NCBI RefSeq assembly: GCF_028330525.1
Contig: NZ_JAQMSD010000056.1
Coordinates: forward strand, 1 to 32,883
From: Spirulina sp. CS-785/01
GTDB lineage: Bacteria; Cyanobacteriota; Cyanobacteriia; Cyanobacteriales; Spirulinaceae
Direction: 5' to 3'
DNA: 32,883 nt
In this document: piece after piece, positions 1 through 32,883 of the stretch
How positions within the stretch are numbered: position 1 is the stretch's first letter
Layout of the letters: each line of letters starts with the position of its first letter
Program-made: the position numbers and the translations under genes
The notes under the pieces: model-generated
Databases searched by the model: none
What the model saw: the letters and a program-made list of their open reading frames with translations, nothing else
What the model was told of the DNA's origin: nothing

Positions 1-201
1 AAGAAGTGAGGAGAGAAAAGTGAGAAGTGAGAAGTGAGTAGTCTGTAATTTTTTCTCTATCCTCTCTCCTCTATTCTCTCTCCTCCCTCTGGGGGAGAAC
101 AAAGAACCCAGAACAAACAACATTACTGTTTACTGTTCCCTATTTCCTGTTCCCTATTCCCGATTCCCTTGTTCACAAACAACAAACAACAAACAACCAA
201 C
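1..201. repeat. Heptamer-type repeat cluster, copy A of a 137-bp duplicated block
   Basis: Bases 1-137 are identical to 11132-11268. The rest is built of degenerate 7-bp units: TGTTCCC, TATTTCC, TGTTCCC, TATTCCC, GATTCCC, then AACAAAC three times running into the 3' end of the chemoreceptor gene at 202. The left edge is cut by the window, so the block may be longer. This resembles the short tandemly repeated repetitive (STRR) class of cyanobacteria. No gene is supported here. Confidence 0.85.
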
Positions 202-1692
202 CTAAACCATCTCTTTTAATTGTTGTGCTGTTTCGTTGAGTTTTTGAGTGCCGATTTTGGTTTGACTGATACCACTGGCGGTTTCTTGGGCGACTTTGTT
301 TAAATCATTCATGGCTTGGGCAATTTGTTGAAAGGCTAACATTTCCTGTTGGACAGTTAAGGAAATTTGTTGACTGCCTTCGACCATTTCTTCGACGGCC
401 TGGGTTACTTTGTCGAAGGTGTCGGCGGTGGTTTGGGTGAGTTTGAGGTTGTTTTCGACGTTTTGGGTCCCGGTTTCGGCGACGGTGACGGTGTTATTAA
501 TGGCGGTGTGGATGGTTTCGGCGAGAGTGCCGATTTTTTGGGAGGAGTCTTGGCTTTGTTCGGCTAGTTTGCGAATTTCGGCGGCGACAACGGAGAAGCC
601 ACGGCCATGATCTCCGGCGCGGACGGCTTCGATGGAGGCGTTTAAGGCGAGGAGGTTGGTTTGGTTGGCAAATTCGGTGACGAGTTGCGCGATCGCGCTA
701 ATTTCTTGGGCGGAGGTTTGCAGGTTTTGGCTTTTTTGCGCGATCGCTTCTACATTATCTCGCAATTGATTCATCCCGGCCATGGTTTCGCTGACGGCCT
801 CGTTCCCTTCTTGAGAAAGGGTTAACACATCCTGGGCGGTGGTGGTGAAGGTTTTGGCTTGTTCGGCGGATTGACGGGAGGAGGTTTCGAGTTGCTCCAT
901 GGTGCTGCTGGTTTCGTTGACGGAGGCGGCCTGTTGACTGGCGACTCTTTCTTGTTGTTCGCTGGCTACGGCGATCTGAGAACTGGCGGAGACGAGGCTG
1001 GCGATCGCATCTTCAACGGTGGCGGTAATAGCACGACTGAGAAACTGTCTTAGGGGTGATAAGACTAAAATCACGGTGATACCCAGTAAGAGTACAAACA
1101 CAATCAGAATCCAACGGAAGATTTGGCTGGCCTCGTTTCGTTCCTGTTGGGCGACCTCTAGTTGCAATTCAATTAAATCGTTGATTTTTTGGGTAATGGG
1201 ATCAATATTGCGATAAATACTTTGACTAAATCGGCTTAACCGTTGACGGTCTCCTGCTTGTAAAATTTCTTGTAATTCTTCAATGGCGTAATTGGAGGAA
1301 TTGAACAGTTGTTCGAGGTCTGCGGCCAGTTCGGCTTCTTGAGGGGTTAATTGGGTTTGTTGATAGTCTTCCCAGTTGCTTTCAATACGGACTAAGGCTT
1401 GGGTGACGGAGGTTAAGGCTTCATTTAAGGTCATTGTTCCGGCCTCGGCTTTATGGGTGGCATCCACAATGGACACGGCATAGGCATCGGAGACGACTTT
1501 AAGCTGGGTTAAGGGAACAACTCGGTCATCATAAATGGTTTGAATTTGTCGATTAATGGCCAAAAATCCCATTACGGATACCACTCCCACAACGACTAAC
1601 AAGCCGGCTGGAATGGCGGTAAAGACTTGAATTTTCGTTTTGAGTCTCATTGTATTAGGGGTCGATTTTTTGGTTGGGTTGAGATTAATCAT
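202..1692 (-). CDS. Methyl-accepting chemotaxis protein (4-helix-bundle sensor)
   Basis: This is a membrane chemoreceptor of 496 aa that would signal through CheW/CheA. The N-terminus is short and basic, followed by a first membrane segment at about residues 24-46. A helical sensor region at about 47-190 fits a four-helix-bundle MCP ligand domain, and a second membrane segment lies at about 192-213. The rest is the long coiled-coil signalling domain, with the conserved hairpin tip [18 protein letters not shown] and [18 protein letters not shown]. No clear HAMP domain is visible between the membrane segment and the signalling helices. It is a close paralogue of the next gene upstream (1751-3262): both end in a QTK-GTQKLNE...LK-MV pattern, which suggests tandem duplication. 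The two genes lie 58 bp apart and are probably co-transcribed. The ATG start has no strong ribosome site. The ligand is unknown. Confidence 0.93.
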
Positions 1693-1750
1693 GATTCTAT
1701 TTTGCTCAATTCAGTTAAAGGGAAGAATCAGCGAAAAATAAGGACACCTC

Positions 1751-3262
1751 CTAAACCATATTTTTTAAAACTTGAGTGGCTTCATTAAGTTTTTGTGTTC
1801 CCAGTTTGGTTTGCGTAATCCCACTGGCACTTTCTTGGGCTCCCTGATTAATGGTGTTCATGGCTTGGACGACTTGTTGAATGGCACTGGCTTGTTGTTT
1901 AATATTCAGGGAAATTTGTTGGTTATTCAGCACCACATTATTGACCGCTTCGGCTACTCCATCGAAGGCATCGGCGGTTTTTTGGGTGATTTCTACGCCG
2001 TCTTCAACGGTTTTTGTCCCTTCGTCTGTCACCATGACGGTGGAGTTAATGGAATGTTGAATATCGGCGACTAAATCATTGATTTTTTGGGTGGATTGTT
2101 TGCTGCGATCGGCTAATTTGCGGATTTCGGTGGCAACCACGGAGAAGCCTTTTCCATGTTCTCCAGCCCGGACTGCTTCGACGGCAGCATTGAGGGCTAA
2201 CATATTGGTTTGGTTGGCTAAATCGGCCACTAATTGCGCGATCATGCCGATTTGGTTGGTTTGTTCGCTGAGTCGTAAAATTTGTTCTGCGATCGCGCTC
2301 ACTTTTTCTTTCAGCGCGTTCATCCCATCCAAGGTTTGACTCACCGCTTGGGTCCCCCCATCGGCTAATTCTAAAGCCCGTTTTGCCGCAGTGGCCGCCG
2401 CTTCGGCCTGTTCAGCAGACTGTTGCGACGAGGCCCCCAATTCATCCATGGTGGTGGTGGTTTCGTTTACGGACGCGGCCTGTTGACTGGCGGTTCGTTC
2501 CTGTTCTTCAATGGTGGAGGCAATTTCACTACTGGAGGTGGCCAAATTACTAGCCGTTTCGTTCATCCGACGAGACACATTATTAATAATCAAAGTTCCG
2601 GCAATAATGGCCACTATAATGGCTGATCCTGTAGCGATGCCAATGGCAGCAACTAACTGGTCTAAGGCTTTTTCTTGATCCCGTAAATTTTCTTCAACTA
2701 AGACATTTTCTCGTTGTTTAAACTGACTTAAAAGATTGCTTAATACTTCCGCTTGTTCCCGTCCACCTTGTCCTGTCCAAGACTGAATTGCTCCCTCAGT
2801 ATCTCCCTGCTGTACTTTTTCAATTAAGTCAGCATTCAAGTCTATGAGGGTCTCTATTTCAGCAACTAGACGCTCTAAAGTTTCTTTCTGTCCTTCATGA
2901 ATCACTAATTCATCCAGTTGAGCAAGCTGTTCCTCTACCTGATCCCGGGACGACCGATAAGATTCTAAAGATACCGTACTTGCGTCTAATAAATAACCTC
3001 GAGTTGCCCTAGAAACCGTCTGCACATTAAAGGCAATATCTCCAATGTGAGAAACGACCATCATAGACCGTTGTACGTCTTTTGCTTCTTTGCGAACGGT
3101 TTGCACATTCAAAAATACAATAATTCCCGACACAATAAATAAAACAATCGGAATCGCATAACCTGTAATAATCCAATGTCTTAATTTAAAGTTAACGTTT
3201 CCCTTGGCAATATTTTCTTGGTCTTGATAGTAATCTTTCCCCTTATCAAATAAATTGCTCAT
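1751..3262 (-). CDS. Methyl-accepting chemotaxis protein (CHASE3-like sensor)
   Basis: This second chemoreceptor has 503 aa. Membrane segments lie at about residues 30-52 and 205-227. The extracytoplasmic part includes the stretch [14 protein letters not shown], which looks like CHASE3-type sensor helices. The signalling domain carries the canonical tip [20 protein letters not shown] followed by [18 protein letters not shown]. An AGAGAGGA ribosome site lies just upstream of the ATG. It belongs to the minus-strand chemotaxis block between the tandem-CheW gene and the other receptor. The signalling half is very similar to its neighbour but the sensor half differs, so the pair probably senses different stimuli through the same adaptor. 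The assignment is firm for the family and open for the ligand. Confidence 0.93.
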
Positions 3263-3432
3263 CCTTGAAGTCCTCTCTTTAATCCAATTAAAAACGCTAT
3301 AGTTTAATTGTAAATCTAAATCTCACCTGTTGAAACTCCTTTTCTCATAACGTTATGTAACTTTTTTTAAAAAAAATGTAAGCTAGAGAAAGACCAGAAC
3401 AATGGAGGAAAAGAAGTCACCGTAGCTTTCTT
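3263..3432. other. AT-rich intergenic spacer with 12-bp palindrome
   Basis: This 170-bp spacer lies between the tandem-CheW and second receptor genes. It holds the perfect palindrome CATAACGTTATG at 3346-3357, followed by a run of T then A (about 3362-3378). The spacer is larger than the others in this block, so it may contain a partial terminator or a separate promoter for the receptor pair. No canonical promoter could be assigned. Confidence 0.4.
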
Positions 3433-4551
3433 CTAGATGACCTCATCAACAATTAAATGACCTTGCAGTAAAATCTTTTCTACTGCTAGCAAACTGAGCA
3501 TTTTTTCCCGATAGGTCGCTTCTCCCTCTAAATACTCATTATCAATAGAATGAATGGCCGTTGGAACAGAAGTAATTTCAGTCGGATTGAGTAACAAAAC
3601 ATCTAAAACTTCTTCCACAATAATCCCAACCACCAAACCCTGCACCTCAATAATCATGGCTTTTAATTGCTCAGAAACCGTCACACGCGGCAAATTCAAT
3701 AAACCACAAATATCAACTAACGTGACAATTTCTCCCCGTAAATTCATATTGCCAATAATATGGTCTGGACAACAAGGAACAGGGGTAATTTTGCCAATAT
3801 CCGTAAACTCTCGCACAATTTTTAAATCAATTCCAAAAAACTCTCCCCCTAGACGAATGGCCGCCAAAGGTTTAAACCCGTGGGATTCTTCCACTTCGGT
3901 ACTTTGACGGAGATGGTTAGTCCTGTCTTGAAAAATTTTCCGTTCTTGGGGGGTTGCTTGGGGACAAAAAAGCGGTAATTCTTCCCGTTGATGGTTTAAG
4001 TCTTCTTCTTTTAATTCTTCCAGTGTACTGGCCTCTAAAAACTCTTGGGGAAGATGTTCTCGACGACGTTCAACAGAATTAATTAACGGGTCGGGGTCGA
4101 GGAGAATAATGAGCGAGTCTGTACTGCGAGCAATTCCCTTTTTAAAGGTTACTTGTTGCTCTTGGGGGTTCTCCCGTCCATAGGATACATCACTAGAAAT
4201 TTCTTGAGAAGAAATTTGTCGAACCTCATGGACTTGGTTAACAACAATTCCTAAACGAGTCTCGTTCCAGCGTAGCACCACCAGACAATCCGTGGTTTTA
4301 TATTGAGGGGAACGATACCCAAATCTAAGATGTAAGTCCATCACCGGGAGAATAGTCCCCCGTAAATTAATTACCCCGACAATATCATAGGGAGCTTGGG
4401 GAATAGGGGTTAATTCGGGTAAAAAGAAAACTTCTTCAACAACTGTGGTTGCAATACCGTATAAAGACTGGTGTAAGCTAAAAATGAGATAGGTTTCTTC
4501 TAGGGTTTGTAGAGATTTTTGAGAGTCTTTAATGAGAGAATTGCTGTTCAT
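3433..4551 (-). CDS. Tandem-CheW-domain chemotaxis adaptor
   Basis: This is a coupling protein with two CheW-like folds. The first, at about residues 18-160, has YLIFSLHQSLYGIATTVVEE and VVGVINLRGTILPVMDLHLR. The second, at about 225-365, has LAAIRLGGEFFGIDLKIVRE and IIGNMNLRGEIVTLVDICGL. A polar linker of about 60 residues joins them. The role inferred from the family is to bridge receptors to CheA; two CheW modules could let one polypeptide bind two partners. No receiver domain is present, so it is not CheV. The ATG at 4551 is preferred over an in-frame TTG at 4563. The gene lies about 50 bp after cheR on the same strand and is followed by the receptors, consistent with one transcription unit. 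Confidence 0.9.
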   Translation of the reverse strand: MNSNSLIKDSQKSLQTLEETYLIFSLHQSLYGIATTVVEEVFFLPELTPIPQAPYDIVGVINLRGTILPVMDLHLRFGYRSPQYKTTDCLVVLRWNETRLGIVVNQVHEVRQISSQEISSDVSYGRENPQEQQVTFKKGIARSTDSLIILLDPDPLINSVERRREHLPQEFLEASTLEELKEEDLNHQREELPLFCPQATPQERKIFQDRTNHLRQSTEVEESHGFKPLAAIRLGGEFFGIDLKIVREFTDIGKITPVPCCPDHIIGNMNLRGEIVTLVDICGLLNLPRVTVSEQLKAMIIEVQGLVVGIIVEEVLDVLLLNPTEITSVPTAIHSIDNEYLEGEATYREKMLSLLAVEKILLQGHLIVDEVI

Positions 4552-4600
4552 TAGTATTACCAAGAATTCAATTAATAATTGAGTAGATGACCCAGATTAA

Positions 4601-6166
4601 TTAAGCGTTAAATTTTCGGTCAAGGTTATTAACAAATTCAGTCGGAACTTGATGAACCGACCTAGACCGATTAATTTTTAAGCTAGTAGAATCAGATTTT
4701 TTGCCATTGCGGGATACTTTTTGCAGTAACTCCATGGCGGCCTGCTGCATTTTTTGAGCGCGTTTTTGATCCCCTTCTTGGTCATAAATATAACTTAATT
4801 CTGAATAAGCAGGAACGGAGTTGGGATCAAGATAAATAATTTTCTTGAATAACCGTTTAGCTTCTTCAATATCCTCCTGCTCTTCGGCAATTTGAGCCAA
4901 TAAATAATAAATGGAAACCGCAAAACTATCAATTTCTAAGGCTTGATAACACAAAAACTTAGCCTCAGCATATTCCCCGGAATTGGCCGCAATACTCGCT
5001 AATAAGAAATAAGCGGAAAATTTCTGCTCGTCTCGTTGTAAGACTAACCGTGCTTTTTCGGCAGCTAAATGATAATATTTTTGTGCAAATAAAGTTTCTG
5101 CTTCTTGGAGTAACTGGGAAGTTGAATGGTCTTGGGAGTCGCTAGAATTCTGCGGAAATGGGGGATTTTGCTTTAGGGAAAAAGACTGAGAAACCGGACT
5201 AGGTTGAACGGATGCAGAACGAGAGGAGCGCCATTTTTTGGGAAAATCAGTCAAGGAATTAGACTGGTTTTTCCCTGCTGTTTGATCTAGGATTGGTTTG
5301 GGGGTTGCGGGTGCGGACGGTCGATAGGTGTAAATAATGGAATCAGGGAAAATTGCACTCTGAAAATCTTGTAACACCTGACCATATAATTCAGCGTGTC
5401 CGGTTAATAGATACCCTTCCTCCTTGAGTGCGGTTTTAAAGTTTTTTAAGGCGGTATGGATGCCTTCTGGGGTAAAATAAATAAACACATTGCGGCAAAT
5501 AATCAAATCAAGATTAGATAACTCTGTCTGAGTCTGGTTCGCTAAATTTTCGACTAAATTAAATGTCTCAAACTGGACTAAATGACGGATATTGGCGTTT
5601 AGTTGATACCCTTGAGGCAATGATTTAAAATACTTCTGAATAGTCTCCAAGGAAAGACTCCGTAAAGACCAAGGACTATAAACCCCTTTTTTCGCTTTTT
5701 GTAAGGCCGCTTGATTAATATCCGTGCCAATAATTTGTACCTCCCAACTCTCAAAATTAGGGAGGAGAGAATGGAGCGTCATGGCTAAAGAATAGGGTTC
5801 TTCTCCCGTGGAACATCCCGCACTCCAAATGCGTAAACGACGCTGATGTTGATTCCGTTGAATTAATTCGGGTAGAATTTGCTCGGAGAGTAACTTAAAT
5901 TGCCCGCGATCGCGGAAAAAATAACTCTCAATGTTGGTCAATAATTGAATAAAATGCTCCCATTCCCGCGCACTGGTTGACGTATTGGTTTCCAATAATT
6001 GATAATAGGTTTCGGGACGAGAGAGATTGAGCCGATGCAGACGTTGCCAAATTTTCTGGGTTAACATTCCATAGTCCTGTTCCCGAATTTGCAACCCAGT
6101 TCTACGGGCAATTAATTGACAAAATGCCTGTAGAAGTGTGACAGTAATAACTCCAGAAGATTGCAT
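4601..6166 (-). CDS. cheR: CheR-type chemoreceptor methyltransferase with C-terminal TPR repeats
   Basis: This 521-aa protein would transfer methyl groups from S-adenosylmethionine to glutamates of chemoreceptors. A helical N-terminal CheR domain (about residues 5-75) includes NIESYFFRDRGQF. It is followed by a Rossmann methyltransferase domain with the SAM motif IWSAGCSTGEEPYSLAM, then IIGTDIN and DLIICRNVFIYFTPEG. A Ser/Pro/Gln-rich linker (about 285-350) leads into three or four TPR-like helical pairs (about 350-475), with AAEKARLVLQRDEQKFSAYF and RLFKKIIYLDPNSVPAYSEL. CheR proteins with TPR tails are known in several phyla. An AAGGAG site sits 5-6 nt before the ATG. The gene lies between the kinase and CheW genes. 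No CheB partner is visible in the window. Confidence 0.92.
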   Translation of the reverse strand: MQSSGVITVTLLQAFCQLIARRTGLQIREQDYGMLTQKIWQRLHRLNLSRPETYYQLLETNTSTSAREWEHFIQLLTNIESYFFRDRGQFKLLSEQILPELIQRNQHQRRLRIWSAGCSTGEEPYSLAMTLHSLLPNFESWEVQIIGTDINQAALQKAKKGVYSPWSLRSLSLETIQKYFKSLPQGYQLNANIRHLVQFETFNLVENLANQTQTELSNLDLIICRNVFIYFTPEGIHTALKNFKTALKEEGYLLTGHAELYGQVLQDFQSAIFPDSIIYTYRPSAPATPKPILDQTAGKNQSNSLTDFPKKWRSSRSASVQPSPVSQSFSLKQNPPFPQNSSDSQDHSTSQLLQEAETLFAQKYYHLAAEKARLVLQRDEQKFSAYFLLASIAANSGEYAEAKFLCYQALEIDSFAVSIYYLLAQIAEEQEDIEEAKRLFKKIIYLDPNSVPAYSELSYIYDQEGDQKRAQKMQQAAMELLQKVSRNGKKSDSTSLKINRSRSVHQVPTEFVNNLDRKFNA

Positions 6167-6345
6167 GAAGACTCCTTCGATAAATAATGTGTGTTGGGGG
6201 AACAGACCAAAGATACCAAGAAATAAAGTCAGACCAGCAGGAAGAAAACGGGAAAAATCCAGTCGTGACAGTCATCCAGAGAGAGTTTAGACCTCTCTAT
6301 CTTGAGTGTAAAGGGGAATATCGAGATGCACCCAAGAACTTAAAA

Positions 6346-8745
6346 TTAGGTTAAGCTGCGAAAGGGTTGGATGGGAATTTGAATAACAAACTCGGTTCCC
6401 TGACCCACTTCTGAAATACACTCTAGCCTACCCTGATGTTTTTCCACCACAATTTGGTAACTAATCGCCAATCCTAACCCTGTTCCTTTCCCCACAGGTT
6501 TGGTGGTAAAGAAGGGGTCAAAAATATGTTTCACCGTATCAGAAGACATCCCAGACCCATTATCCCGAATGCGAATGATCACATCCCCCGAAATCGTCTC
6601 CTCATCGTCTTCCCCTGGGGGGTCATCGAGGAGTCCTTCAGTGGTAATGGTAATACGGTGGGGTTCAGGTTGACTTTCGACCGCATCGATCGCATTACTA
6701 ATAATATTCATAAACACCTGGTTCAGTTGTCCCGCATAACATTCCACTTTCGGTAACTCCCCATACTGCTTCTCAATCTCCACTTCCGGGCGGTCTCCCT
6801 TGGCTTTCAGCCGATTGTGTAAAATGAGTAGGGTATTATCAATCCCCTCATGAATATCCACAGGTTTCATCTCCGCTTGGTCTAACCTGGAGAAATTCCG
6901 CAACGAGAGGACAATTTGGCGGATGCGTTCGGCCCCAATTTGCATCGAGGAGAGGGTTTTCGGTAAATCTTCGAGAACAAACTCAAAATCAATCTCCTCC
7001 ATGAAATCCGAGACCTCCGCTTTCGGGTCGGGATAATATTTTTGATAGAGGGTCACTAACTCCAATAAATCGTGGACATATTCATTGGTATAACTAAGAT
7101 TCCCCGAAATAAAATTCACAGGATTATTAATTTCATGGGCAATTCCGGCCACCATTTGACCCAAACTGGACATTTTTTCCGTTTGAATGAGTTGGGCCTG
7201 GGCTTTTTTCAGTTGTTGTAGGGTGGACTCCAGTTGCTGGGCCTGGGTTTGGGCCGCCAGGGCCGTGGCCCGGGTTTGGGCGAATAATTCCGCGTGATCG
7301 ACGGCCAAGGCTAACTGATCTACCACCGCTTGGAGGACTTCCACTTCTTGGTCACTCCAATGACGAAGGCCGTGGAGATGACTACAGGCAATGGCCCCTA
7401 GATGATTAGATCGGGTTTTTAAGGGGAGTAATAAGATAGATTTGACTTCTAAATCCTCTAACAGGTCTGCCACGGCGGCCACATCCTCGTCCGGGAGGTG
7501 GGGAAGACAGAGATGTTCGGTATTATCAATCCGCAGAATTTTGAGGGTTTCAATGGGTTGATAAAAGGGAGTCAGAATATCGGAGTCACAGGTACTCATT
7601 AAGCTGGGATGCTGGTCGTCTTTGGCTGCTTCGTGACTGACAATGAGACTGAGTTCTTCTTGGGACCAACACCAGAGATAGGTACAGAAATCTACGTTGA
7701 GTAAGGTGCGAATTTCTTGGACGGCGGTTTCGAGGATGGTGTTCAGGTCGAGGGAGTTGCGAATTTGGTTGGCTAACCGAAAGAGGAGGGCTTCTCGACG
7801 GTTGAGTAAGGCGGTTCGGGCCTGGCAACGGTCGATGTCAATGGCGAGGTTATCGGCGAGGGTTTCCAGTCCTTCTTGGAGGGTTTCGTTGAGGGGGTGA
7901 TAGGCCCAAAGGGCTAATACTCCAAATAAACGGTCTTCTAAGACGAGGGGATAACCGATGAGGTGGAGTTTGCTGTTGTGGGGGAGTTTGGCCCGTTCCA
8001 CATGGCAAAAGAGGGGGTCGGGTTTTTCGTCTTCGCCAGGGGTTTCGGGGGGAAGGGTTTTGCGGGATAAGTCGCCGAAGACGGGGAAGACTAAATCATA
8101 GATGGGTTGGAGACTATTGGCGATCATGCCGATGACAGACCCTTCTAGGGTAAGATAGGGGTTGCTGAATAGGTCGCTTTCGAGGAGTTTTGGGGGGATT
8201 TCGGGGTGGGCTTCGAGTCCTTGACGTTCGAGTTGTTCGGTTTGGGGGTTATAGGTCCAAATGGCAGCGATCGCTGCGTCGAGTTCTTCGATTAAGGTTT
8301 GGGTACAGTATTGTAAACTGTCGTGGAGGGAGTGAGACCGGACGAGATAGCGGCTAATGTTGGCTTCGAGATGGGCCAAGCGCGATCGCTCTAAGAGATC
8401 AGCCTCCACTCGTTTTCGTTCCGAGACATCTCGTAAACAGACGGAAATTCCCTCTCGATAAGGGGCGATTCGCGCTTCTACCCAGGTTTTTCCCACGGGA
8501 AAGAAGGCTTCAAAATGACTGGTGACTTGTTGCGTCATCACTCGTCGATATTCTTGCTCGAAACTACCACCAATGAGTTCGGGGAAGATTTCCCAGATAC
8601 AACGGTTCAGTAGGCTTTGGCGGGGTTGACCGAGTAGTTTTTCTGCGATCGCATTCAAATAGGTAAATTGCCACCCATTGTCGAGAATAAAAACAGCATC
8701 TGTCAGGGTTTCTATGATGGGGCTATCCATGAAACTAACAACCAT
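6346..8745 (-). CDS. Hybrid-input sensor histidine kinase (PAS-GAF-GAF-HisKA-HATPase)
   Basis: This is a soluble kinase with no membrane segment. Domains in order are PAS (about residues 8-112, ending in the typical SERKRVEADL exit helix), GAF-like (about 125-310), second GAF-like (about 315-488, with SILLLPLKTRSNHLGAIACS), a coiled coil (about 490-530), and the dimerisation/phosphoacceptor domain with AHEINNPVNF (His at about 537). The ATPase domain has an N box (NQVFMNIISNAIDAV), a G1 box (DNGSGM), FDPFFTTKP and GKGTGLGLAIS. The ATG at 8745 is chosen because AAGGAG lies 9 nt upstream; an in-frame ATG at 8769 would add eight residues and lacks such a site. GAF2 has a Cys-Thr-Tyr-Leu start, but no standard phytochrome signature was recognised. 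It is likely a phosphate donor for a nearby receiver such as 9465-9851, by inference only. Confidence 0.93.
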   Translation of the reverse strand: MVVSFMDSPIIETLTDAVFILDNGWQFTYLNAIAEKLLGQPRQSLLNRCIWEIFPELIGGSFEQEYRRVMTQQVTSHFEAFFPVGKTWVEARIAPYREGISVCLRDVSERKRVEADLLERSRLAHLEANISRYLVRSHSLHDSLQYCTQTLIEELDAAIAAIWTYNPQTEQLERQGLEAHPEIPPKLLESDLFSNPYLTLEGSVIGMIANSLQPIYDLVFPVFGDLSRKTLPPETPGEDEKPDPLFCHVERAKLPHNSKLHLIGYPLVLEDRLFGVLALWAYHPLNETLQEGLETLADNLAIDIDRCQARTALLNRREALLFRLANQIRNSLDLNTILETAVQEIRTLLNVDFCTYLWCWSQEELSLIVSHEAAKDDQHPSLMSTCDSDILTPFYQPIETLKILRIDNTEHLCLPHLPDEDVAAVADLLEDLEVKSILLLPLKTRSNHLGAIACSHLHGLRHWSDQEVEVLQAVVDQLALAVDHAELFAQTRATALAAQTQAQQLESTLQQLKKAQAQLIQTEKMSSLGQMVAGIAHEINNPVNFISGNLSYTNEYVHDLLELVTLYQKYYPDPKAEVSDFMEEIDFEFVLEDLPKTLSSMQIGAERIRQIVLSLRNFSRLDQAEMKPVDIHEGIDNTLLILHNRLKAKGDRPEVEIEKQYGELPKVECYAGQLNQVFMNIISNAIDAVESQPEPHRITITTEGLLDDPPGEDDEETISGDVIIRIRDNGSGMSSDTVKHIFDPFFTTKPVGKGTGLGLAISYQIVVEKHQGRLECISEVGQGTEFVIQIPIQPFRSLT

Positions 8746-9464
8746 TAATTGGGACTCCTTATCACTCATTTCATTAATCGTTGGGGGGTTGAGCCAGGGG
8801 GCATCCCCTGGGCGGGATTCCCCGGTCTGCTTGGACGATCTGGCTGGGTCGCTGCACCCCTAGAGGCGATTGGACTTGCTCCTGGGCTTGCCCTTGGCAT
8901 TCATTCCTGCCAAATTTATTCCTGCCAAAAGGAGAGAAAATCGTGCTTTTCTTAAACAAGTCTTGAATTTTTGTAAATGAAACTTGCAACACAGGGTAAA
9001 AAATGTTAAGGTGAGAGGTTTTAAAAGACAAATTTTTAATAGATTCAGAAAGTAGTGAACCTTTCCTACTTTTATTATCTCTTATTGTCCTTACATTAAG
9101 ATTCCGGACAAGTCAATCTATAGGAAATCTTTAAATAAACTTTAAAGCTTCTACACAAATAACCCCGAGACTGTATTGAATGGGTTTACATCTTATTCTT
9201 CCACTAGCAAAACTCGGAAAATATCGTCATGGCAGCGAAAAATACAGTCACGATGAAATCTACCTCAAAATGTTACAAAAATTCACATTAAGACCCCGGA
9301 ATTACAAAAGTTTACACAGAGCGACAAGAGTAAAAACTTATTTGACTGAATACCTCCCTTTTGTGTGGATCGGAGCGACCATTAAATTAAAATAGAAAAT
9401 AGACAATAAAGGTTGAGAATTCCTCAACTTTGTGTAATGATTTCATCGGGTAGAGGGAGATGTC
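8746..9464. other. Long non-coding region between divergent kinase and receiver genes
   Basis: This stretch of about 700 bp has two parts. Bases 8776-8935 are GC-rich, with the palindrome-like GGGGGCATCCCC, and end in a 15-bp direct repeat (ATTCCTGCCAAA at 8903 and 8918). Bases 8940-9464 are AT-rich and likely carry the divergent promoters. Two open frames, 8774-9031 minus (85 codons) and 9180-9395 plus (71 codons), have no recognisable protein character and no good ribosome site, so I do not call them genes. Confidence 0.5.
9409..9431 (+). promoter_or_regulatory. Leader hairpin upstream of receiver gene
   Basis: AAGGTTGAG (9409-9417) and CTCAACTTT (9423-9431) form a 9-bp stem with one G-U pair around the loop AATTC, 33 nt before the ATG at 9465. 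No T-run follows, so it is not a standard terminator. It could be a leader structure or an operator. Confidence 0.4.
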
Positions 9465-9851
9465 ATGGGAATGACCCAAGCACCAACAATACTGGCCGTG
9501 GACGACAGTCCCATTATGCGTAAACTGCTACAAGAAACCTTAGAAGACCGTTATAACGTCGTAGTAGCGGATAATGCGGTTGACGCACTCTCGACCATTT
9601 ATCATCAAGATATATCCTTGTTACTGTTAGATGTGACCATGCCGGGAGTCGATGGCCTCGAACTGTGCCGCACCGTTCGCAGTTTGCCCCAATTCGAGTC
9701 CTTACCCATTATTATGCTCACAGCACGGGATGGTGCTTTTGATAAAGTGCAAGGCCGTTTAGCCGGAGCAACGGAATATTTAACTAAACCTTTTGATAAA
9801 GATAAACTGTTAGCCACGGTAGATAATTTTATTCATACAGCCAAGAAATAA
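9465..9851 (+). CDS. Stand-alone CheY-like response regulator receiver
   Basis: This 128-aa single-domain receiver has all key residues: acidic pocket Asp13-Asp14, phosphoacceptor Asp56 in LLLLDVTMP, Thr86 in IMLTAR and Lys108 in YLTKPFD. There is no DNA-binding or enzymatic output domain, so it would work by phosphorylation-dependent protein binding, as in CheY, PilG or PilH. A GGGAG ribosome site lies 6 nt before the first ATG. It is divergent from the histidine kinase at 6346-8745, and partnership with that kinase or with the nearby chemotaxis block is plausible but not shown. Confidence 0.95.
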   Translation: MGMTQAPTILAVDDSPIMRKLLQETLEDRYNVVVADNAVDALSTIYHQDISLLLLDVTMPGVDGLELCRTVRSLPQFESLPIIMLTARDGAFDKVQGRLAGATEYLTKPFDKDKLLATVDNFIHTAKK

Positions 9852-10021
9852 GTCTTTTTTTTCATTTGTCAAGGGTCCTTCGAGATATTTTGGGCAAGGC
9901 GGGTTCACGTTATCTCCAAGAGGTGAATCTTTCTCAGTTTCTAGTACGCTCTTGAGCAGTAAAAATTAATGGATTTAATCCCCATCAAGGAGATTGCTGA
10001 TTCATCTTTCTAGAGGAATTT

Positions 10022-10055
10022 CCAGTAGAGGCACGATGTGCTGCGTCTCTACTGG
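10022..10055. terminator. Inverted repeat between convergent genes
   Basis: CCAGTAGAG (10022-10030) and CTCTACTGG (10047-10055) are perfect 9-bp arms around a 16-nt loop that itself contains GCAC/GTGC. It lies between the 3' ends of the receiver gene and hslO. It may serve as a two-way terminator or be a copy of a dispersed palindromic repeat; there is no T-run. Confidence 0.45.
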
Positions 10056-10083
10056 CTATGGAATGGAGTTCAGATCACTGAGA

Positions 10084-10983
10084 TTACATGGACTCCGCTT
10101 GTAAATCTTCAATTAACTGTTCAAGATGCGATCGCTCGGCCTGATACACTTCCCCGCAAAAATGACAAGTAGCCTCAGCCCCATCATCCTTTTCAATCAT
10201 ATCTTGCAGTTCATCCACCCCCAGCAACTTCAACGCCCCTAACACCCGGTCAAAGGAACATCCGCAATGGAAATGCACCATCTGCACCCCTGGGAACACC
10301 GTTAACCCCATATCCCCCAACAACTCTTGGAAAATCTCCGGTAACGTCTTCTGGGCCCGCAACAGCGGTGTAAACCCAGACAACTTACCCACACGAGCTT
10401 CCAGCGTCGCCACCAACTCCTCATCCCGGGCCGCCTTGGGCATCACCTGCAACAGCAGTCCCCCAGAAGCCAACACATGGCCCTGTTCCACATAAACCCC
10501 CAATAACAAAGCCGACGGAGTTTGTTCCGAACTCACCAAATAATGACTGAGATCATCACCAATTTCCCCAGATACCAACTCCACGGTACTCGAATAGGGG
10601 TAGCCATAGCCCACATCTCGCACCACATAGAGATATCCGTCACGGCCAACCGCCCCCCCAACATCCAACTTGCCAACCTCATTGGGAGGTAACTCCACAT
10701 GGGGGTTATCCACATAACCCCGCACCGTCCCATCTAACCCTGCATCCACCAACACCCCCCCCAGAGGGCCATTCCCCTTAATGCGAATATTCACCCGTGA
10801 GTCTTCGCGTTTCATACTCGATGCTAAAAGTAACCCTGCCGACATGGTACGTCCCAAGGCCGCACTGGCCACATAAGAGAGTTGATGACGACGACGTGCT
10901 TCTTCCGTTAACCGAGTAGAAATTACTCCAACTGCTCGAATTCCGCCATCTGCGGCGGTTGCACGGATAAGTTGATCTGCCAT
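10084..10983 (-). CDS. hslO: Hsp33 redox-regulated chaperone
   Basis: This cytosolic holdase is activated by oxidation and prevents aggregation of unfolded proteins during oxidative stress. Its 299 aa match the family length. The start MADQLIRATAADGGIRAVGV and the segment SSTVELVSGEIGDDLSHYLV are typical Hsp33 sequence. The C-terminal redox switch has the zinc cysteines Cys240-x-Cys242 (HCGCSFDR) and Cys273-x-x-Cys276 (CHFCGEVY), all four present. The gene stands alone on the minus strand, convergent with the receiver gene, with a repeat-rich spacer at its 5' side. Confidence 0.97.
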   Translation of the reverse strand: MADQLIRATAADGGIRAVGVISTRLTEEARRRHQLSYVASAALGRTMSAGLLLASSMKREDSRVNIRIKGNGPLGGVLVDAGLDGTVRGYVDNPHVELPPNEVGKLDVGGAVGRDGYLYVVRDVGYGYPYSSTVELVSGEIGDDLSHYLVSSEQTPSALLLGVYVEQGHVLASGGLLLQVMPKAARDEELVATLEARVGKLSGFTPLLRAQKTLPEIFQELLGDMGLTVFPGVQMVHFHCGCSFDRVLGALKLLGVDELQDMIEKDDGAEATCHFCGEVYQAERSHLEQLIEDLQAESM

Positions 10984-11360
10984 GTCTTTAACCTATGTTT
11001 GTTTTTGATAGTTGCTTAATATACCTTAACGAAAATTGGGCTTGGGTATTGGGGAGTTGAGAGTTGATAGTTGGGGAATTGAACCACAAAGACACAAAGG
11101 ACACAAAGGGGAGATGGAGGAGATGGGGGGGAAGAAGTGAGGAGAGAAAAGTGAGAAGTGAGAAGTGAGTAGTCTGTAATTTTTTCTCTATCCTCTCTCC
11201 TCTATTCTCTCTCCTCCCTCTGGGGGAGAACAAAGAACCCAGAACAAACAACATTACTGTTTACTGTTTGCTGTTTGCTGTTTGCTGTTTACTGTTTACT
11301 GTTCCCAGTTCCGGAGTTCCCTGTTCCCTTGTTCACAAAGAACAAAGAACCAACAACCAA
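10984..11360. repeat. Heptamer-repeat-rich intergenic region with copy B of the 137-bp block
   Basis: The 377-bp gap between hslO and the DUF1688 gene is mostly 7-bp repeat material: GTTGAGA/GTTGATA/GTTGGGG near 11054, then CACAAAG-type units near 11090. Bases 11132-11268 are identical to 1-137. CTGTTTG/CTGTTTA units follow at about 11263-11300. The segment ending at 11364 (TTCCCTTGTTCACAAA then AACAAAG units) matches the tail of copy A and runs into the DUF1688 stop codon. The hslO promoter must lie near 10985-11040. Confidence 0.85.
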
Positions 11361-12635
11361 CTAAAAAACCGTCCCATCACTCTTTAACTCAAGGGGAGGA
11401 GTCCCGGACTGGCGCTTTTGTTGGGCAATTTGGCGGCCTGCGGCCCATGTTCCTCCCTGTAACACTTGCACCAACGGTAAATCTTGAGGGGTGCGTTGTA
11501 ACTTTTCCCGTAGTCTGGCCGCTATTTTATCTAAAAGAATCAGGGTTAAGGCTCGCCATTCTACAATGACTTCTGACCCCGGTAAATGAGGGGTAAAATA
11601 TAGCTCAATATTCTTTAACTCCAACAGTCCTAAGTCTAGACATAACCCCCCATTGCGATACTCGGCCAACCCGGTTAACTCCTCTAACCCGACTATCTCA
11701 ACCCCTAACTCTGTTAAGGGTTCGAGGAGAGAATAGGTTAACCATTGAGAGAGTTTGTGAAAGGGAACATAACGACATAATTCAGTCTCTAACTGGGGAA
11801 ACTCAGGAGGGGGAAAGGCCGACAAGGCCGAATGTTGCCACACATCCCCTAAATTTACCCCCGCGAGACGGTGACGACTCGCCCAAATGTCTCCCAACTC
11901 CGTTAAAATGGTCTGCAAGATAGTTGCCGCAGAAAGGCGCGGAGAGCCGTTTTCTGGGTGTTCGGCTACTTTTAACCAATAGTCCACTAAATTCCCTAAG
12001 CGAGGGGAAGAACTGCCAAAATATTGCGGTTTGTGGGGTAATATGTCTCCGAGACGTTGCAAGAGTTCTACTCGGCCTGTTAATCCTATCAAGGGGTTAT
12101 CGGGGGTGACTTGGAAGGAGTCGGCTAGGGTTTCAACGGTTAACTGTTGCAGTCCTCGCGCATCTGCTTGTAAGGGAAATTCTGGTTCACTGGACAATCT
12201 CCCTTGACAAAATAGCCGAAAACTGGCCACGGCTAACCCTTCGGACTGTTGGAACAGTTGCCCGGTTTCGGGTTCACTATATCGCCATTGTGACCCGGCC
12301 CCGGCATCGAGTAAGACACTGGTTATGGCTAATTCAATTTTTGCTTTGGCTTTATCGAGGGGAGAAAGGGAGGCGGTGAGTTGGTCTAGTTCGGTTATCC
12401 TAGAGACAGTCCCGACTTCAAAATGTCGCCACCGACTATGAAAGGGGATATTAAAGTCGGGATAGTTCTTTTGGGTGACTTGATAAACGTAGTCGGTAAC
12501 GGTGTCTAGTTGGTTCAGGTTACATTGAAAGTGGGGTAAACGGTTGTCGCAAGCCAATTGCAACAGGATACCACAGCGTTCCCGAATGGCTGCGGGGGTT
12601 CTTAAATAGTCTGCGAGTTGTTGTTCTTGGTTCAT
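11361..12635 (-). CDS. DUF1688 / URC4 (urg3)-family protein
   Basis: This 424-aa protein is recognised as the DUF1688 family, whose fungal member Urc4/Urg3 belongs to the URC uracil-catabolism pathway. Family-like stretches run through the whole length: TPAAIRERCGILLQLA near the start, SEGLAVASFRLFCQG, FQVTPDNPLIGLTGRVELLQ, PFHKLSQWLTYSLLEPL, GLAEYRNGGLCLDLGLL, and the end LQGGTWAAGRQIAQQKR to SDGTVF. The biochemical activity is unknown; soluble, no membrane segments. The start is ATG with AGGGGA directly upstream. No other uracil-catabolism gene (uracil phosphoribosyltransferase, URC1-like GTP cyclohydrolase) is next to it, so a role in that pathway here is inference from family only. Confidence 0.8.
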   Translation of the reverse strand: MNQEQQLADYLRTPAAIRERCGILLQLACDNRLPHFQCNLNQLDTVTDYVYQVTQKNYPDFNIPFHSRWRHFEVGTVSRITELDQLTASLSPLDKAKAKIELAITSVLLDAGAGSQWRYSEPETGQLFQQSEGLAVASFRLFCQGRLSSEPEFPLQADARGLQQLTVETLADSFQVTPDNPLIGLTGRVELLQRLGDILPHKPQYFGSSSPRLGNLVDYWLKVAEHPENGSPRLSAATILQTILTELGDIWASRHRLAGVNLGDVWQHSALSAFPPPEFPQLETELCRYVPFHKLSQWLTYSLLEPLTELGVEIVGLEELTGLAEYRNGGLCLDLGLLELKNIELYFTPHLPGSEVIVEWRALTLILLDKIAARLREKLQRTPQDLPLVQVLQGGTWAAGRQIAQQKRQSGTPPLELKSDGTVF

Positions 12636-13098
12636 TCCCCTAGATGATGGGTTCTCAGTGATGGGTGAGATGGGCGTACAGGAATGTTTTTCAGGGTATC
12701 ATGTCTTAGGGAATAGGGAATAGGGAACAGGGATTAGAGTATTTTTGGCTCACTTGAAGAAACCCAGTTTAAAAGTGTTGTACCTGCCTGACAAGTAACA
12801 TTAAATTTTTAATTTTTTAATTGGTCTATCAACCCGTTTTAAAGTGTTTTAGCTATTAGCATTGGGGGTTAACTCAAGGAATATTCGATTGTTTCGATTA
12901 TAATTTTAAGCTGAAAGGGAGTTTATAAGTGCGCGTCTATTTCCCATTATCAGGATAAGTTATTTTTAGGCAAAAGTCAAGAGCAATTTTAAGCAAAAAA
13001 CGCTCTAATTAAGGTCTGCTTCAAAACGGTTAGTTTGCTGGTTATAACAAACGACAAATAACAACCAAAATAACGAACAAAATAACAAACAACAAAAA
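12636..13098. other. Intergenic region with two heptamer-repeat patches
   Basis: This 463-bp stretch has no supported gene. Bases 12713-12745 hold AGGGAAT, AGGGAAT, AGGGAAC, AGGGATT, AGAGTAT, five 7-bp units in a row. Bases 13038-13097 hold AACAAAC/ACAAATA-type units that run into the stop codon of the TPR gene. The middle is AT-rich, without convincing promoter or hairpin. Confidence 0.6.
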
Positions 13099-14130
13099 TT
13101 ATTGATTATTTAATTGTTCTTGTAACTGGGTTAAATTGGCTTCAGCATAGCGATTGGTGGGATCAAGGCGTAAGGCTTCCTGATAAGCATACAGGGCTTC
13201 GTCATAGCGTTCCATGGCTTCTAAAGCAATCCCTCGATCAACCCACGCATTGGCGGCACTACTATTCCCCCAAATCCCATTCCCATCAAAGGCTTGCTCT
13301 AAGGATTCTAACCCCTCCTCAAAGCGTTCTAATAACATTAACATTTTTCCACGGCCATACCAATATCCTGAGTGGTCGGGATTAAGTTGTGTGGCTTGAT
13401 CATAGGCTTCAAAGGCTTCTTGATACCGTTGGAGGAGACTGAGAGTATGGCCTAAACCAAACCAGACTTCGGCGGGGTTGACTCCTTGCCAATCTTGGTC
13501 TAATTCTAAGGCTTTTTCGTAGGAAGCGATCGCATCTTCATACTCCTCTAAGGCACTTAATGTAATCCCCCGATTAAACCAAACATAGGAGGAATTTTCA
13601 TTTAAGGCAATGGCTTCATCATAGGCCACCAGAGAGTTTTCATAATCCTCGGTTGTCCAAAGCGTATAACCGAGACTCACCCAGGCTTCAAACACCGTCG
13701 GATCAAGATCAACTGCCCGTCTCAAGGGAATCACGGCATCTCGATATTTCCCCTCAGATAATAATTCTAAGCCCAAGTCATACCAATTATTAAAGCGATT
13801 ATCGAGGGCGGCATTTTGCTTAGAGTCCTCTGACTCTGGGGGAGAAGTCGTTGCTTCACTGTCAGGAGTGGTGGGAGACTCAATGGTTTCCACTTCGACT
13901 TCTGTATTGGGGGTTGTAGGAGACTCAATGGTTTCCACTTCGACTTCGGTATTTTGTACCGAGGGGGAAGTCTGGGGGTTGGTTTCCCGATGATTTTCTC
14001 TATTTTCGGGAGAGGGAGGAGACTCTCTGGGAAAAATTTGTTCTTCCAAAGCTCTAGCTGTTGCTCCCGATGTGAGTAAGAGTCCCACTACCGTTGCCAC
14101 CATGCTTGTTTGTGTTAATTTATGCCACAT
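13099..14130 (-). CDS. Exported TPR-repeat protein
   Basis: This protein has 343 aa from the chosen start. Residues 1-28 (MWHKLTQTSMVATVVGLLLT...ATA) are a signal peptide, followed by an acidic Pro/Thr/Ser-rich linker at about 30-110 and about six TPR units at about 112-335 (for example AVIPLRRAVDLDPTVFEAWV and ALYAYQEALRLDPTNRYAEA). It probably acts as a protein-binding scaffold in the periplasm or at the membrane. The ATG at 14130 has GAGG 8 nt upstream; an open frame continues to 14571, but that extension looks non-coding and overlaps the divergent peptidase gene. The linker holds a 45-bp tandem duplication (units at 13874 and 13919) encoding NTEVEVETIESPTTP twice. The partner is unknown. 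Confidence 0.85.
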   Translation of the reverse strand: MWHKLTQTSMVATVVGLLLTSGATARALEEQIFPRESPPSPENRENHRETNPQTSPSVQNTEVEVETIESPTTPNTEVEVETIESPTTPDSEATTSPPESEDSKQNAALDNRFNNWYDLGLELLSEGKYRDAVIPLRRAVDLDPTVFEAWVSLGYTLWTTEDYENSLVAYDEAIALNENSSYVWFNRGITLSALEEYEDAIASYEKALELDQDWQGVNPAEVWFGLGHTLSLLQRYQEAFEAYDQATQLNPDHSGYWYGRGKMLMLLERFEEGLESLEQAFDGNGIWGNSSAANAWVDRGIALEAMERYDEALYAYQEALRLDPTNRYAEANLTQLQEQLNNQ

Positions 14131-14476
14131 ACCCATTACCTCTCTTGAGGAGATTCCCGTCCTATTGGTTAGTATATCCTGTCCATTCTCGACTGTTTTT
14201 TTCCTCCTCAAAACCCTAATATATTGCAACGTTTTCCCCGGACTGCATGGATCACGCTTTACCCAAAATGCGAGGAGGCTTAGGTCAATTAGGACTATTT
14301 TCAGGGGGGTTTGTTCCCCTTGGTGAAATAAAAGTATTTTTCTTCTCAGAGAACCTGATCCGTTTGTCAGGAAGGCTTTTACAATAAAGTCTAGAATTGA
14401 GTCTAGGAATTCTCCGGATGGCTGGAGGTGTAATCCGAAGGCAGAGAAGGACTTTTTCAGACTCAGGGCAGCAATT
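14131..14476. promoter_or_regulatory. Divergent promoter region
   Basis: These 346 bp separate the start of the TPR gene (minus) from that of the M23 peptidase gene (plus). Both genes encode exported proteins, so shared control is possible. No operator or clear -10/-35 pair could be assigned by eye. Confidence 0.4.
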
Positions 14477-15322
14477 ATGCAAGTGAAGCTCATTGTGCGT
14501 TCTCTTTCAGCCGGTTTAGTCGGGTTTATCTCTTTTGGGGTTGTGGCCAGTGCGATCGCAATTCCCTTCAATCAACAAATCAATCGCACTGTTGATACTC
14601 CAGCAACAGAAGTTAACTCCCGTTCTTCCCATTCCTCTTTTCTCTGGCCAGCCTCCGGACAAATTTCCCAAGGGTTTCACCGTTACCACGAAGGACTGGA
14701 TATTGCGGGGCCTGTGGGGACTCCCATTTTAGCGAGTAAAGGGGGAACAGTGGTCGCTGCGGGGTGGGATGACTGGGGGTTAGGCAATGCCATCATGTTG
14801 CAACATCCCGACGGCACACGCACGGTTTATGGGCATAATCAGACGTTGTTAGTGGGAGAGGGGGAACAAGTCCAACAGGGGCAAATTATCGCCGAAATGG
14901 GCAACACAGGCAATAGTACGGGGCCTCATTTGCATTTTGAGGTGTATTTAGCGGGCGATCGCGCGATCGATCCCCTACAAGTCCTATCCAACGTCGCCCA
15001 ACAATCCCCCAACACTCGTCCTAACCCCACCATAACCCGTTCTCAACCCACCGCAACGGGAACATCAGACCAATGCACCCGTCCGGCCCTCATCGACCAA
15101 GAAACCCGTAATTTCCGCGTCAAAATCTGCCAAAGCAACGGTCAACTCTACTACTTCGGTCAATCCAAAACCAACCCCAGGGAGTCGGTATGGTTACGCG
15201 CTTGGGAGAGAGGAGGCCGCTACTACGCCGAAAACGGCAGTTATACCTATCGAGTGAAGCGCGATGGCATCGAAGTCCTACGCCATAATCAATTTATCCG
15301 TTCCGAACCTTTTTTAAATTAA
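14477..15322 (+). CDS. Exported M23-family peptidase
   Basis: This 281-aa zinc metallopeptidase would cut peptidoglycan cross-links or, if degenerate, regulate amidases. An N-terminal signal sequence (basic start, hydrophobic 7-28, cleavage near ASAIA) sends it to the periplasm. The M23 core at about 55-170 has the ligand set His71-x3-Asp75 (HEGLDIA), His120 (VYGHNQ) and His151-x-His153 (GPHLHFEVY), so it looks catalytically intact. A C-terminal domain at about 195-281, with two Cys and many aromatic residues (VWLRAWERGGRYYAENGSY), is not recognised. There are no LysM repeats or coiled coil, unlike EnvC/NlpD types. The 3' end is followed directly by reverse-oriented heptamer repeats. Confidence 0.93.
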   Translation: MQVKLIVRSLSAGLVGFISFGVVASAIAIPFNQQINRTVDTPATEVNSRSSHSSFLWPASGQISQGFHRYHEGLDIAGPVGTPILASKGGTVVAAGWDDWGLGNAIMLQHPDGTRTVYGHNQTLLVGEGEQVQQGQIIAEMGNTGNSTGPHLHFEVYLAGDRAIDPLQVLSNVAQQSPNTRPNPTITRSQPTATGTSDQCTRPALIDQETRNFRVKICQSNGQLYYFGQSKTNPRESVWLRAWERGGRYYAENGSYTYRVKRDGIEVLRHNQFIRSEPFLN

Positions 15323-15455
15323 GTGTGTTGTTTGTGAAAAAGGGAACAGGGAACTCCGGAACAGGGAACAGCATCCGAAGGCAGATGGCAGATGGCAGAT
15401 GGCAGATGTTGGAGAAAGGGTAAAATAGAACAAAGCACAGCACCAACAACCCCTC
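15323..15455. repeat. Heptamer repeats behind the M23 gene
   Basis: GGGAACA, GGGAACT, CCGGAACA, GGGAACA units (about 15341-15370) are the reverse complement of the tail of copies A and B. They are followed by GGCAGAT four times in tandem from about 15380. Relative to the upstream gene the orientation is the same as for the other copies: the repeat starts right behind the stop codon. Confidence 0.8.
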
Positions 15456-17135
15456 ATGGAGAAAGACACAGCCGTTCAAGCCAACAAATGGTGGCAAACA
15501 GGCGTAATTTACCAAATTTATCCCCTCACCTTTGCCGACAGCAACGGAGACGGGATAGGAGACTTACAAGGCATTATCCAGCGTCTCGACTACCTCAACG
15601 ACGGCAACCCCAACAGCACCACCTCCCTCGGTATAGATGCCATTTGGCTTTCTCCCATCAATAAATCGCCAATGGTCGATAATGGCTATGATATCAGCGA
15701 CTATTACGATATTTGCCCCACCTTCGGGACATTAGACGACTTTAAACAACTCCTCCAAGAAGCTCATAAACGAGGTATTAAAGTCATTATCGATCTCGTC
15801 GTCAATCATACCTCAGACCAACACCCTTGGTTTATCGAGTCCAGTTCCAGTCGAGATAACCCCAAAGCGGACTGGTATCAATGGCAAGACCCCATGGTAG
15901 GAGGACTCCCCAACAACTGGCTCTCCTATTTTGGCGGCACAGGTTGGACCTATAATGAGAAACGCGGTCAATATTACTTTCACACCTTCAATAAAAACCA
16001 ACCCGACCTCAACTGGCATAACCCCGAAGTTAAACAAGCCATTTATAATATTCTTCGCTACTGGTTAGACCAAGGAGTTGATGGGTTTCGCTTAGACGCA
16101 TCCAGTGTTTATATTCAAGATAAATATTATCGGGATAACCCCATGAAATTCGGGTCAACTGATAAAAATGATTATAATAACCAACATCACCTCTACGACA
16201 AAAACCTCCCGAAAAATCACCAAATTATTCGGGAAATGCGTCAAATTATTGATGAATACGAGGATAAAGTATTAATTGGCGAAACCTTCATTGATAACAG
16301 TCTTTACGAGTCTAACACCTTTTATGGGGTGTATAACGATGAACTCCATCTTCCCTTTGCCTTTGAATTCCCTTTTAGTCCTTGGTATCCAGGATACTTG
16401 CAACGACAAGTAGAAAAGCAAGAATTACTCACCCCTCCTGGTGCTTGGCCCAATTATTTTATTGACAACCACGATATTCCCCGTCACCTCTCCAGGTGGA
16501 TAACCTGTACCATGTGTACTGAACCGGTCCGTGTGGCCAAGGCCGCAGCAACTCTGCTGTTAACTTTACGGGGGACTCCCTTTTTATATTATGGCCAAGA
16601 AATTGGTATGGTGAACCATCTCGACATCCCCCCCGAAAAACTCCGGGATAAAGCGGTGGTGTTAAGTGACACGGGAGAAGTCCCCCCACCGAGAGATGGA
16701 AGTCGCACCCCGATGCAATGGGATACCAGTGCTGGTGCGGGGTTTAGTTTTGGCCGGGAGGTTGATCCTTGGCTACCGATTCATGATAATTACAAAGAGG
16801 TGAATGTGGCCACTGAGTTGGCCGATGAGGATTCAATTTTGAATTTTTATCGCCGCGTGATTCAAGTCCGTCGGAATAGTGAAGCCTTGTTACGGGGAAG
16901 ATGGAAACCTTTAATTCATTACCCCGATGAACAGTTTGCTTATTTACGAGCAACGGACAAGGAGCAGGTGGTGGTTATTTTAAATTTTGGCTATCAACAA
17001 CCGTTACGGTTAGATGAACCGTTAGAATATGGGAATTGGTGTGTTTTACTGTCCGAACGCTTTACAGCAGGGAAAGTGATTGATTTACCGGAAATGTTAG
17101 AAGCGTTTGAAATTCTCATTGTTCAACGAATGTGA
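15456..17135 (+). CDS. GH13 alpha-glucosidase (oligo-1,6-glucosidase-like)
   Basis: This cytosolic glycoside hydrolase of family GH13 has 559 aa and no signal peptide. It probably releases glucose from short alpha-glucans, sucrose-like or trehalose-like sugars. The TIM barrel starts WWQTGVIYQIYPLTF. A Ca-binding loop DSNGDGIGD (28-36) is typical of the oligo-1,6-glucosidase group. Conserved regions are intact: I DLVVNHTS (113-120), II GFRLDASS with nucleophile Asp214, III LIGETF with acid/base Glu276, IV FIDNHD with Asp340. A short beta domain ends the protein. Exact substrate specificity cannot be read. The start is an ATG without a clear ribosome site. The downstream Uma2 gene starts 7 nt after the stop. 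Confidence 0.9.
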   Translation: MEKDTAVQANKWWQTGVIYQIYPLTFADSNGDGIGDLQGIIQRLDYLNDGNPNSTTSLGIDAIWLSPINKSPMVDNGYDISDYYDICPTFGTLDDFKQLLQEAHKRGIKVIIDLVVNHTSDQHPWFIESSSSRDNPKADWYQWQDPMVGGLPNNWLSYFGGTGWTYNEKRGQYYFHTFNKNQPDLNWHNPEVKQAIYNILRYWLDQGVDGFRLDASSVYIQDKYYRDNPMKFGSTDKNDYNNQHHLYDKNLPKNHQIIREMRQIIDEYEDKVLIGETFIDNSLYESNTFYGVYNDELHLPFAFEFPFSPWYPGYLQRQVEKQELLTPPGAWPNYFIDNHDIPRHLSRWITCTMCTEPVRVAKAAATLLLTLRGTPFLYYGQEIGMVNHLDIPPEKLRDKAVVLSDTGEVPPPRDGSRTPMQWDTSAGAGFSFGREVDPWLPIHDNYKEVNVATELADEDSILNFYRRVIQVRRNSEALLRGRWKPLIHYPDEQFAYLRATDKEQVVVILNFGYQQPLRLDEPLEYGNWCVLLSERFTAGKVIDLPEMLEAFEILIVQRM

Positions 17136-17142
17136 GAGCATT

Positions 17143-17724
17143 ATGTATCCCCAATTGACCCTTCCTCCGCAACTTTCGTTAAAACTTAGCCAAGCGGATT
17201 TTATGCGTTTGGTATTAGCGAATCAGGATTTAAGATTAGAACGGACTGCAACGGGAGAATTGGTGGTGAATCCTCCGACGGGTGGTGAAACGGGAAGACG
17301 AAACCGGAGATTAACGGGAGAGTGCGATCGCTGGATAGAAGAAAACCCAGAATTAGGAGAGGGGTTTGATTCTTCGACGGGGTTTATATTACCCAATGGT
17401 GCAATTCGTTCTCCGGATGTGTCTTGGGTGAGTCGGGAAAGATGGGAGAGTTTAACCCCTGAACAACGGGAGGGGTTTATTCCCCTTTGTCCGGATTTTG
17501 TGGTGGAATTACGGTCTAAATCCGATAATTTAGCGACGTTACGGGAAAAGATGCAGGAATATTTGGACAATGGAACGCAGTTAGGATGGTTAATCGATCC
17601 TCAGACTCGTCCAGTGGAGGTTTATCGGCCCCAACAAGCAGTTGAGGTGTTAGAAAATCCAACGGTTTTAAGTGGGGAAGGAGTGTTATTGGGGTTTCGT
17701 TTTAATGTGAGTCGAATTTGGTGA
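17143..17724 (+). CDS. Uma2-family (DUF820) restriction-endonuclease-fold protein
   Basis: This 193-aa protein is of the Uma2 family, which is greatly expanded in cyanobacteria and has a PD-(D/E)xK nuclease fold. Visible elements are RLTGECDRWIEE, then GAIRSPDVSWVSRERW (catalytic Asp), CPDFVVELRSKSDN (the ExK motif, seen as E-L-R-S-K) and TQLGWLIDPQTRPVEVYRP. The ATG at 17143 is chosen because it falls after the stop of the amylase gene and matches the usual family start; an upstream in-frame ATG at 17107 would overlap that gene. Its role is not established; members are often linked to mobile elements. Confidence 0.9.
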   Translation: MYPQLTLPPQLSLKLSQADFMRLVLANQDLRLERTATGELVVNPPTGGETGRRNRRLTGECDRWIEENPELGEGFDSSTGFILPNGAIRSPDVSWVSRERWESLTPEQREGFIPLCPDFVVELRSKSDNLATLREKMQEYLDNGTQLGWLIDPQTRPVEVYRPQQAVEVLENPTVLSGEGVLLGFRFNVSRIW

Positions 17725-17752
17725 ATTTCCAATCTGCATAATTGAAATGATA

Positions 17753-20071
17753 TTATCGCCAGCATGGATACCCCATATCATCTAATCTTTCGTCTCGTAC
17801 CCAATTAATTACTTTCAAATCATTCCACAACCATTGGTAAACCAGATTTGTTACAGGAAAAGTTCCTAACCAACCTTTTGTGAATGGAGTTTGATCAAAA
17901 GACCCAATCCTTGGATATACTGGATACATACGATAAATAAGATTTAACTTAGAATTTTGTATTATTCCATTAAAACGAGAATCTTGAATATCAAGAGGAG
18001 TATCACCAAGTTTAAAATCTACATAGCTTTGACGATCACTAGGTAAAGGAACCCAAGTCCAACTAAAATGAATAGCATCTGAACGATGCTTAGGTAAAAC
18101 TACTGTGCCGACTAATCGAGCAGGTAAAATACTAGCAAGCTGTAACTGAGGTAATAATGGAGAAAATAAATCATTGACTAAATTTTCATAATCATAAATA
18201 GCATTTTTATAAATATCTATTATGTACTCTAATAGGACTTGGGAAGAAGGATAGTTAGTTTTTCGGAAATTTTCAACAGCAGCAGGAAGTTTTAAATGAT
18301 TTTGTCCTTTTCTACGTAAATTGCTAACTTCCGTTTTTAATTGGTTTAAACAGTGTTGCTTCATTACTGAAAATTGAAACATATTTATTTGTGCTAATTT
18401 ATTTTCAATTTCATCCAAATATATGGGAGTTGTATAGTGAAGATAATATTGATAATATTCAGCAATTTTACGATTTGTTAAATATATAGCAATATACCAA
18501 GCTGGTTCTAAGGATAAGTAACCTGAAATTTGGGATAATCTACGTTCTTTTAATAATTCTGGTAAATTTTCAAGAAAAGCTGAAGAAGTATATTGCCAAG
18601 GGGCATGAAAGTTTTGTTTGATTGGATACATTTGTAAAAAATAATTCCAGTCATTGGAATAATCATCAGTATAATCATTATAATTATTTTCTAGGCTGTT
18701 TAAAATATTTTGAGGTAACTCAATCACAGATTCTTTTATATCGTGACCAAAATACCAGCCTGTTATAATATTCAAAGAATTTGGATCATCGTTTTGTATT
18801 GGCTCAAATGCAATAGAGCCGCTATTAGGTTCTTTGTGAGTTATCGCAATTCCTAGAACTGGTAAATCACCATTTTTTCTGATAGGCATTACTAAGGGGG
18901 CTAATTTACCTAATCCTTCATACCAAGATTGACTAGCTATCCAAACCAATTTCCCCCACTCTAATGCAGATAAGTGTAAATTGGGAGGAAAACTCCAATT
19001 TAATAAACCCTTCTGAAAAAGTTTATTAGCGCAAGTAGGCGATCTTTTCACAATTTTTCCAACTGTTAAAGTTACAGCCTCTATTAAATTAGTCTGTGTT
19101 GACTCAACTAACTTACTTTGAAAAAATTCTCGTACTAATTCATGAAGTCTATAAGTTTGATTTCCTTCATGCTGAAGTAAATGAAAATCCAGTAAAAAAT
19201 CATCTCTTATATCTTTTAGTTTTTGTCTGTTTCGTTCTGGAAAGCATTGTTCAACGATGTGCCAAGAAATAGGCACTAAATCAAAAATACATAATATATA
19301 ACTTAATTCTTGAGCGTCAGAGCTTAATTCCTTCCAGCTTAGTTCAAAAGCTGCCGCTACTCCTTCTTGTGCTGTTATATCTAATGCCCATTTGTGTTTT
19401 TTAAGAGCTTTTTGGGTTAATCCTTGCTCTCGTAACTGTTGTAATACTTCTGCAAGGGATAAATCAGGTTTGTGACTTAGATAACGTCCTACTAATTCTA
19501 ATCCTAAAGGGAGATAACCTAGTTTTTGACAGAGTTCGTGCGCAATATTTAGTTCTTCTGGCAAAAAAATTTTATTAATTAATGACTCTAATAAATTAAT
19601 TGCTGCTTTAGATTTGAGGACTTCTAGCTCTAGTCGTTGAACAGATGTTAATAATTGCAAGCGTGTCGTTATTAAAACCCAAAATTTGGAATTCTGAGGT
19701 GGTAAATAGGGTTTAATTACTTCGTAATAATTGACATCATCTAAAATTACTAAAGCATTACCTTGATGCCAATGTTGCCAACACCATTTAACTGCTTTTT
19801 TCTTTTCTTTTACGTTTTCTTGTTCGTTAGTTTTTGGAGGTTTTAAATCCAAGTAAATCTCTGCAAATTCAACAATCTGTTGGGCTATATCTTCATCTCG
19901 TCCTCTTATCCAACAAATGCCACTTGGATAATGTTCCTGATAGGTAGCAGCATATTGAATAGCAAGTTCAGTTTTTCCTACTCCACCCATCCCCGTTATC
20001 GCAGTAATGGCAATGCGCTGGTTTTGCTGTAAAAGTTCGTGTAGGGTTGCTAGTTCAGCATCCCGTCCCAC
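17753..20071 (-). CDS. NB-ARC (STAND) ATPase with unrecognised C-terminal domain
   Basis: This is a STAND-class switch protein, 772 aa from a GTG start at 20071. It begins with the GRDAEL entry motif, followed by P-loop GMGGVGKT (27-34), Walker B ALVILDD (106-112), sensor 1 ITTR (134-137) and a GLPL-like LGYLPLGLELVG (about 187-198). A winged-helix region follows. From about 330 to 772 the sequence is rich in Tyr, Trp and Asn, without TPR, WD40 or LRR periodicity, and I do not recognise it; by analogy it is the sensor. The frame stays open upstream of the GTG for 24 codons up to a TGA, beyond which lies the hydrolase gene in the same frame. GGAG lies 11 nt before the GTG, so separate translation is possible. 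The gene is AT-richer than its left neighbours. Antiphage or other defence role is inference from STAND families. Confidence 0.85.
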   Translation of the reverse strand: MGRDAELATLHELLQQNQRIAITAITGMGGVGKTELAIQYAATYQEHYPSGICWIRGRDEDIAQQIVEFAEIYLDLKPPKTNEQENVKEKKKAVKWCWQHWHQGNALVILDDVNYYEVIKPYLPPQNSKFWVLITTRLQLLTSVQRLELEVLKSKAAINLLESLINKIFLPEELNIAHELCQKLGYLPLGLELVGRYLSHKPDLSLAEVLQQLREQGLTQKALKKHKWALDITAQEGVAAAFELSWKELSSDAQELSYILCIFDLVPISWHIVEQCFPERNRQKLKDIRDDFLLDFHLLQHEGNQTYRLHELVREFFQSKLVESTQTNLIEAVTLTVGKIVKRSPTCANKLFQKGLLNWSFPPNLHLSALEWGKLVWIASQSWYEGLGKLAPLVMPIRKNGDLPVLGIAITHKEPNSGSIAFEPIQNDDPNSLNIITGWYFGHDIKESVIELPQNILNSLENNYNDYTDDYSNDWNYFLQMYPIKQNFHAPWQYTSSAFLENLPELLKERRLSQISGYLSLEPAWYIAIYLTNRKIAEYYQYYLHYTTPIYLDEIENKLAQINMFQFSVMKQHCLNQLKTEVSNLRRKGQNHLKLPAAVENFRKTNYPSSQVLLEYIIDIYKNAIYDYENLVNDLFSPLLPQLQLASILPARLVGTVVLPKHRSDAIHFSWTWVPLPSDRQSYVDFKLGDTPLDIQDSRFNGIIQNSKLNLIYRMYPVYPRIGSFDQTPFTKGWLGTFPVTNLVYQWLWNDLKVINWVRDERLDDMGYPCWR

Positions 20072-20146
20072 AAAGTTTGTCGCTCCACTGAAGGGCAGAT
20101 TGTGCGGATATTGTTTAACCGGCTCCGATTCCGGCGAGTTCAGTCA
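20072..20146 (-). other. In-frame TGA and linker joining hydrolase and NB-ARC frames
   Basis: The TGA at 20144-20146 ends the hydrolase frame. The next 24 codons (start LNSPESEPVKQYPHN, end FSGATNF) lead without any other stop or frame change into VGRDAEL of the NB-ARC protein. FSGATNFVGRDAEL is a natural entry to an NB-ARC domain, so the stretch is real coding sequence from an uninterrupted ancestor or is still translated. The codon context is TTT TGA CTG. Confidence 0.85.
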
Positions 20147-21031
20147 AAAAGTGTTATGCTGCTCTTTAATGTTGATATCTCTACCAGCTTGATTAACTAT
20201 TGTATTAAGATAAGTAGTTTTGTCTTTAGATTCCTTCAGTTTTGGCAATGATTGTAAAGAACTTGATGCTAATTGTTCTATAATAAATCGTTTTGTTCTT
20301 CTATACAAATTGCTCTGTTTGGACTGTGGACGACAAATTGAATTATGGTCTTCATCCATGGGAATGGGAATAACTCCTGGGATTCCCGGATCAACACTTG
20401 TTTCATTCACGACTAAAATTCCCTTTGTCTTGCGTTTTTCGCAATAGACCTCGATAGGAATTTGCTTTAAAAAGTCGTGGTTGCGATAAACTTGGTTTAA
20501 CTCCCGTAAACGAGGATCATGAGCTTTTAGTTCCTCAACGCTGACTGAGGCTTGCAAAATTGCCCCCATATAGTTTACCCAATTTGCGAGGTCTGAACCA
20601 GAGTGAGGAGTTGATAAATAGATAATGCCTTTAGTTTGTTCCGCGATTGCTTTCCAACGAGAATTTCCAAAATCCCAAGCATGACGCAGCATCTGTTTAA
20701 CAAGTAAACCTCCCATACTATGAGTTATAAAGAAAATGGGGCGTTTCCCCACATCAATATCTAAGCAAGCCAGAACATCGGTTGCGCGATCTACCAATGG
20801 CATCGTCTCACCTTTCCAATGAAAAGGTTCAATCGCATAATCGAGCGTCCAAACCCTTAAATTTGGTAAATCCTCACCTAACCAAGTTGGCCAAAAATCA
20901 TAATCATCGCGTTTTCCTGTAGGATGCCATGCTCCTCGTGCATCTCCACCAAGTCCATGAACAAAAATGATATCTCCTTCATAGTTGGTATTATCACGAT
21001 TGGATATGGTAATGAGTTGGGTATTGGACAC
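20144..21031 (-). CDS. Alpha/beta hydrolase effector (SERAC1/DUF676-like), N-terminal half of a split STAND gene
   Basis: This 295-aa serine hydrolase or lipase-like protein has an oxyanion region IIFVHGLGGDARGAW, nucleophile elbow THSMGGLL and a catalytic His in DEDHNSIC. The C-terminus NQAGRDINIKEQHNTF is the type of linker commonly found between an effector domain and an NB-ARC module, and no normal domain end follows it. The start is GTG with GAGG 8 nt upstream; no in-frame ATG exists before the upstream stop. With the downstream frame it would form a protein of about 1,090 aa: hydrolase effector, NB-ARC switch, C-terminal sensor. It lies 80 bp behind the replication gene on the same strand. 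The substrate (lipid or other ester) is unknown. Confidence 0.85.
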   Translation of the reverse strand: MSNTQLITISNRDNTNYEGDIIFVHGLGGDARGAWHPTGKRDDYDFWPTWLGEDLPNLRVWTLDYAIEPFHWKGETMPLVDRATDVLACLDIDVGKRPIFFITHSMGGLLVKQMLRHAWDFGNSRWKAIAEQTKGIIYLSTPHSGSDLANWVNYMGAILQASVSVEELKAHDPRLRELNQVYRNHDFLKQIPIEVYCEKRKTKGILVVNETSVDPGIPGVIPIPMDEDHNSICRPQSKQSNLYRRTKRFIIEQLASSSLQSLPKLKESKDKTTYLNTIVNQAGRDINIKEQHNTF

Positions 21032-21111
21032 GAAGTTAACCTCACTATCAGCTAGGACTATCTTATTCTAGTGTAAGCCTTACTCACTTTTTTCCAAATT
21101 TTCAACATTTA

Positions 21112-24100
21112 TTAAACAAATAAATCCAATTGCTGATACTTACTATTGGCTAAAAATGCCCAAGAATTGTCTAGTGAGAGACTATCCCTACTCTCCTCTA
21201 AATTGTAATCGTAGTTCCCGGCTTGGGCCAACCAATGGGCAAAAACGGCCTGTCTTTGGTCTTGGGGGGGGTCGATTTTATAGACTCGCACTCGCTTAGT
21301 CCGACTGACGCGACGACGGCCTGGGATGCGCTTTCCTTCGCATTTGATACAATCGACCCCGTAGCCGATTTTTTCGAGGAAACGACGGATAATTAAAACA
21401 GGACTGGAATTTTTGGCCAGTTTAATTCCCGTAGCTGTTTTAACGAAATTACGGTTTTCTAGGGCAATTTTTTGTAAGTTTTTGAGGTCAATGTCTGTAT
21501 TGCGTAACTCTCGTTCCGGGTGTTGAATTAATACAGAAATGCCTAATTTTTCCATAATGCCAATGATGGCCCCCAGTTGGGATCGGTTGAAGTCGGGGAG
21601 GAAAATGTCCCCTTCTCCTTGCTGGAGGAGTTGTTGCGCGATCGCAGCATCCCTCTCTGCTAAATACCCCCGGCCCACCGTCAAAAAGTAATGTAACCGC
21701 AACTGGGAGTACCACCCCTTATCATCCTGCATCACCAACTCCGGTGTCACCGTCAACCCATAGCGACGCTGTAAGTCAGACTTGCGTAACTGTCTGCGTT
21801 CCTTGGCCGTTTTCACCAGTTGCTTTTTCAACCGCAAATAGTCCGACTCACTGAGATCAGGGGAATCGGCGATCGCCTGACAATCTTCTTGATAGTTGCG
21901 ATCGCGCACTTGCACAATCATCTCCCCCAAATCCGGCGATCCCTCCTCAGTCGGGGTTTCCGGTTTTGGCAACTCAGCCACCGGGGCCACCTCCCGCAAC
22001 AAATGCCCCTCCCCTCGCAACGCGGCCAACAACGTCTCCCGATAATTCAACATAGAGGCATTGAGACGTACCGCAAACTTCGCCCACCCCAGCAAAGATT
22101 CCGCCTGAAAGCCCGTTTCTAGGTCATCTAACGCCATAAAATCACTCTGTTGGAGTAATTTGATATTCAGTTGGGTTAAACGCTGGCCAGAGGCTAATAA
22201 CGCGGGAATGGAAGTCGAACCATTGCCCACCTGATTAAAGCCAAAATTGGCCACCCAGAGATAACGGGGGATATTCTCCCGAATGCGTCCCATAGACTGT
22301 CTCACAGAATTTTCCGCCTGGACTCCCTGCGCGATCGCCCAAACCGAAGTAAAATGTCCCCGAATGTCCAGACTCACCCCCGTCTCAATACAAGGACTCG
22401 CCAAAACAACCTCATAATCCCCTAAAATTGCATTCAAATTCACCATACACCCATACGCCGGATGAGTGGGATCAGCCAGCGACTCCGAATCCAAACGCAA
22501 CACCCTTTTATCGGGGAATTGTTCCCGCAAATACGCCTCCAAATTGCGCGTCCCCCACTGACTACGGGTTTTTTGTGCCGAGAGACAGACAAACGGTTTC
22601 CCTCCCTCCCGAATATGTTGCGCTAAATCTTCCACCAAGCGATCGGGGGTTGTATCCGGATAATGATACAATCGCCAAGCCTCATCAGGACTAGGTTTCC
22701 AGTCGTTGTGGATAATATAAGGGTGTTGGGGAATCCCCCCTAGAGAGGTTAAATAATCTAAAGACGTATCACTGAGATCAGCATCGGACACATACACTTG
22801 TCCCCCTCCCCCCAAAACATTCTGCATCAGGGTTTTCAGGGATTTAAGAATCGCCACCCGATTTCCCCGACAGGTGGCAGAATTTAACCCATGCCATAAT
22901 ACCTGTTCCACTTCATCCATAATCACTACCCCATCTTCCCAGTTGCTGGCCTGAAACTTAGCTTGAGAATTGGGGTGGAGGGAGTCTATACAAAGGCCGT
23001 ATCCTTGCAATGCCCCATGGGGACTGTTGCGGACTTCCGTAATATACTGCAAGCCAAAGCGTTGACAAAGGGCTTCCACCAGCTTCACCCGATGCCCGAT
23101 GACTAACACCCATTGTCCCCGCTTCAAGGCATCTTGCACGACTTTTTCTAAGAGTTGCGTTTTGCCTGTCCCTTTGGGGGATTTAATGCCAATTAATCTG
23201 GCGGTTTCTGGGATGTCCAGTTGCGGGAGATAGCGACAGTTGAGTTGCGTTTGAATGGGGTGCGTGAGTTGGCTGAGGGTTTGTGCTTTCCAACTGTCGA
23301 GGGAGGGGGCGGTTTCGTAGGCATGATCAAAGGTTGCTTGGCCGTGGTTGGCGATGAGGTCATCGACTCCTTTCCCCCATTCTGCTTTCCACTGCACAAT
23401 CTGCACCTCGCATCCTTGCTGGGTGAGGAGATACCCGGTTTGGCGAATGGCGGCGTTTACGGCTTTAATGGTGTTGGGTTTGCGGTCTTGATCGAAGACA
23501 ATATAAATTTTGCGGCCTTGTTGACAGAGTTTGGCCAGTTGGGGGATAAGGCGAGATTTGCCGATGCGGTTGCCTTGGTTGTCTTTGGGGACGCGGTAGC
23601 CTCCATTTACTCCTGGAAGTGCGATCGCAGCATACCCGGCAGTTAATAAAGCCCCCGCTTTTTTCGCCCCCTCGGTGATACAAAGGGGAATATGGGGATG
23701 ATCCATCAGCCACTGCCAAAAGCCATTATCCGGTTGTTCGTCGGGCATTTCTGCGGGAGACTCAGCAGGGATATCCGGGAGGGGTTGCTGATAGCGTTGG
23801 GCAATTTTCCCCCAAATATGGGGGGGAACACGCAAGGCAAAGACTCCGGTTGCGGTTTTGGGGGGATGTTCGTATTTGATGGCCTTGCGACAATCGGCGG
23901 TTAACCGGGGCAGGTTGGGTTTAAAACATCCCCAAATATCTTCTTCTCCGGTGAGTACGTCAATGCCAGAACACCACCAACCCCCCTGTTCGATGTGTTC
24001 ATAGCGTTTCAACAGGGAGTCCCGCAGACGGCCATCATTCCGTCGGGGCAGTCCATTGGCATAGAATAGGTAATCGTAAGGGCGATCGCCTTCTAAAGTT

Positions 24101-24189
24101 GTGACGTTTAACTGGGTGAGTTGCATATCCACACAACTCGCCCCCCATTCTTGAAGATAATGCACGGCAGTTTCGCTGATTCGTTCCAA
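21112..24189 (-). CDS. CyRepA1-like plasmid replication protein (DUF3854 plus helicase-like ATPase)
   Basis: This 1,025-aa protein is recognised as the cyanobacterial plasmid replication family CyRepA1. The N-terminal half has the DUF3854/Toprim-like elements WWCSGIDVLTG, CITEGAKKAGALL (acidic Glu at about 173), IYIVFDQDRK (233-237) and GKGVDDLI, suggesting primase-like chemistry. The second half has a Walker A SPKGTGKT (337-344), a Walker B GVVIMDEVEQVLWHGL and helicase-like motifs LASPCIETGVSLDIRG and RQSMGRIRENIPRYLW. The C-terminus is basic. The likely start is TTG at 24189, because the family-conserved LQEWG region lies before the first ATG (codon 22). It is a hallmark of plasmids or plasmid-derived islands, here beside chromosomal genes. 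It seems intact, with no frame breaks. Confidence 0.85.
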   Translation of the reverse strand: MERISETAVHYLQEWGASCVDMQLTQLNVTTLEGDRPYDYLFYANGLPRRNDGRLRDSLLKRYEHIEQGGWWCSGIDVLTGEEDIWGCFKPNLPRLTADCRKAIKYEHPPKTATGVFALRVPPHIWGKIAQRYQQPLPDIPAESPAEMPDEQPDNGFWQWLMDHPHIPLCITEGAKKAGALLTAGYAAIALPGVNGGYRVPKDNQGNRIGKSRLIPQLAKLCQQGRKIYIVFDQDRKPNTIKAVNAAIRQTGYLLTQQGCEVQIVQWKAEWGKGVDDLIANHGQATFDHAYETAPSLDSWKAQTLSQLTHPIQTQLNCRYLPQLDIPETARLIGIKSPKGTGKTQLLEKVVQDALKRGQWVLVIGHRVKLVEALCQRFGLQYITEVRNSPHGALQGYGLCIDSLHPNSQAKFQASNWEDGVVIMDEVEQVLWHGLNSATCRGNRVAILKSLKTLMQNVLGGGGQVYVSDADLSDTSLDYLTSLGGIPQHPYIIHNDWKPSPDEAWRLYHYPDTTPDRLVEDLAQHIREGGKPFVCLSAQKTRSQWGTRNLEAYLREQFPDKRVLRLDSESLADPTHPAYGCMVNLNAILGDYEVVLASPCIETGVSLDIRGHFTSVWAIAQGVQAENSVRQSMGRIRENIPRYLWVANFGFNQVGNGSTSIPALLASGQRLTQLNIKLLQQSDFMALDDLETGFQAESLLGWAKFAVRLNASMLNYRETLLAALRGEGHLLREVAPVAELPKPETPTEEGSPDLGEMIVQVRDRNYQEDCQAIADSPDLSESDYLRLKKQLVKTAKERRQLRKSDLQRRYGLTVTPELVMQDDKGWYSQLRLHYFLTVGRGYLAERDAAIAQQLLQQGEGDIFLPDFNRSQLGAIIGIMEKLGISVLIQHPERELRNTDIDLKNLQKIALENRNFVKTATGIKLAKNSSPVLIIRRFLEKIGYGVDCIKCEGKRIPGRRRVSRTKRVRVYKIDPPQDQRQAVFAHWLAQAGNYDYNLEESRDSLSLDNSWAFLANSKYQQLDLFV

Positions 24190-24492
24190 ATGTGAGCCAA
24201 TTGGGTGTGTCTGCTCACAGGATAATCAACTATACACTAGATGTAGTGGGTTCGTAAAAAAAATTTTCTGGATGAGGGGAGGGAAGGGGTGCGATCGCGC
24301 AATTCACCGTAAACCCAGTCACCGTCTCATCCTACCCTAATCATTTCATTATAGCCGTTCCTCAGTTCTAGCCAACTAAATATTTACCATTGAGTAAAAT
24401 TATTTTAAAACCCGAAAATCAAAACAATGCAGTGTATTTTTTGCAAAATATGAAAAATAAATTGCTCTACTTTTTATTAACATAGATTTGTC
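24190..24492. promoter_or_regulatory. Divergent spacer between replication gene and toxin-antitoxin pair
   Basis: This 303-bp region is very AT-rich in its right half (about 24370-24490), with one HIP1-like GCGATCGC near 24291. I looked for iterons, as expected near a plasmid replication gene, and saw no convincing direct repeats. It must hold the promoters of both divergent units. Confidence 0.45.
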
Positions 24493-24810
24493 ATGAATCA
24501 GAATCTTAACTCCCAAATAATTGATCAAAAGACTGTCCTCTCCACCCTTAAAAACCATTCAGAAGACCTTCAAAACTTAGGCGTTAAATCTCTCTCCCTA
24601 TTTGGTTCAACCGCCCGGAATGAAGCCACCCCAGACAGCGATCTCGACTTCCTTGTCGAATTTAACGCCGAACTAACCTTTAAGCGTTACATGAAGCTAA
24701 AATTCTTCCTTGAAGACCTATTTAACAAAAATGTTGATCTCGTTATCAAAACCGACCTAAAACCCCAAATCAGGGAAAGCGTTATCAAGGAATCCATCTA
24801 TGTCACGTAA
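24493..24810 (+). CDS. mntA: MntA-type nucleotidyltransferase antitoxin
   Basis: This 105-aa minimal nucleotidyltransferase has the motif GSx10DxD exactly: Gly38-Ser39, ten residues, Asp50-Leu-Asp52 (LFGSTAR, then SDLDFLVEF). In MNT/HEPN systems this protein AMPylates the HEPN toxin and neutralises it. It overlaps the next gene by 11 bp, as is common for translationally coupled antitoxin-toxin pairs. It is located beside a plasmid-type replication gene, which suits a maintenance or defence role. Confidence 0.92.
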   Translation: MNQNLNSQIIDQKTVLSTLKNHSEDLQNLGVKSLSLFGSTARNEATPDSDLDFLVEFNAELTFKRYMKLKFFLEDLFNKNVDLVIKTDLKPQIRESVIKESIYVT

Positions 24811-25150
24811 CCTTAGTCTCTATCTTAATGATATAATTAACAGTATTGATAAGATTCAAAACTATACCACTAACCTGACCTATGACCAATTATGTGAAGA
24901 TGACAAAACCCTCGATGCGGTTATTCATAACTTGCTTATCATCGGTGAAGCGACCAAGCAAATTCCCAATTCAATTCGGCTGAAATATCCGCAAATCGAA
25001 TGGAAGCAAATCGCAGGTTTAAGAGATATTATTGCTCATACCTATTTTTCCATTAACTCAAAAATCGTCTGGGATATCATTCAAACCGAACTTCATCCCC
25101 TAAGAAACTGTGTAAACATTATCCTCCAAAACGAAAATTCAGACAAGTAG
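24800..25150 (+). CDS. hepT: HepT-type HEPN ribonuclease toxin (DUF86)
   Basis: This 116-aa all-helical HEPN protein has the catalytic/modified motif Rx4HxY: Arg75, His80, Tyr82 in RDIIAHTYF. The upstream VIHNLLIIGEATKQIPNSIR is typical of the DUF86 family. In characterised systems it acts as an RNase and is blocked by AMPylation of the Tyr by MntA. All key residues are present, so the pair looks functional. The 3' end overlaps the convergent small gene at 25139-25345 by 12 bp. Confidence 0.92.
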   Translation: MSRNLSLYLNDIINSIDKIQNYTTNLTYDQLCEDDKTLDAVIHNLLIIGEATKQIPNSIRLKYPQIEWKQIAGLRDIIAHTYFSINSKIVWDIIQTELHPLRNCVNIILQNENSDK

Positions 25151-25345
25151 AATTTCCCAATGGTTAGCCAAACTAATTTTACCCCTATTATTTGTCAAGT
25201 TATCTTTGACTAAGGCATATAAATGCTCAACCATATCAAGCGTATTGAGATTTTCTTGTAAAATAGTTTGCTCTTTGATCACATCAGAGACTATTGTTTG
25301 AAGTCTTTGTTTGATTTTATTTTTTGGGTGGCGAGTTGATACCAT
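25139..25345 (-). CDS. Small hypothetical protein
   Basis: This 68-aa frame has an ATG start and reads MVSTRHPKNKIKQRL, then predicted helices (DMVEHLYALVKDNLTN). No domain is recognised. It lies convergent to hepT with a 12-bp overlap and downstream of another small gene on the same strand. No clear ribosome site. It may be real or the remnant of a longer gene. Confidence 0.4.
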   Translation of the reverse strand: MVSTRHPKNKIKQRLQTIVSDVIKEQTILQENLNTLDMVEHLYALVKDNLTNNRGKISLANHWEILLV

Positions 25346-25455
25346 ATTAACTGGCTAATTTAATAATATTATAAAATATCTTCTTTAAAATTATAGCAAG
25401 TGTAGAGCAGTTTTTAATATTTCTTCGGTACTATTTTTAATTCTGAAAGGAAACA

Positions 25456-25479
25456 TAGTGAGGGGTTTAGCCCTCACTA
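25456..25479. repeat. Perfect hairpin at end of small gene
   Basis: TAGTGAGGG (25456-25464) and CCCTCACTA (25471-25479) form a 9-bp stem with a 6-nt loop. The stop codon of the 25467-25676 gene lies in the loop, and its last residues are encoded by the arm. This hairpin resembles a dispersed palindromic repeat frequent in cyanobacteria. It may act as a terminator, though no T-run follows. Confidence 0.6.
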
Positions 25480-25676
25480 CGAACCAACTCTAAAAAGTGT
25501 CGATAATCATTTGCCCATTCTACAAATATTTCTTCATCAGAAAGTTGTCCTTTGCAATAAGAGTCAAAAAATTGTTCTGAGTCCATACTATATTGAGTTT
25601 CATAGATACTCAGCCGCTTGGTAACAGCAATTAGAGCATCTAAAAGTGATGTATAAACAATCTGTTGTTTTTGCAT
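25467..25676 (-). CDS. Small acidic protein, antitoxin-like
   Basis: This 69-aa protein starts MQKQQIVYTSLLDALIAVTKR and continues SMDSEQFFDSYCKGQLSDEE and WANDYRHFLEL. The pattern (hydrophobic-aromatic helix, then acidic FF-x-Y-x-x-G-x-L-x-D-D/E, then EWAN-x-Y) resembles short cyanobacterial proteins that often sit in toxin-antitoxin pairs. No matching toxin is adjacent, so an orphan antitoxin is possible. The C-terminus (LVRSEG) is encoded by one arm of a hairpin repeat, which may have replaced the original end. The ATG start has only a weak purine stretch upstream. Confidence 0.55.
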   Translation of the reverse strand: MQKQQIVYTSLLDALIAVTKRLSIYETQYSMDSEQFFDSYCKGQLSDEEIFVEWANDYRHFLELVRSEG

Positions 25677-25753
25677 TGGTATCTCTTATTGTTTAAGAGA
25701 ACTGAGAGAAAGAGTTGCTTTTTTTCGTTACTTGCAACTCCTTCTCTGAAAAA

Positions 25754-26110
25754 CTATTCACAAGTTAAATAATCTGCATTAACCCAACCTTCTCGACCAT
25801 TAACTTGGCTGTTGGGACCTTGTACGACTCGAACATAGTACCACAGGATATTATTATGATGGATAAACTTACCTGTTCCTATCATAGCCTCCACAATATT
25901 ACCATTATCCAGTCCTGCAAAGGGTTCTCCACCCGGTTCTGGACGAACGGCTAATCGTCCTTGTTGTAACCCGGATACTCGACAAGTTCGCCAACTCCAT
26001 GTCCGTTGTGCCGTTGCTGGTTCGATGCTAGGAGTAATAAAGGGAATGGAGGTTGCTAACAAGACACTGGCTGTAATACTACAACTCCCTAGAATGTTGT
26101 GAATCTTCAT
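25754..26110 (-). CDS. Exported SH3-like domain protein
   Basis: This 118-aa protein has a signal peptide (MKIHNILGSCSITASVLLAT, cleavage near ATAQ) and a single bacterial SH3-like domain, with RLAVRPEPGGEPFAGLDNGN, WYYVRVV and GREGWVNADYLTCE. Two Cys in the mature part (TCRVSG and YLTCE) could form a disulphide joining the domain ends. The ATG at 26110 gives a proper signal peptide; an in-frame GTG at 26134 would add eight residues. Such domains usually bind peptidoglycan or ligands in the periplasm. Confidence 0.8.
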   Translation of the reverse strand: MKIHNILGSCSITASVLLATSIPFITPSIEPATAQRTWSWRTCRVSGLQQGRLAVRPEPGGEPFAGLDNGNIVEAMIGTGKFIHHNNILWYYVRVVQGPNSQVNGREGWVNADYLTCE

Positions 26111-26134
26111 AGTGATTATTCTGTATTTTCTCAC

Positions 26135-26435
26135 TTAACTGACAAAGTTTAAAACGTCAATTACCGGAATAGGTTGCACTTCATTAATTCGTGATGAAAT
26201 TTTACAAGTAGTAAATCAGCAAAAGTGATTTATTACTAAATATTTTATTTTTTTTTAAAATGTAACAAACTGCGTAAAGCAATTTTTGGGTTCACTTGGC
26301 GACTGACTGGACGTTGTACCTACAGTCTGTCGCAAAGAATTATAAAATTTTGCTTGACTCTTTATCTATTTTTCGATTGCTGCGATAAACTACCTCTAGA
26401 TAGAAAACACTGTGTGATTTTGGAGTATCCCTATT
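26135..26435. promoter_or_regulatory. Divergent AT-rich spacer with hairpin
   Basis: This 301-bp region lies between the divergent SH3-like and TerB-macro genes. It contains the hairpin listed separately at 26207-26237 and a T-rich stretch. A TTGACT near 26354 could be a -35 element for the plus-strand gene, but no -10 at correct spacing was found. Confidence 0.4.
26207..26256 (+). terminator. Terminator-like hairpin and T-run with no gene in front
   Basis: AGTAGTAAATCA (26207-26218) and TGATTTATTACT (26226-26237) pair over 12 positions with one G-U, loop GCAAAAG, and a run of ten T ends near 26256. On the plus strand no annotated gene precedes it, so it may end a small RNA or attenuate the downstream gene. 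The T-run is about 9 nt after the stem, which weakens the terminator reading. Confidence 0.4.
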
Positions 26436-28373
26436 ATGTCTCTGATTATCGGCTTTGTTACCAGTTTTATTCTTCCTACAATTGGGAGTATATTGCAGTT
26501 AATTATTCCGGTTGCTGCCTCAGTTTTAGTTTTTTCTTTCTCTAAAATTCCTCAAATTCCTCGTTATATTAAATTTTTACGATTATTGTATGAGGATACT
26601 GATCCCAACTCTAAAGCCCGTCAAATGATAACTTTAGCATTACTCATACTGGGCAGTTTATTAACCTTTTTAACTTATTCCTTTATTCCAGGGACAGGAA
26701 TTCCTATCTTGGGAACAACGATGAACGCTATTGCGGCTATGCTGGCTATTGTTGTTCTCCTAGTTAGTTTTAATTTTATTTTTCATGTAAACGAAGATTA
26801 CTACTTACAAAAATTGAGTCAAACCCATCCCGAAGAAATGAAGAACTTATTGCAAGACATTACTGCCTTAGCGAAAATATTCGGAAAATCATGGAAAAAA
26901 TTAACGAATCTGTTAGAACAGTTACTTCCAAAATTAGAGGAACAAATTCTGAAAAATCCAGAAGCCGCCAATACACTGCAAAACTATATTGATGACAAAA
27001 TTAATGGGCTTTTACTCTATTTAGGCACACAAGAGTTACAACCCATCACCAAAGATGAATTTCAACGGGAACAGTTAAAACAACAAATTACAGGAGGTTT
27101 ACCGGCTGCCGCTAAATTTGGGGGTTCTGTTGCAGAAGGATTAACCGCAGGGGGTTTAACCACTACTGGAACAGCCGCTTTAGCCTCTAGTACCTTTGTT
27201 CAAGCGGGGTTTTGGACTTCAGTTCAAGGGGCTTTAGGGTTATCAGGCGGTATTGCAGTAGGGGCTTCTGCTTATGCCTTACTCACCATTGTAGCTCCCG
27301 TCGGACTTGGCACACTGGCAACTGTAGGTGTGACTCGTGGGGTCTTTCAATGGAGAAACCGTAAAGAGCGTAAGCAAATGAGTCAGTTTGTAACAGATGT
27401 TTTAATGGCAGCTTTACCGATGGTCTGGGTTGATGGAGAGTTTTCCCAAGAAGAACGAGATGTACTGCACAAAATGTTAATGAATCCCGCTATTCTTGAA
27501 GAAGATCGGAAACGGGTTTATGGGGTTATAGAAGAACAGCGTAGTTTCGATCAGGTTTTAGCCACTGGATTGTTGGTCGATGATGAACATCGCAAAAAAC
27601 ACGATCAGCCCAGTGTCAAAGAGAAGATGAAACATCGACTTTTGTTATGTATCGCTTGGGAGTTGGCGAAAGCCGATGGCAAGATAGATGTGGAAGAAAT
27701 TCAACTCCATAATCGCATGGCTCAGGTGTTACCGACCATTGAACCAGAAGCGGTTCAGGAAATTCGCCGGGTCGTCAGTTGTGAGTCTGGAGTCAATTTC
27801 CAAGAACGGATTTCGGTTGTACAAGGGGATATCACTACTCAATCCGTTGATGCCATTGTGAATTCGGCGGATGAAACCTTACTGATCAAAAAACCGTTGA
27901 ATTGGCTGCCGTTTCAGCAAGACCGTCAAGAGGTTGATTGGGCAATTCACCAAGCAGCAGGTGCGGATTTACTCAAGGAGTGTAAACGACTTAAAGGTTG
28001 TTCAATAGGAGAAGCAAAAATGACTCCTAGTTTTAACTTATCTGCGTCTTACGTTGTTCATACAGTGAGTCCTATTTGGACCGAGGGAACATTACAAGAA
28101 GAAGAATTGTTAGCGCAATGTTATCAGAATAGCCTTAAACTGGCTCAAAAATTGGGCTTACGTACTGTGGCTTTTCCCTTGTTAGGAACAGGGATAGGAA
28201 GTTTCCCGTTGGAACAAGCAACACGGATTGCCATGACTGAGATCAAAAAATTTCTGAGTGTTAATTTTGAGGTGGAACAAGTAACACTGGTGTGTCGCAA
28301 TGAAGCAATTTATCAGTTCTGTGAACAAGTCTTGCAAGAACCTGTGATGATCGCGGCAGCTATTGAAGAATAG
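26436..28373 (+). CDS. Membrane protein with TerB-like and macro domains
   Basis: This 645-aa fusion has membrane segments at about residues 3-35, 64-83 and 92-117, then a helical region, then a Gly/Ala-rich hydrophobic stretch (about 220-303). A TerB-like helical domain (about 318-435) has the paired acidic motifs MVWVDGEFSQEE and LAKADGKIDVEE. A macro domain (about 458-635) has ISVVQGDIT, VDAIVNSADETLL, AIHQAAG, VVHTVSPIW and FPLLGTGIGSFP. Macro domains bind ADP-ribose or related nucleotides; TerB domains are linked to membrane-associated stress and defence systems. The macro loop differs from active hydrolases: the second Asn of the usual VNAAN is Asp, and the GGGV loop before AIHQAAG is replaced by an insertion ending QEVDW. 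It may bind without hydrolysing. GGAG lies 11 nt before the ATG. Confidence 0.85.
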   Translation: MSLIIGFVTSFILPTIGSILQLIIPVAASVLVFSFSKIPQIPRYIKFLRLLYEDTDPNSKARQMITLALLILGSLLTFLTYSFIPGTGIPILGTTMNAIAAMLAIVVLLVSFNFIFHVNEDYYLQKLSQTHPEEMKNLLQDITALAKIFGKSWKKLTNLLEQLLPKLEEQILKNPEAANTLQNYIDDKINGLLLYLGTQELQPITKDEFQREQLKQQITGGLPAAAKFGGSVAEGLTAGGLTTTGTAALASSTFVQAGFWTSVQGALGLSGGIAVGASAYALLTIVAPVGLGTLATVGVTRGVFQWRNRKERKQMSQFVTDVLMAALPMVWVDGEFSQEERDVLHKMLMNPAILEEDRKRVYGVIEEQRSFDQVLATGLLVDDEHRKKHDQPSVKEKMKHRLLLCIAWELAKADGKIDVEEIQLHNRMAQVLPTIEPEAVQEIRRVVSCESGVNFQERISVVQGDITTQSVDAIVNSADETLLIKKPLNWLPFQQDRQEVDWAIHQAAGADLLKECKRLKGCSIGEAKMTPSFNLSASYVVHTVSPIWTEGTLQEEELLAQCYQNSLKLAQKLGLRTVAFPLLGTGIGSFPLEQATRIAMTEIKKFLSVNFEVEQVTLVCRNEAIYQFCEQVLQEPVMIAAAIEE

Positions 28374-28395
28374 TTCACTTTGGTTTGAGAAGTTG

Positions 28396-28457
28396 CGCGA
28401 TTCCCTTACTGGGACGCTAGCCGAAGTCCAGAAACGCGATTCCCCTACGGGGACGCT
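28396..28457. repeat. Two copies of a 23-bp palindromic repeat
   Basis: CGCGATTCCCTTACTGGGAC plus GCT (28396-28418) and CGCGATTCCCCTACGGGGAC plus GCT (28435-28457) differ at two positions and lie 39 bp apart. The core CCCCTACGGGG is a short hairpin. A GCGATCGC octamer follows at about 28461. This is a dispersed cyanobacterial repeat type. Confidence 0.7.
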
Positions 28458-28630
28458 ACTGCGATCGCCTCAAAACCAGTCCCTTATCCAGGCCCTCCCT
28501 AGAAACGACCCCTCAGTTAACATCGGTCATGGAGAGTCATCCCGCCATAACGGAAGAAGCTCACAGAGGTTTCACTAGGGACTCACTAGGTTAAAAAACA
28601 GCGATCGCAAAGTTATAATTCGTTAAATAC

Positions 28631-28681
28631 TGTGGAAAACTCGGTCAAATCTGTGGAAAATGCTGAAGATGTTGTGGAAAA
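28631..28681 (+). promoter_or_regulatory. Three DnaA-box-like sites at exact 21-bp period
   Basis: TGTGGAAAA occurs at 28631-28639, 28652-28660 and 28673-28681, all in the same orientation with starts exactly 21 bp apart (two helical turns). The reverse complement TTTTCCACA matches the DnaA box reported for cyanobacteria. An AT-rich patch (AAAGTTATAATTCGTTAAAT) lies just to the left. This could be a replication origin element or a DnaA-controlled promoter for the next gene at 28772. Confidence 0.6.
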
Positions 28682-28771
28682 ACTCCCCCTAAAAACCCCA
28701 GTCGGGATATCCCCCATCGCCAAACCCTCCCCTCATTTGCCACAATAAAAACAAGGATTCAACAAGACTTG

Positions 28772-29074
28772 ATGAATAACTCCGTAAAATCGCTCTATCA
28801 ATGGTATCGTAATACCCTCCGTAACCCTCAGTATCGCTGGTGGGTCATCCTAGGAAGTCTCCTCTATCTGATCAGTCCCATTGATATCGCCCCCGACCTC
28901 ATCCCCCTGGCCGGCCAAGTAGATGATATTGTTCTCTTAACCCTCCTCCTCACCGAAGTCTCTCAAATGGTACTCGACTTCGCCCAACAAGGCCAAACCT
29001 CCGAAGTCAGCAAAGAAACCCAAGATCAGTCCGTCAAAACCGTCGATGTGGATGCAGTCCCCCTAGAGGAGTAA
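28772..29074 (+). CDS. YkvA-like DUF1232 membrane protein
   Basis: This 100-aa protein has the DUF1232 signature, with a hydrophobic helix at about 25-39 leading into ISPIDIAPDLIPLAGQVDD and a second hydrophobic stretch IVLLTLLLTEVSQMV. The C-terminal tail is polar and acidic. The function of the family is unknown; it is small and membrane-associated. The ATG at 28772 is preferred to the TTG just before it. It lies directly behind the DnaA-box-like cluster. Confidence 0.88.
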   Translation: MNNSVKSLYQWYRNTLRNPQYRWWVILGSLLYLISPIDIAPDLIPLAGQVDDIVLLTLLLTEVSQMVLDFAQQGQTSEVSKETQDQSVKTVDVDAVPLEE

Positions 29075-29144
29075 AAACCCCTACTCCACCCGACAAGGAC
29101 TTTAGTATAATAAAACGAGATAACGCCGTGTGTGCGAGGAACTC

Positions 29145-30407
29145 ATGTCCGTTGCCACCTTACTGGACGAAATAGCCACAACATTAGCACAACATGAACA
29201 TCAGGTCAGAATTCGGAAACTGTTATTTTGTGCCTGTTATAATCGTTGGGAAAACGACCAATCTATTCTGGCAAATTTAGAAATAGAGAGCTTATTATTT
29301 CGCCTCTATCAACAGCATACCACCCTCGAAAAAATAACCGAAACCCTCTACACCGTCGTTCAAAAGCTCAATCGCAAAACCCAATACGCTCAACTGGCCA
29401 ATGTCATTATTGAACAAGTCAAACCCCTGTACGACCACACCCCGCCACCTTCCCCAGACACAGACAACAGCGAAGCCACGCAATTTTTAAGCAGCGAAAC
29501 CACCCAATTTTACCCCCAATTTACTCCCCCCTCTCCCTTAACCAACATTGCCCAATCCCTCGACCAACACGAACAATCCCTCCGCATTCGGAAACTGTTA
29601 TTTTGTGCCTGTTATAATCAATGGGAAAATAACATTCAACCCCTCCTACAACTAGACCTCATCGAACTCCTAAAAACCCTCCAAAGTCGCCATAGCAGCA
29701 CCAACGAACTCAGCACCACCCTTTACAACATCGTCGGCAACTTAAACCGAAAAGTCGCCTATTCTCAACTAGCCAACTTCATCATCGAACAACTCCAAGG
29801 ACTCTACCCCACCCTTGAAGCCAACTCCACCCAATTCCTCACCCCCCAACCCCCTTCTAACACCGAATTTACCCCCCCAAACCAGGACAACTCCCCCCCC
29901 TCCCCACCTTCCCCAGACGAAATGGCCACCGAAGTCATACAAAATCCCATCTCCTCACCCCCCAACCTCAACAACCCCGACGACACCACCAACTACACCC
30001 AACGCAACCAAACCGCCTACACCGAGAAAACCACCGTCTCCCAAGGCAACCAAACCGCCGCCTTCCTACAAACCCAACTGCAAACCCATCACCCCTCCCA
30101 TAAAGCCTATGATCCCTTTGAAATTCGCCTAGAAGTAATGAAATATGCCAACCCCCTCCGGGCCAAAATCCTCAGCTTCTCCACCCTCAATCATAAATTT
30201 GAAACCACCGGAAACGAATGGTCCAGTTTACGCACCCAATCCTTTGATCAACTCCTCCGACAACTCTACGAAACCTACCGAGAATTTACCTACTTAGAAC
30301 AAAACCTCTACAAAACCGCCCAACACCTAGAGGCCCCCGACGAAAGCCAACAAGCCGCAGAAGCGATCGCGCAAGCCATGAAACCCTACTACCCCCTACC
30401 CTCATGA
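29145..30407 (+). CDS. Three-repeat protein of unknown function
   Basis: This 420-aa protein consists of three copies of a helical domain of about 85-90 residues. Copy 1 (about 5-95) has HQVRIRKLLFCACYNRWEN. Copy 2 (about 138-225) has QSLRIRKLLFCACYNQWEN. Copy 3 (about 325-418) is more diverged, with NPLRAKILSFSTLNHKFETT. Pro/Thr/Asn-rich linkers separate them. Similar domains occur in cyanobacterial hypothetical proteins, but I know no function. The ATG at 29145 has GAGGA 4 nt upstream. The last bases overlap the pentapeptide gene by 4 bp (ATGA), so the two are translationally coupled and probably work together. The coding strand is unusually C-rich and G-poor, with many Pro, Thr and Asn codons in the linkers. 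Confidence 0.8.
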   Translation: MSVATLLDEIATTLAQHEHQVRIRKLLFCACYNRWENDQSILANLEIESLLFRLYQQHTTLEKITETLYTVVQKLNRKTQYAQLANVIIEQVKPLYDHTPPPSPDTDNSEATQFLSSETTQFYPQFTPPSPLTNIAQSLDQHEQSLRIRKLLFCACYNQWENNIQPLLQLDLIELLKTLQSRHSSTNELSTTLYNIVGNLNRKVAYSQLANFIIEQLQGLYPTLEANSTQFLTPQPPSNTEFTPPNQDNSPPSPPSPDEMATEVIQNPISSPPNLNNPDDTTNYTQRNQTAYTEKTTVSQGNQTAAFLQTQLQTHHPSHKAYDPFEIRLEVMKYANPLRAKILSFSTLNHKFETTGNEWSSLRTQSFDQLLRQLYETYREFTYLEQNLYKTAQHLEAPDESQQAAEAIAQAMKPYYPLPS

Positions 30408-31396
30408 CCCCCCAAGACCTCATCCAACGATACGAAAGCGGAGAAACCCACTTTCAAGGCATCCAATTAAGCGGGGCCAACCTCCTCGAAGCCGACCTCA
30501 TCGGCATCGACCTCCATCACGCCGACCTCCACAGCAGCATCCTCATCCTCGCCTACCTCAGCCGGGCCCAACTCAACAAAGCCAACTTAAACGGGGCTAA
30601 ACTCAGTGGGGCTAACCTCAATCAAGCCTCCCTCGCCGGGGCCAACCTCCACAACGCAGACTTACACGGGGCCAGCTTACAAGGGGCCAACCTCCGCAGC
30701 GCCGATCTCACCCTCGCCACCCTCCTTGATGCTAACCTCATCGAAGCCGACTTGCGCGGCAGTGACCTCAGTGGGGCCAACTTAACCGGGGCTTGTTTAC
30801 GGGGGGCCAATTTACGGGAAGAAAGGCGCATCTATACCGCCAATTTAATCGGGGCCATTCTCACCGGAGTGGACCTACGGGGGGCCGACTTAAAAGGGGC
30901 CGACTTGTCCAAAGTAGAAATGAGTCGGGCAAATTTGCAAGAAGTCAATTTTCGGGGGGCCGACTTACAAGGGGCTAATTTAGCCGGGGCCGACTTGAGT
31001 GGGGCCTACTTACAAGAGGCCAATTTAGCCGAGGCCAACTTAGCCGCCGCTACCCTGTGTAATGCGAAGTTAGATCGGGCCATCTTATCCGAGGCCGACT
31101 TAACCGAAATCAACTTACACCAGTCCGTCCTGTCCAACGCGAAATTAAATAAAGCCCAATTAAGTCGAGCCGATTTAAGCTATACTCGCCTCAACCGGGC
31201 AGATTTAAGCCGGGCCAACCTCCGCAACGCCAATCTCAGTCATGCAGACTTAATTGAAACCTACTGTGCGCGGACCAATCTCACCGGAGTCAACTTTACC
31301 GAAGCCAATTTAACCCGTGCTGAATTAAGTACCGCCATTTTAACTTGGATAGAATGGACCGGGGCCACCATGCCCGACGGCAGCGAACGAGATTAA
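30404..31396 (+). CDS. Pentapeptide-repeat protein
   Basis: This 330-aa protein is almost wholly built of A(D/N)Lxx pentapeptides, for example GANLLEADLIGIDLHHADLH and LSRADLSYTRLNRADLSRAN, which form a right-handed quadrilateral beta helix. A break at about residues 140-150 (REERRIY) divides two solenoid stretches. A short N-terminal helix (TPQDLIQRYESGETHFQGIQ) starts the coil, a common feature of cyanobacterial members. No signal peptide or membrane segment is present. The overlap with the upstream three-repeat gene indicates a two-gene operon. The ligand is unknown; gyrase-protection function seen in some pentapeptide proteins cannot be inferred here. Confidence 0.92.
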   Translation: MTPQDLIQRYESGETHFQGIQLSGANLLEADLIGIDLHHADLHSSILILAYLSRAQLNKANLNGAKLSGANLNQASLAGANLHNADLHGASLQGANLRSADLTLATLLDANLIEADLRGSDLSGANLTGACLRGANLREERRIYTANLIGAILTGVDLRGADLKGADLSKVEMSRANLQEVNFRGADLQGANLAGADLSGAYLQEANLAEANLAAATLCNAKLDRAILSEADLTEINLHQSVLSNAKLNKAQLSRADLSYTRLNRADLSRANLRNANLSHADLIETYCARTNLTGVNFTEANLTRAELSTAILTWIEWTGATMPDGSERD

Positions 31397-31457
31397 CGGC
31401 GAAATTGTGTCAGAATACGAAAAATATCCTTAAAACTGTCGCAATTCAGAGAGTGTT

Positions 31458-31676
31458 ATGGCTAAAAAACTGAAACGAGGGTCATTAGTTCATGTGGTGC
31501 GAGAGCAACTCGAAAACAGTATCGAGGCAAAAGCCAGTGATACTCGCTTTCCCGCTTACTTATTTGAGAGCAAAGGCGAGATCGTCGAAACTGAGGGAGA
31601 TTATGCTTTTGTTAAATTTTACGTCCCTACCCCCGGAATGTGGCTACGATTAGATCAACTAGAAGCTGTTGACTAG
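31458..31676 (+). CDS. ndhO: NAD(P)H-quinone oxidoreductase subunit O
   Basis: This 72-aa subunit belongs to the cyanobacterial NDH-1 complex of the thylakoid membrane, which carries out respiratory and cyclic electron flow. The whole protein matches the family: MAKKLKRGSLVHVVREQLEN, then FPAYLFESKGEI and FVKFYVPTPGMWLRLDQLE. GAGAG lies about 5 nt before the ATG. The stop codon is within a perfect hairpin (31673-31690). Confidence 0.96.
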   Translation: MAKKLKRGSLVHVVREQLENSIEAKASDTRFPAYLFESKGEIVETEGDYAFVKFYVPTPGMWLRLDQLEAVD

Positions 31677-31690
31677 ACCCAGTGGTCTAG
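31673..31690 (+). promoter_or_regulatory. Hairpin overlapping the ndhO stop codon
   Basis: CTAGACC (31673-31679) and GGTCTAG (31684-31690) are perfect 7-bp arms around CAGT. The TAG stop at 31674-31676 is inside the left arm. Only scattered T residues follow, so it is more likely an mRNA 3'-end stabiliser or partial attenuator between ndhO and mdh than a strong terminator. Confidence 0.5.
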
Positions 31691-31720
31691 CCCTAGTTGT
31701 TTATTATTCGGGGATAACTT

Positions 31721-32689
31721 ATGAATTATTCTTCTACAACATCGACAGGATATCGCTCTGCTCGCGTTACAGTTGTTGGGGCCGGTAAAGTAGGGAGTAC
31801 CCTCGCCCAGCGCATTATAGAGCAAAATTTAGCCGATGTGGTGCTGTTAGATGTTGTGGAGGGACTACCCCAAGGGGTGGCCTTAGATTTAAGCGAGGCC
31901 CAAGGGTTAGAGTTACACGATCGCACCATTATTGGCACAAATGACTATGCAGACACAGCCAATTCTGATCTCGTCATTCTGACTGCCGGGTTGCCGCGTC
32001 AACCCGGAATGAGTCGGGATGATTTAATCGGCACGAATGCCAAAGTAGTGGGAGAAGCCGCCAAACAGGCTATTTCCTACTCTCCCAATGCAATGTTAAT
32101 GCTAGTCACTAACCCCTTGGATGTCATGACCTATTTAGCGTGGAAGGTGACAGGATTGCCCCCTCAGCGCGTCATTGGCATGGCCGGGGTTTTAGACTCG
32201 GCCCGTCTCCAAACCTTTATTGCCATGGAGTTAGGGGTGTCCATTGGCGATGTCACTACCTTAGTATTAGGCGGCCATGGGGATTTAATGATCCCACTTC
32301 CCCGCTATTGTACCGTGCGGGGTGTTCCTCTCCCGGAATTATTAGACCCAGCCACCATTGAGCGACTCACGGAGCGCACCCGCAACGGAGGAGCAGAGTT
32401 AGTGAAATTATACAAACGAGGGGGGGCTTATTATGCCCCCTCTTCGTCGGCCTGTTTAATGGCCGGGGCGATTTTAAATAACCAATCCCGTCTCCTCCCT
32501 GCTGCGGTTTATCTCAATGGGGAATATGGCCTCAAGGATATTTTTATCGGGGTCCCTTGTCGTTTAGGCAATCAAGGGGTTGAGAGTATTTTAGAGTTAA
32601 AGTTAACGGAGGAGGAGCAGGAGGCATTACACCAGTCGGCGGCATCAGTGCGCAGTAATATTGATAACGCCTTGGCGAGTTTTGGTTAG
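31721..32689 (+). CDS. mdh: Malate dehydrogenase (LDH-like type)
   Basis: This 322-aa cytosolic enzyme interconverts malate and oxaloacetate with NAD. The Rossmann motif is VVGAGKVGSTLAQRI, followed by LLDVVEGLPQG, the substrate-loop arginines GLPRQPGMSRDDLIGTN (fits malate rather than lactate dehydrogenase), VTNPLDVMTYLAW, GMAGVLDSARL and the catalytic His in LGGHGDLMIP. Length and motifs are typical for the LDH-like MDH of bacteria. It lies 44 bp behind ndhO, so co-transcription is possible. After the stop come two strong palindromes. Confidence 0.95.
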   Translation: MNYSSTTSTGYRSARVTVVGAGKVGSTLAQRIIEQNLADVVLLDVVEGLPQGVALDLSEAQGLELHDRTIIGTNDYADTANSDLVILTAGLPRQPGMSRDDLIGTNAKVVGEAAKQAISYSPNAMLMLVTNPLDVMTYLAWKVTGLPPQRVIGMAGVLDSARLQTFIAMELGVSIGDVTTLVLGGHGDLMIPLPRYCTVRGVPLPELLDPATIERLTERTRNGGAELVKLYKRGGAYYAPSSSACLMAGAILNNQSRLLPAAVYLNGEYGLKDIFIGVPCRLGNQGVESILELKLTEEEQEALHQSAASVRSNIDNALASFG

Positions 32690-32745
32690 AGAAACGCCCC
32701 TTCTGAGTCTAATGCCTTGACACAGCTAAAATAGTGCAATAGGTA

Positions 32746-32764
32746 GGGTGGGCAATGCCCACCC
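32746..32764. repeat. Palindromic repeat downstream of mdh
   Basis: GGGTGGGC (32746-32753), AAT, GCCCACCC (32757-32764) is a perfect 8-bp stem with a 3-nt loop. It is a common dispersed hairpin type in cyanobacterial spacers and could also help terminate mdh transcription. Confidence 0.65.
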
Positions 32765-32821
32765 AGCCCTGTCAAGGTGGGTAACGAGATATGGCGGTTT
32801 GGAGTCGCCCTCACCCCCCAA

Positions 32822-32849
32822 CCCCCTCTCCCAACCTTGGGAGAGGGGG
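32822..32849. repeat. Perfect 13-bp inverted repeat
   Basis: CCCCCTCTCCCAA (32822-32834) and TTGGGAGAGGGGG (32837-32849) pair over 13 bp around CC. This is the conserved arm of a dispersed cyanobacterial repeat. It continues toward the window end; a minus-strand open frame over it (32686-32880) is not a gene. Confidence 0.65.
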
Positions 32850-32883
32850 AGAAAATGTCTCTCACAAGTGTCTGAAACAACGG

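Follow-up and report, generated by a model that had tools for sequence, protein, structure and literature searches.

A helically phased triplet of DnaA boxes in Spirulina sp. CS-785/01 as a possible extra-origin DnaA-binding array

The window analysed here, 32,883 nucleotides of Spirulina sp. CS-785/01, is the entire contig C34 of a 5.4 Mb genome assembly (G000) in 351 contigs. A motif search of both strands found three exact copies of TGTGGAAAA in the window and no others (Table 1). All three are on the plus strand and occupy the interval between two listed ORFs, the first of which ends at 28373 and the second of which begins at 28769. Read on the opposite strand the motif is TTTTCCACA, which matches the DnaA box published for cyanobacteria (excerpted text of PMC4674748), so that three exact copies of this box are present. 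A sequence-only reading of the window had described three DnaA-box-like motifs at an exact 21-bp period beside an AT-rich patch, and both descriptions were borne out, the patch directly adjoining the first box. The same reading had placed a switch of gene direction near the array; all listed ORFs to the right are indeed plus, but so are three of the four nearest ORFs to the left (24493, 24800 and 26436). The sigma-70-like site before the array, one match compared with a shuffle mean of 0.6, is near chance level.

Table 1. Features at and around the DnaA-box array (window coordinates)
Feature	Position	Strand	Remarks
DnaA box 1 (TGTGGAAAA; TTTTCCACA on the minus strand)	28631..28639	+	exact match
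DnaA box 2	28652..28660	+	exact match; 21 bp past box 1
DnaA box 3	28673..28681	+	exact match; 21 bp past box 2
Array, 51 bp	28631..28681	+	first spacer CTCGGTCAAATC, nearest to the class B arrays of three same-family genomes (3/12 differences)
AT-rich patch before the array	28590..28630	.	41 bases, 12 G or C
Sigma-70-like site	28591-28619		TTAAAA, 17 bp, TATAAT; consensus match only
TTTGCCACAATAA	28736..28748	+	immediately precedes the DUF1232 gene; looks like a promoter element, not a DnaA box
DUF1232 (PF06803) gene	28769..29074	+	87 bp past the array
Gene left of the array	26436..28373	+	TerB and macro domains

Other features of the window were recorded alongside the array. A large DUF3854 protein is encoded on the minus strand at 21112-24189; DUF3854 proteins include cyanobacterial plasmid replication initiators, and the part of the window around this gene may be an integrated plasmid. 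An NB-ARC ATPase gene adjoining an alpha/beta hydrolase gene in an AT-rich stretch (17753-21031) could represent a defence-type pair. At 24493-25150 a nucleotidyltransferase-domain gene overlaps a small gene that we take to be HEPN-like, likely forming an MNT/HEPN toxin-antitoxin pair. Two copies of a 24-base repeat, 92% alike and 39 bp apart, lie at 28396-28458 and resemble interspersed repeats of cyanobacteria.

Three or more copies of the 9-mer, with spacing ignored, appeared in 4 of 100 dinucleotide shuffles of the window. When the double 21-bp triplet was searched at up to two mismatches, it was present in 76/291 genomes of the order (34/121 genera) and the reversed-pattern control in 0/291; conservation of the triplet among relatives was one of the checks named by the sequence-only reading. 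The double 21-bp period is far beyond chance. In the genome itself the exact box occurs 70 times and the reversed 9-mer 49 times, and an exact double 21-bp period was present at two places only: the window array and C93:7507-7557 (L011), upstream of a DUF2811 gene. In a broader draw of genomes, exact triplets with gaps of 11-13 and 10-13 were detected in 29/83 genomes of the order, 10/58 from other orders of the class and 0/150 from other classes of the phylum, with one hit of the reversed control across the search. Among genomes of the window's own family, the contig examined in G052 bears an array too.

Direct box pairs were tabulated by distance at gaps of 1-30, with a triplet counting as two pairs and related genomes not thinned. 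Start to start, the 150 pairs listed fell at 11 bp (30), 12 bp (5), 20 bp (27), 21 bp (69), 22 bp (12) and other distances (7); that is, 143 lay at 11-12 bp (35) or 20-22 bp (108). This clustering indicates that box spacing is set by helical turns. The earlier proposal that the sites share one face of the helix accordingly holds for the phasing, which spans two turns and recurs in relatives, both in the order-wide triplet counts and in the spacings of direct pairs.

In a scan across named genomes of bacteria and archaea, at least 115 stretches contained the exact triplet, and all those listed were sorted by their neighbours. Among them, 94 were cyanobacterial by title and 21 were not or gave no such statement, including Thermoanaerobaculia, Ignavibacteria, a Pantoea plasmid and others. 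Comparison with reference proteins placed guaA and/or a cation-efflux (CDF) gene beside 56 of the arrays, DUF2811 beside 21, dnaA/dnaN beside 6 and none of these beside 32, the last set containing all 21 stretches without a cyanobacterial title. These counts are of stretches rather than independent lineages, since several are close relatives, and a neighbour may be missed where a stretch ends near the array. Arrays at guaA and/or the cation-efflux gene are referred to below as class B, and those at DUF2811 as class A.

Orientation relative to these neighbours was uniform among the stretches listed: the CDF gene lay to the right of the array on the minus strand in 39/39, guaA to the left on the plus strand in 23/23, and DUF2811 to the left on the minus strand in 21/21, with class A arrays 245-424 bp from the DUF2811 match. 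Class B arrays with guaA on the left therefore lie between the 3′ ends of convergent genes, which makes a promoter role unlikely there. In the window's family, the left neighbour of class B arrays was not guaA in the loci read, and CDF was on the right in L159-L164; the same-family genomes G105 and G088 had no B-type pair. The classes also differed in spacing once identical arrays had been merged: 44 of 68 distinct class B arrays in the wider set were spaced 21+20 and 20 were spaced 21+21, whereas 24 of 27 distinct class A arrays were spaced 21+21. After class A arrays come weaker sites, phased at 11 bp, and a 20-bp bin in which AT reaches 81%; next to class B arrays, neither side has a strongly AT-rich bin (0.52-0.67). 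Outside the boxes and the bases adjacent to them, hardly any column of the class B alignment exceeded 0.55 bits, although conservation of the boxes is partly built in because the loci were chosen by them. The bases flanking the boxes were conserved beyond the 9-mer (C after, C or T before). When additional weak boxes were sought between the strong ones, both classes scored positively at several offsets, an outcome to which fixed base preferences may contribute in part and which therefore carries little weight. Taken together, the order-wide triplets, the pair spacings and the two array classes constitute a box cluster outside the origin with conserved spacing, and conserved chromosomal neighbours were seen for both classes. 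The window copy is flanked instead by the DUF1232 and macro-domain genes.

How the window array relates to these classes was judged from its spacer and from the rest of the genome. The class A array is accounted for, being the C93 copy beside DUF2811. The best CDF match in the genome, at 69% identity, is on C130 with its right-hand neighbour gene retained, and no box at up to one mismatch was found in 3.9 kb of this locus. Three genomes of the same family (G071, G052 and G150) have class B arrays whose spacer differs from the first spacer of the window array at 3 of 12 positions; every other spacer compared differs from it at four or more. A cation-efflux locus lacking boxes, together with three nearest spacers that all belong to same-family class B arrays, makes displacement of a class B array the probable source of the window array. 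This assignment depends on a 12-base spacer, and the first spacer separates the classes weakly: with identical spacers merged and the C93 spacer set aside, leave-one-out classification was correct for 17/23 class A and 53/59 class B arrays, misplacing 6/23 and 6/59, and the weight score of the window spacer favoured class B by only 1.1 bits. The second spacing of the window array is 21, where the commonest class B form has 20, and neither flank is a class B flank; the TerB/macro-domain gene was a neighbour of none of the class A or B arrays examined. With a score of 1.1 bits, the window array may instead have arisen separately.

The sequence-only reading had also offered the array as a chromosomal origin, and the position of dnaA and dnaN was examined for this purpose. 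Whole-genome family searches placed neither gene next to the window array. The single dnaA, which encodes a protein with N-terminal, ATPase and C-terminal DNA-binding domains, is on contig C158, away from the array; the only box within 1.5 kb of it has one mismatch, and none is exact. The N-terminal domain of dnaN was not found in this assembly (completeness 99.99) and was present in the other 44 of the 45 genomes searched; its absence is probably an assembly gap.

An origin core was defined as an 11-bp DnaA-box pair plus an inverted box, and was found in 14 of 46 genomes searched. Twelve of these could be compared with dnaN, as G000 had no dnaN match and G176 was outside the dnaN search. In 9 of the 12, at most 2.8 kb separated the core from dnaN, and in 8 of those 9 the distance did not exceed 311 bp; the exceptions (G071, G088 and G163) all belong to the same family as the window genome. 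No such core is present in the window array. In the Spirulina genome the core occurs only at C18:3142-3178 (L012), between a gene that we read from its sequence as PHP-type and an alpha/beta hydrolase gene, the same setting as in G071 (L168). Given the proximity of the core to dnaN in most of the genomes compared and its presence on C18 here, the C18 site is a better origin candidate than the window array and the best one that this genome offers; like the site in G071, it seems to have been separated from dnaA and dnaN. The earlier reading had named a clear origin elsewhere, together with a lack of conserved spacing, as what would count against it; an origin elsewhere is indicated as a candidate, and the spacing proved to be conserved.

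Cumulative GC skew, also proposed as a check, rises across the window to approximately 28.5 kb and then falls, which is a local maximum and not the minimum expected at an origin. In the complete relative G071, 60 samples of 20 kb (1.2 of 5.2 Mb) revealed no structure beyond that of permuted samples in either GC skew (P = 0.77) or gene orientation (P = 0.73). GC skew therefore cannot decide the origin and was dropped as a test, and most cyanobacterial genomes are described as having irregular GC skew (excerpted text of PMC7198777).

An origin or alternative origin, past or present, in which a phased DnaA array opens the adjacent AT-rich stretch, nevertheless had to be weighed. Boxes phased at 21-22 bp occur beside the dnaN-linked origin core in L296, L297 and L303, phased 20-22-bp boxes at dnaN-linked origins tie the array module to DnaA, and the exact triplet accompanies dnaA/dnaN in the 6 of 115 stretches listed above. 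The weak 11-bp-phased sites and AT-rich bin that follow class A arrays point the same way, and the C93 copy looks more origin-like than the window array on account of these features in relatives. The lack of skew in G071 also resembles species reported to have several origins (excerpted text of PMC7198777). Against this, the window array lacks the core that is found on C18 here and near dnaN in 9/12 genomes, dnaA/dnaN are not nearby, and class B arrays have no strongly AT-rich bin on either side. A chromosomal origin at the window array is accordingly not supported, and we consider an origin function in the wider sense quite unlikely.

The main rival to an extra-origin role is control of the DUF1232 gene, with DnaA bound at the array strengthening an older single-site control. 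A promoter-like site stands directly before the array, a TTTGnCACAAT stretch just before the gene is common to several relatives, and a reversed box at up to one mismatch was found close upstream of the gene in 5/29 loci (the window included, two relatives exact), whereas 100 shuffles averaged 0.49 such loci and never exceeded 3. The window and G105 matches among these five are part of the TTTGnCACAAT stretch, which looks promoter-like; elsewhere the match is a separate GGTTwTCyACAC-like site. However, none of the 25 usable relatives (four loci were dropped because the motif could not be located) had two or more boxes at up to one mismatch in the 700 bp examined upstream, and in 9 relatives compared the window array had no alignable counterpart there. 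Elsewhere, among the stretches listed, arrays are found where genes converge or at 245-424 bp from a DUF2811 match, and the sigma-70-like match is near chance level. An operator of DUF1232 was disfavoured as the main role, given that the array was upstream in 0/25 relatives, and such control would be an unlikely explanation of the array. In relatives such as L064, L078, L054 and L063, a single reversed DnaA-box-like GGTTwTCyACAC precedes the TTTGnCACAAT or TTTGTCAATAT stretch upstream of DUF1232, and in those relatives the gene might be under DnaA-like control.

Plasmid iterons often have periods near 21 bp, as the array does, and plasmid-like genes at 17.7-25.2 kb, the DUF3854 gene among them, would be consistent with iterons that belong to an integrated element. 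A 4.4-kb Candidatus Pantoea plasmid (L187) carries several copies of TGTGGAAAA at a 21-bp period with the same spacer and has an iteron-like look. Yet the second and third 21-nt copies in the window share only 76% and 67% identity with the first, the DUF3854 gene is 4.4 kb away, arrays of relatives among the stretches listed stand at fixed neighbours such as guaA, and a search with the 451-base region at E 1e-5 gave no match to a plasmid record. Iterons were rejected on the incompletely conserved repeat unit and the lack of a plasmid match, and are highly improbable; the origin of a plasmid-like island suggested by the sequence-only reading is likewise unlikely. Binding of the phased array by a protein other than DnaA would account for the conserved bases next to the boxes in class B arrays, but the 9-mer is the published cyanobacterial DnaA box (excerpted text of PMC4674748) and identically phased boxes are found at dnaA/dnaN, leaving this decidedly unlikely. 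Chance or a coding heptad repeat is left with a negligible probability: a 21-bp period corresponds to seven codons, and a short reading frame runs uninterrupted across the array, but the reversed control gave 0/291 genomes, and 35 of the 56 class B arrays listed have a 21+20 spacing that breaks any frame. On this spacing a coding repeat was rejected, and the spacer can be taken as non-coding, as had been claimed.

A DnaA-titration or regulatory site, the remaining suggestion of the sequence-only reading, fits best; the boxes, their phasing and their recurrence support it, while binding and effect would follow by extrapolation. We give about an even chance to the triplet being a DnaA-binding array outside the origin that acts on DnaA rather than as an origin, its likeliest source being displacement of the guaA/cation-efflux array. 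The exact boxes, two-turn phasing, fixed places and orientation in relatives, a three-domain DnaA and an origin candidate elsewhere speak for it; that arrays are not universal, with the strict triplet in 29/83, 10/58 and 0/150 genomes, counts against it. DnaA molecules would bind the three same-facing boxes cooperatively, lined up on one face of the helix. By comparison, Escherichia coli DnaA prefers box pairs 2-3 bp apart, versus the 12-bp gap in the window array (excerpted text of PMC11317965), and binding of Cyanothece DnaA domain IV to origin boxes suggested cooperativity at a gap that also differs from 12 bp (excerpted text of PMC4674748). The array might then alter DnaA availability or nucleotide state, as do datA, DARS or titration clusters, and would neither fire as an origin nor chiefly regulate a neighbouring gene. 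Boxes that are kept while neighbours change, and sites between convergent genes elsewhere, are most simply explained by an array that acts on DnaA itself.

The size of any such effect may differ between lineages. Picosynechococcus sp. PCC 7117 carries arrays (an exact array in L202), and we take Synechococcus sp. PCC 7002 to be its close relative. In the latter, dnaA can be deleted without an effect on growth (excerpted text of PMC7198777). Arrays in one strain and tolerance of dnaA loss in the other suggest that some lineages may retain little of the effect or none. Indeed, several cyanobacterial species tolerate the loss of dnaA or lack it, several replicate without DnaA, and DnaA may act as a transcriptional regulator through boxes outside oriC (excerpted text of PMC7198777).

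Clusters of DnaA boxes outside the origin are a known kind of element; reports of them at these cyanobacterial loci were not found in listings of the open literature, which cover part of the field. Tentatively, we propose that cyanobacteria keep two old, positionally anchored extra-origin DnaA arrays, at guaA/cation efflux and at DUF2811, built on the same two-turn module as some origins. These could form a phylum-specific system for DnaA availability, or extra initiation sites, in chromosomes without strand bias. The window array, intact though uncoupled from its old neighbours, would then be able to work without them. The fact that several species do without dnaA gives such arrays their interest for the control of replication in cyanobacteria. 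With fixed phase, orientation and neighbours across families, they are defined DNA sites at which DnaA control of copy number can be tested, and lineages without DnaA control are predicted to lose them in time.

In Bacillus and Streptomyces, DnaA-box clusters outside oriC restrain or regulate DnaA, and to our knowledge no fixed two-turn triplet at conserved neighbours belongs to them. The double DnaA boxes of E. coli and the oriC boxes of Cyanothece 51142, which are 2 nt apart, share with the window array a strict spacing that matters for binding (excerpted texts of PMC11317965 and PMC4674748). However, these pairs are 11-12 bp from start to start and so resemble the 11-12-bp class, whereas the window array belongs to the 20-22-bp class. 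Cyanobacterial oriC next to dnaN has the same box and also phased 20-22-bp boxes, but differs in its 11-bp pair plus inverted box and in the proximity of dnaA/dnaN. The datA, DARS1 and DARS2 loci of E. coli have conserved boxes and variable spacers, with a core of three boxes in DARS1 and DARS2 (excerpted text of PMC4585315). In contrast to the cyanobacterial array, known from sequence and consisting of three direct repeats at a two-turn period, with class B copies between guaA and a cation-efflux gene, the E. coli loci belong to another phylum, use another box, and feature IHF/Fis sites and nucleotide exchange or hydrolysis. What the two have in common is a non-coding cluster of DnaA boxes outside the origin in which box sequence and spacing are conserved while the spacers vary.
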